Below are positions 1 through 64,000 of a DNA stretch of 64,000 nucleotides, piece by piece. The stretch is taken from positions 1 through 64,000 of IMG/VR virus record IMGVR_UViG_3300013119_000533. One strand, 5' to 3'. The translations under genes and the position numbers were made by a program. The notes beneath the pieces are model-generated. The model was not told the DNA's origin. It worked only from the letters and a program-made list of their open reading frames with translations, and did not search any database. The DNA comes from a virus. Every line of letters begins with the position of its first letter. The first letter of the stretch is position 1.

Positions 1-20
1 AGATCTAAATTCAGTGCCAT
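1..20 (-). CDS. Start of a gene running off the left edge
   Basis: An ATG at 20-18 begins an open frame (M-A-L-N-L-D) that leaves the window. A strong ribosome site, GGAGGT at 28-33, sits at normal spacing upstream, and a sigma70-like promoter lies about 75 bases further up (103-131). Those three signals together make a real gene start convincing even though only six codons are visible. Nothing can be said about the product. Confidence 0.7.
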
Positions 21-72
21 TTTTATTACCTCCTATGGTATGTTATTTTTTTGCACACTTTCGGCTATAGCG

Positions 73-92
73 GGTCAGCAAATCTTCTGACC
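73..92 (-). promoter_or_regulatory. Hairpin in the 5' leader of the left-edge gene
   Basis: GGTCAG and CTGACC (73-78 and 87-92) form a 6-bp stem with an 8-base loop. It lies just downstream of the expected transcription start (about base 96) and upstream of the ribosome site, so it would be at the very 5' end of the transcript. There is no T tract, so it is not an ordinary terminator; a stabilising 5' hairpin or an operator are possible. Confidence 0.35.
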
Positions 93-102
93 AACTTTCT
101 AT

Positions 103-131
103 ACTATACTAAACGTTTTTTTGTTTGTCAA
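103..131 (-). promoter_or_regulatory. Sigma70-like promoter P1
   Basis: Read on the minus strand: TTGACA (126-131), a 17-base spacer, and TATAGT (103-108). The match to the bacterial housekeeping consensus and the spacer length are excellent. It overlaps the last codons and just follows the stop of the 412-residue gene, and drives the gene beginning at base 20. The same architecture, including the TTTAGTATAGTATA block around the -10, recurs at 1403-1431. Confidence 0.85.
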
Positions 132-132
132 C

Positions 133-1371
133 TTAATTGTCTAATTCTTTAAAGTTTTTTCTTACGTGATCGATGTCGTAAAGTTGCCCAACAGTCTCTA
201 CTGGATAAGATTGCGATTGCCCCATATACTTGACATTCAAGGTGACGCTTGGATAGGCGTCGCCGATAAGACGATCTAGGTAATCGTGAAACTTAATTCG
301 ATGATTGTGCAAGTTTTTATCACCGCCCGAACCGGTAAGAGAAACTAGGACTCTAACTTCTTCTGGCAGTGCGCCGTTGTTCTGCTCCCGATGGTTCACA
401 ATCATGTTCCACAAGTCTCCACAGATCTGTCTTTTTGTGCCGTTTGCTTTTCCACTGTGTCTCTTGACGATAACCTTGTTAGAGTTTACGGACTCCTTCT
501 CTTCTGATTCCATCTTAATCATTTCTGCATCAGAATATGAATACGCTGCTTTTTGTTCTTGATAGCACCAACTATTAAACACATTCGTAATACACTTTGT
601 TGCATATTCCTCGGACCAACGATATCCACTATCTTTGATAACATCTGGAAGCAAAAAATCAACGATTTTAGTTCTCAACCTACCTCGCTGACTCTTCAGT
701 GATCTTCTAGTAGAATTGTCAATCCTTTGATCTTCAAGTTGGCGGTTAATCTGATTGACAGCGGCAATCTCGTCTTGCAAGACGCCAGAACCTGTTGTTA
801 GCGCAGAAGCAATGCCATTCTTAATTGCTGCCTCACTGTTTGGTTCTCCGTTGTCTGGATGAGAATTTAGTTGTCTCAAATATCTGTTCTTCTCATATCT
901 TGTTTTAAGTGACATGAAATCCCTATCCAATATTGCTGGAAAATAAGTAAGATTTGTCAGAGGAAGCATTGCGTCCCTGTTGAATCCTCCTATGCCCTCT
1001 AGAATATGGGTTACGTTGTTCAAATTATTGTATGGTATGAGATTTAGGGGGGTTCTAATTCCAAACTCTAATTTTCCACGCTCATTAAGTACACCCTGAT
1101 TCGCTTGAGCGGCAAACTGTTTGACCTTCGCATGATTGATTGTATCAGGGCGCACCTGATACTTTGACCTTTGCTTATTGTAGACCTGCTCACCTACCTT
1201 CACAGCGATTAATCCTTCAATGTGTTCTTTGTGGTTTGAATCAAACATTTCTGGTTTAAATGCATTGTTTTCGTTACAACACTGCTTGATTCTCTCAGGC
1301 GTGTTGCAGTACTCAATAATCTGCTGAAACACGTCCTTGGTTTGTGGAAAATCCACTACGTTGTGAGGCAT
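133..1371 (-). CDS. Hypothetical protein, 412 residues, own promoter
   Basis: I do not recognise this protein. It is soluble in appearance, with no signal peptide or membrane segment. The middle (about residues 205-235) is rich in Arg, Gln and Lys and could be helical; a short Cys-containing stretch (NSWCYQEQ) follows. The start ATG at 1371 has a GGAGGG ribosome site five bases upstream. The gene is set apart from the virion operon: it has its own sigma70-like promoter (1403-1431) and is followed by another promoter (103-131), so it is probably expressed by host polymerase early or in the middle of infection. A DNA- or host-directed function is plausible but only inferred. Confidence 0.8.
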   Translation of the reverse strand: MPHNVVDFPQTKDVFQQIIEYCNTPERIKQCCNENNAFKPEMFDSNHKEHIEGLIAVKVGEQVYNKQRSKYQVRPDTINHAKVKQFAAQANQGVLNERGKLEFGIRTPLNLIPYNNLNNVTHILEGIGGFNRDAMLPLTNLTYFPAILDRDFMSLKTRYEKNRYLRQLNSHPDNGEPNSEAAIKNGIASALTTGSGVLQDEIAAVNQINRQLEDQRIDNSTRRSLKSQRGRLRTKIVDFLLPDVIKDSGYRWSEEYATKCITNVFNSWCYQEQKAAYSYSDAEMIKMESEEKESVNSNKVIVKRHSGKANGTKRQICGDLWNMIVNHREQNNGALPEEVRVLVSLTGSGGDKNLHNHRIKFHDYLDRLIGDAYPSVTLNVKYMGQSQSYPVETVGQLYDIDHVRKNFKELDN

Positions 1372-1402
1372 TTGGGCCCTCCTTTTCTTTTATTGTTTTT
1401 AT

Positions 1403-1431
1403 ACTATACTAAATGTTTATTTGCTTGTCAA
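1403..1431 (-). promoter_or_regulatory. Sigma70-like promoter P2
   Basis: On the minus strand TTGACA (1426-1431), 17-base spacer, TATAGT (1403-1408), with the same bases flanking the -10 as in promoter P1. The -35 box is encoded inside the last codons of the thymidine kinase gene. Predicted transcription start is near 1396, giving a leader of about 25 bases before the 412-residue gene. Confidence 0.85.
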
Positions 1432-1971
1432 CTGTTTTTTGTAATGTTTGAAACATCTTGGTTCATACATTTCTGAACCGCCAATTAATAACTCTCTGTC
1501 GTCCTCAAACTTTCTAAAAGTGAAGTAAGCATCTCTACCACACTTAGAGCAGACTGATGGACACTTCACCACGTTCGTTGCCCAGGGCATCATCTTTGAC
1601 ACTTCCTTAAAAGGTTCTGCCTTTGAGGATAGGTCCAGACTCGATACTAACACAGAGACACCTGACTTGTAAAGACTTATTGCAACATTACTTACACCTT
1701 TTATCATAAACGCTTCGTCGATGGCAACCACTTCGGCGGGACTCTCCTTTAGATGTCGGAGAATGTCTGCTCCAGACGTAACGCAATGCGCATCGATGCG
1801 TCCACCGTTGTGAGTCACTATCTCTCCAGCAGAGTACCTGTCGTCGATCATTGGTTTAAATGCCAGGATCTTCTTTCCTTGATATTTGTATCTTTCCAGT
1901 GCTGCAATAAGTCTTGTTGTCTTTGATCCGAACATTGGACCAACAAACATGACTAGGTCAGGGTTTTTCAA
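1417..1971 (-). CDS. tdk: Thymidine kinase (TK1-like, type II)
   Basis: Phosphorylates thymidine to dTMP, feeding phage DNA synthesis from salvaged nucleosides. The phosphate-binding loop is GPMFGSKT (residues 11-18), the Walker B pair is D85-E86 in VVAIDEAF, and a structural zinc site is formed by C141, C144, C173 and H176. At 184 residues it has the usual length for the family. The annotated start is a TTG codon with a GAGAG-like ribosome site; the next in-frame ATG (residue 8) lies only three residues before the P-loop, so the TTG start is preferred but not certain. It follows the FtsZ-like gene after 12 bases and closes the long coupled operon. Confidence 0.93.
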   Translation of the reverse strand: MKNPDLVMFVGPMFGSKTTRLIAALERYKYQGKKILAFKPMIDDRYSAGEIVTHNGGRIDAHCVTSGADILRHLKESPAEVVAIDEAFMIKGVSNVAISLYKSGVSVLVSSLDLSSKAEPFKEVSKMMPWATNVVKCPSVCSKCGRDAYFTFRKFEDDRELLIGGSEMYEPRCFKHYKKQLTSK

Positions 1972-1983
1972 CTTAATCTCTCT

Positions 1984-2820
1984 TTAAAAATCTTGTACTT
2001 TTGAAGAATATGTCTTTATATAACAAAAATCTGTCTCATACTGAGTCTCGTAGACTCCGTAACTGTACTTGCACAGTTCTTCGTTTTTGTCTTTAATTAA
2101 TTTTATAATATTTCTCTGCAGATTTTTGTCTTCTGCTAAACTTTGTTGAGAAATACCGTAATAAAGTCTGGTGTCCATTTTGTTTGTCAAGGGATACAGC
2201 AAACTTTCTTTTCCCTCTTTCATATCTAAAACTCCCAGAGTGCAAACTCTCCTAGAATCGTTTACTATCGAAAAGTTACTCACCTCTGCATCCTGGTGGT
2301 CAAACACCATAACCATGTGGAAAACAGAAGCGATCAAACTGTTGATTGCAGGGTAATACTCTTTTATACTCGCATCTTCAACCAGTGTGTCCATTTCAGA
2401 GTTGCTTGTCAAGTATATGTTTTTAAATATGCCTGACCTAGTATACTCCTGCATTATAGAGAATACCATCCTTTCATGCATCAACTGTTTTTCGTCAAGA
2501 AGGTCTAACTCTGGTCTAACGCAGACAACTGTAATTTCTTTGTCTCTAATTTGATACAAAAACTTGAGTGCAATAGACGAAACAAAACTCGAACCGCTAA
2601 GTACAAAGATTACCTTATCTTTTATCTTGTCTTTCAGTCTTTTCGGTATTGTCTTGAAAGATTCTTCGTACTCTTCTGGGGTTTCTTTCTTTTTTACAAC
2701 CAGTTTATCTTTCCACTCAACAGAGGAATCATCTACGCAAATAACATTGTACTGAGAGTATTTGTCGAACTGCATGGCAACGCGGCATCCGACACCGCCT
2801 AATCCTATTACTGTATACAT
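1984..2820 (-). CDS. Divergent FtsZ/tubulin-like protein
   Basis: The order of elements fits the tubulin/FtsZ nucleotide-binding domain: a glycine-rich first loop GLGGVG (residues 6-11), strand two ending VICVDD (26-31), a strand plus loop VLSGSSFVSS (73-82) where FtsZ has its GGGTGTG signature, then VVCVRPE (98-104, compare VVTKPF in FtsZ), TSNSEMD (138-144, compare PNDKL) and a long helix (about 156-172). The signature is degenerate and the catalytic T7-loop aspartates are not evident, so GTPase activity is doubtful. Length 278 is shorter than FtsZ. It starts in a one-base TAATG overlap with the polymerase stop, so the two are translationally coupled. A different Rossmann-type protein such as a ThiF-like fold is the alternative. 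Confidence 0.5.
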   Translation of the reverse strand: MYTVIGLGGVGCRVAMQFDKYSQYNVICVDDSSVEWKDKLVVKKKETPEEYEESFKTIPKRLKDKIKDKVIFVLSGSSFVSSIALKFLYQIRDKEITVVCVRPELDLLDEKQLMHERMVFSIMQEYTRSGIFKNIYLTSNSEMDTLVEDASIKEYYPAINSLIASVFHMVMVFDHQDAEVSNFSIVNDSRRVCTLGVLDMKEGKESLLYPLTNKMDTRLYYGISQQSLAEDKNLQRNIIKLIKDKNEELCKYSYGVYETQYETDFCYIKTYSSKVQDF

Positions 2821-3938
2821 TAAACCTCTTTCATTTCCCCAAAGTTTTTACCGATACCAGAGTTGACAACGTACTTTCCAAACCTAGTGTCTGCAAATAT
2901 ACTCTTCGCCTCCAAAAACTTTTCTTTATCTTCTTTAGCAAAATCCAGTATAACAGAGTCGTGAAGCAAATAACAGATTTTTGTTCTAAATCCTTTAAAA
3001 AAATCTCTCAACTTATATGCCTGCTCGATGCAGACATCACTGCTCGTGCTTTGAACAATATAGTTTAGTGCCCTTCTTTCATCAGTTTCAATATATCGCA
3101 AAAAGGGGGTCTTTACGCCGTCTTTGTGACGATAGTTATCTTTGACCCAATCCCTGTTGTAAAGTCTCTCCAGCAGAGGATCTCGCGCTTCAGGGTTATA
3201 TAACCAGGCGAAAGTTCGCTTCTTCATCTCCTCTCGGGTGATCTCGTCAGATGTCTGTTGCATATTCCATTCATGAATGTCGTTCAATGGTTGTTCCTTG
3301 CCCGAAAGTGCAAGGAGTGTACGCAACTCTGCAGCGTTGAAGTCAAATTCGACAAAGAGGTCATTCGATGGTTCCAAAGAGGATCTGTCTTCCCTTTTCA
3401 TGGTCAGGATAGGTATACCAGACTTCTTGTTGGACAACCTGCCTGTCCTCGTTCCAAAGATACTATAATTTGTGTTCTTCAGTTCCCCATTGTAAAGGTT
3501 GCTCTTGGCATTCATCTCTTCTGTTAGGATGTGTGCCTTTTTGAGTACATCGTAGTGCGCTGGCTTTCGAATATTCTCAAATGCATGCTTTATAATGTTT
3601 CCTTTGTCCTTTAGAAAGTCAAGCAAAATATCGGAAGGTATATAATCATATATACAGTGATCCTGCAGGTTACATTTCGATGTAACGACAGATTTCATGA
3701 TTGCGGAAATTCTTCCCGAGGTACACTTCCAAGAATCAAGAATGAAAATCGGGCAGACCGATTCTATCTCCCCATCTGAGGTGTACAAATATGCATAGTC
3801 CACATCGTCCCTATCTGAGAGGTGATCTGTGTGCCTCCACGTCTTATTGAGTTCTGGTAGATTTTGGAAATCTGCCAAATCACCAGAGACGTACATTTTC
3901 AAGCACTTCTTGTTATTGTCAATTATCTGAAAATACAT
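2820..3938 (-). CDS. polA: Family A DNA polymerase, polymerase domain only
   Basis: Replicative or repair DNA polymerase of the PolI/T7 family. Visible motifs: GTRTGRLS (162-169), motif A FDFNAAELR with catalytic D199, motif B as R235-x3-K239-x3-F243-x3-Y247, the QSTSSD box (about 296-301, compare QGTAAD in PolI) and motif C LLHDS with catalytic D327. Only 372 residues long: there is no 3'-5' or 5'-3' exonuclease domain and the fingers are short. Motif C has Ser after the Asp where PolI has Glu. Starts with a one-base TAATG overlap with the upstream gene and ends in one with the FtsZ-like gene. A separate proofreading exonuclease might be encoded outside the window. Confidence 0.9.
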   Translation of the reverse strand: MYFQIIDNNKKCLKMYVSGDLADFQNLPELNKTWRHTDHLSDRDDVDYAYLYTSDGEIESVCPIFILDSWKCTSGRISAIMKSVVTSKCNLQDHCIYDYIPSDILLDFLKDKGNIIKHAFENIRKPAHYDVLKKAHILTEEMNAKSNLYNGELKNTNYSIFGTRTGRLSNKKSGIPILTMKREDRSSLEPSNDLFVEFDFNAAELRTLLALSGKEQPLNDIHEWNMQQTSDEITREEMKKRTFAWLYNPEARDPLLERLYNRDWVKDNYRHKDGVKTPFLRYIETDERRALNYIVQSTSSDVCIEQAYKLRDFFKGFRTKICYLLHDSVILDFAKEDKEKFLEAKSIFADTRFGKYVVNSGIGKNFGEMKEV

Positions 3939-5041
3939 TATCTATAAATATCTGTCTTTATTTCAAGGATTTTTCTCTCTACATAATCCATAGATCTTTC
4001 AAACCCTTCCTTTATGAGCAAACTATAACAGTTTTCAAGAAGTCTGTCAATCTTTGTTTTAGGAATATTTATTTTTTCTTCTAATACGAGGATTTTAACA
4101 TACAACTGAAACCACTTCTTATCCCCATATGCCGCGACAGCTGCGGAGGCAGGCGTTCTACTTGTGATAGTTGTACCCCTTAACAAGGACCCATCCTTAC
4201 ATATCTTATATGTGGCCGTCTCTCCGTGAGCCGCGGTCAAGAGATCGTACCAGGACCCAATGCTATATTTGATCTTGTCTAGGTCGAAACCGCGACAGTT
4301 ATAGTAAAAAGAACTTTGTATATCAGATTCGACACCAACGTATTGGCTGGCATATTCAAGCATTTGTCTGCTTTTGATGTTTGCGACTAGTGCCCAAGGC
4401 GCGTGGGCCATTAGGGAGAACCCATGTTGCGCTGCAAGATTAGCATATGCATCAAAAGAAGGACTGTTGATAATTTTCAACTTGGTTTCTATTCCGTCGA
4501 CTGAATGTGATGCCTTCATTAATTCTATAACCAATCCAGTACCATGAATTGGACATAATCCAGATTTAACAAACCTGGAGTAAGTCACTGGAGACTGGTG
4601 CGAATAGTCTTTAATGGCAAGCAATACAACTTCCACAAACTGATCAAGACTTTTTATGCTATCCTTTCGCGGTAAAATATACTCGGAATAAATCACACTA
4701 AATAAATTTTCTAATTGCCTATCATACAATTCTAGCGGATTTACATACCCCCTCTGTGCCACAATGATTGGTATTCCCTCTATGGGGTGAGACAACCTCT
4801 CATATTTAGCAGAAAATTCAACAAACGCATCAACAACAAAATTCAGAGCACTAATCTCAGTGCCTGGGATTTGCTCTATTGCTGAGTGGTTCAATGGGGC
4901 GATAGACTTACCATTCGAATCGATACGTCCATACATCTGATGTTTCGGAGACCTATTATCAAAAGACTCAAGACTGGGTTCGAATTGAATCTCGCGCATA
5001 TATCCTAAATTTTCTAGAAATTTTCTTTTTGAATCAGTCAT
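3938..5041 (-). CDS. Probable virion structural protein, 367 residues
   Basis: No enzymatic motif is visible; I looked for DxE exonuclease motifs because it adjoins the polymerase and found none. Features include an APWALVANI stretch (about residues 220-228) and a YSRFVKSGLCP segment that I associate, from memory only, with large virion proteins of marine and jumbo phages. Its start overlaps the stop of the baseplate-hub-like gene by eight bases and its stop overlaps the polymerase start, so it is coupled to both. Position at the end of the tail gene run favours a tail or baseplate role. Confidence 0.6.
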   Translation of the reverse strand: MTDSKRKFLENLGYMREIQFEPSLESFDNRSPKHQMYGRIDSNGKSIAPLNHSAIEQIPGTEISALNFVVDAFVEFSAKYERLSHPIEGIPIIVAQRGYVNPLELYDRQLENLFSVIYSEYILPRKDSIKSLDQFVEVVLLAIKDYSHQSPVTYSRFVKSGLCPIHGTGLVIELMKASHSVDGIETKLKIINSPSFDAYANLAAQHGFSLMAHAPWALVANIKSRQMLEYASQYVGVESDIQSSFYYNCRGFDLDKIKYSIGSWYDLLTAAHGETATYKICKDGSLLRGTTITSRTPASAAVAAYGDKKWFQLYVKILVLEEKINIPKTKIDRLLENCYSLLIKEGFERSMDYVERKILEIKTDIYR

Positions 5042-8000
5042 TAATCATCGCCACCGTCTCGGCATCTGTCAAGGTGTCTCCTCTTTCTATCTTTCTCATA
5101 ATACGCGCAAGATTTCTTTCTTTTTTGGCCGTGGCTTGCCTCTCCAGAAGACGTTTCTTTTCTTCTTTGCTCTTGGGTTTGATTGCCTCGATGGCCTCAG
5201 CCCAATCTACGGTCGATTCATTATAACACTTAAAGGAAGTCGAAAACCCTGATGAATCAATCTTGTGTTCCACGTTAATAACGTTATAAAGTCCAGTTAG
5301 TCCAACCTCCTTAAAAACTGGTGAATCAGAAATATCTGCGACACCTATCAAACTCGGCTTAACAAAAAAGGATAATCCAGGGTAAAAATCTATCAACCCG
5401 AAGCTCGTTATATCGACATTGTAAAGCTGCGGTATCATAATCAGGCCATTCTCCGATCTAAATCCTTTTTCTATGTTATCATCTTGCTTTGCCTTCATGC
5501 TTTGGTTCTCCACCTGCTTGAAAGAAATTTTTCTTATTATGCTCTTATCCTTGCCCACTTCCCATTTCGTTAATCTTAGTGCATCTTGGATATTAAGTTC
5601 TGTCGAAGCTTGAGACATTGTGTAATAGTACACCGTTTCATCACCCCCGCCTTGTCCGTACCCTTCTGCATAGAGTTTGTCAACTGATGGCGCTGTGCGC
5701 AATTTTTTAATCTTTTCTGGCGTAGTCCTGAATTGACCCACTTTCATACTATATGCTGATGTGTGTTTTCCAGAATCCAGAACATAATCCCCTTGATTGT
5801 AGTACCTCTGCACTTCCCTCAATAACGATGTTATTAATTTCTGCAACGTGAACCTTCTTGCTGTTGACTGTTCGAAATCCTTCATGATCTTTTGATAAGT
5901 TTCCAGCGCAATAGGTATTTTATATAAATTATAAAAGTCACGATTGATACGAATATTTCCCAACATCACACTGACTTTATCTTTCTCCAGCACCTTGACA
6001 CTTTCGCTAACTTTCAAAAATGAAGAAATTATATCCCCCATTGTAAAAAACAGAACAGCATGCTCGCTGTCGAGTGTCGCCAATACCTGGGCGTGGCGGG
6101 CCAACTCATCATCAAGTTCTTTTTGAGCTTTCGCTACCTGCACTGATAATGGATCATCGAACCAACCGTCGTCGTTTCCTTTCTTGGCTCTCTCAAGTTT
6201 GTCTTGTAGAACCTTCACCTTTTTGGCATGGGTTTTGTTTTCTTCATCGAGGACAGCCTTTCGACCTTTTTTGGTTTTGCCATCTCCCTCGGCAATCAGA
6301 TCGACTTTAGATTTTATTTTCTTGGTGGGGTTGTCACTTTCAGTAGTCTTTTTAGTAGGAGATATCTCTATGTATGACTTATCAGTACCAGGCAGGCGAT
6401 AATTTGCGCTATCAGCGGCGGCCTGTTCTTCCATTATACTCAACCCTGGAAGTTCATTACCTTCAGAATCTTTAGTTACGAGCATTCTTTGAACCTTTAC
6501 TCGCTTTTCTTCTGGTTTTAAGAATTCCTCATCCAGCGTCTTAGAAACCTGCATCCTAAATCTACATACTCTTCTAAAGTCCACAACTTTCTGTGATCCA
6601 CCAGTTGTACGCATCTTCGGAGGGAGCATCTGGTCGTCAGCAAAATTTAACTTATAGAAGTGGGGCCTCATAACCCTATTAAAGGCAGTATCGAACAACT
6701 TCTCTCTGTATGCTTTTCCTTCTATTGCGAACCTGTACATCTTGCTATTATCTGTCAGATGATTTAGTACGGCATTTATCTTCTTTGTCTTCTTTTGTTG
6801 AAAATAATCAGTGTGGACACTTATGTGAGTGGTCACTTGGTTGTGTTCCTTTTTGGGAATCTTCTTGAAAAAGGTTCGGATCTTCTTCTTAGTATCGTCG
6901 GAAGCAGTCGGATGCACCCTATTAATATACTCGTTCACGACCCTCTGTATATTTCTGTTCAAAGTCGGTTGTGTTTCTTTGGCCATTTGAGAGATTAATC
7001 CATCATAATAACTGTGGACGTGTGAGTCACCGTCGGACATTACATCAATATCTTGAAATACCTCACTGGTTCTTGAAACATAATCACACTGAAGCATGAA
7101 AGACCCATCCTCATTGAAGTTGAATGAGTGTTTGTAATAACTCATGACAAAAGTCTTCAATTGCCTCTTCAATGACTTTACTTGCAGGGGTGTATAGTTA
7201 AGTGATTTGATTGTCTCCGAACTGGGCATGTTCCACCCCACTGTCAACATAAGGTCTTTTGGACTACCGTCTTCGGACCCTAACCCCTCTGGCTGAATAA
7301 GTGGCAAATACAATTCACGTCCTCTCTTGCTGCTAAAAACAGACAAGTTGGATCCATAAAAAGTTATAGTTGAATCAATGTCTCTCTTGGCGGTCTCTGG
7401 GGTGTCACCTGCAAGACGAATTGTTAAATCTTGAAGACCCAGAACACTCTGGAAGTTATTAAGGGCAGTAATTCCTGTCCTTTTTTGAGTTGATAATCCC
7501 CTATTTTGAATGGGGATCGGTTTCTTTGTTTTCTTTTCGCGGTTATATACGAAGAACTCCACCCTTGGTGTTAAAGCAGCGAGTTGGGCATTATTAAGAG
7601 TGACAAGTGGATTTACTAAAAACCCCTCATAGTCCTTATTTTTGACATACTCCATTTTAAAACTAAAAATATTGGTGAGTCTGTTTGTGTCCAGTCCTGA
7701 CTTTATCGAAAAAACGCGGCCTTTTGCTGCGATCGCAGAGGTGCGGGTCATGGCAGTTGTGTTCATTATGTGCGCTCCATACATGCTTAGTAGGTGCTGA
7801 TCCTTTGTTCCCTTTCTTAAGGATATATAGTTTTGTCGGATTCTATCAAAAGTGAATTCTGCGAATTGAGGTTTTATTGGGTTATCCAGTGCATGGTCTT
7901 CTGTTGCCGTTTCTTGTTCAATTTCTGCAACGACTTCTGAGTCTGTACCGTACGCGGAGAGTAGTTTACCCGTTGTGGCGGCCGTTCCTAGACTCTTTTT

Positions 8001-8447
8001 TAATTTTGCTATTTTCTCGGCATTTGCTTCTCGGGACTTTTTATCTTTTTGGTTCTTGTTATTACGCAGGACTGTGATTAGTTCTGCAATTTCCTTATCA
8101 GCGTCGCCGCCAGCACCATATTTCTTTTCCCAGCCCTGGAGTTTCTTATAATCCTTTTTAGGACCTAATTTATACAAATTCAAATCTTTGGACAATGGGT
8201 AGATTTTGCTATAATCTTCTACCGTCAACTCTTTGGCACTTGGGTAGTTGCCATCGTTGCGCGGTTTGATCACTTCATTGAGATAATCATTGATTGGTTC
8301 ATACTGCTTGGATTTAGGGCCATTCCTGTTGGAAGCTGCCATGTCGAGCATCTGCTTGGTGATACTTTGTTTAAAACTTTTGATGTTGCTCTCGGCTTCT
8401 GCCTTAATACTGTCAACGATTTTCTGTTCAGCTGATGTGTATTTCAT
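5034..8447 (-). CDS. Large baseplate hub-like tail protein
   Basis: About 1137 residues. The C-terminal part has the pattern found near the end of phage hub proteins (late control D / T4 gp27 type): GLTGLYNVINVEHKI followed by SSGFSTSFKC. Two Lys/Glu-rich helical stretches (about residues 135-170 and 755-815) look like coiled coils. The frame opens further upstream at 8483, but that would overlap the preceding gene; the ATG at 8447 lies right after that gene's stop and has a GTGAGGGGG ribosome site, so it is chosen. Sits between gp53/LysM-like protein and the polymerase block. Hub assignment is inferred from pattern and position, not from a full-length match. Confidence 0.6.
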   Translation of the reverse strand: MKYTSAEQKIVDSIKAEAESNIKSFKQSITKQMLDMAASNRNGPKSKQYEPINDYLNEVIKPRNDGNYPSAKELTVEDYSKIYPLSKDLNLYKLGPKKDYKKLQGWEKKYGAGGDADKEIAELITVLRNNKNQKDKKSREANAEKIAKLKKSLGTAATTGKLLSAYGTDSEVVAEIEQETATEDHALDNPIKPQFAEFTFDRIRQNYISLRKGTKDQHLLSMYGAHIMNTTAMTRTSAIAAKGRVFSIKSGLDTNRLTNIFSFKMEYVKNKDYEGFLVNPLVTLNNAQLAALTPRVEFFVYNREKKTKKPIPIQNRGLSTQKRTGITALNNFQSVLGLQDLTIRLAGDTPETAKRDIDSTITFYGSNLSVFSSKRGRELYLPLIQPEGLGSEDGSPKDLMLTVGWNMPSSETIKSLNYTPLQVKSLKRQLKTFVMSYYKHSFNFNEDGSFMLQCDYVSRTSEVFQDIDVMSDGDSHVHSYYDGLISQMAKETQPTLNRNIQRVVNEYINRVHPTASDDTKKKIRTFFKKIPKKEHNQVTTHISVHTDYFQQKKTKKINAVLNHLTDNSKMYRFAIEGKAYREKLFDTAFNRVMRPHFYKLNFADDQMLPPKMRTTGGSQKVVDFRRVCRFRMQVSKTLDEEFLKPEEKRVKVQRMLVTKDSEGNELPGLSIMEEQAAADSANYRLPGTDKSYIEISPTKKTTESDNPTKKIKSKVDLIAEGDGKTKKGRKAVLDEENKTHAKKVKVLQDKLERAKKGNDDGWFDDPLSVQVAKAQKELDDELARHAQVLATLDSEHAVLFFTMGDIISSFLKVSESVKVLEKDKVSVMLGNIRINRDFYNLYKIPIALETYQKIMKDFEQSTARRFTLQKLITSLLREVQRYYNQGDYVLDSGKHTSAYSMKVGQFRTTPEKIKKLRTAPSVDKLYAEGYGQGGGDETVYYYTMSQASTELNIQDALRLTKWEVGKDKSIIRKISFKQVENQSMKAKQDDNIEKGFRSENGLIMIPQLYNVDITSFGLIDFYPGLSFFVKPSLIGVADISDSPVFKEVGLTGLYNVINVEHKIDSSGFSTSFKCYNESTVDWAEAIEAIKPKSKEEKKRLLERQATAKKERNLARIMRKIERGDTLTDAETVAMIND

Positions 8448-8449
8448 CC

Positions 8450-8785
8450 CTACCCCCTCACATAATCGTATATTAATTCCCAATTGATCGGAATATAGAT
8501 GGTGTCACCAATGTCAAGGTGTGCTTCGGTTGGCGCAAGATTGAAACTTGCTATGATCCACCACAATTCTGGATCGCCATAATACCTGTCTGCAAACTTA
8601 AAGTATTTATCGCCAATTTGCCATATGGCAAGTTCATAACTTACATTCTTTCTCAAATCGTCTGGTAGGGTTATGAACTTTGGTGTTGCGAACTGTGTTA
8701 TTCTCTTTGTCCCCCTATTCTTTAACGTGTTGTGATACATCTTGTGACTATTAATAACCATGGTTCTGTTTGAATATCTACTCAT
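8450..8785 (-). CDS. Baseplate wedge gp53-like / LysM-type protein
   Basis: A 111-residue protein whose core, residues 58-100, reads GDKYFKFADRYYGDPELWW followed by IIASFN and GDTIYIPI. That is the LysM-like pattern shared by T4 gp53 and small tail proteins linking tube and baseplate (GD-x-W/Y..A..YG...WW.I...N, then GD.I.IP). T4 gp53 is 196 residues, so this is a minimal version. Its start overlaps the upstream gene stop by four bases and the hub gene follows at once. Confidence 0.72.
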   Translation of the reverse strand: MSRYSNRTMVINSHKMYHNTLKNRGTKRITQFATPKFITLPDDLRKNVSYELAIWQIGDKYFKFADRYYGDPELWWIIASFNLAPTEAHLDIGDTIYIPINWELIYDYVRG

Positions 8786-9726
8786 TTCTTATCTGCCTTT
8801 GGCGCGTTGGCCTTATCTATTTTATCATTGACTGCAGATTTATTTACTTGTGTTTGTTTATTTTGTTTATTGTTTCGTTTCGAATTCTTTGCGGAGGTCG
8901 ACACGGAAACTTGATTGCCAGTGCCGCCTCTGGTCCTTTTCAGTGGTGAATTATTCACTGCTGCGGATCCTCGCTTGACATCATGGAGAACGCCGCCTTG
9001 CGACTCATACCCATAGGGATATCCCGTTGCGTGGCCACCTAACCACTTCTTTGCACCACTCCACCCGAGAGAGTGTTCATGAACAACAACAAAAGACATA
9101 TTAACCTCAAACACTTTAGGGACAAAAGTATGACTCTTGTTTGTGGTTTGCCTTTCGTGTGCGTCGTTTGTCCTATTATAAGACTTTACATCATTTGCGC
9201 TCATTGCTGGTGACATGTGATGAAACCCAGCTTCTAGATTGGGGGTGAAATCAACATTCTCCATCCATCCAGAAAGTCCACCCTTTAACACGCTTACTGC
9301 GTTTTGTTCTTGTCTTGCATCCTTGACAAAGTTTGCAAACTTCATTTTAAGTAACGGATAAGCGTTCATTACATTATGTCCGCCATTAGAACTGTAGGAT
9401 GGATACAAAAACCCTATCAAATGCTCCAATTGGTGCATGTTGGCGTATCCCTCTTCGGGTGTAAAGGATGGAATACTCAACGATAATGAGATTCTCCTTG
9501 TAGTGTTATTCCAAGATCCAATTGGATCAGCGCGGCCGAAGACATTCTGCGTGTTCCACTGACTTGTAAAGTTCTCATTAAAACTGGTTAACCAAGCTGG
9601 AAACACACACGCCTTACCAGTTGCGATGTGCATAATTTCTATACTAAACCCAGCTTCTTCAAATCTCGACAATATCGGATCTGTGTGTTTTGCATCGACT
9701 GACCAGAATCCATCACCACCTGCCAT
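8782..9726 (-). CDS. Tail/baseplate structural protein
   Basis: Residues about 45-85 contain the pattern SQWNTQNVFGRADPIGSW followed by a T-R-R-I-S-L-S-L strand, a signature of beta-sandwich tail tube-like or baseplate initiator proteins in many phages (W-x-T-x-x-V-x-G-R-x-D-P). The C-terminal 60 residues are Asn/Lys/Ser-rich and look disordered. A good ribosome site (AGAGGT) precedes the ATG at 9726. It lies directly after the tape-measure-like genes, the usual place for tube-initiator proteins. Exact role is not determined. Confidence 0.55.
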   Translation of the reverse strand: MAGGDGFWSVDAKHTDPILSRFEEAGFSIEIMHIATGKACVFPAWLTSFNENFTSQWNTQNVFGRADPIGSWNNTTRRISLSLSIPSFTPEEGYANMHQLEHLIGFLYPSYSSNGGHNVMNAYPLLKMKFANFVKDARQEQNAVSVLKGGLSGWMENVDFTPNLEAGFHHMSPAMSANDVKSYNRTNDAHERQTTNKSHTFVPKVFEVNMSFVVVHEHSLGWSGAKKWLGGHATGYPYGYESQGGVLHDVKRGSAAVNNSPLKRTRGGTGNQVSVSTSAKNSKRNNKQNKQTQVNKSAVNDKIDKANAPKADKK

Positions 9727-9727
9727 A

Positions 9728-11941
9728 TTATAACCTCTTTATTGCATTGAGTCCATCGACCACCATTTGACCTGCATCCCTCTCTTTCATAGATAGTTTC
9801 AAATCCGACTTTTTTGCTGCGATTTCGGCAACGATCTCTGTGATACCTTTTATCATCGTGGCCAAGGCGCCGTCTGCTTTAGCAGCATAAAACACATCAT
9901 TCTTATCAAAAACGGGGGTCATATAATTGCGAGCAATGTTTGGAGTTGCCATAACTGGTCCCAGTGATTGGGCTGAATTTGAATCCTCAGTTGGGGCAGC
10001 TTGGTTTGTCCCTCTCCTCGCAACCGAACTAGCACTGAACTGTAAATCCGTACGTGCTTCGTTCTTGCCTGCCTTTACGTTGGATTTGCTTGAACCGCGA
10101 ACCTTAGTGCCGCCAGGAAGTTTTAAGTTTGCATTGGCAACTGTTCCTTCCATCCTTTTTTGAATTTCATTTAAATTATCGGGACCTTTTTTGGTGCTGC
10201 CTCCTTTTGTTGGCCACTTCTTTTCACGTTCGTCCTGTATTCTTTTTTCACGCTCTTCTCCACTGGTACCAGCGAAGCTTGCGCCTGCGCCCATGCCAAT
10301 AACTGTGCCAATTTGAGCCGCCGAGCCGAGCCCGAAAGTGTTCATAGCCATACCCATCATTATGCTCGAAAACAGAGCAATGTTATCAGTGAAAAAACTT
10401 ATCATGCCCACGACGACATTTGTTAACTCCATCAAACCCTTCTCCCCGCCAATGGCATTGACGAGCATTCTAATCGCCTGCTCCATTGCGGCGTCTATCT
10501 TTGTAGCGACTGACAACTGGTCTGCGATCTCTGATTGGGTTCCTTGCATATCTGTCGCCACTGCATCAAGACCCTCCCTGTCACTCTCTAAAAGATCAGC
10601 TTCGGCGTCCATAAACTGCTTCAATTTTGCGACGTCACCGCCGAAACCCAATGTTGGTTCTTTTGCAAGTGCTCGCAATTCTCTTGCACTAAGTTCCTTG
10701 ATCGATCTCCCTTCCTTAGCAAGGGAATCCATGATCACTTTTCTCTTTTCTGCTGGAGATTCAGCTGCTAGTAAGGCTTGAGCACTGACAAGAGGAGCAC
10801 CGAAAGCAATATTGATGCTTTGGGCGAACTTTGCGGCGCCTTCAAATGTATCCATATTTTCATTCATTTGCAACAACTGGTTAACCTCTATTCCCAGTTT
10901 CGCTGCCATAAATGCTGTGTCTTTGAATATCCTGCGGCCCAGTTCTGCCTCGAACCTGGCCAGAATCGGTTGGGCGTTCTTAAAATCTTGTGCCATCTCT
11001 TGTGGAGGGCGCCCCAGTGCTCTGGCTACGCCTGCAAGGTTGAATAGAAGATCTTTTGCCTGTTCTGGTGTTTGTCCCAGTGCCTTAACTTGAGTTCCAA
11101 TAATCTGCGCCTGAGTGTCCATAGACACCCCTAGTTTGCTCAATGTACCTATACCAGCTGTCAATGCAACCAGTTGAGAGTCCTCTCCTGTGGTCAATTC
11201 CGAGAACGATAAAAAATTCTCTTTAAGAGAAGATGCAGCTTCGGCAGCAACTCCTTCGAGATTTGTACCTATTTGACCCATTGCGGCAGCTGCTTCACCA
11301 ACATTTAACTGCTCTCTAGTGATTTGGGACCTTTGGAAGAGTGCTGCGCGTGCTTTGTCCATCCGCAACATTGTTTCAAACATTTTAGCGGTAATTGCAA
11401 CTAGAACGTTTTGCCACTGCATTGTTTCCGCAATACCTTTGGTGAACCCTTCTAATAGACCTTTGCCTGATAAATTCTCCCAACCTTTTGATAATCCAAA
11501 GGTAGCTTGCAACAACCTCTCGGCAGCTGCTTCACCTTTAGCTAATCCTTTATCGTAGTCTTCTTGAAGTTTGACTATTTTCTTGATTTCTTTATATCTC
11601 TTTCTGGCGGTTTCAAGTTCCTTTTCATCTACCTCATCCTGCGTGACCATAAACTCAATCTTTCTTTTTAGATCATATGCCTCTTGGCCCAAGAGTTCTA
11701 GTTTCTTCTTTTCAAGATCGATAACGCCTTCTATCTTATCTTTCTGTTCTGATAAGAGTCTATCTATGTCTTGGTATCTTTTTGAAAGTTCTTCTACACT
11801 TACTTTTCGGACATCAACTAATTGATCGCCCATCACTTCGGTAATTGCCTCAAGTAGTGTTTGGGCAAGTGCTGGATCTATTCTAGAGTTTGCAGCAGCT
11901 GCTTTGAGTTGCTCTATAAGTCTTTTACCCTGATCGCTCAT
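9728..11941 (-). CDS. Tape-measure-like tail protein 2
   Basis: A 737-residue, helix-rich protein. N-terminal 150 residues are strongly charged and coiled-coil-like; about residues 175-205 contain NVLVAITAKMFETMLRMDK, closely matching NILVAVFTKMFEQAKAVDE in the adjacent upstream gene. A moderately hydrophobic glycine-rich stretch (about residues 510-560) could contact membrane. A Lys/Thr/Ser-rich disordered linker and a short C-terminal helical end follow. Starts inside the stop of its paralogue (ATGA overlap). Tape measure proteins set tail length and help DNA pass the membrane; assignment rests on size, composition and position after the chaperone-like genes. Confidence 0.6.
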   Translation of the reverse strand: MSDQGKRLIEQLKAAAANSRIDPALAQTLLEAITEVMGDQLVDVRKVSVEELSKRYQDIDRLLSEQKDKIEGVIDLEKKKLELLGQEAYDLKRKIEFMVTQDEVDEKELETARKRYKEIKKIVKLQEDYDKGLAKGEAAAERLLQATFGLSKGWENLSGKGLLEGFTKGIAETMQWQNVLVAITAKMFETMLRMDKARAALFQRSQITREQLNVGEAAAAMGQIGTNLEGVAAEAASSLKENFLSFSELTTGEDSQLVALTAGIGTLSKLGVSMDTQAQIIGTQVKALGQTPEQAKDLLFNLAGVARALGRPPQEMAQDFKNAQPILARFEAELGRRIFKDTAFMAAKLGIEVNQLLQMNENMDTFEGAAKFAQSINIAFGAPLVSAQALLAAESPAEKRKVIMDSLAKEGRSIKELSARELRALAKEPTLGFGGDVAKLKQFMDAEADLLESDREGLDAVATDMQGTQSEIADQLSVATKIDAAMEQAIRMLVNAIGGEKGLMELTNVVVGMISFFTDNIALFSSIMMGMAMNTFGLGSAAQIGTVIGMGAGASFAGTSGEEREKRIQDEREKKWPTKGGSTKKGPDNLNEIQKRMEGTVANANLKLPGGTKVRGSSKSNVKAGKNEARTDLQFSASSVARRGTNQAAPTEDSNSAQSLGPVMATPNIARNYMTPVFDKNDVFYAAKADGALATMIKGITEIVAEIAAKKSDLKLSMKERDAGQMVVDGLNAIKRL

Positions 11942-14565
11942 GCACTGCCCCCATTAATGGCATAGACCCTACTTCCAACCTCTAATGAGACTGAAGGGTC
12001 TATGTCTCTTAGTTTAATTAGACCTTTCCGTAAATTATCTAACTGCTCCAAAAGCACGCCGTCATGTTTTGAGTTCTCAAACTTTGCCTTCTTCATCGGA
12101 ACTGGACTCATGGCAGTTAAGGTATCCTCGAACCCCATCAATTGTGATTGTGTCATCTCTTCAGCAACAAACTCCCCTTTTGCTCTTGCGATATCCTTCG
12201 GGGACATGCCAGACTTCTTCATGTGCTGTTCATCCAACTTCAATTTCATACTTCCGTCTTCAATCCCCATCTTTACAAACATCGGAACAAGGACGTTGTC
12301 GGCGAAGGCGTGCCCAATACTAGACGAAGCGAGCAATCGACCAATGTAACTTCCCAGGAGACCACCTGCCATATAAGCAAGAGGTGTCAAGGCGACACCG
12401 AGACCAGGAGCAACATTTGCTAGTTGCACAATCCAACCGCCTGCCATGCCACCCAACCATCCGCCGAGAGCACCTGCAACTGCCTCTAGTACCCCTCTGG
12501 CTTTACCTTTCACATCCAAAGTATCATCATTCAGAACCATTGCAGACTCACCTATTGCAAAAAGGGTTTCAACAATTGGGTACTTAGCGAGGGCAGCGAG
12601 CATTTTGCTGTTTGCTAATGCTTCACCCAACTTTGATCCATATTTAGCAAGAAGTCCACCGCCCGATTTCGCTCCCGCTTCGACTGCTTCGCCTGCAACA
12701 GTAGCTCCTATACTTGATGCTGCGCCTTTCGCGACATCATCAATACCACCTGCGGCCGATCCGGCTACCGAAGATGCGGCTTGAGTGGCTGCCTCGACGC
12801 ACCCTGCTGCGCCTTTTGCTGTACCTGCTGCCCTTGCTGCGGCGAGCTGAGCCTTAAGTGTACCAATTTGTAACTTCATCCTTGGTATTCGCACGAAGTT
12901 ATCGAATTTTGATTTCATGTATGCTGCGCTAACTGCCATCCCTGCCAAGGCAAGTGCTGGTATAGTTATCTTGGCATGCCTGGCCAAGAATCCGACCGTT
13001 TTGGCAATAGCTGGCATGTGCTTGTTGATCTGGTTGTTAAGTTTTTGGATCAGTTCTGCCATTGCAGCATCGATTCGCTTGCTTTGGTCTAGTGTTTTTT
13101 CTGTATCCTTCTTAATCTCTTCATCCGTTGCTGCTTCGTCTAGATTAGCTACCTTAGCATCAAAATCTGCGAATTGCCCTCTAACTATCTTTTGAAAGTT
13201 TTCTGCACTCACCCCTGCAGACCCAAGATAACCCTGCATTGCGCGTTGAACGCGTTGATGTGGTACCCCGAACTGTGCTTCTGCTCTCTGATATGCTTCT
13301 GCAATCAATCTCACCTTGCCAGATGCATCTGCAGCAAGAAGGGCAACCCCATTAACAAAAGATCCGCCCAATAATGAATTTAGTTTGGCAGCTGTCTTCA
13401 GGGCGTTTTCTGATGTGTCCAAATCTTCAGTTAAAGACATCAAATCTTCGATCTTTACATTTGTTGCTCTCGCTGTTGCGGCAAGTCTAGCAAACATTTG
13501 CGGTGCACGTTTCCCGAATCGAGCATATGTTGGTAAAGTTTTAGCAAAGGACCCAAGAGACTCTTTCTGAGTCATCCCATAGTCTTTGCCCATCTTATAA
13601 AGGGCCCTTACTGTATGGTCCATCTCTTCGGCATCCATCCCGATACCCTTTGACATGGCTTGGTATGAACTCCCCATTGCCGTAACAGACACTCCAAGGG
13701 ATTTTAACCTACCAGACATATTGGCCATTCTAACGATCTCTCCAGAGTCTCTAAAATCCTTAAAAACCTTCATCTCGCTTTGAAGATCCGCTAATATTTC
13801 ACCAGCAGCTGCTGGAGACCCAGGACCATACACTGATGCCAACTCTTGGCCAATATCCATCATCTCTGTTGTGAGTCCCGACAATCCAGTCTTCTGATAC
13901 AGTTTTGCTCTTGCTTCATCTACTGCCTTAGCTTGTTCAAACATTTTCGTAAACACAGCAACCAGGATATTTGATGAGTTGACGGTTTTCTTGAGTCCTT
14001 TCCCAAATCCCTTGATCGAACCAATAATGCCGTCTGGGCCTGAAAAGGAATTACTAACGCCGAGGACTGACTGGGTCATCTTTACTGCTATGGATTCGCC
14101 TTTTGCTAGCGACTTCAACATGCTGTCATTTTCGTCTATTTCTTGCTTTAACAGTTTGTACTTTTCTTGTGCTCTTTTGGCAGCTTCTGTGTTCAACTCT
14201 CCAGCTATAGCATATTCTTCTATTTTGCTCTTTATTTTAGACATTTGAGATTGTGCGATCTGCTTCTTTACTTCGGAAGCCTCTTGAGTATCCCACTCCA
14301 GATATTTGCCCGCTTTTTCACTATATTCTTTATCTTTCTTGAATTTCTCTAAGAGATTTCTGAAGTATTCACCTGATGATGTACCTCCAGTGGTGCCTCC
14401 AGATTTTCTTGATAGTATCTTTTCGTATTCGGATATTAAATCACTCAATAGAGCTTGATCAGAATCGGAAATCTCAGGAGAGGTTCCGTCGCCAGGGTTG
14501 TACTCACCCCCTTGTTCGAATTTCTTAAATAATTCTTTTAATTTTTGAGGGTTTATGAATGCCAT
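11938..14565 (-). CDS. Tape-measure-like tail protein 1
   Basis: 875 residues, largely helical and Ala/Gly-rich. It shares the block NILVAVFTKMFEQAKAVDE..A.LYQKTG (about residues 195-230) with the next gene, showing the two are paralogues. The C-terminal half holds several candidate membrane segments: ITIPALALAGMAVSAAYM (about 535-552) and a long Gly/Ala-rich hydrophobic region (about 690-765), typical of tape measure proteins. Located just after the tail chaperone-like genes, as tape measure genes are in most tailed phages. Which of the two paralogues sets tail length cannot be told. Confidence 0.65.
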   Translation of the reverse strand: MAFINPQKLKELFKKFEQGGEYNPGDGTSPEISDSDQALLSDLISEYEKILSRKSGGTTGGTSSGEYFRNLLEKFKKDKEYSEKAGKYLEWDTQEASEVKKQIAQSQMSKIKSKIEEYAIAGELNTEAAKRAQEKYKLLKQEIDENDSMLKSLAKGESIAVKMTQSVLGVSNSFSGPDGIIGSIKGFGKGLKKTVNSSNILVAVFTKMFEQAKAVDEARAKLYQKTGLSGLTTEMMDIGQELASVYGPGSPAAAGEILADLQSEMKVFKDFRDSGEIVRMANMSGRLKSLGVSVTAMGSSYQAMSKGIGMDAEEMDHTVRALYKMGKDYGMTQKESLGSFAKTLPTYARFGKRAPQMFARLAATARATNVKIEDLMSLTEDLDTSENALKTAAKLNSLLGGSFVNGVALLAADASGKVRLIAEAYQRAEAQFGVPHQRVQRAMQGYLGSAGVSAENFQKIVRGQFADFDAKVANLDEAATDEEIKKDTEKTLDQSKRIDAAMAELIQKLNNQINKHMPAIAKTVGFLARHAKITIPALALAGMAVSAAYMKSKFDNFVRIPRMKLQIGTLKAQLAAARAAGTAKGAAGCVEAATQAASSVAGSAAGGIDDVAKGAASSIGATVAGEAVEAGAKSGGGLLAKYGSKLGEALANSKMLAALAKYPIVETLFAIGESAMVLNDDTLDVKGKARGVLEAVAGALGGWLGGMAGGWIVQLANVAPGLGVALTPLAYMAGGLLGSYIGRLLASSSIGHAFADNVLVPMFVKMGIEDGSMKLKLDEQHMKKSGMSPKDIARAKGEFVAEEMTQSQLMGFEDTLTAMSPVPMKKAKFENSKHDGVLLEQLDNLRKGLIKLRDIDPSVSLEVGSRVYAINGGSA

Positions 14566-14576
14566 TTAGAAGTCCC

Positions 14577-14885
14577 CTACTTAAAAGGCCAAACTAAACC
14601 CGTATCTCTTTCAAAAGATTTGATTGACCTATCTAACTTGAATTTGTCTTTAAACGTCTTTGGATTGTTTAAACCATATTGAGACAAAGAAGAGAGGTAC
14701 CTTTTTTCGCCTGCAAGCGTCCTGACAAAGGAATCCACCTGTGCTGGTGATCCTTTAACAGATACAGGAAAATATTCACCCGTAAATAGAGCGTCCAAGA
14801 CCATTCTCAACCTTGCGCCCATAGCGACCAAAAAACTTTCGTCGATCTTTGTGAAGTCTATTACAATTGGTTCTTTCTTATTCAT
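14577..14885 (-). CDS. Small conserved-looking tail gene product
   Basis: About 102 residues, no recognised domain; contains an FVRTLAGEKRYLSSLSQYGL stretch and ends in an aromatic tail (VWPFK). The ORF opens at 14897, but the ATG at 14885 has GGAG six bases upstream (contained in the earlier codons), so the later start is preferred. It lies between the gp26/chaperone-like pair and the tape-measure genes, a position that suggests tail assembly or baseplate function. Confidence 0.65.
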   Translation of the reverse strand: MNKKEPIVIDFTKIDESFLVAMGARLRMVLDALFTGEYFPVSVKGSPAQVDSFVRTLAGEKRYLSSLSQYGLNNPKTFKDKFKLDRSIKSFERDTGLVWPFK

Positions 14886-14937
14886 AAACGTCTCCATTAG
14901 TAATTAGTTTGGCAAGTCAAAAGAGGATATTGTTTGT

Positions 14938-15180
14938 TTATTTCTTGATCTTTTCAGCTTCCTTGTTCCTTTCTTCAAAGTACTTGGAGAGTCTTTCCAC
15001 AAACCACCTTCTAATGGTTATAGGTAGGTCATAAACATCGAAATAGTTCCAATTACCGTGCTGAACTAGATAAAATATCTGTTCGTGCACATGTAACATA
15101 TAATCAGAGGTCAGGCCAAAAAAACGTCGCCTCCAGGGGTACCTCCGTTTCGGCTTCGGCACCGCAATACATACACTCAA
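14938..15180 (-). CDS. Tail chaperone-like ORF overlapping gp26-like gene
   Basis: 80 residues if started at the TTG at 15180, which has AAGGA a few bases upstream. The first ~25 codons overlap the end of the gp26-like gene in the +1 frame; only from residue about 20 on (FFGLTSDYMLHVHEQIFYLV) does it look like a real protein, with a helical pattern and LPITIRRWFVERL similar in style to the second domain of tail assembly chaperones. Two modes are possible: an independent TTG start, or a +1 frameshift from the gp26-like frame at a run of seven T. The T4 gene at this position (51) is a baseplate hub assembly catalyst. The TTG start would spend a third of the protein on the overlap. Confidence 0.6.
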   Translation of the reverse strand: MSVCIAVPKPKRRYPWRRRFFGLTSDYMLHVHEQIFYLVQHGNWNYFDVYDLPITIRRWFVERLSKYFEERNKEAEKIKK

Positions 15181-15970
15181 AATCTTCCTTGAGTCTTACA
15201 GTTGGAACAAGGGAAGCATAGTTCTTTCTCAAGAACCTAGAATCTCTCGCTGGCATTTCACCTATCATCTCATTCAAATCAGCTGGGTTTGCGATTTCGT
15301 CAATAGATACAATGATCATCTTTAAGAAGTCCGTCGTATTGGTTTCTGCCAACTTGTTCTTCTTCTTTGATGACATTCTACTGGCCATCCTAGATTCATC
15401 CCTAGACGTCAACAACCTAACAACAACATTTTGCCCTGACATAGGGAGAGTTGTCTCGAAGTGCCCTTGATGATTTGTCTTAAAATTCTCTGACTGTTCA
15501 AACTTCTCAAAATACTTATGATATTCTGATAGGTCAACTGTGATGTCACAGTCTGTATTGCACTCTGGGCAGGTTATCTTTACTTCATAATCAGGCCCAT
15601 ACCCTGTTACTCTTGCAGCGACCATAATTGCTGACTTATCACCGATAAGCAGATCTGCTACCTGAATGCTTTGATCGACCATAATGTTCTGAATGAACTT
15701 ATCAATTGCCACTCCCTTTCTTAAAAGAGCGGGAGATGTTAAGATATCTTCATCCCTGGCTGTCATGAATCTAATCTCAACTGTCTCTTGACCGTGGAGA
15801 GGGTGATTCTGTGGATAAAACAGACCCCTAGACGGCAGTTCGACGAATTCGGTGTTTGCCGTTCTTCTTACTGCTTGTACTGGGGGTTGTGGACTTTGTA
15901 ACTCCTCTGGAGCTGTTTGTTTTTTGGCAGGAGGCGCTTTGCGCGCCATCCTGTTCGAATTTCTACTCAT
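15104..15970 (-). CDS. 26: Baseplate hub/chaperone protein, T4 gp26-like
   Basis: 288 residues. After a Pro/Ala-rich N-terminal 40 residues comes the family pattern: VELPSRGLFYP (43-52), VEIRFMTARDEDILTSP (64-80), a GD-containing helix (110-111) and VTGYGPDYEVKITCPEC (121-137). Cysteines C134, C137, C141 and the C-terminal pair C266, C269 suggest zinc ribbons. This matches the T4 base plate protein family of gp26 (208 residues in T4). A GTGAGG ribosome site precedes the ATG. The C-terminal zinc ribbon overlaps the next gene in another frame (see the frameshift candidate). Confidence 0.8.
   Translation of the reverse strand: MSRNSNRMARKAPPAKKQTAPEELQSPQPPVQAVRRTANTEFVELPSRGLFYPQNHPLHGQETVEIRFMTARDEDILTSPALLRKGVAIDKFIQNIMVDQSIQVADLLIGDKSAIMVAARVTGYGPDYEVKITCPECNTDCDITVDLSEYHKYFEKFEQSENFKTNHQGHFETTLPMSGQNVVVRLLTSRDESRMASRMSSKKKNKLAETNTTDFLKMIIVSIDEIANPADLNEMIGEMPARDSRFLRKNYASLVPTVRLKEDFECMYCGAEAETEVPLEATFFWPDL
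15118..15124 (-). other. Candidate +1 frameshift site (seven-T run)
   Basis: In the gp26-like frame the codons are ACG TTT TTT TGG; skipping one T gives TTT TTT GGC and continues into the downstream 80-residue frame. The stop of the gp26-like gene is only four codons later, so a slip here would produce a fused protein of roughly 350 residues. The site lies just before tape-measure genes, where programmed frameshifts in tail chaperones are common. Confidence 0.4.
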
Positions 15971-16022
15971 TTAAACCTCACTTTACTAAAACTATTATAA
16001 ACCAAAATAAATATTTTTTTTA

Positions 16023-16649
16023 TTAAACTCCTGGTGCTAATCCAGTAAGTCCTGCCTGTGCGCCTTGCCCAGACTGTTGAACCTGACGAAGTGCGCCCTT
16101 ATCTGAAACGCCCTTAGTATCAAGTCCTGCCCAATCAAATCTCATCGTAAGTTCAACGTTTACAAGATCGTCAGACTCATAATCAAGATCACCAAAGTTA
16201 ACACTCTTAATCCAAGGATTATATAGAGACCAGGTCTCGATCGGAGATCCATTCTCATCAATCGTGTGAATATACACTCTACCACCCACTGCGCTTGTTG
16301 CCTGCTTCTTAGAGAAGGTAACAATATTGCTCGCCTTACCTCTACCCAGAGGGTCATTCAAGAAGTTGTGCGGTGCAACGTAACCAGACAATTCAATCAA
16401 GTCCAACATGGTCTTTGATGCATCTGGATCAACTGGATCAACAAGAGTCATACTGATCTCTTCCCACTCCAATCTCCCAGGGTAATAAAACTTATAGTTA
16501 ATAAAACTATGCTCAGACTCCGATACCGAAAAATTGGGTTTACCCGTTGTCTTCACGATCCACTGCGGGATACCATTAAACGATAACAAAAATCTGTATT
16601 TTCTCTTTGGCTCAATTGAAGCATCTGACCAAAATTTCTGACTTGCCAT
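16023..16649 (-). CDS. 19: Tail tube protein, gp19-like
   Basis: 208 residues; forms the inner tube of the contractile tail. The pattern is that of myovirus tube proteins: RKYRFLLSFNGIPQWIVKTT near the N terminus, FYYPGRLEWEEISMTLVDP in the middle, and YNPWIKSVNFGDLDYESD followed by VELTMRFDWAGL near the end. T4 gp19 has 163 residues; the extra length is a Gln/Gly/Ala-rich C-terminal tail. It follows the sheath gene, the usual order, with a strong TAGGAGG ribosome site and a recurrent ACTATTTA motif inside a palindrome just upstream. Confidence 0.9.
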   Translation of the reverse strand: MASQKFWSDASIEPKRKYRFLLSFNGIPQWIVKTTGKPNFSVSESEHSFINYKFYYPGRLEWEEISMTLVDPVDPDASKTMLDLIELSGYVAPHNFLNDPLGRGKASNIVTFSKKQATSAVGGRVYIHTIDENGSPIETWSLYNPWIKSVNFGDLDYESDDLVNVELTMRFDWAGLDTKGVSDKGALRQVQQSGQGAQAGLTGLAPGV

Positions 16650-16665
16650 TATAAAAATCCTCCTA

Positions 16666-16682
16666 ACACTATTAAATAGTGT
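16666..16682 (-). promoter_or_regulatory. ACTATTTA motif inside a palindrome, before tube gene
   Basis: The minus strand carries ACACTATT and AATAGTGT arranged as an inverted repeat around one base. The recurrent ACTATTTA octamer is at 16673-16680, 23 bases before the tube ATG. It lies in the 43-base gap between sheath and tube. It may act as a promoter, or as a weak hairpin separating sheath and tube messages; there is no T tract. Confidence 0.45.
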
Positions 16683-16692
16683 CTATTATTTT

Positions 16693-19600
16693 TTAATCTT
16701 CAAATGATGCACCTGAATTGGTGATCATGAAGTCGATCGCAATGAACTCAATTGCTCTGGCAGGCTTCAAGAAGATCTTTGCGTACATGATATTTCTATC
16801 AATCAAATCTGGTGTCGTTGTTGTCTCATCAAGTACAACCTTGAATTCCGTCAAACCAAATCTAGACTTTACACCGTCCAGGAAAGGTTCTACAGAACCA
16901 CGGAATCTATCCCATGTTGCTTGTACGTTCTGATCGAAAAGCAACGTTGCTGCTCTTCTTGACACCTCTTTCTTGATGTAGATCATCAAGCGACGTACAT
17001 TAATTCTATCAAGTGCTGAAGGCGTTGCTTGAAGCGTCTTCTGACCAAACACCACAATGCCCTCTGCTGGGAACTGCGCGATTGGGTTAATATTCGCCTC
17101 ATATAGATCGTCTCTCTCTTTCGAAGAAACTCTCTGAGATACTGCAAGTACTGGCAGACCGCCAGCACCCTCTGACAATCCACCTCTGGTGAACCCTGCA
17201 GGTGCGAACCATAACTCAGATCTTGCCTGAGTGCTACCAAACGTTCCAAGTGCCACAACTGACGGTGGTACCCAAATCTGTCGGTCGCTGATCTGGTCAG
17301 AGACCTTAACCCAAGGATAGAAAGCACAAGCATAACTTGAGTTCAACCCTCTGTTCTCTATATTGTCAACTGCTGTTCTGACCTTTGAATTCTGAATTCG
17401 GGTCTTGAAGTCATCAGTATTCTCTGTTGATGGAATATAACCGCCTGCCTCGATATCAATGACAGCGAGAGTGTCTGCGCGGTCCTCACACGTTCTAATC
17501 ATGTGATTTGTTATTCTCGTGTTCGTGATGCCTGGGATGGCAAGAGCGTTCATCTCTACCACCTCTGGATCTGCGACAGCGTCGATGCCGCGCTTAAGTG
17601 TCGCGATTTCGTATGCTGTTGTCTCGTCACCAGAAGAGAACTTGGAATTTCTAAATGGTTCCTTCTCCGTAATATCAAAACCATCAAACCCACCATATAC
17701 TGGGCAAGTGAATTTTGCGAACCCTGCCTTAACTAGGTCCTTATATCCACCTCTCTTGGCGGTGTAGGACTTGTTGAGTGCTCTAGATCCACTGACATAT
17801 ACCGCTGTGCCAACATCTACTGGAGTGATTGACCCCTGGTTCTTACCAAGGTTAGATGCCAGAGATCCCGACTTACTTACTATGATAAGGTCATCCAAAG
17901 TGAACATGAATGAATTCTCTACCTTTGCGGATGCTGCAGAGGCGTCATAAACACCTGCGCCCAAGAACCCACTACCCATGCGGCGAGTAATGTCGACGAA
18001 CGAAGGATCGAACTTTGTATCTGTTGGTGTTCTGTATGTCGAAACACCAAAGAATGAGTTCTTCGGATTTGACAGACCCTCTTCAGATGCTGAAAGTCTC
18101 ATTGGTAATGTTGGATAGACCAACGATGCAGTCAATTTCTGTGGGAATCCCAAATAAGGGATGTTCGTACTACCTGCTGACTTGATACCTGTTGCGCTTG
18201 TGCCAGCGACTACGTCTGACGATGCGGCTAAAATAGCGGACCCAGTTGCTGCGCCCATAAATTTACCTTCGCCATTACTTCCAGAATCATGTACGGTAAA
18301 TGCGCCAAATCCAGTTGCAACCTTGGTTTCGCCTGTAGCGATTGTACCCGTCTTGTATCTAGGCGGACCATAGAAACCGAATGGCATACTGATCGGATCG
18401 GTAACACCGTTATCAACATCCTGATCAACCAACACTCTAAAGAATGAAGAGTTGTTGTCATAATTACCGTAAACCCTGTATCTCTTGTCTGTTTCGTCCC
18501 ACTCTCTGTACTTGTCACCGACTTTACGTCCGATATAGTTACTAGAGTTAGGGTTTAGATTACACTGTGAGAATCTCTCCAAAACAACTGGCCTTGCATC
18601 GTTGTCAGAAATTCTTCTGACCAACACTGAAAATGTTCCGTAAGGATCTACGTCATTACCTGCCTTTACATCGGTAATTGAAACTTTTAAGTTTCTGGTG
18701 TTCCACCCACCGTCGTTAATACCAACAAATCTAAACAACTTCTGCATCGCCGCTGCTTTGTATCCAGTACCAATAGCATTTAAATCCTGAGAAAAGATCC
18801 AAGGCGTTCTAGAGTCCTGGTGGGCGATTGCTCTTACCATGCCGCTTGTCGTACTATGAAGAGGTACAATCATAGCGCATAGGGAACTATCAGCAGATAA
18901 CTCGCCTTTGTGAAGCGATCCACTGGTTCCTAAGAATCCGTGCGTGTCTTTAGCAAATCTGTCGAATGACTCTCCCAACCAGTATTTTGTTAATCCTGCT
19001 GCCTGAGTCGTGTCACCGTTTGTCAGTGTAGGGTTCGTGTTGAACACCTTTCTAATATATTTGTCCGAATTTCTATCAAAGTTGAAGGTTACTCTTCTTT
19101 CTGCCTTTGCGCCGTCTGTAAGAAGTGCTGAGAACTCCATTTTTGATGAATCCGTCGATTGTACAAGTACGTGAGAACCAGTGCCGTGGATACGTGCGCC
19201 TGGCCAGTGTGCTTTTTCACCAGCAAGGTGTCCAATGGTGCCCGTCAATGCCATTGCGCCCTTTTGGAAGTACCAAACAGCGGCAAGGTTACCTTCCATT
19301 GCTCTGTTTTGGTTTAGTTTCTCACCTTGTGATGTGATTGAGGCATTTTCCCCAACTAAACTGCTACGTCGGTCAACACCGCCCGTAGAAAAAAGATACA
19401 AACCATAAACTGCTGATTTGGTGTCATCGACAGCAGATGCATCCAAAGACTGATCTAGCGTCCAACCTGCGGCGCCAGCTGAAGTTGCTTGCGGGTCTTC
19501 TGTGCCCAACAATCTAACGACATTAACAGGCCCCGCGTTTTTCAAAAATGCTTGGGCAGCATATGCGGCGTAAGTTGGCGCAGTTTCGTTGCCTTCTCTC

Positions 19601-19815
19601 CAAACATCACCACCCTTACCTCCTGGGATTGGGTTGCCAAACACTTCAATGAATTGTGACATGCTATCGACCCTAAGAGGGATCATACCTGGACCTTTTG
19701 CTAGGCGACCAACGATCGTTGGACCTACGTCCTCTGGCTCTCTTGCCAATTGTGAGTTATCGATCTCATTGAGAAAGATACCTGGGGATACAAATTTAAA
19801 TCTCTTTACAGACAT
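16693..19815 (-). CDS. 18: Tail sheath protein, gp18-like, enlarged
   Basis: 1040 residues against about 660 in T4. N terminus VSPGIFLNEIDNSQ and the C-terminal block (from LATPS-type DRINVRRLMIYIKKEVSRR to RAIEFIAIDFMITNSG) are the conserved sheath ends that interlock neighbouring subunits, including FDQNVQATWDRFRGSVEPFL. The extra ~380 residues lie in the middle, as surface-exposed Ser/Gly/Thr-rich domains, as in other large sheath proteins. Preceded by a strong intrinsic terminator, an ACTATTTA motif and AAGGAG, so it heads its own transcription unit, as expected for an abundant protein. Confidence 0.92.
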   Translation of the reverse strand: MSVKRFKFVSPGIFLNEIDNSQLAREPEDVGPTIVGRLAKGPGMIPLRVDSMSQFIEVFGNPIPGGKGGDVWREGNETAPTYAAYAAQAFLKNAGPVNVVRLLGTEDPQATSAGAAGWTLDQSLDASAVDDTKSAVYGLYLFSTGGVDRRSSLVGENASITSQGEKLNQNRAMEGNLAAVWYFQKGAMALTGTIGHLAGEKAHWPGARIHGTGSHVLVQSTDSSKMEFSALLTDGAKAERRVTFNFDRNSDKYIRKVFNTNPTLTNGDTTQAAGLTKYWLGESFDRFAKDTHGFLGTSGSLHKGELSADSSLCAMIVPLHSTTSGMVRAIAHQDSRTPWIFSQDLNAIGTGYKAAAMQKLFRFVGINDGGWNTRNLKVSITDVKAGNDVDPYGTFSVLVRRISDNDARPVVLERFSQCNLNPNSSNYIGRKVGDKYREWDETDKRYRVYGNYDNNSSFFRVLVDQDVDNGVTDPISMPFGFYGPPRYKTGTIATGETKVATGFGAFTVHDSGSNGEGKFMGAATGSAILAASSDVVAGTSATGIKSAGSTNIPYLGFPQKLTASLVYPTLPMRLSASEEGLSNPKNSFFGVSTYRTPTDTKFDPSFVDITRRMGSGFLGAGVYDASAASAKVENSFMFTLDDLIIVSKSGSLASNLGKNQGSITPVDVGTAVYVSGSRALNKSYTAKRGGYKDLVKAGFAKFTCPVYGGFDGFDITEKEPFRNSKFSSGDETTAYEIATLKRGIDAVADPEVVEMNALAIPGITNTRITNHMIRTCEDRADTLAVIDIEAGGYIPSTENTDDFKTRIQNSKVRTAVDNIENRGLNSSYACAFYPWVKVSDQISDRQIWVPPSVVALGTFGSTQARSELWFAPAGFTRGGLSEGAGGLPVLAVSQRVSSKERDDLYEANINPIAQFPAEGIVVFGQKTLQATPSALDRINVRRLMIYIKKEVSRRAATLLFDQNVQATWDRFRGSVEPFLDGVKSRFGLTEFKVVLDETTTTPDLIDRNIMYAKIFLKPARAIEFIAIDFMITNSGASFED

Positions 19816-19870
19816 ACTGGAAATCTCCTTATAACGAAAAATTACAAAATATTATTTATTTTCTCTCTAT

Positions 19871-19878
19871 TAAATAGT
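19871..19878 (-). promoter_or_regulatory. ACTATTTA motif upstream of sheath gene
   Basis: ACTATTTAATAG on the minus strand, 55 bases before the sheath start and directly after the terminator at 19924-19941. Terminator, motif, gene is the same order as at the decoration-protein gene and the 121-residue gene. Candidate late promoter. Confidence 0.5.
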
Positions 19879-19923
19879 CTTTGAAAATTCCAAAAGTTAG
19901 TAAAAGAAACAAGAAAAGGAAGT

Positions 19924-19941
19924 GGGGGGCGTGAGCCCCCC
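19924..19941 (-). terminator. Intrinsic terminator after the 1329-residue fibre gene
   Basis: GGGGGGC and GCCCCCC pair around a four-base loop (7-bp GC stem). On the minus strand it is followed by a pyrimidine-rich stretch with TTTT. It lies 15 bases after the stop codon of the fibre-like gene. Confidence 0.85.
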
Positions 19942-19956
19942 ATTTAGGTAGGTTTA

Positions 19957-22900
19957 TTATAATGTCTGTGATCCAGATAGGTACTGAACTACCACAACAT
20001 CATCAGCGTCCATTGTAAGGGTTTCATGCAAGAAAACCTCGCCGCCGTTATAGTCGATTCTATAGTCACCGTCTCTTGGGTTACCTGCAACGCCGTTACT
20101 CTTCACAAGAAGAAGACCATTGAAGTAAACCATCTCCGAACCAGACACCATTGAGATGTAAGATCCTGAAGGAGGTAGAGAACAGGTTGTATATAGCGAT
20201 CCAGAACCCTGAGTTGGCTGTGATCTATTCACAATCTTCTTAGAAGATCTACTGAATATTCTTCTGTGCCAACCGACGCTCAACTGACCATTGTTGAATA
20301 CAAGTCCACCATGTGAATTGGTTGCGCTTTTAACGATATCGCAATTGAGATGCGCTTTCTTGATCACATCATTTGTAACAATATCATTCAACTGCAATTT
20401 ATCAACAGTGAGCGTATGCGGTGTTGTTTTGGATCCAGACAATATATCTGAAGTTATCTTATGGATCGTTGCCGTTCCAGAACCAGAAATGGTTGACGTT
20501 GCCGTCAACGTTCTAACTTCAATCTTGTCAACATCAAGTAAGTGTCCATCTACAGTAGAACCAGACACCGTACTAGTGATCGTCATTGACACGCCGTCAA
20601 CATCGTTACCAGTAAGTTTGTCTGTATCTAGGGTATGCGCCTGAACGGTTGTACCCGAGACTGTTGTAAACGTAGCTGAGGTGCCATCCAGATCTCCAAT
20701 GTTTGCTTGATTTGAATCAATTTCAAAGATCTGTGCGAGAGCACCCGTTACAGTCTGCGCATTGAAGGTAGAACCACTCATAATCGAGTCCTGGTTACCG
20801 ATCGCAGTGTTGATTGTTACAGTGTGGAAAATACCCACTGAACCAGAGATAGATCCCGTGACACCAAATCTCTGACCACCATCACTGACAGAACCACTCA
20901 AGGAAGCACCCTGTGTTGATCCGATCTTTAACAAGAGATCAAGTCCTGCTCCAGAACCAGCGTCACCCATAACAATACTTGCTACGCCAGCTGAACCAGT
21001 ACCTGCTGTACCACCAATCTGAAGACCAGCGCCTTCGGCGGCCACGCCTGTTGAACCACTTGCGTACGCAATGTACTGCTTTTGTGGAACTTCGAAGTGT
21101 TCAGATGTTGTCACGCCAGAAGTAATCTTTCTAGCTGAAAGGTCATCTACCACAATCTTGTAGAACTTACCAGATGAACCTGATATGTCATTACCAGTAA
21201 CAACATGGAGGTTCGAAGTTCCAGAAGATGTGATATTGGTTGCGACTACCTTGCGGAAATCACCCTCATCACCATCAATCTTGTGAATTACTGACGTTCC
21301 AGAAGATGTGACTACGTTTGCGGTTGCCTTATTAAAGGTACCTTCGTCCACGTCTGTCTTATGGAATGTAGAAGTTCCAGAACCAGTAACGACTGTTGCA
21401 ATAACCTTGCGGAAATCACCTTCGTCTGAATCAAGTTTATGAATTTGTGCCGTTCCAGAACCAGTGATCATATAAGCAGCACTTGCTCTAGCAGTGGAGA
21501 ATTTAACCCCACCGAACGTTCCCTCATCAACATTAATCTGGTGGATCGATGCTGTACCTGAACCAGAGATCACAGAAGCGCCTGAATCTAGGTTTAATTT
21601 TCCTACTGTCAATGCATCAACATCACCCTTATGAAGGGTAGACTCTGCTGTAGACGACGCGGTTAACACACTTAAGTATGTCGTTCCGTACTTGTTTCCA
21701 GCTGCACCAAGATTGAGTCCGCCATCAGTAGATGGTTGAAGTGTTGTTGCAGTTAGATCCAATTCGTCTGTTCCGTTAATGTTCAACTTAAGTGTAGTTT
21801 TTGCATTAACCGTCAAAGTAGTTTTGGCACTAGAATAAATCTCGCCAGTAGATCCTGAAACACCAGTATAAGCAAAAACTACTTTACCAGCATTTGAAGC
21901 AGTCAAATGTACACCATCTGTGGTAATCTTAGCGATACCATCGAAACCACTTCCGTCGTTATACTGAATTGCTCCTTCATTACCTCTCGCTGCATTCGAG
22001 AGAGATAGTGCAGTCTTCAGTTGAGTAAAACTAAATGCCTTGGTTTCATTGTCTGATGCGTCACCACAATAAAAATAATCACCATTCACAAAGTCAACGT
22101 GATCGTTTCTTGCCTGTGCTGATGTATCCAAATGAACAACCTGAACAGATCCAGATCCAATATCATCTCTCTGTACTGTACTCGAACCTAACTTAACTGT
22201 TGTTACGACACCATCTTTTATTAACTTGGTGCCTATCTTTGTTACTGCCATTGATGCTCCTCCTACGGCTATGTAATCGCTAAATGAGCTGGCGGTTACG
22301 TGTACCTGCCCGCTATCAAAACTATACTTACTGGTGGCGAGTTCTGCCCATGCACTGGAAGCGTTCGACCTTCTAAAGATTCTTATTGCCGATGTGCTAC
22401 CTGTGATGTTCCAAGATAGAATCGCAGGACTACTAAAAGATGTACCGTGAGGAACAAATCTAATAATGTCTGACGATGCTCTTGGAGCAATAATCGCTGT
22501 ACCTAATGCTGAAATATCCGTTGTCGCTGTGCCTTTGCCAGCACTTTGAGATAGAATCGCTACTGTTACAGTGGTGTTACCAGATAGCGCTCCAGCTGGG
22601 ATATTTGCTTGAGCGGAAGGGTTAGTGTCAGTGTTACCTGCTTGTACCAATCCACCGTTTGCTGCCACAACAGAACTAGACACCTCGCCATCAATGGCGG
22701 TGGGTTCCACAGCACCTTCGGTTCCCAGACCTGTTGTAAAGACATGAAAGTTTGTCGCAGACTGGTTAAGGGAAGCGTTTCTGCCTGGTTCCAAAGAAAG
22801 TATACCACCTCCAATAAAGATCTGCCCTGGGGCACGATCTTCTGGGTTGGTGTTGTAAATCTCTGCCATACCAGATTGAGTTAGAAACTCCGATCTCCAC

Positions 22901-23946
22901 CCACCTGGATATCCTCCAGTGTTTGATCCATTCTCTAGAACATACACAGAGTCAATCGTAAGTGTATCGTGGTAAGTCGCATCCATTCTGTAGAATATCG
23001 AACCCTTATAGTGCTTCGAACTGTAACCAGTCAAAGCTCCCGAACCACCGTCGAAAGAGGACCCAGTCAAAGTATATGCTGGTTGATTTTGTCCAGAATA
23101 TCCCTGCGATGAAGATGCGTGAACTTCTACTTGTGCGTTGTTGAAAATGAGAAGTGAATTACTTGCCGTATGCCACTCCATAGTCATACCAAAGTAAGAA
23201 CTTGCCTGAGAACCAGTTATTGAGTATGCTGATGCTGCACCAGCACTTGGAACGTATGATGGCCATCCGTCCAAACTGGATCCTGTTCTTTGAACAATCC
23301 AAACTTTATTGTTGTTGGAATCGCCAACTGCGAATTCGTCATTTGTTCTCAACCATCTCGCAGAATAAACATCCTTTGAGGATTGGTTCGTAACTCGCAC
23401 TGTTTGTGTCCAGTTCCAACCCGCATCGGCGTCGTCTGCAGAACCCGAGTTGAAGACCCAGACATACTGATCGCCAGCAGAACCAGGTTCATGGTATGCC
23501 AACAATGCGTCTTTGTCCGCACTTATCTCAAGTTTCCAATTTGTTGCGCCTGATGAGTTGTCATTTCTGGTTATGACCTTGTGAAGACCAAAGTCGACGC
23601 CGCCGGCTGATGCCGTGACAATCCCCATTTCTTCGTATGCGTCATTTGTTGTAAAAATAAACTCTTTGTTGTTAACCCACACAAGATCGATCAATCCACT
23701 TGTTGTTCTCTGTGGGACAGAGGATATTAGATCCCAGACACCATTCGATCCAGACTTTCTAACATCAATACCGTGATTTAAACTTGAGTCGTTGTTCCTA
23801 TACCTAGTAGGAATAATCATCAACTCCCCGTTTGGACTAACCAAACCTGAACGATAACTTCTGGCATCTGCTGAACTCAATGAAGAGGAAACTGGTCCTC
23901 TCGTGTTTAGCACTCCAGCCTTATTATCTAATATTGTATAAGCCAT
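19957..23946 (-). CDS. Fibre-like virion protein with N-terminal extension
   Basis: 1329 residues. Residues 566-1329 are a paralogue of the neighbouring 758-residue protein, sharing its N terminus (TKIGTKL...), a block of 26-residue repeats around GSGTxxxHKxDxDEGxF, and the C-terminal module VYFNGLLLV...DYRIDY...LHETLTMDADDVVVVQYLSG. Residues 1-565 are extra: repeated W-containing strands (VWDLISSVPQRT, VWVFNSGSA, VWIVQRTGSS) suggest a beta-propeller, followed by an Ig-like or strand-rich part. At the junction an intact ribosome site and ATG (22249-22264) remain, so a 764-residue short form may also be made. Probably a tail or neck fibre contacting the host surface. Confidence 0.75.
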   Translation of the reverse strand: MAYTILDNKAGVLNTRGPVSSSLSSADARSYRSGLVSPNGELMIIPTRYRNNDSSLNHGIDVRKSGSNGVWDLISSVPQRTTSGLIDLVWVNNKEFIFTTNDAYEEMGIVTASAGGVDFGLHKVITRNDNSSGATNWKLEISADKDALLAYHEPGSAGDQYVWVFNSGSADDADAGWNWTQTVRVTNQSSKDVYSARWLRTNDEFAVGDSNNNKVWIVQRTGSSLDGWPSYVPSAGAASAYSITGSQASSYFGMTMEWHTASNSLLIFNNAQVEVHASSSQGYSGQNQPAYTLTGSSFDGGSGALTGYSSKHYKGSIFYRMDATYHDTLTIDSVYVLENGSNTGGYPGGWRSEFLTQSGMAEIYNTNPEDRAPGQIFIGGGILSLEPGRNASLNQSATNFHVFTTGLGTEGAVEPTAIDGEVSSSVVAANGGLVQAGNTDTNPSAQANIPAGALSGNTTVTVAILSQSAGKGTATTDISALGTAIIAPRASSDIIRFVPHGTSFSSPAILSWNITGSTSAIRIFRRSNASSAWAELATSKYSFDSGQVHVTASSFSDYIAVGGASMAVTKIGTKLIKDGVVTTVKLGSSTVQRDDIGSGSVQVVHLDTSAQARNDHVDFVNGDYFYCGDASDNETKAFSFTQLKTALSLSNAARGNEGAIQYNDGSGFDGIAKITTDGVHLTASNAGKVVFAYTGVSGSTGEIYSSAKTTLTVNAKTTLKLNINGTDELDLTATTLQPSTDGGLNLGAAGNKYGTTYLSVLTASSTAESTLHKGDVDALTVGKLNLDSGASVISGSGTASIHQINVDEGTFGGVKFSTARASAAYMITGSGTAQIHKLDSDEGDFRKVIATVVTGSGTSTFHKTDVDEGTFNKATANVVTSSGTSVIHKIDGDEGDFRKVVATNITSSGTSNLHVVTGNDISGSSGKFYKIVVDDLSARKITSGVTTSEHFEVPQKQYIAYASGSTGVAAEGAGLQIGGTAGTGSAGVASIVMGDAGSGAGLDLLLKIGSTQGASLSGSVSDGGQRFGVTGSISGSVGIFHTVTINTAIGNQDSIMSGSTFNAQTVTGALAQIFEIDSNQANIGDLDGTSATFTTVSGTTVQAHTLDTDKLTGNDVDGVSMTITSTVSGSTVDGHLLDVDKIEVRTLTATSTISGSGTATIHKITSDILSGSKTTPHTLTVDKLQLNDIVTNDVIKKAHLNCDIVKSATNSHGGLVFNNGQLSVGWHRRIFSRSSKKIVNRSQPTQGSGSLYTTCSLPPSGSYISMVSGSEMVYFNGLLLVKSNGVAGNPRDGDYRIDYNGGEVFLHETLTMDADDVVVVQYLSGSQTL
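21154..21663 (-). repeat. 26-residue coding repeats in the long fibre gene
   Basis: Tandem 78-bp units encode imperfect copies of TGSGTSxxHKxDxDEGxF plus a variable strand. About six copies are visible, the first two degenerate (one carries an insertion). They correspond in position to the repeats of the paralogue at 25249-25716 and probably form a repetitive beta shaft. Boundaries are approximate. Confidence 0.7.
22249..22264 (-). promoter_or_regulatory. Internal ribosome site and start inside the fibre gene
   Basis: AGGAGGAG (22257-22264), five bases, then ATG (22249-22251) opening M-A-V-T-K-I-G-T-K-L, which aligns with the true N terminus M-A-K-T-K-I-G-T-K-L of the neighbouring paralogue. 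This is either a relic of a gene fusion or a working internal start giving a 764-residue protein (19957-22251). Confidence 0.6.
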
Positions 23947-24008
23947 AATTTAATTATTCTCCTTTTGTTATTATGTAAAATAAAATAACAAACACATAAA
24001 CGAAACAA

Positions 24009-24028
24009 GAGGGGGGGTTACCCCCCTC
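24009..24028 (-). terminator. Intrinsic terminator after the 758-residue fibre gene
   Basis: GAGGGGGG and CCCCCCTC form an 8-bp stem with a four-base loop; the minus strand continues TTGTTTCGTTT. Located 12 bases after the stop codon. It resembles the terminator after the paralogous gene, so the terminator may have been duplicated with the gene. Confidence 0.82.
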
Positions 24029-24039
24029 AAAACTAAGAC

Positions 24040-26316
24040 TTAAGAGATCGTTCCCGAGAGAAACTGAACGACAAGAATATCGTCAGCATCCATAGTAAGA
24101 CTCTCGTGCAATTCAACTGTCACAGGACCATTGCTGCTGTTGTAGTCAATGGTATAGTCACCGTCGACTGGCGGTCGCTGCGTTGCTGGTGCAGGGATGA
24201 GAAGAACACCATTTAGGTATACCATCTCGGAACCTGACATGATGATCGTCGGAGCCCCGCTTGTTGTTGCCAAAGATGCAGTCGTATATAGAGAACCAGA
24301 ACCCTGTGCAGGTGCTGCTGCTCTGTTTGCAACAGATGTATCTCTAGAGAAAATCTGTCTCTGGTGTCCAATACTCAAAACACCGTTTGCAAAGTTAAGT
24401 CCACCGTTACCGTTGTCTATATCATAAACAATATCTCTGTTTAAGTTTGCTGCCTTGACAACATCAGTCGAAACGATAACACCCACGTTCAATTTGTCTG
24501 TGTCCACATTGTGTGCGGTCAAGACTGAACCAGATAATACATCTGAAGTTACCTTGTGGATTGTTGCTGTTGCTGAACCAGAAATGGTCGATGTTGCATC
24601 TATTCTTCTAACCTCGATCTTATCGACGTCAAGAAGGTGAGCATCAACGGTCGAACCAGATACTGTTCCCGTGAATGTTGCAGAAGTTCCGTCAAGATCC
24701 TGAACGGTTACCTTGTCTGCATCAGTCGTGTGAGCCTGAACAGTTGTACCAGATACCGTAGTAAAGGTAGCAGATGTACCGTCCAAGTCAAGGATGCTTG
24801 CCTGGTCTGCATCAATCTCGTGATACTGTACAATCGTACCTGACAAGGTGTGGAATGTACCCTTAGAACCAGAGAATGATGTTGCCGTCAATCCCTTCGC
24901 TACGTCCAATTCCTGGAAAATACCAAGAGATGCTGAAAGTGTACCAGACACACCAAATAATACTGCGTCATTCTTTCTACCACCTGTGGTTGAAAGCGAG
25001 AGACCCTGTGTGGAACCAATCTTGAAAAGAAGATCAGAACCAGCGCCGCCGCCTGCGTTACCCAAGATTACACTTGCGATACCGCTTGAACCAGAACCTG
25101 CAGTGCCACCAATCTGAAGGCCTGCGCCCTCAACAGAATCACCTGCGGATCCTGATGCCGCAGCAATGATCTGCTTATTAACGATTTCAAAATGCTCTGA
25201 AGTCGTAATGCTGGATTTGTACGTTCTTGCGTCAAGAACATCTACAACCAACTTGCGGAACTTACCAGAAGAACCAGAGAGTTCATCTGCCGTTACGACA
25301 TGGAGGTTTGATGTACCAGAAGACGTAATGTTTGTAGCAACTACCTTACGGAAGTCGCCTTCGTCGCCGTCAATCTTATGGAAGAGCGATGTGCCCGAAC
25401 CAGATACGACAGTACCGATAATCTTGTTAAAGGTACCTTCGTCAACATCAACCTTGTGAAAGAGTGAAGTGCCTGAACCTGTAACCACAGGTGCGATAAC
25501 CTTATTGAAAGTACCCTCATCTACGTCAACCTTGTGAATCTGTGCGGTTGCCGAAGCAGAGAGGTTTGTTGTCTTTACAACATTAAATGTTGCGTCATCT
25601 ACGTCCAACTTGTGAAGCGTAGAGGTACCAGAACCAGTGATGGTTGTTGCTGTTACCTTTCTTGCGTCAAGACTATCTACATCCAACTTGTGGATTGTGG
25701 AAGTTCCTGAACCAGATACTGCATCAAGATACAGTGTTCCGTATTTCTTTGCTGCTGCACCGAGGTTGAGTCCACCGTCCGAAGAAGGCTGAAGTGTTGT
25801 TGCATTTAGGTCCAACTCATCGGTTCCGTTGATATTGAACTTTAATGTCGTCTTTGCATTGACCGTCAAAGTGGTTTTAGCGCTAGAATAAATCTCGCCA
25901 GTAGAACCTGAAATTGCAGTGTATGCAAACACTACCTTACCGCCGTCAGAAGCGGTCAAGTGAACACCGTCTGTTCTAATCTTTGAGATAGCGTCCATCG
26001 CATTTGTGCCGCCTTCGCCGTGAAACTGAATGTGTCCTTCGTTACCGACAGCTGCATTAGATGCTGAAACCGCTGCTTTGAGGTGTGCGAACGTGACCGT
26101 CCTCATGCCACCGCTTTTGCCCTTAGATGCGGATACGATTAAGACGTCGGCATCCTCAAGATGCGCCACGTCGCTACGTGCTTGGAATAGGTCTAAGTGA
26201 CCGACTTGAACTGAACCTGATGCGATCTTATCGCGAGTTACTGCGGAAGTATTTAACTTCGCAGTTGTGATGGCACTATTTGCCAATAGTTTTGTGCCAA
26301 TTTTTGTTTTAGCCAT
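24040..26316 (-). CDS. Fibre-like virion protein, repeat shaft
   Basis: 758 residues, Thr/Ser/Gly/Asp-rich. N terminus TKIGTKLLANSAITTAKLN is a collar-type helix-strand motif seen in fibres attached to a virion; residues 201-356 are six tandem 26-residue repeats (GSGTSxxHKxDVDEGTFNK); a second looser repeat zone (about 445-590) is built on DGTSATFTTVSGTTVQAH. The C terminus has the module VYLNGVLLI...DYTIDY...DADDILVVQFLSG also present in the paralogue and in one neck protein. AAGGAG precedes the ATG. Probably a trimeric fibre or whisker-type protein; receptor binding is inferred. Confidence 0.75.
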   Translation of the reverse strand: MAKTKIGTKLLANSAITTAKLNTSAVTRDKIASGSVQVGHLDLFQARSDVAHLEDADVLIVSASKGKSGGMRTVTFAHLKAAVSASNAAVGNEGHIQFHGEGGTNAMDAISKIRTDGVHLTASDGGKVVFAYTAISGSTGEIYSSAKTTLTVNAKTTLKFNINGTDELDLNATTLQPSSDGGLNLGAAAKKYGTLYLDAVSGSGTSTIHKLDVDSLDARKVTATTITGSGTSTLHKLDVDDATFNVVKTTNLSASATAQIHKVDVDEGTFNKVIAPVVTGSGTSLFHKVDVDEGTFNKIIGTVVSGSGTSLFHKIDGDEGDFRKVVATNITSSGTSNLHVVTADELSGSSGKFRKLVVDVLDARTYKSSITTSEHFEIVNKQIIAAASGSAGDSVEGAGLQIGGTAGSGSSGIASVILGNAGGGAGSDLLFKIGSTQGLSLSTTGGRKNDAVLFGVSGTLSASLGIFQELDVAKGLTATSFSGSKGTFHTLSGTIVQYHEIDADQASILDLDGTSATFTTVSGTTVQAHTTDADKVTVQDLDGTSATFTGTVSGSTVDAHLLDVDKIEVRRIDATSTISGSATATIHKVTSDVLSGSVLTAHNVDTDKLNVGVIVSTDVVKAANLNRDIVYDIDNGNGGLNFANGVLSIGHQRQIFSRDTSVANRAAAPAQGSGSLYTTASLATTSGAPTIIMSGSEMVYLNGVLLIPAPATQRPPVDGDYTIDYNSSNGPVTVELHESLTMDADDILVVQFLSGTIS
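25249..25716 (-). repeat. Six tandem 78-bp coding repeats
   Basis: Encode residues 201-356 of the 758-residue fibre, period exactly 26 residues, each beginning S/T-G-S-G-T-S (variants SASATA and TSSGTS) and containing HK-x-D-x-D. No indels between copies, so the array is under length constraint, as expected for a repetitive beta shaft. Confidence 0.85.
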
Positions 26317-26396
26317 TTTAATTGCTCCTTAGTGTATGTTTTTTATTTTTTCACTAACAAAAACCAACAGCACATTAAACGGACTGGGTTTGTGAA

Positions 26397-26612
26397 TTAC
26401 GAAAAGAGAACCTTCTTCAGATTTCTAACGTTATTATCAAACTTACAAAACTCACTATTCAAGAACTCTAACGAAAGAGCTTGGCACTCACCTAACCTAT
26501 CATCAAACTCAAAATGAAACTTTCCTGAATCTAATCGCCTACATCTAATCAGGTTAATACCCTTTAACTGCAAGTAAGCGGCGATTCCTATATCAGATGT
26601 TGTAAAATTCAT
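26397..26612 (-). CDS. Small protein, DUF5659-like
   Basis: 71 residues. The pattern DIGIAAYLQLKGINLIRC, then F-x-F-D and a final FDNNVRNLKKVLF, is that of the short DUF5659-type proteins common in phages (substrate and role unknown). A recurrent ACTATTTA motif lies 18 bases upstream of the start. Sits between the fibre gene and an acidic protein. Confidence 0.6.
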   Translation of the reverse strand: MNFTTSDIGIAAYLQLKGINLIRCRRLDSGKFHFEFDDRLGECQALSLEFLNSEFCKFDNNVRNLKKVLFS

Positions 26613-26630
26613 ATTATACCTCTCTCACTT

Positions 26631-26638
26631 TAAATAGT
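26631..26638 (-). promoter_or_regulatory. ACTATTTA motif before the 71-residue gene
   Basis: ACTATTTAAAG on the minus strand in the 28-base gap between two small genes, 18 bases before the next ATG. Part of the recurrent motif set. Confidence 0.4.
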
Positions 26639-26640
26639 CT

Positions 26641-27078
26641 CTACTGCTTAACAAACGCTAAATTTCCTGTACCGTTGGAATCTAATTCCAATGTGTATCC
26701 TGCGTTTGGATCTAACTTATACTTTTCTCGAAGAAGTTGTAAGATTTGCTCATTACCTTCCCTGATTCTCTCAATCTCTTCTAACATTAGAATTTTTTTC
26801 ACCTCATGATCTCTCATGTAGATCCCATATTCAGTAAGTTTACCATTCATATTATCCCTACCATCGAGCAATGATTGGGTATCATCTGGATATAAAACAA
26901 CATAAGAGTCGTCAAAGGGTTCCTCTTCTTCCTCTTCTTCTTCCCATTCTTCCTCAAGATCGTCGGGATCCATACCCGCCTTAAGGGTTTCTGCGGCAAG
27001 TAACGCCTTGTTGGCCAATTCTGGATTTTCTTCTTTCAAATCATCCAGCATTCCCAATAATTTATTTAAAACTGACAT
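26641..27078 (-). CDS. Acidic hypothetical protein, 145 residues
   Basis: Contains a run of glutamates (about residues 41-55: LEEEWEEEEEEEEPFDD) after a helical N terminus, then a helix with EEIERIREGNEQILQLLREK and a short beta C-terminal end. Preceded by AGAAGGAGG. No domain recognised. Between the neck/tail-completion genes and the fibres; a virion or assembly role is likely by context. An ACTATTTA motif lies 34 bases upstream, in the end of the previous gene. Confidence 0.7.
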   Translation of the reverse strand: MSVLNKLLGMLDDLKEENPELANKALLAAETLKAGMDPDDLEEEWEEEEEEEEPFDDSYVVLYPDDTQSLLDGRDNMNGKLTEYGIYMRDHEVKKILMLEEIERIREGNEQILQLLREKYKLDPNAGYTLELDSNGTGNLAFVKQ

Positions 27079-27095
27079 TCTCGCATCCTCCTTCT

Positions 27096-28319
27096 TTAAT
27101 CAGCAATATAACTAAATAGTATGTTCGCCTCATTCTGGGGCGCTTCTTCGAAAGTAACCACCCTACCAGACAAAGTATAGTCATTATCTGCCCCGATAAG
27201 CATCAAAAGACCTTGGTTAAACACCATAAGTGTTCCTGCAACAAAATCCTCTGGTACTGTAAATTGTGTAGTCGATCCGTCAGCTGTCTCGGTGGGTGTT
27301 TGGGCAACTTTGTAATTAGTAGTTGTCACAGAGTCTGCAGAAGATGACGATCCTCCACCTCCACCACCGCCTGTGGTAGCTTCCGTTGTTGTTGCGCCTG
27401 GGTTTCTAACTTGCTTGTAGTTTGCAATATTGTCATCAACCTTTGGTAACAACAAGTCTGATTTAAGTCCTTCAAGTCCATACAATCTCCCGTTTACAGT
27501 ATCTAGGTCATCACCAGTAATTATCCTCTCCCTCGGTATCTTAACTTCAACAATGTTTTCTCGAATAGAAACATTTGGTTGAAGTCTATTGACATTCTCT
27601 CCAGTTAGCCACCCAAGAACCTCAATGTTGAGTTTTGTCTCAAACTTTCTTTCTTCGTTTGAAAAGTTGCTTATATTGTTGTTCTGAGAGAAGTCCTCCT
27701 GTATAAACGCTTCATACCTTAATCTCCCCTCTTCAATTATTACGTAATTGATGCCACCTGGTCTTGTTATGAAGGGTGTCACTATTTGATTCATTTGTTG
27801 TTGATATTCCGTTCTTAGGGTTATTTCATACTGGACCGTGACATAGACTGGTAGTGGGATTGTTAATGTCTCATAGACTATCTTGCTATTCTTCTTTGAG
27901 AAATTTAATTGTCCTGCCCTTTTATACATCGAAGCATTTGCAAAATTAGAAGTCTTATCTTGCTTAATTCGCCTGGAAACTGATATGGATCCGCCCTTTA
28001 CTTTATCAATAGGTGGAATATTTGCAAACACAGTACCCTTCCTCGAAGGATCCTTGGTGATGTTAGATCTCTCTATTGTTATAACTGGCAGAACCAGGGT
28101 ACCGTCCTTGTCCCTGAATCTACTATCCTTCTTACTTTGAAATAACCTTTCAGATGAAGTCCATACCACTGGCACTTTCTTAAACCCAGTTGGCGTAATG
28201 CACCTAATGTCTAGCGTTTCTTCTATAAATTTATGCATTGCTAGATCGATCGTTTCCATCGTGGACGGGGGAAAAGGAATATCTTCCAATCTTCTAGATT
28301 TTGTGACTGATAATACCAT
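27096..28319 (-). CDS. Tail completion protein gp15-like, with fibre-type C-terminal module
   Basis: 407 residues. Residues 1-265 are a paralogue of the next upstream gene: TGFKKVPVVWTSSERLFQSK, then LPLPVYVTVQYEITLRTEY style segment and NNISNFSNEERKFETKLNIE. The strand pattern (VPV-Y/W near the start, P-x-x-x-x-x-Y-x-I-x-x-R-x-x in the middle) resembles T4 gp15, the tail sheath stabiliser that closes the tail top. After a Gly-run linker (GGGGGGSSSS, about 314-323) comes a ~85-residue domain with VFNQGLLMLIGADNDYTL and VTFEEAPQ, matching the C-terminal module of the two fibre proteins. Confidence 0.6.
   Translation of the reverse strand: MVLSVTKSRRLEDIPFPPSTMETIDLAMHKFIEETLDIRCITPTGFKKVPVVWTSSERLFQSKKDSRFRDKDGTLVLPVITIERSNITKDPSRKGTVFANIPPIDKVKGGSISVSRRIKQDKTSNFANASMYKRAGQLNFSKKNSKIVYETLTIPLPVYVTVQYEITLRTEYQQQMNQIVTPFITRPGGINYVIIEEGRLRYEAFIQEDFSQNNNISNFSNEERKFETKLNIEVLGWLTGENVNRLQPNVSIRENIVEVKIPRERIITGDDLDTVNGRLYGLEGLKSDLLLPKVDDNIANYKQVRNPGATTTEATTGGGGGGGSSSSADSVTTTNYKVAQTPTETADGSTTQFTVPEDFVAGTLMVFNQGLLMLIGADNDYTLSGRVVTFEEAPQNEANILFSYIAD
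27113..27120 (-). promoter_or_regulatory. ACTATTTA motif in the 3' end of the 407-residue gene
   Basis: ATACTATTTAGTT on the minus strand, 34 bases before the ATG of the acidic 145-residue gene. It is inside coding sequence, so it is less independent than the intergenic copies. Confidence 0.35.
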
Positions 28320-28327
28320 GCCCTACC

Positions 28328-29173
28328 TCACAACCCATATTTTGCCAACTCATCTGGGTCGACAATGGTCCTTTCTTTTGGAATCTTAACTTCTACGATT
28401 GTCTCATTAACTACCTTGTGAGGTGTCTCTTGATTTATGCCACTTCCAATCAGGTGCCCAAGCACCTTAATATCGAATTTTGTTTCGAATTTTCTTTCTT
28501 CGTTTGAAAAGTTGCTTATGTTGTTTTCATGTGAATAGTCCTGCTGGATAAATCCTTCATACCTGTGATTACCATCTCTGATGATGATATAGTTAATGCC
28601 GCCTGGAACTGTCATAAAAGGCACTACAAGGTCGTTCATTTGCTGCTGGTACTCCGTTCGGAGGGTAATCTGATACATCACCGTAACATAGACTGGCAAG
28701 GGGATAGAGACCGTCTTATACACGGTTTTTTCAGTTTTATCTGGAAAGTTCAATTGCCCTCTCCTTCTCTTGGAGTGGGCGTTCTTGTAGTTGGAAGTCT
28801 TATCTTGCACGATCTTCTGCATAACGGGGATGGTGCCACCCTTTATCTTATCTGTTGATGGTATGTTTGCCCACACTGTGCCCTTCTCGCTAGGACTTTT
28901 TGTCATCGAGGTCCTCTCGATAGTGATAACTGGCATGATTAGAGCGCCTTCAGCATCCCTAACACGACTATCCTTTTTGCTCAACACTGATCTTTCAGCT
29001 GATGACATTATAACTGGTACTTTCTTAAACCCAGTTGAGGAATTTACGTGTAGATTCATTTGCTCATCCACGAACTTATACATAGCAGTATCTATATTCT
29101 CAATTCTTGAATCGAAAATACGCTTGCCTTCGTAGTCGTTAAGTTGTTCGCTGAATGGTTTATGACGTTCCAT
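28328..29173 (-). CDS. 15: Tail completion / sheath stabiliser gp15-like
   Basis: 281 residues, close to the length of T4 gp15 (272). Shows the same segments as its downstream paralogue: TGFKKVPVIMSSAERSVLSK, VYVTVMYQITLRTEYQQQMN, then GGINYIIIRDG and NNISNFSNEERKFETKFDIK. gp15 forms the hexamer at the top of the tail that joins tail to neck. The gene lies immediately after gp13- and gp14-like genes, the T4 order. The start overlaps the gp14-like stop by 14 bases. Assignment rests on gene order and pattern rather than strong identity. Confidence 0.6.
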   Translation of the reverse strand: MERHKPFSEQLNDYEGKRIFDSRIENIDTAMYKFVDEQMNLHVNSSTGFKKVPVIMSSAERSVLSKKDSRVRDAEGALIMPVITIERTSMTKSPSEKGTVWANIPSTDKIKGGTIPVMQKIVQDKTSNYKNAHSKRRRGQLNFPDKTEKTVYKTVSIPLPVYVTVMYQITLRTEYQQQMNDLVVPFMTVPGGINYIIIRDGNHRYEGFIQQDYSHENNISNFSNEERKFETKFDIKVLGHLIGSGINQETPHKVVNETIVEVKIPKERTIVDPDELAKYGL

Positions 29174-29651
29174 TAAATAGACCCTCTCTTGCCTTTATGC
29201 ATTCGGCACTTATTTCCATCATGTGGTCGCGCTGACCAAAGATTTGAGTTGGTTCATTTAAAGTCGCGATCTCATAATAAGTTTCACCATACAAAATAAA
29301 ATCACCCTCTCTAACAAACAAATTCTGATCCTCTGTCAGTCTGCGTTTATGAAAATGCACTACAATTTTTGACAATCGATCTACGCCTAAGTTGGTCGTT
29401 TCCGTCTCATACCCTTGCCACTCCACAAGAGCATAGACCATAATTGGATTGAGAAAGGTCTTGTTCATTGCTTCGCCGTATATTGGATGAAAATTTGTTT
29501 CCTCAATAGACACTGGGTAGTAGACCACCTGTTGCCCAATGACTCTTTCGATAATTTCATCACTAACCTGTTTTACAAGGTCTCGTTCCTTCTTACCAGT
29601 AAAGAGCGGTGGTGGTGGCGCTTCTGGTTGATTCCACTTATTATCTCCCAT
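29160..29651 (-). CDS. 14: Neck protein gp14-like (head closure)
   Basis: 163 residues. QQVVYYPVSIEETNFHPIYG, then GVDRLSKIVVHFHKRR, EGDFILYGETYYEIATLNEP and IFGQRDHMMEISAE match the layout of head-closure/neck proteins (initial YY-x-P, then G-D-x-I, YEI, and a G..D/H..I end) including T4 gp14. A proline-rich start (QPEAPPPPLF) is extra. It would sit between portal/gp13 and tail terminator. Downstream of the gp13-like gene by six bases. Confidence 0.65.
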   Translation of the reverse strand: MGDNKWNQPEAPPPPLFTGKKERDLVKQVSDEIIERVIGQQVVYYPVSIEETNFHPIYGEAMNKTFLNPIMVYALVEWQGYETETTNLGVDRLSKIVVHFHKRRLTEDQNLFVREGDFILYGETYYEIATLNEPTQIFGQRDHMMEISAECIKAREGLFNGTS

Positions 29652-29657
29652 AGTATA

Positions 29658-30911
29658 TTACCCCACATACACCGAATAGGGTATTCTCTGCAAGACTTTT
29701 TCAGCTGCTTCGACCTCCAGTGCCTCCTTTTCCGCAATCTTTTGATAAGTAAGTTCGGAAAGAGTTGTTTTAAGTTCTTCTCTGAGAGCGTTCTGTTCTT
29801 CTTTGCCCTGTGATACTAAATCAGTTCCGTTGAGGGTTATACTATCACCAGGAATGGGCAATGAAGCAAACTTGGATCTGACCTGTCCTAGTGTTTCCTT
29901 GGATAGAGCGAGCGCGAATCTCCTGATCCACTGCTTACCAATTGAATTGATAGTGTCATAAGGCAAGTTAGAGAATGGCAATGTATTCATGTTATTAACC
30001 CCCTCTAGTTCGCCTCGACCATTAGTGTCATCGTCCAAGTTAGATGAGGGGACAGAGAATTCTACCCACATTTTAGTAGGTCCGCCACCATATGGAATCG
30101 GAAACAATCTTATCTTATTGTTCCTAAGTTCATATGACCAATGAGACATTCTAGTGTATATGGCGTCCTCGAATGCAAGTGCTTGTGCCTTGTTTTGCCA
30201 TGCTGGTACAAGCTGGAAAGTGGAATCATCCGAGAATTGTCCATAATTGTGAAAATTGCCAATCACATTCAACCCACCGTAGTACCCATAGAATCTCCAC
30301 ATTGCACTAGGCGTCTTGTAATACACTTTTTTAATCAATATCCTTTTGCCATTAATCTTGCCAGTGTATGGTGCGCCTGATTCAGAGGAAATTATGTCCT
30401 GTAGATCATAATCTTGCTGCCCTACAGTGACATCAAATGACGCGGAGTATTGTACAGAATCCTTTAATCCTATTTCTGATCCAATTTTCTCAGAGACGCG
30501 TCTGGAAAAACCATAATCAAATTTAGGATACTTCAAACTACCCGAGGCTGCGCCTGAAGTTAGTTCACCCTTATGATCGAATGTCCCTGTTGCATGACCC
30601 AAAAAACTAGGCAATGCATTGTTTGCCTGATGTATGTTTATAAGATATGAATACTCAAGTACTGCTTCTTCGTATGCAGCATATATGTTTCCATCTGAAA
30701 GTTCTATATCCAGCACATCACCGCCAAGTTTCTTATATGTGTGTGCAACCTGGTCGACCGCACCTGAAATAAAGTTTCTAGAATACAGCACACTACTGTT
30801 TAATGAATATATTTTATATGGTAAAGATTTATTCACATTACCATGACTACCAGTCTCTGGCAAGATGCTCTTGCTAGAAGTGCTAGCTGGTCTTAATGTT
30901 GGTAAAGACAT
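29658..30911 (-). CDS. 13: Neck protein gp13-like (head completion)
   Basis: 417 residues (T4 gp13: 309). YAAYEEAVLEYSYLINIHQA near residue 80 is the helix typical of head-completion adaptor proteins, followed by a strand-rich part with VGQQDYDLQDII, ILIKKVYYKTPS and KIRLFPIPYGG, and a C-terminal helical region (GKQWIRRFALALSKETLGQV, LREELKTTLSELTYQK). This beta-sandwich between helices is the gp13 plan. First of the three neck genes in order. Preceded by GGAGG. Confidence 0.65.
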   Translation of the reverse strand: MSLPTLRPASTSSKSILPETGSHGNVNKSLPYKIYSLNSSVLYSRNFISGAVDQVAHTYKKLGGDVLDIELSDGNIYAAYEEAVLEYSYLINIHQANNALPSFLGHATGTFDHKGELTSGAASGSLKYPKFDYGFSRRVSEKIGSEIGLKDSVQYSASFDVTVGQQDYDLQDIISSESGAPYTGKINGKRILIKKVYYKTPSAMWRFYGYYGGLNVIGNFHNYGQFSDDSTFQLVPAWQNKAQALAFEDAIYTRMSHWSYELRNNKIRLFPIPYGGGPTKMWVEFSVPSSNLDDDTNGRGELEGVNNMNTLPFSNLPYDTINSIGKQWIRRFALALSKETLGQVRSKFASLPIPGDSITLNGTDLVSQGKEEQNALREELKTTLSELTYQKIAEKEALEVEAAEKVLQRIPYSVYVG

Positions 30912-30978
30912 TTAATTGGTCCTCCGTGTCTAAGTAATTAGTCTTAAACTTAACAAAACGCTAGGACTTCAAATTTCT

Positions 30979-31344
30979 TTACTCTTCAGTCTTCTTTGTA
31001 GTTCTTCTTGTAGTTGTTGTTTTTTTTCTTGTTGTGCGCTTCTTTCTGGGTTTTGGCGTCTCAACATCAACAACCTCATCTTTAACTGGTTCTTCGATTT
31101 GGACTACCTGAAGTTCTGGTTCGGGAATCCGTGGAGGTGCTTGGACCTCTTTCTTTTCTTCAACTGGTTCGTTTGTTACAACTTGAACCTGCTCTTCTTG
31201 CTTGATCTCTTCACTGGTGTTCATGTCAATTTCGATCAATTTGTTCTCAACCTCTCTCTTGTCAAAACCAAGTGCTGATCGCTTTGCAGCATACTTCTTG
31301 GCATATCTTGTCATTGTCATTCTTTTTCTACGTTTACCCATCAT
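30979..31344 (-). CDS. Basic-tailed hypothetical protein, 121 residues
   Basis: Both ends are strongly basic: N terminus GKRRKRMTMTRYAKKYAAKR, C terminus RKKRTTRKKTTTTRRTTKK. The middle is acidic and Pro/Val/Glu-rich, probably disordered. Such tails bind nucleic acid or negatively charged capsid surfaces; the role is unknown. AAGGAG lies upstream of two adjacent ATG codons, either of which may be used. It follows a terminator and a CTATTTA motif and so appears to start its own transcript leading into the neck genes. Confidence 0.7.
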   Translation of the reverse strand: MMGKRRKRMTMTRYAKKYAAKRSALGFDKREVENKLIEIDMNTSEEIKQEEQVQVVTNEPVEEKKEVQAPPRIPEPELQVVQIEEPVKDEVVDVETPKPRKKRTTRKKTTTTRRTTKKTEE

Positions 31345-31374
31345 TAAACTCCTTTAACTAAAACGATTATAACA

Positions 31375-31382
31375 TAAATAGG
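31375..31382 (-). promoter_or_regulatory. CCTATTTA motif after the decoration-gene terminator
   Basis: CCTATTTATGTTATAAT on the minus strand, 15 bases after the terminator hairpin and 31 bases before the start of the 121-residue gene. One base differs from the ACTATTTA consensus; a TATAAT follows and could serve as a conventional -10. Confidence 0.5.
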
Positions 31383-31396
31383 TTTTTAATAAAGAA

Positions 31397-31425
31397 AAAC
31401 CCCCAACCAAATTGGAAGGGGGTTT
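31397..31425 (-). terminator. Intrinsic terminator after the 144-residue gene
   Basis: AAACCCCC (31397-31404 as read on plus) pairs with GGGGGTTT (31418-31425); the minus strand then reads TTTTTCTTTATT. Located 26 bases after the stop codon of the decoration-like gene. Confidence 0.85.
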
Positions 31426-31450
31426 GACTTGTAGTAAGGCGAGTTACTTT

Positions 31451-31885
31451 TTACTGGTCAGCAAATGCTGGTGCTGTTTCGCTAACCACGCCGCCAGACA
31501 AGTACCAAAGGGTTCCATCAGAAACACATTCAATTCTTGTGCCTCCTGCTGGGTCATTTAAGGTTAACTTACTGTTACTGCTGCCGTTTGGTGCAACAGA
31601 TGCGTTGTCTGCATTTGTATCTAAGTGAACCACGCCGCCCAAAAAGTATCTATCATCTGAACCCGTGTCAATAATCAATTCATCATCACCTGCCTGTGAG
31701 GTTACAATAAATGTAAACACGGTGCCGTTCTCTGGAGCGGAAGGAAGTGTAATTGTACAATCTGCCGCTAGTGCAATTGCATAAATCTCTCCACTTTCTG
31801 CAAGTGTTAAAGTCTTGCTCGTTGCTGTAATCTTTTCTAGTCTTCTTCTAGAAGCATCATATGCTGCTCTACCTACTTTTGCCAT
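31451..31885 (-). CDS. Probable capsid decoration / virion surface protein
   Basis: 144 residues, rich in Thr, Ala, Ser, Asp. After a basic helix (GRAAYDASRRRLEKIT) it is all strand-like: LAADCTITLPSAPENGTVFTF, then DDELIIDTGSDDRYFLGG and TRIECVSDGTLWYLSGG. This pattern (signal contributions at zero, time-like Gly/Thr strands ending W-Y-L-S-G) is common in phage surface and fibre-like proteins. It lies alone between two terminators directly after the capsid gene, with its own motif and AAGGAG, consistent with an abundant head-associated product. Function is inferred. Confidence 0.65.
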   Translation of the reverse strand: MAKVGRAAYDASRRRLEKITATSKTLTLAESGEIYAIALAADCTITLPSAPENGTVFTFIVTSQAGDDELIIDTGSDDRYFLGGVVHLDTNADNASVAPNGSSNSKLTLNDPAGGTRIECVSDGTLWYLSGGVVSETAPAFADQ

Positions 31886-31937
31886 TTTATAAATCTCCTT
31901 TTAATTAATAAAGGCTATCGCCTTACCTTTTATATTA

Positions 31938-31945
31938 TAAATAGT
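31938..31945 (-). promoter_or_regulatory. ACTATTTA motif after the capsid terminator
   Basis: ACTATTTATAATATAA on the minus strand, 30 bases beyond the capsid terminator and 52 bases before the decoration-like gene. Strongest placement of the motif: terminator, motif, ribosome site, isolated gene. Confidence 0.55.
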
Positions 31946-31974
31946 TTAAACTAAACCAAACTCACACAAAAAAA

Positions 31975-32002
31975 CGCCCTACCACAATATTATGGTAGGG
32001 CG
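31975..32002 (-). terminator. Intrinsic terminator after major capsid gene
   Basis: CGCCCTACCA and TGGTAGGGCG make a perfect 10-bp stem with an eight-base loop; on the minus strand it is followed by seven T (31968-31974). Ends 25 bases after the capsid stop codon. One of the best terminators in the window. Confidence 0.95.
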
Positions 32003-32027
32003 AATCTTTTAGTTGTCGGACACTTTA

Positions 32028-33779
32028 TTAAGCGCCTGCCTCACCAAGGAGACCTCTTACGACAACAAGACCATACATATCTGGTCTAACCATCTTCTTA
32101 GCGTAACGGGTCATGACACCCTTACGTGGTACGAAGTCTTCCGTACCGAAAATGGTAGGTGTTACCTGGAGTGGTACATATGGAGCGTACACATAACCGC
32201 TTTCAAGGAAAGAGTTACCTCTACGACCTACAAGAAGAATGTTTCTTGGGAAGTATGGATCAACCATAACATCAAACTTCTTGCTCAATGAACCAGTCTT
32301 AACAGCACCAATGTCACCACGGTCAGCGTCTGCCGTAACAGATGCGCGGAAACCGCTTGTGAACTCAAGGATGTTAGCAACCTCTGGACCACAAACAACA
32401 AAGTTTGCGCCACCACGAAGTGTCTTTCTGTGGATCTGAGCGCTCACGTCATTGATTGTCTCAATGAGAGTCTCATACCACTCGCTAACAGTACCTGTGA
32501 AGTCAGGTGAAGCACTGGTTGCACCAAGTTCACTGCCGTTGCTATCAACGAAAAGACCTGGAGCGCGTGACCAGTAGCGTGTACCTGCCTTAGCACCCTG
32601 GATCAAGTCAGAGAGAATCTCCTGGTCGATTTCAAGAGCAATTTGCTCAGAAAGAATACCAGTTAATTCAACCTCTGCGTCAAGGTTGTGATAAGCATTG
32701 AGGTCCTGACCTAATTCAGGAGTCCACTTTGCCTTCAACTTCTTTGTAGCAGCTGTGACCGCTACGCTGTCGACCTTGATGTCGATTTCTGGGATGTTTC
32801 TTGGGTTGCTATTGTTAACTGTTGATCCACCTGTGGTATCACGACCAGCACCTTCAAGCTCCCACGGCTCTCCACCAACGACTGAACCAAGTCCGCCGCC
32901 AGCTGAAAGCGTATCTGCTATCGGGAACGCTAGAGATGCATCATCTCTGGTAGGCGCGAACACGTCCGAAGCATGTCCGGTGAAAGTCAAAAGCAAGACC
33001 TCCTGGCTAGCACCTGTACCACCAGAGCCGGTGATTCTCGTCAAACGGCGGACCAGCTTTGCATGTCCGTAGTTTCCAGAACCGTTAGATGCCGAAATTG
33101 CCGAAGCATTGACCGCACCAGATGGGAAAGTAGTCGGCAAGTGATTTCTATAAATAGAAACAACCGAAACTACGTCGGTGCCCGAAAGAAGATCAGGATC
33201 CCAGCGAATCAACTTCTTCTGTGCGGCAGTCATTGACGAAGGCGCTACGTTAGTAAGCCCCGTGCTCATGACCTTTGCCTGGCTCTGTGAACCAGTTGCG
33301 CTAGTGTAACCATTCGCCAGGTCATAAAAACCACCTGCTCCAACGCCCGTAGCAGGATTAAGATCAACACCGTCAATCAACCCCTTCGCTACAACGTTAC
33401 CACCATAGATAGATTGTCCTGCTAGACCGCGAAGGCGATCATCAGTCATTGTAAAGTCCAAGAAGAAGATAAGTCCACTTGGAAGACTCATTGGCTGCAC
33501 GCTAACGAGTTCATTTGCAATCAACCCACCGAATACACGACGGACGATTGGGAAAGCAACTGATGCGAAACCTTCAACATCACCTGCTGCCATTGAGGAC
33601 GCTTCACGAAGAAGCTCCTTTGCTTGGTTCTCAAGGAGAACCGCCATACCATTCTTGGATTGCTCATCAGTAATACCTTCTAAGAGACCAGTCTTTTCCC
33701 ACTTCGCAAGAAGTGCTTGACCTTCCTTAGACACGTCACGTCGAACAATACCTTCAGTTAATTTTTCTAATACAGACAT
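32028..33779 (-). CDS. 23: Major capsid protein, gp23-like
   Basis: 583 residues (T4 gp23: 521). HK97-type shell protein. Conserved features: the GLIFFLDFTMTDDRL segment with GQSIYGG (about 105-125), DLNAYHNLDAEVELTGILSE and ALEIDQEILSDLI (about 360-392) and the C-terminal MTRYAKKMVRPDMYGLVVV. The N-terminal ~59 residues look like a propeptide; L57-R58-E59 before A60 fits the (L/I)-x-E cleavage rule of the gp21 protease. Preceded by TTAGGAGG, followed by a near-perfect terminator, as expected for the most abundant virion protein. Confidence 0.95.
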   Translation of the reverse strand: MSVLEKLTEGIVRRDVSKEGQALLAKWEKTGLLEGITDEQSKNGMAVLLENQAKELLREASSMAAGDVEGFASVAFPIVRRVFGGLIANELVSVQPMSLPSGLIFFLDFTMTDDRLRGLAGQSIYGGNVVAKGLIDGVDLNPATGVGAGGFYDLANGYTSATGSQSQAKVMSTGLTNVAPSSMTAAQKKLIRWDPDLLSGTDVVSVVSIYRNHLPTTFPSGAVNASAISASNGSGNYGHAKLVRRLTRITGSGGTGASQEVLLLTFTGHASDVFAPTRDDASLAFPIADTLSAGGGLGSVVGGEPWELEGAGRDTTGGSTVNNSNPRNIPEIDIKVDSVAVTAATKKLKAKWTPELGQDLNAYHNLDAEVELTGILSEQIALEIDQEILSDLIQGAKAGTRYWSRAPGLFVDSNGSELGATSASPDFTGTVSEWYETLIETINDVSAQIHRKTLRGGANFVVCGPEVANILEFTSGFRASVTADADRGDIGAVKTGSLSKKFDVMVDPYFPRNILLVGRRGNSFLESGYVYAPYVPLQVTPTIFGTEDFVPRKGVMTRYAKKMVRPDMYGLVVVRGLLGEAGA

Positions 33780-33800
33780 TGTATTGTAACCTCCTAATAT

Positions 33801-34880
33801 TTAATTGTCTTTATTAATACCAGCTAATCGCTGCATTCTTTCAGCAAAAATATCTGCTGAAGTAGCTCGTTTCTCTTCACGAGAACGAACCAGTAAGCTA
33901 GATCTTCTATTGTTAACTGCCTCACTCAGCGATTCTGGACTCTTCTTTTGACTAGTCTCCACTGTGTTTTGAAGGGTTTCATAGATAACCTTTGCTTGTT
34001 TTGCATCTTCGGCCTTAGCGATTGCTTCAACAATACTCTTTTTCTGTCGCTCATTCAGGGAGCCACAATCCAAAGTCCGATTGATATAAAGTAACTTTGC
34101 GTTTGATGTATTAACAGCATCAAACTTTTCTTTTATTTGTGAGACAACAGACTTATGAGCATTAATCTCGTCTGTTTTCATCTCATTTTCTTTAATTAAA
34201 TCTTTATTTTGTTTATTGAGATTCTTGTTGGATTCTTCCAACTTACCAAGTGCTGCCTTGAGTGCCTCAAGTTGCTCCTTGATATCGTCATCTTGTAATC
34301 TGGCAAGTTCTTGCTCAACTGCAAGATCCAACTCTTCATTGGAAGTCCCCATCCATCCACTCTTTTGTGGCTTGATGTCAACCTTAAGAGATTCCATGAT
34401 CTCATCAACGAATAATTCTTCCATCTCTTCTTCTAATTGAGTGAGTGTTTCGGTCGCAAGAGAACTTGCGTCAGCAGAAGCTTGAATTTCATCAGACATA
34501 CCAGCAGCAAGATCATCATGATCTACCTTATCTGCTTGAAGTACATCCGTTGCTTCAATTCCCTCTTCGTCTTCAATTTCTTTAATTCTTTTTTCGATCG
34601 CGTCAAGATCTAACTCGACCTGACCCGACTCAGATGAGGGGATATCATCCATTGCCTCTTCATCAGACTTTGCAGATACAGTATCGTCAGACCCCTCATC
34701 GCTAGATGGTTCAAGATCTAACCCTAAGTCCATCTCTTCTTCCTCTTGCTCAAGAAGAGATGACACGGCATCCTTAATTTGTTCTGAATACTTTTCAATT
34801 ACCATTTGTTCTGCATTTTTGAGCGCAGCGGATTTAAGCGCCTTGGCGTCAATGATTGCTTGTTCTAGAAGTGATGACAT
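33801..34880 (-). CDS. 22: Prohead scaffold protein, gp22-like
   Basis: About 359 residues: a helical N terminus (MSSLLEQAIIDAKALKSAAL, then NAEQMVIEKYSEQIKDAV), a highly acidic middle (EEEEMDLGLDLEPSSDEGSD region) and a long coiled coil (about 195-260), ending with REEKRATSADIFAERMQRLAGI. This composition and its position between protease and capsid are those of the T4 core protein gp22. The frame extends upstream to 34940, but the ATG at 34880 has AAGGGG and begins the conserved-looking helix, so the upstream part is taken as untranslated. LLE and similar sites could be cut by the protease. Confidence 0.78.
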   Translation of the reverse strand: MSSLLEQAIIDAKALKSAALKNAEQMVIEKYSEQIKDAVSSLLEQEEEEMDLGLDLEPSSDEGSDDTVSAKSDEEAMDDIPSSESGQVELDLDAIEKRIKEIEDEEGIEATDVLQADKVDHDDLAAGMSDEIQASADASSLATETLTQLEEEMEELFVDEIMESLKVDIKPQKSGWMGTSNEELDLAVEQELARLQDDDIKEQLEALKAALGKLEESNKNLNKQNKDLIKENEMKTDEINAHKSVVSQIKEKFDAVNTSNAKLLYINRTLDCGSLNERQKKSIVEAIAKAEDAKQAKVIYETLQNTVETSQKKSPESLSEAVNNRRSSLLVRSREEKRATSADIFAERMQRLAGINKDN

Positions 34881-34913
34881 AGTTTGCCCCTTATATAAAA
34901 ATATGTTCAATAA

Positions 34914-34921
34914 TAAATAGT
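34914..34921 (-). promoter_or_regulatory. ACTATTTA motif upstream of the scaffold gene
   Basis: CAACTATTTATTATTG on the minus strand, 33 bases before the scaffold ATG, in a 97-base gap. A weak hairpin (GTGTT...AACAC, 34926-34940) lies just before it but lacks a T tract. Candidate late promoter for scaffold and capsid. Confidence 0.5.
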
Positions 34922-34977
34922 TGAAGTGTTCTCTAAACACCTGAAATTTATTATACTACAATGTAGGAGTGTTTTTT

Positions 34978-35562
34978 TTAATTTGCTACTGGGTTCGTTC
35001 TTAGGGAGGATAACCCTGGTATGGTCATCCTGAGAGGGGTGTACCCAGATGGGTTTATGCCCCCAGAGAAAGCGATAGTTGGCATACCATGTATGTTGGA
35101 AGTTATGATCTCGTGTCCAGCGGTGCCGATGGGTCCAGTCTTTGTTATGGTTATTGTCGCGCCATCCCTAGTAGCGGAAATAGTATGGTCGGACTCCGAA
35201 GCACCACCATTGATGGCGGTTGTTAAAACTGTTGCTAAGTGAGTAGAGTTTGTGGCGTCGGATGTGCATACTGTGACAATTCCACTAGAGGGTCCAGTTC
35301 CGTCGGTGGCGGACATGTTGGCAGAATCGTTAATTCGATACTCTACAGTTCCAGTACCTGCCGAAGTTCGAACATTATTAATTGTTAAGTGCTGATTAGT
35401 TGCAAGTTGCGATATGTCTGTGACATTTACAGTGAATGTTACCTTAGATCCTGTGCCGCCGACATTACCAGCAGGAGTGTTGTTGACCACTAGAGGATCT
35501 TCTTGTAGATCTCTTATGTTATCAATCACAAAATCAGGTCTTATGGTGTGCTTTCTCTTCAT
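34978..35562 (-). CDS. Strand-rich virion-type protein, 194 residues
   Basis: Begins MKRKHTIRPDFVIDNIRDL, then a Thr/Ser/Gly-rich beta domain (VTFTVNVTDISQLATNQHLT, VEYRINDSAN, HTISATRDGATITITKTGP) typical of surface-exposed head or fibre proteins. The frame opens earlier at 35613 but that would overlap the preceding gene by 49 bases; ATG at 35562, two bases after that gene's stop, is chosen, although no clear ribosome site is visible and translation may be coupled. Between bS21/139-residue gene and scaffold. Function unknown. Confidence 0.65.
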   Translation of the reverse strand: MKRKHTIRPDFVIDNIRDLQEDPLVVNNTPAGNVGGTGSKVTFTVNVTDISQLATNQHLTINNVRTSAGTGTVEYRINDSANMSATDGTGPSSGIVTVCTSDATNSTHLATVLTTAINGGASESDHTISATRDGATITITKTGPIGTAGHEIITSNIHGMPTIAFSGGINPSGYTPLRMTIPGLSSLRTNPVAN

Positions 35563-35564
35563 GG

Positions 35565-35984
35565 TTAGAATGTGGAACAGGCAGCATATACTGCATCGGG
35601 TGCATCTCCCCAAGTGCCAGCATCTCTTACGAACGCAACACGATCAACACCATTTATTTCAATCTTATAAGTTGTGGGGACTGTAACAGCATCACAATCA
35701 ACTGTCTGCGAGTACGACCAAATACCTGTTGCGTGCATATAAAACCACAATTCAATATCCCGATCGGGAGCGCCAGCGTCAGCGGGATCTACGGTCAGAA
35801 ACAAGTATCTTTGATTTTCTGTCACATACCCAGTAGTACCGTCCCTAGCGGCGGTTCCTGTTGAAATGCCTGTTGTAACTGGAAGGGCGTTGTGTGCCAA
35901 CACTACTATCGCTGTACCATTGGCGCCTGCTAAATTTTTGGGTCCTCTTGTTCTGCCCCAACTTGTATTCTTAAAAGTACTCAT
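35565..35984 (-). CDS. Hypothetical virion-type protein, 139 residues
   Basis: A basic start (NTSWGRTRGPKNLAGANGTA) followed by strands including YLFLTVDPADAGAPDRDIEL and a YKIEINGVDRVAFVRDAG C-terminal segment. No recognised family. GGAG precedes the ATG and an ATATTTA sequence, a looser form of the recurrent motif, is about 14 bases upstream. Lies with other small head-region genes. Confidence 0.65.
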   Translation of the reverse strand: MSTFKNTSWGRTRGPKNLAGANGTAIVVLAHNALPVTTGISTGTAARDGTTGYVTENQRYLFLTVDPADAGAPDRDIELWFYMHATGIWSYSQTVDCDAVTVPTTYKIEINGVDRVAFVRDAGTWGDAPDAVYAACSTF

Positions 35985-36006
35985 TTTAAATCTCCATTAA
36001 TAAATA

Positions 36007-36231
36007 TCAATCTTTAAACTTTTCATTAAATTTTCTAGTTGATTCTTGAGAAAGTTTCTTCTTTCTCTCCTTCTTCAACTTTCTAATTTCAGACTTTGGA
36101 GTGAATTGCATTCGTTTTCTTACCTTGTCGATCAACCCTTCCTTCTTTGTCTTCTTAACGAATCTTCTGATCATTCTCATCTGATCTTCGTTGTGCCTTG
36201 GTCTTACATCAAAATTAACTGCTTTAGCCAT
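36007..36231 (-). CDS. rpsU: Phage ribosomal protein bS21 homologue
   Basis: 74 residues, very basic. The order of features matches bS21: a short N-terminal strand (AVNFDVRP), helix NEDQMRMIRRFVKKTKKEG, then LIDKVRKRMQFTPKSEIRK and a Lys/Arg-rich helical tail (LKKERKKK...). bS21 sits near the anti-Shine-Dalgarno region of the small subunit, so a phage copy may bias initiation towards phage messages. Phage-encoded bS21 is known from pelagiphages and very large phages. Here it lies inside the head operon, with AAGGAT upstream. A virion basic protein is the alternative. Confidence 0.75.
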   Translation of the reverse strand: MAKAVNFDVRPRHNEDQMRMIRRFVKKTKKEGLIDKVRKRMQFTPKSEIRKLKKERKKKLSQESTRKFNEKFKD

Positions 36232-36241
36232 TATAAATCCT

Positions 36242-36664
36242 TTATTTTAGTGCGTCCCACTTTTTGCCAAAGGCGCCAAGTAGTCCGTCAATGTCAACTC
36301 CCTTATCACTAGGGTCCATATTCGCAAGAGGAGAATGAGAGGGCGTAGTGCCACCAGCTGATGACAATGGCGTCGTACCCTCAAAAACATTCACTCCACC
36401 ATAGGCATCCTTACCAATCGCTTCAAGCATTTGATTCTTGGATTCCTGTAGTCTTTTTGAAACTTGCGCTGTTCTATCGTCAGAAGTGCGAGCAGAAGAT
36501 CTTTCGGGCGTTTTGTTTTCTACTATCGGTTGTTGTCCCATACCTGAAAAGATCTCGGCAACCAATGTCGATAACACACCTTCTTCAAAAATTGCCTCTT
36601 TTATGCAATCCATCACAAGCGGTTTCAATACTTTCTTTAACTTATTTAATTCTTGTTCTTTCAT
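36242..36664 (-). CDS. Hypothetical head-operon protein, 140 residues
   Basis: N-terminal helix KEQELNKLKKVLKPLVMDCI, a Ser/Thr/Pro/Gly-rich flexible middle, and a short amphipathic C-terminal end (DIDGLLGAFGKKWDAL). No domain recognised. The ATG overlaps the protease stop (ATGA), so it is translationally coupled to it; small core proteins that are cut by the protease lie at this place in T4-like phages, which is the likeliest role. Confidence 0.65.
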   Translation of the reverse strand: MKEQELNKLKKVLKPLVMDCIKEAIFEEGVLSTLVAEIFSGMGQQPIVENKTPERSSARTSDDRTAQVSKRLQESKNQMLEAIGKDAYGGVNVFEGTTPLSSAGGTTPSHSPLANMDPSDKGVDIDGLLGAFGKKWDALK

Positions 36665-37266
36665 TTGTTCCTCAAAATATCATTCATTATACTATTAATT
36701 CTATCTTCTTTTGTTAGCGGCCTGCTCATATCTCTGGATTCGTGCACCTGAGACATGATCGCACCTGGTGTAGATGGGTCCGAAACCATGTCGAAACATA
36801 TCAACTGAAAGTCATCTTCAACTAAAGTAATACCGTTTCGCTCTGTAACAGATCCCATGCCTCTAGACGATATACCACAAGGAATATTACACTCTACAAG
36901 ATTCTTGAGTATTTGTCCCGCTGGTGTTGGTAATACTTCAATTTTACCCATTACCTTGTTTTCATCCATCCAAATCTCAGTCACTAGATGTGAGGCATTT
37001 TGCAAGTTAATGACAGACGACTCTGGATGGTCCAGTTCACCCAATGCTCTACGTTGTTCTACTAGTTTACTATATCTGGAGACTTCTCTTTCCAAAAGAG
37101 CATGAGGATACATCCTGCCGTTGGCGTTCTTGGTTTCAGACATTTGCATGACACCTGTAAGGATTGTCACCTTACCTTCAGCAACTCTTCTTTTCTCATC
37201 TTCGGTGAGCAGGTCCTGACAGACACCACCCTCACATAATTCAAAATACTCTCTTAATAGTTTCAT
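36661..37266 (-). CDS. 21: Prohead protease, gp21-like
   Basis: Serine protease that matures the prohead by cutting scaffold and capsid after (L/I)-x-E. With the chosen start it has 201 residues (T4: 212). Catalytic elements are visible: GELDHPESS with His80, and CGISSRG with Ser133/134, the S80-family arrangement; VTILTGVMQMSETKNANGRM near the N terminus is also typical. Open frame reaches 37290, but the ATG at 37266 has GAGG six bases upstream. Stop overlaps the next gene by four bases. Confidence 0.92.
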   Translation of the reverse strand: MKLLREYFELCEGGVCQDLLTEDEKRRVAEGKVTILTGVMQMSETKNANGRMYPHALLEREVSRYSKLVEQRRALGELDHPESSVINLQNASHLVTEIWMDENKVMGKIEVLPTPAGQILKNLVECNIPCGISSRGMGSVTERNGITLVEDDFQLICFDMVSDPSTPGAIMSQVHESRDMSRPLTKEDRINSIMNDILRNK

Positions 37267-37279
37267 AACCTTCCTCATT

Positions 37280-37294
37280 GCGGGGGTCACCCGC
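37280..37294 (-). other. GC-rich hairpin before the protease gene
   Basis: GCGGG and CCCGC pair around a five-base loop in the short gap between the 16-codon ORF and the protease start. No T tract follows, so not an intrinsic terminator; an RNA processing or stability element is possible. Confidence 0.35.
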
Positions 37295-37299
37295 GTCAG

Positions 37300-37350
37300 T
37301 TACTTACCGCTGCAACAACGTCTAACTCTCTGTATCATCCAACGTTTCAT
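37300..37350 (-). CDS. Possible 16-residue basic peptide
   Basis: ATG at 37350 follows GAGGAGT and sits two bases after the stop of the membrane-protein gene; it encodes MKRWMIQRVRRCCSGK and stops at 37300. Four Arg, two Lys and a Cys pair in 16 residues. The strong ribosome site and tight placement suggest translation, as a peptide or as a means to carry ribosomes towards the protease gene. Could be chance. Confidence 0.4.
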   Translation of the reverse strand: MKRWMIQRVRRCCSGK

Positions 37351-37352
37351 AA

Positions 37353-37652
37353 CTACTCCTCACAATTGTGCTTTATTTGAATTCCATCATCCCCAACGAT
37401 CATGCTACCATAATAACACACGATTGAAGAATAACATCCCAAAATAAAAGCAGTGACCACAGAATGATCAAATATAAATAGTTCTGTAAACGGACTTAAC
37501 GCCCACAAAAACACACCTGTCCAAAACCCAGTACACATAGGGCACTTGAGGAGATCCCCAAACCACCCCGTAGTGGGTCTAATTTTGTTAAATATTTTTC
37601 CATAGACAAGGATTTGGGTCATACCAATGCAGGCAATCGTGTAGGTAAACAT
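37353..37652 (-). CDS. Membrane protein, DUF1360-like
   Basis: 99 residues with three likely membrane segments (about 3-18, 42-56 and 63-86) and the hallmark GDLLKCPMCTGFWTGVF (32-48), a CPxC-x-G-F-W motif of the DUF1360-type membrane proteins found in phages and bacteria. Function unknown; membrane location and the paired cysteines (C37, C40) are seen. One-base overlap with the upstream stop (TAATG). Oddly placed inside the head assembly operon. Confidence 0.75.
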   Translation of the reverse strand: MFTYTIACIGMTQILVYGKIFNKIRPTTGWFGDLLKCPMCTGFWTGVFLWALSPFTELFIFDHSVVTAFILGCYSSIVCYYGSMIVGDDGIQIKHNCEE

Positions 37653-38215
37653 TACTTCTCCAAGATTTCCCTCAAAATCGAATACATATACTGATATCCA
37701 TACGGGCGGACTTGATGGTCAGCTGATCCTTTCTTTTCCCTGTGAGGGACCTCACCGAGTTCTGTAGAGTCTTCATCCTTTGGATCAAGAAAGAAGTTCT
37801 GTAGAGTATCTTTGTATATCTCTCTCGACTTAATGTTTGGTTCCTCCTCTTGAAGGAAGTTAAACACCTCTAACAAAGTTAACTGAAACGGGGAAATGTC
37901 CTCGTCTGGAGATTCCAAAATTTCTGCTTCCAACGATGAAAAAACAGCACCAGAGCGGATCGTTGAGCGATCAAGCACCCCATTCTTAGCGAGCAATTTC
38001 AATAATGCTTCTTGAGTATGATAAGTCTCCTCTGAAATGACTTCCTTTGGGAATGTGGAGATTTTTAATTTCTCGCGTGAAACAACAATATCAATTAGGT
38101 CGTGATCAAATATCATAAGATCACCATTCACTGCCTTGCGAGCCTCTGCAAAAGAGATCTGCTTTACAGTAGGTTCTTGATCCTTGGTACCCCTAATTAT
38201 GTTGATTTTAAGCAT
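37652..38215 (-). CDS. Hypothetical head-operon protein, 187 residues
   Basis: Helical, acidic, no recognised domain. Segments include FAEARKAVNGDLMIFDHDLI, a SGAVFSSLEAEILESPDEDI region and C-terminal YQYMYSILREILEK. Overlaps the preceding gene by eight bases and the membrane gene by one. Lies between portal and protease, a position used for prohead core proteins; that role is inferred. Confidence 0.65.
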   Translation of the reverse strand: MLKINIIRGTKDQEPTVKQISFAEARKAVNGDLMIFDHDLIDIVVSREKLKISTFPKEVISEETYHTQEALLKLLAKNGVLDRSTIRSGAVFSSLEAEILESPDEDISPFQLTLLEVFNFLQEEEPNIKSREIYKDTLQNFFLDPKDEDSTELGEVPHREKKGSADHQVRPYGYQYMYSILREILEK

Positions 38216-39020
38216 TCTCTAACTCCCGTACTAACCCTTGAATTTTTAGTACCTCGGTAATCATAACGTCGTCCACTTCCATGTCCTTATATGACTCTAG
38301 CTTCAGCATGATTTCTCCGTATTTACCCTTCAAATCCTCAGATTTGAGAACCGTACTTGATTCAAAGTTCTTTAATTTTTCCTTCAATTCCGACACCTGG
38401 TCATTTAAGTATATCTTAAGTCCCAGCGAATTATCGGAAAAAGAAGCAATATAATTAGTCAACAATTCCTTTTGGTTGTCTGGGAGTTCTGAATATTTCT
38501 TATTAAAACTTTCCACAAATGTCTTATATGTCAAATTGTCGATGTGCTGCTTCTCTTCCTCCGTATTGGTGGTTGTTAGGGATTCGATCATCTTCTCCTC
38601 TAACAGCATCTTTTCCTTAATTGATGTTTTATCATTAAAGATATTATAAATCGTAGCAAGATTCTTATAGTTTGGTACAAAATTTCCAAATACTTCAGAA
38701 GATAATGTATAATTTATTTCCTTTATAAGTCTATTCTGACTCGAAAAAACATTCTGCTTTCCCAATGTTCCGTATCTCTGCTTCGCTTCACCCAACAAAC
38801 CAACTGCCGTTTCTCTATCCAAATTTTTCGATTCAAGAACTTCTTTATAGATTGAAAGTTCTTCATTCAAAATACTACCTTTAGAAAAATGCTCTTTTAT
38901 GATCTTCTTAACAAGAGACTGTCTAGCGGAATTCTTTTTTACAACCGATTTAACATACTCTCTGGTAAGTGCTTCAAATAAAAATGCAGTATTTCTCTTC
39001 TTGTTGTGTTTTAATCTCAT
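38208..39020 (-). CDS. Hypothetical protein next to portal, 270 residues
   Basis: Helix-rich throughout. Starts MRLKHNKKRNTAFLFEALTR, a sequence style I associate from memory with a protein that follows the portal gene in marine T4-like phages. Several coiled-coil-like stretches (EKMLLEEKMIESLTTTNTEE, SELKEKLKNFES). Starts in a four-base overlap with the portal stop. Probably a prohead assembly factor or virion protein; no direct evidence. Confidence 0.68.
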   Translation of the reverse strand: MRLKHNKKRNTAFLFEALTREYVKSVVKKNSARQSLVKKIIKEHFSKGSILNEELSIYKEVLESKNLDRETAVGLLGEAKQRYGTLGKQNVFSSQNRLIKEINYTLSSEVFGNFVPNYKNLATIYNIFNDKTSIKEKMLLEEKMIESLTTTNTEEEKQHIDNLTYKTFVESFNKKYSELPDNQKELLTNYIASFSDNSLGLKIYLNDQVSELKEKLKNFESSTVLKSEDLKGKYGEIMLKLESYKDMEVDDVMITEVLKIQGLVRELENA

Positions 39021-40966
39021 TTTTTGGTTTTCCTATTGTTTAGTTCTTCGATGAGGTCCGACACTTCCTTACTTCTCAAGAAGATCTTCTCCTCCTCTTT
39101 GATATAACTAGTAAGTTTAGACTCGGAAAGTCTCTGCTTATCTTCAGCAACGACGCCTCTAGATAAAGATTTTAACTTTTTATATCCAGGAACGGTCCTA
39201 TAAGACTGTGTGCGGCCGCCAGTATCTCTCTGGTCCCTCTCTCCTGTTTCGGATTTTGTAACATGTATCTTGCCCTTGGCACGTTTCCACTTTGCATCAG
39301 GAGTGTCTTCTCTTGATCCAGGTGCTGCCAATAGAGCACCAGCATCTTCACCACCCTCATCGCCTCCAAGATCTGCGCCCAAATCGTCGCCGCCTTCGAG
39401 TCCGCCAGTGGTATCAATTCCTTCGCCGCCTTCGCCGCCTGTGCCAAGGTCACCTCCGAGCATATCTTCCTCGCCACCAGCTGCGCCAGTGGCGTCTGCC
39501 TGGGCCTGTTCTGCAGCTGCCTCAAGGCGGGCGTCGAACTGCCTATCATAATACATCTGCCTCTGATTTTTGACAAACTCTTCCTCAGTCATGTTGAACA
39601 ATCGAGAAGCAATCCACTGTCGACTAAAGAAACCTTCCGTTGCAGTACTTGCAACGTCGAACTTGGTCTTCCAGTGCTCCAATTCCTGCAGTTCTGCAAT
39701 CTTAGATGGACTGTTGAGACTTAGTTTAAAATTAACAAGATCTTCGCCTCTGTACCCCAATGTATAAAGGTGAACAATTCCGATCTTTTCCAACTCTGTG
39801 ACGATGGACCTTTGCAGTCTCTGCACTGTTCTAGCAAATCTAATGTCTTTTTGTGCAAGAGTTGTTGCGTCTTCTCCACCTGCAGCATCGGCATTCGTGT
39901 TGGAGATATATGATCCAGGCACCTTCAAGGCAGAAAATAACTTATCCCTCAAATATTTAACGTCATCAATGTCTCCCGTATATGTACCACCTGGTAGACT
40001 TTCGACCTTCGAACTAGATCCAGCGCGGGTGGGGATGAAATAATCCTCATCAACAGACATTGGATTGTATCTAAGATCCACTCGTCCCGTATTAGCATCC
40101 ACAATTTGGTTTCGCTTCATCGAAGTCATAACTCGCTGCATGTATTGCTCGATGTCTTGAGGTGGAATGTTGCCCACATCAATATAAAATACTCTACGCT
40201 CTGGTGATCTGACTATTCGATATGCCATCATAGCATCTTCGAGAAGGGTCAGTTGTCTCCAAATACGTCGAGCAGGTTCGAGCACAGAAGTTCCATAAGG
40301 CGCATACTTGTCATTACCCAAGATACGGAAATGTCCTATTTGCCAATTTTCAAACGTCAATCCAGCGGAATTCCACTGAAACTGGCAATAGTTTGGATTA
40401 GTCTTATCTTCACCCTCTAGTCTTTCAAGTTCTTGCCCAGGAAGACCAATAACGCTCTTGATTCCAAGCGTTTCGTCAATATCCAAGTATAAGAAAAAGT
40501 CACCATACTTCACCATGGTTCTGCACCACCCAAAGATATTGTATTCAAGATTCATTATACTGAAATATAACGCTGACAAGATTCCCTTAATTTCCTCGTT
40601 GTTGCAATCGATTTTCATCAAAGGTTGTAATGCACTGTGGGTGGTCATCTCATCTGCATATATATCTAACGCAGATGCAATTTCAGGTGTGTATTCCATC
40701 TGATCGAAATCTACGCACCTTTCCAATCTATTCTGATTATTCTGAGCACTACCATACAATCCAGCAAATGGGTTGTAATCCATTCTCTTAAACTGTTTGC
40801 CACTCGTAGATAGGAACTTGTTGGCGTATTTGTCCAGCTGTCGCCTGCGTAATCTTCTTGCAGTTTGTGTTCTGTAGTTTACAATTGGCCCAGATAACAA
40901 TCTTGTCAGTTTTTTAAACAAACTATTCTGATCGTTCTTAGGGTTTATCTTTCTTCCGCCTGCCAT
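39017..40966 (-). CDS. 20: Portal protein, gp20-like
   Basis: 649 residues (T4 gp20: 524). Dodecameric vertex through which DNA is packaged. Seen: YNPFAGLYGSAQNNQNRLER, YTPEIASALDIYADEMTTHS (about 93-112), RIWRQLTLLEDAMMAYRIVR, SPERRVFYIDVGNIPPQDIE and FFSRQWIASRLFNMTEEE, all in gp20 order. The extra length is a Gly/Asp/Glu-rich flexible stretch (about 490-560) before a basic C-terminal end. AAGGAT ribosome site upstream. Follows terminase by five bases. Confidence 0.93.
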   Translation of the reverse strand: MAGGRKINPKNDQNSLFKKLTRLLSGPIVNYRTQTARRLRRRQLDKYANKFLSTSGKQFKRMDYNPFAGLYGSAQNNQNRLERCVDFDQMEYTPEIASALDIYADEMTTHSALQPLMKIDCNNEEIKGILSALYFSIMNLEYNIFGWCRTMVKYGDFFLYLDIDETLGIKSVIGLPGQELERLEGEDKTNPNYCQFQWNSAGLTFENWQIGHFRILGNDKYAPYGTSVLEPARRIWRQLTLLEDAMMAYRIVRSPERRVFYIDVGNIPPQDIEQYMQRVMTSMKRNQIVDANTGRVDLRYNPMSVDEDYFIPTRAGSSSKVESLPGGTYTGDIDDVKYLRDKLFSALKVPGSYISNTNADAAGGEDATTLAQKDIRFARTVQRLQRSIVTELEKIGIVHLYTLGYRGEDLVNFKLSLNSPSKIAELQELEHWKTKFDVASTATEGFFSRQWIASRLFNMTEEEFVKNQRQMYYDRQFDARLEAAAEQAQADATGAAGGEEDMLGGDLGTGGEGGEGIDTTGGLEGGDDLGADLGGDEGGEDAGALLAAPGSREDTPDAKWKRAKGKIHVTKSETGERDQRDTGGRTQSYRTVPGYKKLKSLSRGVVAEDKQRLSESKLTSYIKEEEKIFLRSKEVSDLIEELNNRKTKK

Positions 40967-40971
40967 TATTT

Positions 40972-42558
40972 TTATCCTTTAAACAACCAAGGGAATTGCT
41001 CGTATGTCTGGTCGTGTTTTCTCTTTTTCTCGAAGACACTATCGCCATCATACCCGTGCATGCCCTTTATGGTTGTGTTCATATTAGTTTTTGCTGACAC
41101 CATTGTAGCAAGAAATGCCTTATTATATTCTATATTTCTCTTATTTTCAATCAAGGCCGTATCCCTAACCCAACAACCAATTGCGCATGCCATAATTAAG
41201 TCATCATTATAAGATCGCATAGCTTCTGGTCGTCCGTTATTCCAAATAAAAGTTTTCATCTCATTATATAAACGAGGCGAATTTATGGTAATTAGTCCAT
41301 TTCTTACAAATTCTTCCAACTTTGCCACAATCAAAGGTCTCGTTTTTTGACTGGTTGTGAATCCAGGCACTGCGTTGGTAGCTGCTTCGGCAGTAACTTG
41401 ATCGACATATTCGTGAGTTGACTTAATTGAGTGATATACATTAGGGTAATTCATATCTCTTAATTTGCCCAAAACAGCAAATCCAACCGTATTGTTTTCG
41501 ACCACGATCATGCAGTCTCCATACTCCCGTCCCGCATCAAAGAGTATTTTAGAAAACAGATCTGGAGTCACTCTTCCTTGATATTCCGCAACAATCTCCA
41601 TTGTGAGCGTATTGAATACGTGAAAAACCGAATAGTCCTTACCATCACCCCTTGCTACGTCAGCACTTAACAGATACGGTACGCCTGATTCAGCTTCTTT
41701 CCAAATCCAATAATTTCTATCGAACCCTGTCCTGTATTTTGGATCATGAACAAAATTCGATAACATCTTCATTTTATCTGGATGGAATACAGTTTCGCCC
41801 GACATATTAAAATTACACTCCAATTCCTGTGCAATCTGGCGGCGAGACATGTTCTTTGTCTCCTTATCGAACCATTCCTGATCCCTGTCAGGATGGACCT
41901 GCCATGGGAGTGTCATTGGCATAAAATCATTAGAGTTGGTCTCTGCATCGGTGAATGTCTTATGAAACCAGTTACCGACGCCATTAGGTGTAGACAGTGC
42001 TATACAGCGACCACCAGTTGAAAGAGTGGGGTATAAACCAGTCCACAACTCATCCAAACCCTCTACGTGCGCTGCTTCGTCTACAACCAACAAGGACAAT
42101 GCTTCTGAACGACCTGCATCGCCCGAAGTGGACGATGCTTTAATTTGCGATCCGTTAGTTAATTCAAACGAAGTTCTATTGTCGATCGATACATCCGAGA
42201 TACGGATCCATTCTGGACAATTTCGCAATATAGATTTCACCTTCTTTACAAGGTTTGCAGCGGTACCGAACTTAGTCGCTAACACTAAAACATTCTTTTC
42301 TTTGTGAAAGAGCATCAACCAAACAACATATGCCGCCGTTACCGTAGAAAGACCCAGCTGGCGTGCCTTCAAGACGATATTAAAGCGATTATCCTGAAAG
42401 TTCTTTAATGCGTCTTTCTGAAATGGGTAAGTCTTAAACGGTATAAGACCCTTAAGAGGGTGGGTGATCTTTGCATAATTTGTTATGAAATAGTCTGGGT
42501 CTCTCCCTGATTTAACTATTTCTCTCATGATCTCTTTCTTGGAGAGAACTTGCTTCAT
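40972..42558 (-). CDS. 17: Terminase large subunit, gp17-like
   Basis: 528 residues; ATPase motor and headful nuclease. Walker A KARQLGLST (64-72), Walker B LLVVDEAAH with D160-E161, nuclease acidic residues D300 (LLSADVARGDG), E354 (IVVENN) and D452/D453 (YNDDLIMA). The gene starts in a four-base overlap with the lipoprotein-like gene. No obvious small terminase (gp16) is visible next to it; one of the small upstream genes may serve. Confidence 0.96.
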   Translation of the reverse strand: MKQVLSKKEIMREIVKSGRDPDYFITNYAKITHPLKGLIPFKTYPFQKDALKNFQDNRFNIVLKARQLGLSTVTAAYVVWLMLFHKEKNVLVLATKFGTAANLVKKVKSILRNCPEWIRISDVSIDNRTSFELTNGSQIKASSTSGDAGRSEALSLLVVDEAAHVEGLDELWTGLYPTLSTGGRCIALSTPNGVGNWFHKTFTDAETNSNDFMPMTLPWQVHPDRDQEWFDKETKNMSRRQIAQELECNFNMSGETVFHPDKMKMLSNFVHDPKYRTGFDRNYWIWKEAESGVPYLLSADVARGDGKDYSVFHVFNTLTMEIVAEYQGRVTPDLFSKILFDAGREYGDCMIVVENNTVGFAVLGKLRDMNYPNVYHSIKSTHEYVDQVTAEAATNAVPGFTTSQKTRPLIVAKLEEFVRNGLITINSPRLYNEMKTFIWNNGRPEAMRSYNDDLIMACAIGCWVRDTALIENKRNIEYNKAFLATMVSAKTNMNTTIKGMHGYDGDSVFEKKRKHDQTYEQFPWLFKG

Positions 42559-42833
42559 TTAAGATCTAGTGCCTCACATGCTGCTTCAAAACTCTGCAAA
42601 CTAGATTCATTTGAACACTCCTCGGTCTCAAGGATCCAACAAAAGGCACCTGTGTCACCTTCCTCAAAACACTCATCTGTACATTTCTGTCCGTGATGGT
42701 CTGGGTTTTCTGGGTTGTGACAAACCCAAACGAGTTCGTTATATACCTCTTCCCGCTCAGGGTGTGCACACTCTACGTTAGAATCCAATTGACATGCCAT
42801 AAGAAAGGGAACTAAAACAAAAAGAAGTCTCAT
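42555..42833 (-). CDS. Cysteine-rich predicted lipoprotein
   Basis: 92 residues with a type II signal peptide: MRLLFVLVPFLMAC, lipobox LMAC with lipidated Cys14. The mature part is acidic and has seven further cysteines, suggesting disulphides in the periplasm. Residue +2 is Gln rather than Asp, compatible with outer-membrane sorting in a Gram-negative host. Role unknown: o-spanin-like lysis protein, superinfection exclusion or host envelope modification are possible. It overlaps the terminase gene start by four bases and the upstream stop by one. Confidence 0.7.
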   Translation of the reverse strand: MRLLFVLVPFLMACQLDSNVECAHPEREEVYNELVWVCHNPENPDHHGQKCTDECFEEGDTGAFCWILETEECSNESSLQSFEAACEALDLK

Positions 42834-43381
42834 TACTTCCCCCTGTTGCTAAAACTGTACGCCTTGAAAGCCTCATATGGGTCAGACTTTCTCTTGTCGT
42901 TGGGTGTCTTCTTTGCTTCTGGCGTTGATGGGATGTCCAACCCTGGTCTATCAGGTTTTTGTTCTTCAATGCTACCAATCTTGAATTTTTGGACCGCTGT
43001 AACAAGAGTTCTCACTCTCGATACGGGTTGTACAAGAACATTTACTTCACCTTCAGAAGTAAGAGTGAGTCCGCTCTTAGTCAGAGACTTGTACTCTTTC
43101 TTGATGAATGTTGCGATATCGGAAATCTTACCAGACACGTCATTCTCCAAAGATCCACCATAAACTTCCTTAAGTTTAATTTCGCTTGAATAGGTGATAC
43201 ACAACTTGTTGCCTTCGAATTTAACCCCAAACCCATCAATAACTCTTGGATCCAGGATTGGGTCACCCTCTTCTCTCTTCAGTCCAATTTTGACTAGTTC
43301 GTCGTTTTCATCCAATGCTCCATCGTGCCCTTTTGCAAGGACTTGTGAAATACCATTAATAATTTCAAGTGTTGTTGCCAT
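42833..43381 (-). CDS. Conserved-looking hypothetical, 182 residues
   Basis: N-terminal EIINGISQVLAKGHDGALDE and IGLKREEGDPILDPRVIDGF, then KLCITYSSEIKLKEVYGG, and VLVQPVSRVRTLVTAV before a disordered basic tail (KKTPNDKRKSDPYEAFK). I recall similar proteins annotated as structural in marine T4-like phages but no function. AAAGGAG lies before the ATG. Position upstream of terminase would also suit a DNA-packaging helper; not supported by motif. Confidence 0.68.
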   Translation of the reverse strand: MATTLEIINGISQVLAKGHDGALDENDELVKIGLKREEGDPILDPRVIDGFGVKFEGNKLCITYSSEIKLKEVYGGSLENDVSGKISDIATFIKKEYKSLTKSGLTLTSEGEVNVLVQPVSRVRTLVTAVQKFKIGSIEEQKPDRPGLDIPSTPEAKKTPNDKRKSDPYEAFKAYSFSNRGK

Positions 43382-43769
43382 TTATTTGCTCCTTTGACGG
43401 ACGCCAACCAGATTCCCATCTTTCTTCTCTACCTTCGACCCACTGTATATAACAATCAAAACAACATTCAAATTTTGCCATGTACAGGTCGTCTTTAATA
43501 GAAAAAGAATAAGAACTACAGACTGGACATTCTCGTTCGTTTTCTTTACTAAGTAGTTTTTTGCTTATCAAAAATCCTTTGTACTTTTCTTTAGAGTTTT
43601 TGGCCTGTCTGAAGGCGATCCTTTTATAAAACTCCTTCACTTCTTCAGAGTGTTTCTTTTCCTTTTCTGGAGTCCAATATTTCTTGGGGTTTTCGATTGT
43701 CTCTTCACCCCAGCGCTTTTCAATCGCCTTCTCCAGTTTCACTACAAAGTGTGGATCCTTTTCACTCAT
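43365..43769 (-). CDS. Small zinc-binding protein, CxxC...CxxC
   Basis: About 134 residues when started at the ATG at 43769 (TAATG overlap with upstream stop); the frame runs open to 43847 but lacks signs of an earlier start. Helical, charged N-terminal half (VVKLEKAIEKRWGEETIENP), then RECPVCSSYSF and FECCFDCYIQWVEGREERW, two Cys pairs forming a likely zinc site. Similar small zinc proteins are common, from memory, in marine myoviruses. Function unknown; its stop lies 17 bases inside the next gene. Confidence 0.7.
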   Translation of the reverse strand: MSEKDPHFVVKLEKAIEKRWGEETIENPKKYWTPEKEKKHSEEVKEFYKRIAFRQAKNSKEKYKGFLISKKLLSKENERECPVCSSYSFSIKDDLYMAKFECCFDCYIQWVEGREERWESGWRPSKEQINGNNT

Positions 43770-44212
43770 TACTTCACCATGACAGACCAAATACTCAATA
43801 CCGTTGTGGCACCAATAACAAAACCACCTGCGGTCCAGAGGTACCAATAGTTATTCGGTTTCTCTAGTGCTACCTCTTCTAATCTCTTGATTTCTTCGTT
43901 TTTTATTTTCATCATAGAAAGATGCTCGCTGTGTACAGAGGCAACTCTCGCCTGTAAAATATCAAGATTAAGTTTATACCTTGCGCCCAGTTCTTCTGAT
44001 AGTTTATCCAACTTCAGTTTGCATCGCTCACCCTCTAGTTCCTTGTCGGCGACGATCTTTGCCATAGCAGTATCAGTGAGACACCACCCATCATATGGCG
44101 CGGGTTCACCTTCATAAATCCTCAAAACACTAGGTCCAGCAATAGCGGTAGACCCAAAACTAATCAAGGTCAGATAGATTAAAAAGTTTCTCAATTTTCT
44201 CCCTAACTGCAT
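43769..44212 (-). CDS. Exported coiled-coil protein with C-terminal membrane anchor
   Basis: With the ATG at 44212 (GGAG six bases upstream) it has 147 residues: a signal peptide (RKLRNFLIYLTLISFG..AIA|GP), the segment EGEPAPYDGWCLTDTAMAKI, a periplasmic coiled coil (about 55-115) and a C-terminal membrane helix (YLWTAGGFVIGATTVLSIW). The G-x-P-A-P-Y/F-x-G-x-x-L-T motif is shared by lysis-associated phage proteins. One protein with signal and C-terminal anchor resembles a unimolecular spanin, but there is no lipobox. Part of a putative lysis cluster. Confidence 0.6.
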   Translation of the reverse strand: MQLGRKLRNFLIYLTLISFGSTAIAGPSVLRIYEGEPAPYDGWCLTDTAMAKIVADKELEGERCKLKLDKLSEELGARYKLNLDILQARVASVHSEHLSMMKIKNEEIKRLEEVALEKPNNYWYLWTAGGFVIGATTVLSIWSVMVK

Positions 44213-44546
44213 CCGGCTCTCCATTTGTCTCTTCAACAATTTTCTTAACTCTCTCTTTTTCTTTCTTTGATAGTGCTAAAGATTTCTGTGCGTACTTCTT
44301 CTCTAACTCTTCTATTGTAACATGATACTGTTTAACAAGTTTGTCTCTTTTTGATAATTCTTTCTTGTGGTTCTCTTTTAGAGAAACAATTTGTTTGTCA
44401 TAGGAATCCTTCTTAGCTTCAAGCACATCCATCGCTGCTTCGGCATTCTTTCTAGATATAGCCCAAACAATAATAGACCATATAACTAAAAAGGGAATCT
44501 TCCAGTTTTCCCTTAACCAGATCCATGCTAATTTTATGTGAAACAT
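44160..44546 (-). CDS. i-spanin-like membrane coiled-coil protein
   Basis: 128 residues: N-terminal membrane anchor (KIPFLVIWSIIVWAIS, about 17-32) followed by a long Lys/Glu-rich coiled coil (about 38-115). This is the architecture of Rz-type inner-membrane spanins, which bridge the periplasm at the last step of lysis. The ribosome site is weak. Its 3' end overlaps the next gene by 53 bases. It could equally be a structural membrane protein; assignment depends on the neighbouring holin-like gene. Confidence 0.5.
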   Translation of the reverse strand: MFHIKLAWIWLRENWKIPFLVIWSIIVWAISRKNAEAAMDVLEAKKDSYDKQIVSLKENHKKELSKRDKLVKQYHVTIEELEKKYAQKSLALSKKEKERVKKIVEETNGEPDAVREKIEKLFNLSDLD

Positions 44547-44551
44547 TTTGG

Positions 44552-44752
44552 TTATTTCTTCTTACCGTGCTTCCATTGTGTTGCTAAATCAACTAAAGCC
44601 TGAGAACCAATATAGGCAAGAGTTACTGCTACCCAATCACTCGAAGTCACCGTACCGTAAACACACAAACTGGTTGCCGTAATCCAGGCAAGGAACTTGC
44701 GAGATATGAATCGCTCTGTATATTTGTCAGCAAATGATTTTAGTGCTGCCAT
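44552..44752 (-). CDS. Holin-like small membrane protein
   Basis: 66 residues from the ATG at 44752, which has AAGGAGG eight bases upstream (the longer frame to 44803 would overlap the SbcDC gene). Two hydrophobic helices: about 20-36 (FLAWITATSLCVYGTV) and 41-56 (VAVTLAYIGSQALVDL), separated by a short polar turn, and a Lys-rich C terminus (WKHGKKK). Size, two helices and charged tail fit small phage holins. No endolysin gene is visible in the window, which weakens the lysis-cassette idea. Confidence 0.5.
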   Translation of the reverse strand: MAALKSFADKYTERFISRKFLAWITATSLCVYGTVTSSDWVAVTLAYIGSQALVDLATQWKHGKKK

Positions 44753-44765
44753 AATATTATCCTCC

Positions 44766-47700
44766 TTAGACGCTGACATGTGCAAATCCTCTTTTCTTGT
44801 CAATAACGATCTGCGTATCCACTGCGTCTTTAAGAGTATCTAGGTGCGAAATGAGTATAACGGTCTTAAAATATGACTTCACCATATCGATAATTCTTAC
44901 AAATCCCTCCATATTATCCTCATCTAAGGCGGTTCCTGGTTCGTCCAAAATGAAGATATCTGGCTTCGGAAGACTTGATACAGACAACAAAGATAACCTT
45001 ATGGCCATTGAAGCAATCGTCTTCTCGGCACCTGAACCCATCTCTAATGGTCTGGGTTCAAACTTGGGGTGTTTAATGAAAATATCCAACTTCTTTTCTT
45101 CGTTAAGAATAAACACTTCAAAGTCAACAATACCTGTTAAAATCTTTGCAATCTCATCATTGATGACTGGTAGTCTGTTCTTAATTACGTCGTAAGAAAT
45201 ACCATTTGTGTGGAAACATGTCATGAAAAGTTCGTACGCCGCAAACTCAGTTCGCAATGACTCCAACTCTTCCTTGTCTTCTTGCAAGTTCTTTATTTGC
45301 TGCTCTGCAGAACCCACCTCTCTGAAGAGATTGTTTGTCTCCTTTTGGCAAGACTTGCATTCTCTACTTGCCTTGCTGGCTTCTTTTTCTAGTCTTGTCT
45401 TTTCACTAATCAGTTCCTCCAGGTTCTCAATTGCTTCCCTGTTGTCTTCGTATTCTTTAAGTTTCAATTCCAGTTTTTCTAAAATCGTTTTTTGTTTAAA
45501 CAATTCACCCTTGTTCTTATCAACATTCAGCTGAGCGCTGGTAATATCTGACGACAGATTGTTTCTCTTCTCAATCAGTTGATCAAACTTCTCAACATAT
45601 TCCATCACCTTAAAAGGATCTAGGGATAAAGTATCCTCCCCCAACTTGTTGAGTTTAGCGCTAATGTCCCTCATTACGTTAGATTTAACCTTTACCAGTC
45701 CCGTAGCCTCGTGTGCATCTCTTATAAACTTGCACTCTGGAAAGGAATCTCCACAAGGAACTTCAGATAATAGATCCGTCTTTCTCATCAATCTAGATTT
45801 TTCGTTAGATCTTTTCTCAAGATCTTCCAACAAAACGTCGATTTGTTTCTGGTTTGCGTCTAACCGCTCTTTCTTTTCGTGATAAGTATCGATGTCAAAG
45901 TCCGAGATAAAGACTTCGATCTTTTGAAACTTGTCTTTGCCTTCCTCGATCTTAATAAGGAGTCCTTCTGTCTCTTTTTTAAGGCCCGAAATAGCATTAA
46001 TCCTGGTCTCTCTTTCCATTCTAATTTTGACGGGATCGATAATCTCTGTCGGTGCAGATTCAATCTTGTCCTGAATAATATTGACTTCCTTCTGGATGCT
46101 CTGGGTTTGTTCTTCCAGTTCTTTGCATCGTTTTTGATTTGTCGCAAGTCTCTCATTCTTTTCGACCAAGACTTGGTTTGCCTCTTCAATTTGTTGATCA
46201 AAATCATTTCCCTCCAATCTTCGCAACGCGCCTCTGGTGTCAGCAGATTCGTCTTTTGCCATTTTAAATTTTCTATCAAATACCTCTAAGTCTAAAAATT
46301 TAGCAAGTATTTCTTTTCTTTTTGTTGACCCCTCATTAATAAAAGTCAGAGAATCCAACTGAGATGCCATGGATGTCATCAAGAAATCTTCCAAGTTACC
46401 AAAATATTTTCTGATGTTCTTATCTGTATCTTGTCTAGATGTACCATTTAAACTTTCAACATTTCCAATTGCATCACTGGAATAGAAGTTCACATCTGTC
46501 TTAGCTTCTTCTGTCTCGATGCCTTTAAGTTTTTTAATGTACTTTTCAGACACACGTTCAATGCTCAACTCTTTATCGGCAATCTTAATTGTTGCCTTGG
46601 CAGATCCAACATCCATATTCTGATTGATCATGTTCAAATTTTTTCTGACAGATTTGGATGTAGAATTATATACAGCATACAACAAACTATCAATAATAGA
46701 AGACTTGCCTGAGAAGTTCTTTCCGAAAATGCCTACGATACCTTCAAGCTTTGCAAAGTCTATCTTATTGTTCGCACCATAATTGAAAAGACCATCCCAC
46801 TCCAGAGACTGCATACTCCAGTTGATGTTTCTATAAACCTCCTCTGTGTCTTCAATTGTCTTGTTTAATCTAGAATTAAGGGAGATGACCTTTTCCATAA
46901 CGTCATCTGTAACCTCATAATCCTCAAGATATTCTCTTATTAATTGATTTTGAACATTTATATTTCTCAAATCCTTTTGCTTGGATGCATCACTATCAAC
47001 ATCCAGTGCCTTACTTGCAGCACGATTTAAATAAGTTATACTCTCTGGTCTGTATTTAAACTTTGCGACGTCGACACTTCGTCGCATCACATCAAGCGAA
47101 ATATTCGAATCTGCTACCAAACGTAGTCTGGACCCTTCCGAAACATCAATTTCTGGTAGTGTACCGTCCTTGTTCAGTGCGACTGTAACAAATGGTTTTG
47201 GATTTTTGAACGTTATTAACTTACAAGTAAAGTCATCCTTGTTCTCAATATCCCACAACAAATACCCTTTGTCCAGTGTTTCTCCGAAGTTTTGTTGGAC
47301 TGTTGATCCAGCATATCGTATACGCCCCTGAGTGTCTAGGATTTGCGTCTTGTGGATATCGCCAAGAAAAGCAAAGTCAAACTTATTAAAGATGCTAATA
47401 TCATGATCACCTCCCAGGGTCCAATTCAAATCTGTCTTGGACCTGTCAATGGCACCGTGATAAAGTGCAATATTAACTATATCTTCATTTGTTGGATCAA
47501 TCCAATTTTCTTCATCGAACACCGATAAAACATTCAAGCAAAACCCGCCTTCTAAGCGATGTTCTTGAGCGTCTTTGAGTAACACTATACGTTCGTTGTT
47601 TAACGCCTTCACAATGGGCGATATCGCATCCTGACGACTACTATTTTTCAGGTTTCCGTCGTGGTTTCCCAAAATTATATAAGTTGGTGCGATTTTAGCA

Positions 47701-47900
47701 AGATTTTCAAAGAAATCTCTTGCCATGTCAACAAACTCTGGAGATATCTGCGTCTTGGTGTGTGCAATATCTCCACAATGAATAATATAGTCCACCTTCT
47801 CTTTTTTCAGAGAATCATATAATTGCTTAAATACTTCATTATATTCAAAGTGGAACTTAAGGTTGCGGATATGTGTATCCGCAATGTGAGCAAACTTCAT
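44766..47900 (-). CDS. SbcD-SbcC (Mre11-Rad50, gp47-gp46) fusion nuclease
   Basis: 1044 residues in one chain. N-terminal Mre11/SbcD phosphoesterase: ADTH (7-10), GD (43-44), GNHD (78-81), GDIH (180-183) metal ligands. Then a Rad50/SbcC ATPase: Walker A GKNFSGKS (393-400), long coiled coils, a central Cys pair C716-x6-C723 at the expected hook, ABC signature MGSGAEK (954-960), Walker B DIFILDEP (981-988) and switch His1019. Together they form the end-resection nuclease used in phage recombination-dependent replication. T4 and bacteria use two separate genes. GGAGT precedes the ATG. Confidence 0.93.
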   Translation of the reverse strand: MKFAHIADTHIRNLKFHFEYNEVFKQLYDSLKKEKVDYIIHCGDIAHTKTQISPEFVDMARDFFENLAKIAPTYIILGNHDGNLKNSSRQDAISPIVKALNNERIVLLKDAQEHRLEGGFCLNVLSVFDEENWIDPTNEDIVNIALYHGAIDRSKTDLNWTLGGDHDISIFNKFDFAFLGDIHKTQILDTQGRIRYAGSTVQQNFGETLDKGYLLWDIENKDDFTCKLITFKNPKPFVTVALNKDGTLPEIDVSEGSRLRLVADSNISLDVMRRSVDVAKFKYRPESITYLNRAASKALDVDSDASKQKDLRNINVQNQLIREYLEDYEVTDDVMEKVISLNSRLNKTIEDTEEVYRNINWSMQSLEWDGLFNYGANNKIDFAKLEGIVGIFGKNFSGKSSIIDSLLYAVYNSTSKSVRKNLNMINQNMDVGSAKATIKIADKELSIERVSEKYIKKLKGIETEEAKTDVNFYSSDAIGNVESLNGTSRQDTDKNIRKYFGNLEDFLMTSMASQLDSLTFINEGSTKRKEILAKFLDLEVFDRKFKMAKDESADTRGALRRLEGNDFDQQIEEANQVLVEKNERLATNQKRCKELEEQTQSIQKEVNIIQDKIESAPTEIIDPVKIRMERETRINAISGLKKETEGLLIKIEEGKDKFQKIEVFISDFDIDTYHEKKERLDANQKQIDVLLEDLEKRSNEKSRLMRKTDLLSEVPCGDSFPECKFIRDAHEATGLVKVKSNVMRDISAKLNKLGEDTLSLDPFKVMEYVEKFDQLIEKRNNLSSDITSAQLNVDKNKGELFKQKTILEKLELKLKEYEDNREAIENLEELISEKTRLEKEASKASRECKSCQKETNNLFREVGSAEQQIKNLQEDKEELESLRTEFAAYELFMTCFHTNGISYDVIKNRLPVINDEIAKILTGIVDFEVFILNEEKKLDIFIKHPKFEPRPLEMGSGAEKTIASMAIRLSLLSVSSLPKPDIFILDEPGTALDEDNMEGFVRIIDMVKSYFKTVILISHLDTLKDAVDTQIVIDKKRGFAHVSV

Positions 47901-47911
47901 CTAAACTCCGA

Positions 47912-48100
47912 TTAAATGTTTACGTTTTCGTTAATGTGGGTGAATAGTCTCTCTAAGAAGTTGATCTTCTGATTTTCGTTTAATTTTTCAAACTGTTTAA
48001 TTGTTTCTTCCGCCATGGAAAAACCTTCAGCACTAGTATCGAAGGATCTCTCGATCTCCTCGCTAATTAATGATTTTAACTTTTTCTTATCAATAAGCAT
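47912..48100 (-). CDS. Small helical hypothetical, 62 residues
   Basis: Acidic, helical (KKLKSLISEEIERSF, EETIKQFEKLNENQKINFLE). GGAGGT precedes its ATG, overlapping the end of the primase gene. No recognised family; between primase and the recombination nuclease, so a replication accessory role is possible. Confidence 0.65.
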   Translation of the reverse strand: MLIDKKKLKSLISEEIERSFDTSAEGFSMAEETIKQFEKLNENQKINFLERLFTHINENVNI

Positions 48101-48103
48101 AAT

Positions 48104-49060
48104 TTAACCTCCAAAGTCAAGCTTTTGTAGTAAGTAGTCTTCTCTCGTTATAAGAGATGCACGTTTCTTGTACTCACTTAACAGATGATCAGGGACTTCT
48201 CCCAGATCAGAATAATCATATAGTTCTATTTTACAGACTTTAACACCAAAGTCAAGTAAATTCTTAACAATTTTTAATTCTTTTTGTTTTGCATCTTGAT
48301 CTAGGCAAATATATACCGTTTTACATTTTTCAACTATCTTCATAAACAACTTAGTTCGCATGTTTAGAGTTGAACCAAGGATAGGTATACTGTTGTCATA
48401 CTTCAGAGAGTCGAAAAATCCCTCGACAAGGACAACTGGTCTAGACCAATCAACGTAAATGTCATTAAATATAATATCTTTTGTACAGGGAGGGTTCCTG
48501 TATTTCAAATAGGCATCGTCGAATGATCTTGCAATATAATAATTAAGTTCCCCCTCACAGTCGAAAGAGGGTACTATTACGCGGTTCTTATAAGGTCCGT
48601 GAAAACAAAACCCCATCTTATATAATAGGATATCAGAATAGGACACGCCCCGATCGAACAAATATTGTTTGGCACGCTTACCAATCTGCGAAAGATTTGC
48701 AGCTGACAATGAAGTAAAGTGCTCTGGAAGATCTAGACTCTTTTCCAGCACATATGTATCCTTTGTTTTAAATAAATCATCAAACCTGGTTATGTCTATC
48801 TGATTTACTAGGGAATTCCATCGAGATCTAAGTTCTCTATCTCTTATGAGAGATCCGAGATTATTTCCACGGAAATCACAAACCCAGCACTTAAATGCAT
48901 TCTTGTTTATATTGACAGAAAGTTTTCTCTTGTGGTGCTTACACTTCGGACAATGAAACAACATCTCATCATTCGACTCGTAATATGACCCAAGACTCTG
49001 CTTTATAATGCTTAACTTTTCGCTGTACAAAGTACGTAACCCGCTTTCGCTATTACCCAA
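48104..49060 (-). CDS. 61: DNA primase, DnaG/gp61-type
   Basis: 318 residues as drawn. Zinc site C37, C40, C58, C61 (HCPKCKHH...KCWVCDFRGN), then a TOPRIM catalytic core with E213 in VVLVEGFFDSL and the D254-x-D256 pair in VYICLDQDA. Synthesises RNA primers for lagging-strand synthesis. The drawn start is a TTG at 49060, inside the resolvase gene and with a poor ribosome site; a TTG at 49030 is another option, so the exact N terminus is unsure. No replicative helicase is in the window. Overlap with the upstream gene is up to 49 bases. Confidence 0.9.
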   Translation of the reverse strand: MGNSESGLRTLYSEKLSIIKQSLGSYYESNDEMLFHCPKCKHHKRKLSVNINKNAFKCWVCDFRGNNLGSLIRDRELRSRWNSLVNQIDITRFDDLFKTKDTYVLEKSLDLPEHFTSLSAANLSQIGKRAKQYLFDRGVSYSDILLYKMGFCFHGPYKNRVIVPSFDCEGELNYYIARSFDDAYLKYRNPPCTKDIIFNDIYVDWSRPVVLVEGFFDSLKYDNSIPILGSTLNMRTKLFMKIVEKCKTVYICLDQDAKQKELKIVKNLLDFGVKVCKIELYDYSDLGEVPDHLLSEYKKRASLITREDYLLQKLDFGG

Positions 49061-49542
49061 CTATCCGATTTATCCATAATACCTGGTTTCGGATTTCCAT
49101 GTCTTGTATATTCTACTATGAAAGTAGGTTCATTTGCAACAACAAAATCAAAACTTTTTTGTTTTGAGTTTTCGCCCCTAGAAATTTTAATGCCTACCTG
49201 CTTTCTTGCTGAAGTAGCTGCAATCATTTCTGGTTTTGTTTTGAATATCTTATAACAGTGCCAGGAGACGATGCCATTAATCCTGGACAATGTAGAGAGA
49301 GTCTGTGCTGAAGAGAAACCAGAGCGAAACGAGTGTAGTGACTGCTCTATAAACACATTGCCTATAGAGTATTCCATGGCAAGAGACCTAAGATTGTTGT
49401 GAATAAGGAGTGCTTTTTCATATATTGACGGAAACTTGTTTTTATTCCTCGTATCCCAAAACTCATTATATACACACACGCCATCATCATCAAGGACGGT
49501 CGCCCCCGTGATACTCGTTGAAACATCTAACCCTAAAATCAT
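49012..49542 (-). CDS. RuvC-like Holliday junction resolvase
   Basis: 176 residues, the usual length for RuvC. RNase H-fold acidic residues: D6 in ILGLDVSTS, E66 in NVFIEQS, and the D157/D160 pair in MDKSDSWVIA. GFSSAQTLSTLSRINGIVSW matches the helix region following the second strand in RuvC-like nucleases. Resolves branched DNA before packaging, taking the place of T4 endonuclease VII. Starts in a four-base overlap with the J-domain gene. Confidence 0.88.
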   Translation of the reverse strand: MILGLDVSTSITGATVLDDDGVCVYNEFWDTRNKNKFPSIYEKALLIHNNLRSLAMEYSIGNVFIEQSLHSFRSGFSSAQTLSTLSRINGIVSWHCYKIFKTKPEMIAATSARKQVGIKISRGENSKQKSFDFVVANEPTFIVEYTRHGNPKPGIMDKSDSWVIAKAGYVLCTAKS

Positions 49543-50210
49543 TTATTATCCAATAGGAAAGTTGCATACCCTTCTATGAGTTTACGCTTTTCTGTCTCTT
49601 CATCCATGTGGTACCATTCCCAAGCAACACTCTTTGTGATGAGTTTTACTTTTTTACTAATATTATCTATTTTACCATTAATCTCCTCAATGTCAAGAGG
49701 AATCTCTTCTGGTATCTCTATATCCAAGAGCACTGCATATTCGACCAACTTAAAGTAATCCTCACTATCAACTGCGCTTGTGATTTTTTGAAAGATCTCC
49801 TTCTTATCATCGTCATCCTTTATTTTATCTGGATGTGTCTTATTCGCTATCTTCCTATATAAAGACTTGTACTCCTTTGGTAATGGTTTTTTGGGTGATG
49901 GTGGTGGAGTCTCAATAACCTCTTCGTGAAAATCTGGTCTTACCTTTGTTCTGCCCTTTCGATACTGTGCCTGTTGCTTTGCACGCTTTCCAGTCTTGGT
50001 CATTGGTTTTTCATTTTCTCCTGCCAATCCTGCTATTTGTTTTAATCTATGTCGAACACCCTTATTATCGACAGCATCAATATAATCTTTAAAGTAATCC
50101 GAGAATTGAGACATTGCTTGGTTGTTTATTTTTTGGTGGATTTCCAACTTCTTAATTGCAAACTTAAGTTCATGGATCTTTAATTCAAAGATTTCAGTAC
50201 CCTTCCTCAT
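49539..50210 (-). CDS. J-domain (DnaJ-like) protein
   Basis: 223 residues. Residues about 112-150 carry a J-domain core: KEYKSLYRKIANKTHPDKIK with the HPD motif at 126-128 and the following KKEIFQKITSA helix. The N-terminal half is helical and basic; a Pro-rich linker (ETPPPSPKKPLP) leads to the J part; the C-terminal ~60 residues are acidic helix. J proteins stimulate DnaK (Hsp70), so this may recruit the host chaperone to replication or virion assembly. Starts in a one-base overlap with the upstream structural gene stop. Confidence 0.8.
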   Translation of the reverse strand: MRKGTEIFELKIHELKFAIKKLEIHQKINNQAMSQFSDYFKDYIDAVDNKGVRHRLKQIAGLAGENEKPMTKTGKRAKQQAQYRKGRTKVRPDFHEEVIETPPPSPKKPLPKEYKSLYRKIANKTHPDKIKDDDDKKEIFQKITSAVDSEDYFKLVEYAVLLDIEIPEEIPLDIEEINGKIDNISKKVKLITKSVAWEWYHMDEETEKRKLIEGYATFLLDNK

Positions 50211-51523
50211 TAGAAGTCCATTTTGAGTTTGAAGGTATAGTCTCTATTTTCAGTTTTTCTAACTGGGTTTGCTAGTTTTGCCACGGCGATCAACCTTCTC
50301 TGGTCGTCATATATGCCGATCTTGGAAACATATGTCTGTTTATTGTATGATCCCGTTGGATCTGGATAGGGACTGTGAGAAAGTTTTTCAAACAACAAGT
50401 CATCAAACTCCTGGTATCTGGATGAACTTGTTACTGGAACTTTAGTTTGACTTTTCTTATAAACAGTTGGATTTGTCGAGTTGTTCAACTCGCCCTTTGG
50501 CATGTGCGCCATCATGGTGACAGTAGGTACATAATTCACACCCTTGAATGACATTCTAAACATCGCATTCTCTAGGATGTCTCTTGCTGGTCCACTGTCC
50601 TCGTTAGCGCCTTCAGCGAAGTCGACCCAGCGAGGCTCCTGTCCGTCATCTCCGTGGAATGTCTCAGTTTGTTGTGATACATCCCAACTCCCCGTTAAGG
50701 CAATAAACCCCTCATTATAGAGGACAGTGCCCACCACCTTGTTGTTGTGCTTCGCGGCATTATAAGTTCCAGAAACCTGGATTAGTTCACCGTTCTTGTT
50801 TATGTCTCTTGCCTCTGCAGCGAGTGCACCCGTCATGAAAATCTGAAGTATTACGGACCCTTTCTTTATGCTTGATCCATAAAATATACTTGGTATCTCC
50901 ACTAGTGACATTTCCTGGTTTGCTTTGTTCCATCCATTATTGCCCATATCGTGAGACATTGATGACCTTGGATTTGTGGTATCGTCAAATGAATAGTGGT
51001 GACTGTGTTTTACATATTCATTAAAACTATTCTTCAAGGCAACTACAAACTTCTTGTTTCTCACCATTCTATTGTAAGTGCCATGGAATCTCTCATCAGT
51101 ACTAGATTCCTGTATAGCGGAGACCCCTCCCGCAATCCTAGTTCTCTTTATACTAGAGGAAAGAGGATATTGTGATTTTACCACATCACCATAAGCAAAC
51201 TGGGCAGCTGAATCAAAATCACTAGTACTGACTGTCTTGAAGGATATGCGGGCGCCGTCTTTGGTAATAAATGGATAGATCGATGTTCCTGCTGGGGGCG
51301 CATCTGTTCCGCCAGTATTGATAGCTCTGTCTACATTTAATTCAAAGAGCGATACGAACCCCTGTTGTACTGCTAGGAGGTTTCCAAACTGACCTCCGCG
51401 AGCACCTTCGTTTTTAAAACTGTTGTAATAAACCCTAGAACCATATATGACAAAATCAGACTCTGGAAAGGTTTTTACCTGATTGTAGATTAGATCGTAT
51501 TTACCAAACTTCCTAAACGGCAT
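50210..51523 (-). CDS. Virion structural protein, paralogue A
   Basis: 437 residues. C-terminal block YVSKIGIYDDQRRLIAVAKL then ANPVRKTENRDYTFKLKMDF matches the end of the adjacent 415-residue protein (SIGLYSPDNELMATAKLSEP..). N terminus begins MPFRKFGKYDLIYNQVKTFP. Strand-rich; this C-terminal pattern occurs, from memory, in large phage tail/baseplate proteins. Function not known. Confidence 0.68.
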   Translation of the reverse strand: MPFRKFGKYDLIYNQVKTFPESDFVIYGSRVYYNSFKNEGARGGQFGNLLAVQQGFVSLFELNVDRAINTGGTDAPPAGTSIYPFITKDGARISFKTVSTSDFDSAAQFAYGDVVKSQYPLSSSIKRTRIAGGVSAIQESSTDERFHGTYNRMVRNKKFVVALKNSFNEYVKHSHHYSFDDTTNPRSSMSHDMGNNGWNKANQEMSLVEIPSIFYGSSIKKGSVILQIFMTGALAAEARDINKNGELIQVSGTYNAAKHNNKVVGTVLYNEGFIALTGSWDVSQQTETFHGDDGQEPRWVDFAEGANEDSGPARDILENAMFRMSFKGVNYVPTVTMMAHMPKGELNNSTNPTVYKKSQTKVPVTSSSRYQEFDDLLFEKLSHSPYPDPTGSYNKQTYVSKIGIYDDQRRLIAVAKLANPVRKTENRDYTFKLKMDF

Positions 51524-51535
51524 AATACACCGCCC

Positions 51536-52783
51536 TTAATAATCTAACCTTACTCTTAGTGTAAGTTCGTTTGAGGGATCCTTTTTGAGGGGCTCTGAGA
51601 GTTTCGCCGTTGCCATAAGTTCATTGTCTGGAGAATATAACCCAATTGACGTGACATATGCAACTGGAGAATCACTCGGTACATCTTTCACTCTGATCTT
51701 TGATGCACTGAGATAGGTTGGGTTGGCACTATAATTAAACTCATTGTGATTTGCTCTACAGAAATAAACAGTTGAGTTAAGTTCCGTTGTATTGTTGAAA
51801 GAAACATTGTGAATTCTTCTTCGAATTCCATTTGCAATATGCTCAATCTTAGACCCCGTAAGCATCTGACTGATACTTGCACTAAAGGCAGAATGTCCAT
51901 CTGCACCATACTGCTTGAACCCATCACTATGTACACCATTGATACTCATAGAAACTGAAGTCATCAACATTCCCGTATCATTCGCAGTATCGTCGCCATC
52001 TGCGCCAGCAAGAACCGAAGCAGTTAATACTGCTACGCCTGCTTGGTAAAAAATGAGACCTGCATGCTTTCCGATAGAAAGACTTCCAGTTACTCTACCT
52101 GTAATATCCTGCCCACCATCGGCAGACCCAATTGACGCTGAAAGAATGCCATATTCGCCAGCTGGTGAATTAATTCTGTAGTCATTTTGTGCGTTAGTAT
52201 CCTTAAGAGTGAGGATGTTTCTGACTCTGGATCTCAGACCCTTGTTAACCATAACTGGGTCAACCCCAAGATCTAGTTGAAAACTACCCTTCTTAATCTC
52301 GTCTTTCACAAGAAGTCTAGAGAAGTTAATAAATATAACCTCTCTCATTTTACCAAATGCGTCTGCAGTATCCTTGGGGTTTGCTACATTGCCATCATTG
52401 TCGAAGTCTCTGATGTTGCCAGATGTGTCGTGCCCCATTAGAACCTGAGCCATCTGGTTATACATAGCAATCTTCTTTTCTTGTTGCTTATAGTTCGTCC
52501 CTGCAGATGCGACACCAACGTTCCCTGAAAGTCCACTCCTAGAAGAGAACCCAACGGAAATATCAAAAATGTGATTAGCAGAAGAACTTAGGTAAGGATA
52601 GTCATAAATAGACTGAAACATTCCATGTGAATAATTCTTAATATTCAACTCCGTTCCGCCGCCGATGTCTCCTCCGTTATATGTACCTGATACGATTGCA
52701 CCAGTAATTGGAATTGCCTCATGAAGCAAGGTCTTTGTTGTTGTGATGTCATTATTCAAAAATGTTTTAAATGTAGTTGCCAT
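51536..52783 (-). CDS. Virion structural protein, paralogue B
   Basis: 415 residues. Starts MATTFKTFLNNDITTTKTLL, contains NYSHGMFQSIYDYPYLSSSA and EVIFINFSRLLVKDEIKKGS, ending VTSIGLYSPDNELMATAKLS with a LRVRLDY terminus shared with paralogue A. Rich in Ser/Gly/Asn strands. Likely a baseplate or fibre-associated protein. GGATAAAAC ribosome site. Confidence 0.68.
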   Translation of the reverse strand: MATTFKTFLNNDITTTKTLLHEAIPITGAIVSGTYNGGDIGGGTELNIKNYSHGMFQSIYDYPYLSSSANHIFDISVGFSSRSGLSGNVGVASAGTNYKQQEKKIAMYNQMAQVLMGHDTSGNIRDFDNDGNVANPKDTADAFGKMREVIFINFSRLLVKDEIKKGSFQLDLGVDPVMVNKGLRSRVRNILTLKDTNAQNDYRINSPAGEYGILSASIGSADGGQDITGRVTGSLSIGKHAGLIFYQAGVAVLTASVLAGADGDDTANDTGMLMTSVSMSINGVHSDGFKQYGADGHSAFSASISQMLTGSKIEHIANGIRRRIHNVSFNNTTELNSTVYFCRANHNEFNYSANPTYLSASKIRVKDVPSDSPVAYVTSIGLYSPDNELMATAKLSEPLKKDPSNELTLRVRLDY

Positions 52784-52792
52784 GTTTTATCC

Positions 52793-53818
52793 TTACGCCT
52801 TCCTAATATACCTAATCGGAATGTCAAGCGAAACACCCGTGGTTGCAGAAGTAATCTTAATAATTGTATCAATCATATTAAATGAGGTCGAGTCAGACGT
52901 AAATCCTGCCTGAGCAGATCCCAAAATTGTTGATCCTAACTTTTCAAACAAATACGAAGAAGCCCTCAAGTTAACGCTTGGTTCAATCTTGAAGTGCAAC
53001 AAGGTATCTCTTGGACCGTTAATGTTGTGTATAGACAAGTCACCATCGGTCGATCCAGCGTTTGTCTTAGGAAGACTATCAACACTAAGTGGTGCACCGT
53101 TCGTGTTTTTTGATATTACGATCGGACTACCCTGACCTGATACTGTATTTTCACTAATATAATATGAAGCGATTTGATCATCATCTATAAATGACACTGG
53201 TACCTGGTCCGCATTTGCTGTTACCAGGGATCCAAGTCTGTGATCCATTTCTATAATAAATTGCGTTTCCTGCAAAGTTGCTGGCATATTGACAGCGGGT
53301 GCAATCTCAGTGGTATCCAACCCTCTCTCCACAATGCAGGAAATATCAGTGTTTCTAATTTTTTCCGATGAACGACCTGTAATGACGCCAGTGTTGGACA
53401 GACTAGTGTCTAACTTATCTTCTGTGTTCTTGTCAACCGTTATGACAAAACCACCAGTTGTTGTGTTTGTTGCGCTTGCATCGACAACCGTAGTATTGAT
53501 TGTAGAACTAGCGTTGCCTCCGTTGAGTAACTTCAACACAGGAAGATACAAAATATTCGTTCTGGTGATTGTAATTAATTTGCTCTTCATTGTAGAGGTG
53601 TTGTTTGTAAACGCCTCCAATAGTGGAGTCCTTAAGACTTCCAAATCATAATATGCAGAACCACTAGGGTGATTCTTGTTATATAATGAGTAATCGATCT
53701 CGTCGTCTCCGAGGGCAAACTTGGAAATTCTAAAATCTCCGCGTGCCATTCTAAAGCGACCAGTGTCTGTCAATACGGCGTCTAAAATTATATCGCCAGA
53801 ATTATCAAGAAATGCCAT
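52793..53818 (-). CDS. Virion structural protein with LTxxGR module
   Basis: 341 residues. N terminus AVLTDTGRFRMARGDFRISK followed by FALGDDEIDYSLY is a module also seen in the 350-residue protein at 60856-61908 (ELTQLGKYLLAKGKFKP..FSDDEILY). The rest is strand-rich. A CTATTTA motif and GGAG lie upstream, so a transcript may start here. Tail or baseplate component by context. Confidence 0.68.
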   Translation of the reverse strand: MAFLDNSGDIILDAVLTDTGRFRMARGDFRISKFALGDDEIDYSLYNKNHPSGSAYYDLEVLRTPLLEAFTNNTSTMKSKLITITRTNILYLPVLKLLNGGNASSTINTTVVDASATNTTTGGFVITVDKNTEDKLDTSLSNTGVITGRSSEKIRNTDISCIVERGLDTTEIAPAVNMPATLQETQFIIEMDHRLGSLVTANADQVPVSFIDDDQIASYYISENTVSGQGSPIVISKNTNGAPLSVDSLPKTNAGSTDGDLSIHNINGPRDTLLHFKIEPSVNLRASSYLFEKLGSTILGSAQAGFTSDSTSFNMIDTIIKITSATTGVSLDIPIRYIRKA

Positions 53819-53845
53819 GTACTAAAACTCCTCAAACTTCACTTG

Positions 53846-53853
53846 TAAATAGA
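53846..53853 (-). promoter_or_regulatory. TCTATTTA motif before the 341-residue gene
   Basis: AATCTATTTACAAG on the minus strand, 27 bases before the ATG, in the gap after the 1135-residue gene. One-base variant of the recurrent octamer. Confidence 0.4.
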
Positions 53854-53855
53854 TT

Positions 53856-56800
53856 TTAACATATTAAATTCACTTTTTTATTTTCTTGATCTTCAGACAA
53901 TTTTAAGTTGAAAGTAACATCAATATCAATCTCTTTGCCAGTGTCCTTACTTCTAATTCTTATTTTAAACCTTTTCTTCCAAAGTTTTTCCTTTGTATTA
54001 TCACCAATAAACGATTGAGAATCCAATCCCCGCTTCCAGTCTGAGAACTTTCCCGTGCCTAGATTTAGTGTTTTTTGGTCAAAATTTGGTCTCAACATTA
54101 AGAATTGCCTGACATCGATCGTTGATTGCTGTTTAGCTGTCTTTAATGCTTCGAGATCTGCTGCGTTCACTATTTTATGCGAAAGTCTAACTGCTTCGTT
54201 AATTTTAATTAATTCTATCTCGTGAATAAATCCTGGATTTGAAACCTTGTTGTGAATATCGATACATCTAAAGACGTAATAATATTTCACATTTGGTGAA
54301 ATTCTGTCTAAAAATGTTGCATTATCTGCAGTTGATTCAATCGTAGCAATTTTTTTATCATAAAAGGATCCAATTTTTTCTGGGTATTCATCTGTCCTGA
54401 ATACTTGAAATGTTTTTGTCGGGTCATCTGATTTGTGCTTTATCATTTTTACATTTGCTGGATCATTCAGTAGTTGATCTTGCATCGACTCAAAGTCAAG
54501 ATCCCCCTCGACGTCGATTAGTCCCTGACTAAGTGCCACATTGACATACCTCATTCTATCTTCTTCCTCAAGTATAACTGGGGGTGAAAGGTATTCTCCA
54601 CCGTTTGGTCTCAACGTAAACATAATCTTATCTGAAACATTCTTAAACGGTATCACTTCAACGTCTGGAAATACAGGCGGACTGTCTACAACCACTACTC
54701 TTTTCTGAGTTGTTGGAATAATCCCAATCCTTAAGCACGGTTGGTTTCTAATACCGAAGGGCATATCAAACTGGCCAGTACTAGAATTCTCTTCTCTAGA
54801 GATCTCGTATGCTCTAGCAAAATTACTTACGCAATTATGGTATGTGTATCTATTGCCAACGATCGCTACAATCCTATTGATTCTATATTCGTAAACCTCT
54901 CCATATTTGACCTGACTGTCTACAAATTTTTCAACTTCCCTGTCGTTATCAGACATTATGTAAAAATTAGATATGAGTTCTTCGTCCTTAAATTTTTGAA
55001 TCATAAACCCCATAACCTCACTCTTGGCAGGCACACCATTCATGATCTGATCATAACTTCTCGCATGGTTGTTAACAAAATTGCTTATCTTCATTTTCAT
55101 TTTCAATAATCTAAATATCGTTGCGAATTTATCCACTGGACTTTGCTCAGGATCTTCTGTTGCTCTTTTAAAGAAAGATGCCCACCAATCAGAAATATCT
55201 ATCATCCTTGTTTTCATTGGTATTGTATCAGAATGCCTTATGAGGTCTCCTGGTATTACCTCTGCTGTTTGATTTAAGGATGTTTGTATTGCCTGATCGA
55301 CATAACTTGCGAACGACTCTGATGATGGTCGATTCGAAAGAGTATTCATAAGATCGGTTATGATCACGTCTCCCCCGTCAGAGGTAAGGGCCGAAGCAAC
55401 CTGAGATCTTTTTATTTTACCAAATTCCATCTCCACAAACATGGGATTCATATACCTTTGCTCGTACAAGTCATCTAGAGTCTCTCTGGGTATTGCTGAA
55501 AGGAGTATGTCTTTTTCCTCGTTTCCAGGATTCAGTCCGTAATATTCCGCCATATGCTCAACAAACGCTCTTTGAGACTCTGTTGACCCATCCATCATGT
55601 TTTGAATCAACCTGAACTGTTCATTTTGAAGTTCATAACTGGATATGTCAGAAGGTGTCGCATCAGATAGTATTGTCAGATCGTAAAATCTATCAGCTGC
55701 TAATAGTCGACTGAACCTCACTTCATCGAAATCTTCTGGTAAGAAGGTCGATACCCCTTCCTTTCTAGAGTTCGAAAGCGCCTTCATCAGCGTTGCCCCC
55801 TGGTATGGTGATGGTAACTCCAACTCAGAAACCACTGGGGTTATTATGTTCTCATAGAGACAATCATAATATGAATATACGGGTCTTATATCGAAATAAG
55901 CATCACTACCAACATCTACGAAGTCGGACTCCTCCTTCGTCAGGAGATCTGTTACGTTTGTTGAATAATCAACAAAAACCTTTTTGCCTGTGTAAACAAC
56001 ACCTTCTGCTGGTGCTACTGTAATCGGCTCGGTAGAGTTCTGTTGAAAGAACCTATTGTCTCCATAAAAAGGAATTACAGGAAACAAATTCAAACTCTTC
56101 CCTTCTGCCACCTCCCTGTAGTGGGGTACCGTATACATGTTTCGCCAGTGAAGTGGATTACCTACGGTTGTTGCTGACCTTCTAGCGTTTCTAATGAAGA
56201 GTTGATCAGGTCTGTCGCGCATTATTCCCATATCTTCCAATATTTGCTCTGGGACATGTCCATAAAAATAGTCCGACCATTTCCAATTATCTCCGCGATT
56301 TGCTTCGCATTCGATAACATAAACCTCATTCTTTACCTTAAATCCTAAATTATTTCGTAGAGAGGGTTCGTTCTTTGCTTGATCGTAAAATCTCCACTTT
56401 GATGGGTCAGACGCTGGAACTGAATATAGTTTAGATTCATCCACCAAACTCAAGTACGCTCTCTTTTTTGCATCAAAATAGAACATGCCCCATTGATATC
56501 TTCCCAGCCCCTGCCTTCTGTTTATAAAATAAAGATCCGCACCCCTTGCGGCGTGATATGCCTTCGCATCATCAATGCTAGTATATTCATGTGGGCCGCT
56601 GACGTGACCTGCATTGAACCAAATCTTATCTGATACCCACCTTACATTATCAAAAACATCTAAATTACCATTTCCAACCTGTGGAAGAACGTTTGGAATA
56701 TTACTAGGAAAAGAATATGGACGATAAAGCGGACTGAATGCCAGTAGTTCTTTTGGTTTTGATTTGAACTTTATCGTCTCTATGTCGATATTTTGAGTGC

Positions 56801-57263
56801 CTTCGCCCACTATTGTACCGTTTGAAAACACCCACGTACTTTTTTCTGCAGAGAATAAGTTAGTCACAACTGGTGTTAGCGTTAGGTCGTCCTCTAGGAG
56901 GATGTCGGTTCCTGGTAGTCCAGGTCTAATGTCTTCTCCCAATTCTCTTGCAATGTTTGCGGCCGTGGAGGCGCGGTTAGAGTGCTCATATCCCAAGATA
57001 GGGGCATGCTCTTCTATCATTTCTGCGACTTCCTCTGTGGTAACCTGTGTTCCTTCGTCAGTTATCATTGCAGCGTCAGCTTCGATCTGCGCTTGTGTCG
57101 TACCTGCAAGCAGATTCCCCGCTTCGGATATTGGTCCGCTGCTCGGCTGGACGAACCAAGGCGGCACGAGAGCATACCCCAAATTTTGAAGTCCAGGATC
57201 TACTTCCTCTTCTTCTTCCTCTTGCGCGATCTGTTCTGTAATTTCACATGTATCTTCTGCCAT
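53856..57263 (-). CDS. Large virion structural protein, 1135 residues
   Basis: An acidic N-terminal 20 residues (EITEQIAQEEEEEEVDPG) precede a long mixed-fold protein. Mid-part segments: DDAKAYHAARGADLYFINRR (about 230), VSTFLPEDFDEVRFSRLLAA, NMMDGSTESQRAFVEHMAEY; the C-terminal third has FN3-like strands (YYYVFRCIDIHNKVSNPGFI), ending basic. Seemingly a baseplate or tail component of a size matched by its neighbour; no family named with confidence. AAAGGAAT ribosome site. Confidence 0.7.
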   Translation of the reverse strand: MAEDTCEITEQIAQEEEEEEVDPGLQNLGYALVPPWFVQPSSGPISEAGNLLAGTTQAQIEADAAMITDEGTQVTTEEVAEMIEEHAPILGYEHSNRASTAANIARELGEDIRPGLPGTDILLEDDLTLTPVVTNLFSAEKSTWVFSNGTIVGEGTQNIDIETIKFKSKPKELLAFSPLYRPYSFPSNIPNVLPQVGNGNLDVFDNVRWVSDKIWFNAGHVSGPHEYTSIDDAKAYHAARGADLYFINRRQGLGRYQWGMFYFDAKKRAYLSLVDESKLYSVPASDPSKWRFYDQAKNEPSLRNNLGFKVKNEVYVIECEANRGDNWKWSDYFYGHVPEQILEDMGIMRDRPDQLFIRNARRSATTVGNPLHWRNMYTVPHYREVAEGKSLNLFPVIPFYGDNRFFQQNSTEPITVAPAEGVVYTGKKVFVDYSTNVTDLLTKEESDFVDVGSDAYFDIRPVYSYYDCLYENIITPVVSELELPSPYQGATLMKALSNSRKEGVSTFLPEDFDEVRFSRLLAADRFYDLTILSDATPSDISSYELQNEQFRLIQNMMDGSTESQRAFVEHMAEYYGLNPGNEEKDILLSAIPRETLDDLYEQRYMNPMFVEMEFGKIKRSQVASALTSDGGDVIITDLMNTLSNRPSSESFASYVDQAIQTSLNQTAEVIPGDLIRHSDTIPMKTRMIDISDWWASFFKRATEDPEQSPVDKFATIFRLLKMKMKISNFVNNHARSYDQIMNGVPAKSEVMGFMIQKFKDEELISNFYIMSDNDREVEKFVDSQVKYGEVYEYRINRIVAIVGNRYTYHNCVSNFARAYEISREENSSTGQFDMPFGIRNQPCLRIGIIPTTQKRVVVVDSPPVFPDVEVIPFKNVSDKIMFTLRPNGGEYLSPPVILEEEDRMRYVNVALSQGLIDVEGDLDFESMQDQLLNDPANVKMIKHKSDDPTKTFQVFRTDEYPEKIGSFYDKKIATIESTADNATFLDRISPNVKYYYVFRCIDIHNKVSNPGFIHEIELIKINEAVRLSHKIVNAADLEALKTAKQQSTIDVRQFLMLRPNFDQKTLNLGTGKFSDWKRGLDSQSFIGDNTKEKLWKKRFKIRIRSKDTGKEIDIDVTFNLKLSEDQENKKVNLIC

Positions 57264-57299
57264 ATACTAAGTATTCCTTTTAATTATTATTTCTCATAC

Positions 57300-60200
57300 T
57301 CAAAACCTATATGCCGAGGTTGTGGGCCCAGAAGATCTGGCGGTACTTGCTGGGGCACGGTTGTATGATGTACTTCTCGGCGTTGCTGTTCTAACTCTCG
57401 ACGTGGCGCGTGAACTTGCACTGGGTGCCCTAGAGACACGCTGTGTTGAAGTTGCTCTCGATGCCCTTGATGCAGTAGACGCAGTGGTGCGCGTTGCTGT
57501 ACGCACTGCTGGGGACGTCATAGTAGATCGCATATCGGATCTAGGCGCTGCCGAACTTCGTGTTTGCATGCCTGTTCTTGGTGATGGACCTCTCTTTGAT
57601 CCCTTTACCTTAACTGCACCCACATCTACATTGGTTGAAATGCTCACTTGTTTTTGTAATTGTGGCGCAGCTGGGTTTGCCACTGGTGCTGGTGGCAACG
57701 GAAGAACTGTTGTCGGTAACGAAACTCGATCATTTCGAAAACTTCTGGCGGACTCTGCAAAAATTCTTCCAGTTGGAAAATTTGGTGCTGAAGTCTGTGG
57801 GATTTGCGGTATTTCTTCAACGGGCACCTGTCGAATAAAGTTAAGCAACCCTGGGTACATCCCCTCCTCCCTATTAAATCTGCTATCTTCATTTACCACA
57901 TCGTTGCCGTCGGGTCTGTTATCCATAAGTCCGCACGCGACGTTGGAACTGATGAACTCCTCAATACCAGTATCTGATAGAGTCCTGTTCGATTCTTCAA
58001 GTCCTTTAATTGAATTGGAGTATTTAAACGATGCATCGGCCATCTCTTCTGTTACTGAACTCATAAAATTAAAATAAACGTTATAAGATGGTATCGAAGA
58101 ATTTTCGCCTGAATCGGATGCGTGGTGATTAGATTTATTCATAGCGCCAATGATACCATTTGCAGAAGGTGCGCCATACCTTTTCTGGTACATTTTGATT
58201 TCTTGTACAAAATTACTAATTAGCCTGCCTTGCTCTGGAGCAGCCAATATCGCTCGGCGTTTACGACGCTTTCTCTTCATTTTTGGTCTTGAGGGTCCAC
58301 GGCCGAGGCGTTTTGCTTCGTGATGAGATTTTGCTTCTTGTTGCCTTCTTAGGTCCTCTGCTTTCTCTCGGGCGCGAGCGGCTTGCTCTTCTCTATTCAT
58401 CTCGTCTTCATCAAAAAACACTTCATCATCGCCGATAACAATAGACATTGGGGTAATTCGGTCCATTGCAGCACCAACTGCCCCTCCTGGAAAGAACTTT
58501 GCTCTCTCCCTATTCAACCTATCTTCATATGTTTCCTCGGAGACTTCAGGAATCCCCATACCTCTCTGTAGATCACCCTCTCCCCAAAATCTAAAAAACA
58601 CCTTTTGAAGGGGATCCATTTCAATATAATTATCGCTCTCGATAGCTCTCTCTTCATCTGTTGAACCATCTGGATTTTCTTCCACATTAGAGAACCATCT
58701 TTGCATACTCAACGTATTATCTCCCCTCGCTGAATATCCACTTCCTTCGTTAGATAGTGAGAACTTATATCCAATATCAAAATAATCCTCCAGATCCATA
58801 ACAAGATCCTGGTATGTTTTAATAAAAGATTGAATTGTTTCTGGTCTGGCGTTGGAAGGATTAATCATATTATACATTGCAGTGTTGGCTGCATCCATAG
58901 ACATCCCTTCTCTAGACATCAACAGATCCTTTGGCCTAGCATTAATGCCAGCAAAGTTGCCCTCGTTCACAATACCTCTTTCGCCATCATTGCCCTGAAC
59001 TGGATTTGAGAAATTGTACATACTAACTTCAGACTTTGCAAAAGCAACATCTATTAACTCTATATAATTACCAACATAACCTTGAAGATTGTACTTTCTT
59101 CTTGCTCGTCTAACAAAATCAGTAACTAACAGTTTGGATACCGTATTGTAATTCCCTTGCTGCAATGTCTCCCCATATTGTGGAGGATCTCTAACTTCAT
59201 CCATACCAACTGGTTGTGTTGGATCTGTTTTTCTAATCATCCTAGAATCAAAGACAGGAATTGAAGATTCTTGTAGGTATAAATTTAATTCTTTTAAGTT
59301 TCTTCTTGCCGTTTGCAACAAGTTGATAAATCGATCTTTAGTTGGATCCTTTATTCTCAATTTAATTCCATACTGGAAAACTGCACCTGTTCCAAGATAA
59401 TCCGCCACCTGTCTGTCTTCTATGAAAAACTTCCTTTTTACTACCCCTGCCCACCCTGGAACTGCCAACTCTACTATCTTTGAATCGCGGTCTTCCTTGG
59501 TGACAATATTTCTTGCACTCACCCCACCTGTGGCTGCGGCGTTTTGCCCACTCGTAGCAACAACGAAATCCTCTTCTTCTATCTGATCAAACGGGATTCT
59601 TGTGGGTGCTCCGAGTTTGTTATGTCCGATCAACCTCTTGGTGACCCTTCTCCTCAGTACCGTTATTTCCAAAATATCTAAGAGAGCAGGGTACCCCAGC
59701 ATCACGTTTGTTGGGTTTGACTTAACCAGATCATAGTACCTAGTTTGTTCGTATATCGATGCCATGTCAATAATGAATTCTATATTGGCAACCTTTTCAA
59801 TCCTATCAAAATCAACAACGACTTCTTCTACATCGAAAAAATCTTTATAATTCTTTTCTATCAAATCAAGAGAGGGGATTGAATCGTCAAATGTTTGAAA
59901 CTCCGATGGCTGATAGTTCGTCTCCTTCAATCTCTCCATAGATCGAAAGTCCTGTATCTTCGTCAATGGCACCTGGTGAGTGGTCAGCGCTCTACTGGAG
60001 TCTCGATGAGACAATCCTGTCATGAGTGTACCGTTTCCCATACTATGAACAGGTCCATAATAAGGCACTTTCGTTATAGCGTCCTTATAGACTAGTGCTG
60101 TAGATTCTACGCGGTTGCCTCTGGTTATAACATCTGCAGTGATGTCGCCCGTCATGTAACCCAACCTTCTTACTTCTTCTGATGACAATTCATCCAGACT

Positions 60201-60851
60201 TAAAGAACTGAAGTCAAAATAAGTAAAACAAATCATCGAAAGGTTTTCACAACGTCCAAAAAAGAGATTTTCAACTTTAAAGGTGTGTTCGTATGGAATA
60301 ATGTTTATCAGGTTATTGTTGATATCATACTCTTGGTACTGTGAGTTTCTAACCTCAAAACCCAAAGTATCGGGCCTGGCGTCTTTGATTTGAAGTACCA
60401 CTTTTTCAGTTGTTCTGTTTAACAATTGTACTGTTTGTTGCAGGTAGTTCTCGAATGTCGGCATTATTGAAGGCAAATCCAACCGCCACCCAAACGCATT
60501 GAAAGATCTTATTGTATTCAACATGGTCTCAAATGCGGCATTATCACTAAACAGGAGTACAGCAACCTTCAAAGAAGACAGTATCTCGTCTTGTATTTGG
60601 TTTGGGTCCTCGTCTGGATTTTGATTGTTCGTTATAACGCCCAACCCCTCTTCGTTCAAAACGTCCCTAATTTGACAATCAACCGTTATTGCAGTTCCTG
60701 GACGGAACCTCCTGTCCTGAGATGCCCCCTCTGAAAGACCAGAAGCGAACCTGTTCGGTACCTTAGTATCCTCCAGTGTTATTCTGCGAGTGTATATCTT
60801 TGGGAGAAATTGTCCCACAATATCATCAGAATTTCTAAATCTTTGTGTCAT
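57300..60851 (-). CDS. Large virion structural protein with Ser/Arg-rich tail
   Basis: About 1183 residues from the ATG at 60851, four bases after the upstream stop; a GTG at 60872 is the alternative. Main body includes VGQFLPKIYTRRITLEDTKV at the N terminus, RSFNAFGWRLDLPSIMPTFE, and DEDEMNREEQAARAREKAED leading into a basic stretch (RPKMKRKRRKRRAIL, about 870-885). The last ~100 residues are almost only Ser, Thr, Ala, Arg and Pro, an intrinsically disordered, positively charged tail. Likely tail/baseplate; the tail could bind DNA or the host surface. Confidence 0.7.
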   Translation of the reverse strand: MTQRFRNSDDIVGQFLPKIYTRRITLEDTKVPNRFASGLSEGASQDRRFRPGTAITVDCQIRDVLNEEGLGVITNNQNPDEDPNQIQDEILSSLKVAVLLFSDNAAFETMLNTIRSFNAFGWRLDLPSIMPTFENYLQQTVQLLNRTTEKVVLQIKDARPDTLGFEVRNSQYQEYDINNNLINIIPYEHTFKVENLFFGRCENLSMICFTYFDFSSLSLDELSSEEVRRLGYMTGDITADVITRGNRVESTALVYKDAITKVPYYGPVHSMGNGTLMTGLSHRDSSRALTTHQVPLTKIQDFRSMERLKETNYQPSEFQTFDDSIPSLDLIEKNYKDFFDVEEVVVDFDRIEKVANIEFIIDMASIYEQTRYYDLVKSNPTNVMLGYPALLDILEITVLRRRVTKRLIGHNKLGAPTRIPFDQIEEEDFVVATSGQNAAATGGVSARNIVTKEDRDSKIVELAVPGWAGVVKRKFFIEDRQVADYLGTGAVFQYGIKLRIKDPTKDRFINLLQTARRNLKELNLYLQESSIPVFDSRMIRKTDPTQPVGMDEVRDPPQYGETLQQGNYNTVSKLLVTDFVRRARRKYNLQGYVGNYIELIDVAFAKSEVSMYNFSNPVQGNDGERGIVNEGNFAGINARPKDLLMSREGMSMDAANTAMYNMINPSNARPETIQSFIKTYQDLVMDLEDYFDIGYKFSLSNEGSGYSARGDNTLSMQRWFSNVEENPDGSTDEERAIESDNYIEMDPLQKVFFRFWGEGDLQRGMGIPEVSEETYEDRLNRERAKFFPGGAVGAAMDRITPMSIVIGDDEVFFDEDEMNREEQAARAREKAEDLRRQQEAKSHHEAKRLGRGPSRPKMKRKRRKRRAILAAPEQGRLISNFVQEIKMYQKRYGAPSANGIIGAMNKSNHHASDSGENSSIPSYNVYFNFMSSVTEEMADASFKYSNSIKGLEESNRTLSDTGIEEFISSNVACGLMDNRPDGNDVVNEDSRFNREEGMYPGLLNFIRQVPVEEIPQIPQTSAPNFPTGRIFAESARSFRNDRVSLPTTVLPLPPAPVANPAAPQLQKQVSISTNVDVGAVKVKGSKRGPSPRTGMQTRSSAAPRSDMRSTMTSPAVRTATRTTASTASRASRATSTQRVSRAPSASSRATSRVRTATPRSTSYNRAPASTARSSGPTTSAYRF

Positions 60852-60855
60852 TCTC

Positions 60856-61908
60856 CTATTCACACTCCCCACTTGTATCTGGACTCAGGGGTGGAAGTTC
60901 CAGCACAGATGTCTTAAATCTTCTTGCGTCTTCTATTCCCTGCTTTATTCCATTCTTTAGTTTATTTGGATTTGTTCCAAAAAAGTCCAAACCAAACTCA
61001 TCTGCAACTTCTCTGTCGACGAGCAACTCGAAATATTGTTCAATATAATCCCTGGAAATGACACCTCTAGTATTTTTTGTGGTATAAATTCTCTTGAGAG
61101 ATTCTACTTCTGCACTCCCTTGTTTATCTTTAACTTCTTTTGTTTCAACTTCAAAAAACTCTACTTCAAAGTTTTCCCGCTTGTAATCTGTAGCGCGCTC
61201 GATCAAACTAAGGACAAGAGCATTGTCCTCCACGGAAAGTCTCATATTGTCTGTAAACACTATCTCATCCTCGATTCCGCTATAGGTTACTCTGAACTCT
61301 TCGGGCGGTAGTGCATAGTCTGGGTCTGTTGATGGAATCGATTCTGCTTTCAGGTTATAATCCACTTCCATAGTAAGTACGGGTCTTTTTATTCCCACGT
61401 TGGGCGATGAGGAACTCACATTAAATTGCGTCATCGTACCATCCATTATGCTTTCCACATCCCAAGACGGGACAATCTGCTCGCCAAGGAGAGAGTTGCC
61501 GATCATGTTTCTTACGAGATTTCTATCATCAGCACCCATTTTCTCTTCGGTCAGGAAATCATTACCGTACAGTTCGCCAGCTGGCAGTTCCTCGATCCGT
61601 CCCGTTTTGCGAGCTTGCCATCCGAGACCCCTCTGTTTGTTAATTTCATGCCCATTCAAAGTAAGGATCCTAGTTTCTACACCATCATGCTCATAGTGAG
61701 TTCTTACTCTTTGTGTTTCTTTTTGAATTCTTGTCGATGTCTCTTTTGCTTTTTCAGGCTCGACTCCAGCGTACTCTACATTGTATAATATTTCATCGTC
61801 GGAAAAAACATAATATACTGGTTTGAATTTACCTTTTGCTAGCAGGTACTTTCCTAATTGAGTTAGTTCTATATCTAATACATCTTCCTTCTTATTAAAA
61901 AACGACAC
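60856..61908 (-). CDS. Virion structural protein with LTxxGK module
   Basis: 350 residues. Starts at a GTG (61908) with AAGGAG eight bases upstream. N terminus DVLDIELTQLGKYLLAKGKF then YYVFSDDEILYNVEY is paralogous to the N terminus of the 341-residue protein (52793-53818). Middle is helical then strand-rich; Glu-rich segment VEFFEVETKEVKDKQGSAEV. From memory this N-terminal module occurs in tail/fibre-region proteins of large marine phages. Confidence 0.7.
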   Translation of the reverse strand: MSFFNKKEDVLDIELTQLGKYLLAKGKFKPVYYVFSDDEILYNVEYAGVEPEKAKETSTRIQKETQRVRTHYEHDGVETRILTLNGHEINKQRGLGWQARKTGRIEELPAGELYGNDFLTEEKMGADDRNLVRNMIGNSLLGEQIVPSWDVESIMDGTMTQFNVSSSSPNVGIKRPVLTMEVDYNLKAESIPSTDPDYALPPEEFRVTYSGIEDEIVFTDNMRLSVEDNALVLSLIERATDYKRENFEVEFFEVETKEVKDKQGSAEVESLKRIYTTKNTRGVISRDYIEQYFELLVDREVADEFGLDFFGTNPNKLKNGIKQGIEDARRFKTSVLELPPLSPDTSGECE

Positions 61909-61913
61909 TCTTA

Positions 61914-64000
61914 TTACTCCTTACTAAATCCAACGAATCCAGATGACTGCAAATCAAGGGGTTTGTACTTAAAATCAATAGAAGTACCAATATTAACTAG
62001 TTCAATTAACGAAAAGTAATCATATGGCCAGTTAAAACCATACTCAAATATATCATTTTCCACACTAAGTTTCTTTTCAGGATGTCCGTCTGGAAGTTTG
62101 TCTAGTTTCTTTTTCTTAAAGTAATTCGTTTGTGCTTTCTGCTTAACCTTGAATACCATCCACTGGACGTCTTCATCAAACCCGCCATCCTCCATGAGGT
62201 CGGTTGGTCCGAATAGTTCATGATCAACCACTTGCGAACTAATAATCCTAGAACCCTCTCCATAGTACGAATCCAAACCGACGTCGGGTGTCACATTTTG
62301 CCAAATATTTGCTACATCCTGACGTGAAAGCGTTACGGAAAACTCAAATATATACATTGCAAATGGTTCAATAAATTTTGAAGTCGGATCATTATATTTT
62401 AAGAAGTTAAAGTGCGGTGGAATATTATAATCCATCATAGATTTAACCATCTTGAAAATGGATCTTCTTGGTGTAATTGCTCTAGGTGGATCACCCAACC
62501 TATCACTCGATGCATCACCTGGTAAAGACCCTCCTGATCTGCGGGCAGCTGCATCGTCTAAAATATTCGCTGCTTCTCTCTGTTCACGGCGAGCATCTTC
62601 CGTGTCAAGTCTATATTCTGGGAATCCCAAATTTCTAACTGACTGGTATACTTCCTCTTTTGGAAGTTTGAAGAACTTCTTTTCTCCATTAACAGTCTTA
62701 AAAGGAACTGCGATAACCGCCTCTTTGATTAATTTTGATGATGGGAGCGAACCGATTTTGTTATATTCACGTTCTATCCCAAGTCCTATAAGTTTAGATA
62801 GGTCTCCCTTTGATCGATCTCTAGGTCCACCAATCCAAACAGACGGGCGAGTCTTGCCTGTTATGCTGCCTGTCTGGTGCCAGATCCCTTTTATTTTCGG
62901 CAAAGTCTGTGTCGTTTTTGAAGTTCTTGGTTGATCAACATCTCCATCGGCGGTGCCAGTGAAGTTAAACGTAGGACACTCAAATCTAGTTTGAAGTACC
63001 AAAGAACTTCTATTTTCAATAATATCCCCTGTTTCAGAATTATATGATTGAACAAAACTATCTTCATTAAATCCAAAACCACTGAAACTGGCACTAAGGT
63101 GCATGGCATGATCCCTGTTTACAGAAGCTGGTATCATCATAGTCACTGACGAGTCTGTGGTGGATCTTCCAGATCCCTTAGAAGACATGGACCCCGTTGC
63201 TGATACGAATCTCTCAAATTCGACAGTAGTTTCTGAAAGGATTTGTCTTATTGAATTATATTGGGTATTTGAGTCTGGAGTAAATTTTAACGTCGCTTCT
63301 GCAAGACCGTCATAATGAGGCGGCAAATATGGTGCAAACCCATACCCTAGTTTGTCATAATATCTTGGCAAGTTAATACCACCAGGCGTCTTGGTTTTGA
63401 CTCGACCAACGTCGCACGGCGGGCCGAAAGCTGCTGGATTGTTATACATTGGATTATCACGACTTGTCCCGCGGCCGCTGCCAAGTATAACTCTTGCCTC
63501 ATAGGTGCTCACACTGGAGTCGATTTCTTGTGGGACATCTGATGACCTTATTGTCACACCCTTACTGTTTTCAATAAACAAGTTCAAACATTCTGCATAG
63601 AAATTACTTGCGGCGCGGGTGTACATCGTTGTTGTCGATGCTATTGCATCAAGATCAAGTTTAGTTACGAGAGAAGACGAGTGCGCAGCGACACCACGGA
63701 CGAAATCCGTATTTTGAACTGCACCCGTGACATTAAAACTGCCCGACCATACGGTTGGCCCAGACAAATCACCAGTCAATCTTCTCTTAACGGTATTGGC
63801 ACCCAAGAGACTTGCGCTCGGATGAGGTTCCATTTCATAAAACAACGTCTGATTTCCATCTTCTGTAGAAACTGTGGGCGGAGTGTATATCGCAGGATCT
63901 ACAATTGCCTCAAACGGTATTCTTGTAACGGACTTTATCCCCGTGTCTATATTCAAACTCAGCGAAGTGGGTTCACTACCTATATCCATCGATCCAGTGT
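61914..64000 (-). CDS. Virion structural protein, N terminus beyond window
   Basis: At least 691 residues; the frame stays open to the window edge upstream of the first in-window ATG (63989), so the true start is probably outside. Strand-rich, with FLKYNDPTSKFIEPFAMYIF, SVTLSRQDVANIWQNVTPDV and near the end YGFNWPYDYFSLIELVNIGT, a tryptophan/tyrosine-rich end I associate from memory with marine phage virion proteins. Followed after five bases by the 350-residue gene. Tail, baseplate or fibre component. Confidence 0.7.
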   Translation of the reverse strand, partial: TGSMDIGSEPTSLSLNIDTGIKSVTRIPFEAIVDPAIYTPPTVSTEDGNQTLFYEMEPHPSASLLGANTVKRRLTGDLSGPTVWSGSFNVTGAVQNTDFVRGVAAHSSSLVTKLDLDAIASTTTMYTRAASNFYAECLNLFIENSKGVTIRSSDVPQEIDSSVSTYEARVILGSGRGTSRDNPMYNNPAAFGPPCDVGRVKTKTPGGINLPRYYDKLGYGFAPYLPPHYDGLAEATLKFTPDSNTQYNSIRQILSETTVEFERFVSATGSMSSKGSGRSTTDSSVTMMIPASVNRDHAMHLSASFSGFGFNEDSFVQSYNSETGDIIENRSSLVLQTRFECPTFNFTGTADGDVDQPRTSKTTQTLPKIKGIWHQTGSITGKTRPSVWIGGPRDRSKGDLSKLIGLGIEREYNKIGSLPSSKLIKEAVIAVPFKTVNGEKKFFKLPKEEVYQSVRNLGFPEYRLDTEDARREQREAANILDDAAARRSGGSLPGDASSDRLGDPPRAITPRRSIFKMVKSMMDYNIPPHFNFLKYNDPTSKFIEPFAMYIFEFSVTLSRQDVANIWQNVTPDVGLDSYYGEGSRIISSQVVDHELFGPTDLMEDGGFDEDVQWMVFKVKQKAQTNYFKKKKLDKLPDGHPEKKLSVENDIFEYGFNWPYDYFSLIELVNIGTSIDFKYKPLDLQSSGFVGFSKE

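Follow-up and report, generated by a model that had tools for sequence, protein, structure and literature searches.

A phage fibre gene with an added N-terminal module and a candidate internal translation start at the seam

Introduction

The tail fibres of T4-like and marine phages undergo modular exchange, in which domains enter or leave the fibre genes between stretches that are conserved. Phage endolysins provide cases in which an internal in-frame start between domains gives two chains from one gene; some of these multimerise, and the isoforms arising from the internal start can form heteromers (PMC9430671; PMC12203907). Likewise, in the RpnL/RpnS genes-within-genes, internal initiation gives a separately made C-terminal domain (PMC10327210). 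In the literature searched we found no tail-fibre precedent for such an internal start, which does not show that there is none.

Here we analyse a fused fibre gene, P1, in a stretch of 64,000 nucleotides of phage DNA (hereinafter the window) along with its relatives on other contigs, which are designated by L numbers. Like the endolysin Ply2638A, P1 has a ribosome site and a start codon between domains, and its predicted short form is the C-terminal part; unlike the endolysin, it is a virion fibre, and relatives encode the counterpart of its predicted short form as a gene of its own. With RpnL/RpnS it shares internal initiation, in P1 predicted, for the C-terminal part, but RpnL/RpnS is a bacterial toxin-antitoxin pair and P1 a structural protein. 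The modular exchange of T4-like and marine fibres has its counterpart in probable recombination near the P1 seam (differences of the relative L004 in codons 551-650); however, P1 gains an N-terminal cap before the conserved start motif M-A-x-T-K-I-G-T-K-L.

Results

The fused gene and its tandem paralogue

The features on which the analysis turns are the following.

24040..26316, minus strand: P2, tandem paralogue of 758 aa
24009..24028, minus strand: G-C-rich, terminator-like hairpin between P2 and P1, read directly in the sequence
23958..23964, minus strand: ribosome site of P1 residue 1, AAGGAGA, from leader comparison
19957..23946, minus strand: P1, fused fibre gene of 1329 aa, from the open reading frame and its translation
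22699..23946, minus strand: propeller-like N-terminal module (fold unconfirmed), P1 residues 1-416, from a profile match to the L041 and L075 modules
22252..22698, minus strand: ZU5-like domain, residues 417-565, ending Y-I-A-V-G-G-A-S, 55-58% identical to L041
22257..22264, minus strand: internal Shine-Dalgarno-like AGGAGGAG within Val-Gly-Gly-Ala codons (AGGAGGGG in L004)
22249..22251, minus strand: internal start codon ATG (Met566, A at 22251), the homologue of the first residue in P2 and in the stand-alone orthologues
19957..22251, minus strand: fibre part, residues 566-1329, orthologue of a stand-alone gene by similarity and fibre tree

The initial annotation had placed a Shine-Dalgarno-like site five bases before Met566 and aligned the protein from that residue onward with the N terminus of the 758-aa neighbour. 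Both observations hold: the bases upstream of the codon, GTAGGAGGAGCATCA, consist of AGGAGGAG and the 5-nt spacer CATCA, with the AGGAGG core 7 nt away, and the alignment with P2 shows 61% identity. In the BLASTP comparison the fibre part (query 1-761) matched P2 (subject 1-756) at 60.7% identity with E=0, and residues 1-565 gave no real match to P2. The codons before Met566 read GTA GGA GGA GCA TCA and close the seam residues Y-I-A-V-G-G-A-S; the peptide crossing the seam in the full-length chain is YSFDSGQVHVTASSFSDYIAVGGASMAVTK. Met566 is an in-frame ATG with its own ribosome site, lying at the domain seam and outside a conserved domain. The 123-kb record holds no second copy of the fibre part other than P2.

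The locus runs from neck-like proteins and small genes through P2 and P1 to the tail sheath and tail tube, with the portal and major head protein further along. The source is a contractile-tailed phage that has not been cultured, and its sheath and head protein are less than 60% identical to those of any cultured phage; we infer a marine origin from the named phages that come closest to the L075 homologue and to the sheath. P1 had no match at all in 50,697 phage records, and no relatives of P1 or of the L041 protein were found among cultured phages. PHROG and Pfam gave no match of P1 to a known fibre family; its fibre role rests on its repeats, on the tail sheath and tube genes that come after it, and on the L075 homologue, which weakly matches proteins of Roseobacter phages that carry a tail-fibre annotation.

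The fibre part is a separate gene in relatives

P1 arose by fusion to one member of a tandem pair of paralogous fibre genes, as is borne out by stand-alone orthologues of residues 566-1329 in eight distinct loci (L007/L008, L009/L023, L019, L022, L025, L030, L040 and L043). Each of these has a ribosome site of its own and opens with M-A-x-T-K/R-I-G-T-K-L at precisely the residue that aligns with Met566, and the gene directly follows the P2 orthologue wherever the contig shows that region. P2 itself is unfused in every relative whose P2 start is visible, and the intergenic slot between P2 and P1 is conserved in the relatives whose leaders were inspected. Within a group of marine phages with contractile tails, this locus as a rule carries two tandem fibre genes. 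The fibre part of P1 is 72% and 68% identical to L008 and L009, respectively, over the best segment (69-71% in alignment A2). The stand-alone proteins reach about 1200-1400 aa and carry inserted domains absent from the window copy.

We also observed that L008 (7919-11530), L009 (4027-7665) and L041 (4411-9942) contain two copies of one 210-230-aa domain at two sites in the fibre part; the copies are 44% identical to each other in L008, and neither is present in the fused copy of the window.

Other lineages carry homologous modules at the seam

P1 was recovered at full length in L002-L006; L002, L003, L005 and L006 are identical copies in P1 and were not counted as independent evidence, and L004 is 98% identical. 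In L004 AGGAGGAG is changed to AGGAGGGG with the AGGAGG core intact. Its nucleotide differences from the window are concentrated around the seam, 24 of the 84 falling within codons 551-650 (window 21997-22296), a cluster that suggests recombination at the seam.

More diverged fused genes occur elsewhere. The L041/L042 protein (~1844 aa) combines a diverged N-terminal module and a ZU5-like domain (55-58%) with a fibre part starting at residue 539, where Met is replaced by Val (GTG, still a possible start). On a 193-kb contig, L075 has a single 1252-aa fibre gene where the others have P2 and P1; its product comprises an N-terminal module (41% to L041 over ~100 aa), a poly-Gly linker and then M-G-L-T-K-I-G-S-K-L. 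The linker is encoded mostly by GGC, switching to GGA GGA GGA right at a workable spacing. Profile comparison joins the N-terminal modules of the window, L041 and L075 (E=2.2e-6, 323 columns), and the window N-terminus is 61% identical to L018 over 142 aa, at which point the L018 contig ends. On these sequence comparisons, homologous modules are fused at one seam in the window, L041/L042 and, more distantly, L075. The fibre tree separates the window from L041, which is sister to the unfused L025 and L040 (95/94); this implies repeated gain or loss of the module, or its transfer from one lineage to another.

The earlier description of the added part as an unrelated domain of ~565 residues is right as to the fusion but needs correcting: the part comprises a propeller-like and a ZU5-like portion, and it has homologues in L041/L042 and L075. 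The idea that relatives keep both parts as separate genes stands for the fibre part; searches found no stand-alone copy of the N-terminal module. Pfam, PHROG and PDB searches of the added part returned no reliable match. Its second domain recalls ZU5 (PF00791), which the L041 copy matches at 17.1 bits; however, this is below the curated Pfam cut-off of 21 bits, and the window copy gave no match in the same search. AlphaFold2 models had a pLDDT of 32 for the N-terminal half and 36 for the seam region, and were therefore left out of fold searches.

A ribosome-binding core recurs at the seams

In all three fused lineages the seam combines an AGGAGG core with a start codon: AGGAGG, 7 nt and ATG in the window; AGGAGG, 10 nt and GTG in L041/L042; and AGGAGG, 7 nt and ATG in L075. 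Among the 606 in-frame internal ATG/GTG codons of minus-strand ORFs, Met566 is the only one with AGGAGG 4-12 nt upstream, and its anti-SD energy of -10.2 kcal/mol ranks fourth of 421 internal ATGs. Outside the seams, in the same contigs and three unfused controls, AGGAGG stands 4-12 nt upstream of just one of ~1,200 in-frame internal ATG/GTG codons. We consider that these seams are best explained by a capped chain made from the native-type leader together with a short chain from Met566, a reading that we put at about 50%.

The contending account, in our view only a little less probable, is a plain fusion with a flexible Gly-Gly linker required at the seam, in which the GGA codons happen to spell AGGAGG, the old Met is simply inherited, and no product but the long chain reaches a meaningful level. 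All three seam motifs indeed lie in Gly codons (Val-Gly-Gly, Ile-Gly-Gly and poly-Gly). We recoded the seam residues with each lineage's own codon usage and found AGGAGG to arise by codon choice alone in 6% (window), 3% and 8% of cases for the three lineages, probabilities (0.03-0.08 per lineage) that are not small and so suit a plain fusion. Combined, these give p=0.007 for the core motif over three lineages and 0.03 for the window and L075 only, values to be read with the core statistic having been picked after the motif was seen and with the window and L041 seams sharing ancestry (44% identical codons). An equal or better binding energy arises by codon choice in 20% (window), 15% and 14% (p=0.09 combined; 0.13 for the two most independent lineages). 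The plain fusion is further favoured by the ordinary accessibility of the Met566 site, whose opening energy of 9.8 kcal/mol does not stand out among those of internal ATGs, the starts of P1 (3.4) and P2 (5.0) being better, and by the replacement of Met by Val in L041/L042. Against it, 3/3 fused lineages have the complete core, suitably spaced from a codon that can serve as a start, the substitution in L041/L042 put another start codon in place of ATG, and the L075 linker shifts from mostly GGC to GGA GGA GGA at the right spacing. Near the seam 55% of the codons are identical versus 44% overall, a difference in synonymous conservation that falls short of significance in so small a set of sequences. 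As a whole, the seam motifs are suggestive of more than chance, not decisive.

The leader of stand-alone genes now precedes residue 1

The leaders before residue 1 of the fused genes in the window, L018 and L041 resemble those of stand-alone genes (shuffle p 0-0.06 for most pairs). For instance, the window leader is similar to those of L019, L043, L008 and L009, and the L018 leader to that of L008, with a GGAGA site followed by ATTTTAA. In contrast, the internal site of the window shows no resemblance to most stand-alone leaders (p 0.06-0.9). These comparisons place the module between a native-type leader and the old start codon, and make the internal site mostly coding sequence of the incoming domain. 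The notion that the fibre gene kept its native ribosome site at the seam is thus unsupported in that form: a stand-alone-type leader now stands before residue 1, and AGGAGG lies in the incoming Val-Gly-Gly codons.

A second type of leader, AATAGGAGGTTGCTAA followed by ATG, is found in L025/L040. The L041/L042 seam (CAATAGGAGG, A or T, then ATTTCAGCA, followed by GTG) resembles it, and the window seam does so more weakly. The seam is thus possibly, if improbably, a translated relic of such a site acquired via module transfer: (I/V)-G-G would be the former ribosome site (CAATAGGAGGTTGCTAA followed by ATG in L040) after loss of an in-frame stop, and the window would have received module and seam together by recombination, a history that fits use or disuse of the site today. 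The L042 seam (GCAATAGGAGGTATTTCAGCA followed by GTG) has 11 nt (CAATAGGAGGT) in common with the L040 leader, L041 groups as sister to L025/L040 in the fibre tree (95/94), and the L041 seam is similar to the L040 leader with a shuffle p of 0.013; in the window, TAGGAGG likewise stands at this 7-nt spacing, and TCA takes the place of the L040 TAA. However, the corresponding window comparison gives p=0.087, several leaders were compared, the window's closer relatives have leaders of the other type, and the same residues could simply be the end of the ZU5-like domain.

An assembly or sequencing artefact (a lost stop or a chimaeric contig), for which one could cite the metagenomic origin of the contigs and the identity of four matches, is rejected as very improbable in view of diverged fused relatives: L004 is 98% identical, its frame is open and its substitutions are spread out; L018 shares the start at 61% identity; and L041/L042 and L075 are fusions in their own right.

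Discussion

In the lineage of the window, a portable head module of 565 aa (propeller-like and ZU5-like) has been placed in frame between the P1 leader and the old start codon. In the reading that we favour, with a capped and a short chain, translation from the native-type leader would give the 1329-aa capped chain as the main product, and ribosomes would also initiate at Met566 to give a chain of 764 aa, the counterpart of the fibre that relatives make without a cap. Production of the short form by internal initiation is plausible, at roughly even odds. If both forms are made, they could co-assemble via their common C-terminal part, so that only some chains or fibres would carry the head module. 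The long and short forms might even be mixed in one fibre, and such a mix might be selected. We regard it as rather unlikely that selection keeps a working internal start in several separately capped lineages, with each phage making both capped and uncapped chains from a single gene and thereby a controlled share of head modules in its fibres.

The separate gene, the fused gene with ATG and the fused gene with GTG form a natural before-and-after series, which lets one ask how virion proteins gain domains, and also whether phages keep internal starts to put a new domain on part of the copies only. Were both forms made, translation rather than gene number would set the composition of the fibre.

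Other features of the window and its relatives

The tail sheath (window 16693-19815) is unusually long at 1040 aa, and known sheath families match mainly its last third. At 44766-47900 the window has one gene of 1044 aa, with residues 1-354 matching SbcD-like and 313-1042 SbcC-like families; hence, both nuclease subunits appear as one chain. Upstream in L008 (2862-4736), a 624-aa protein joins an unrelated N-terminal half to similar fibre-like repeats, indicating that such repeats also occur in another virion gene.
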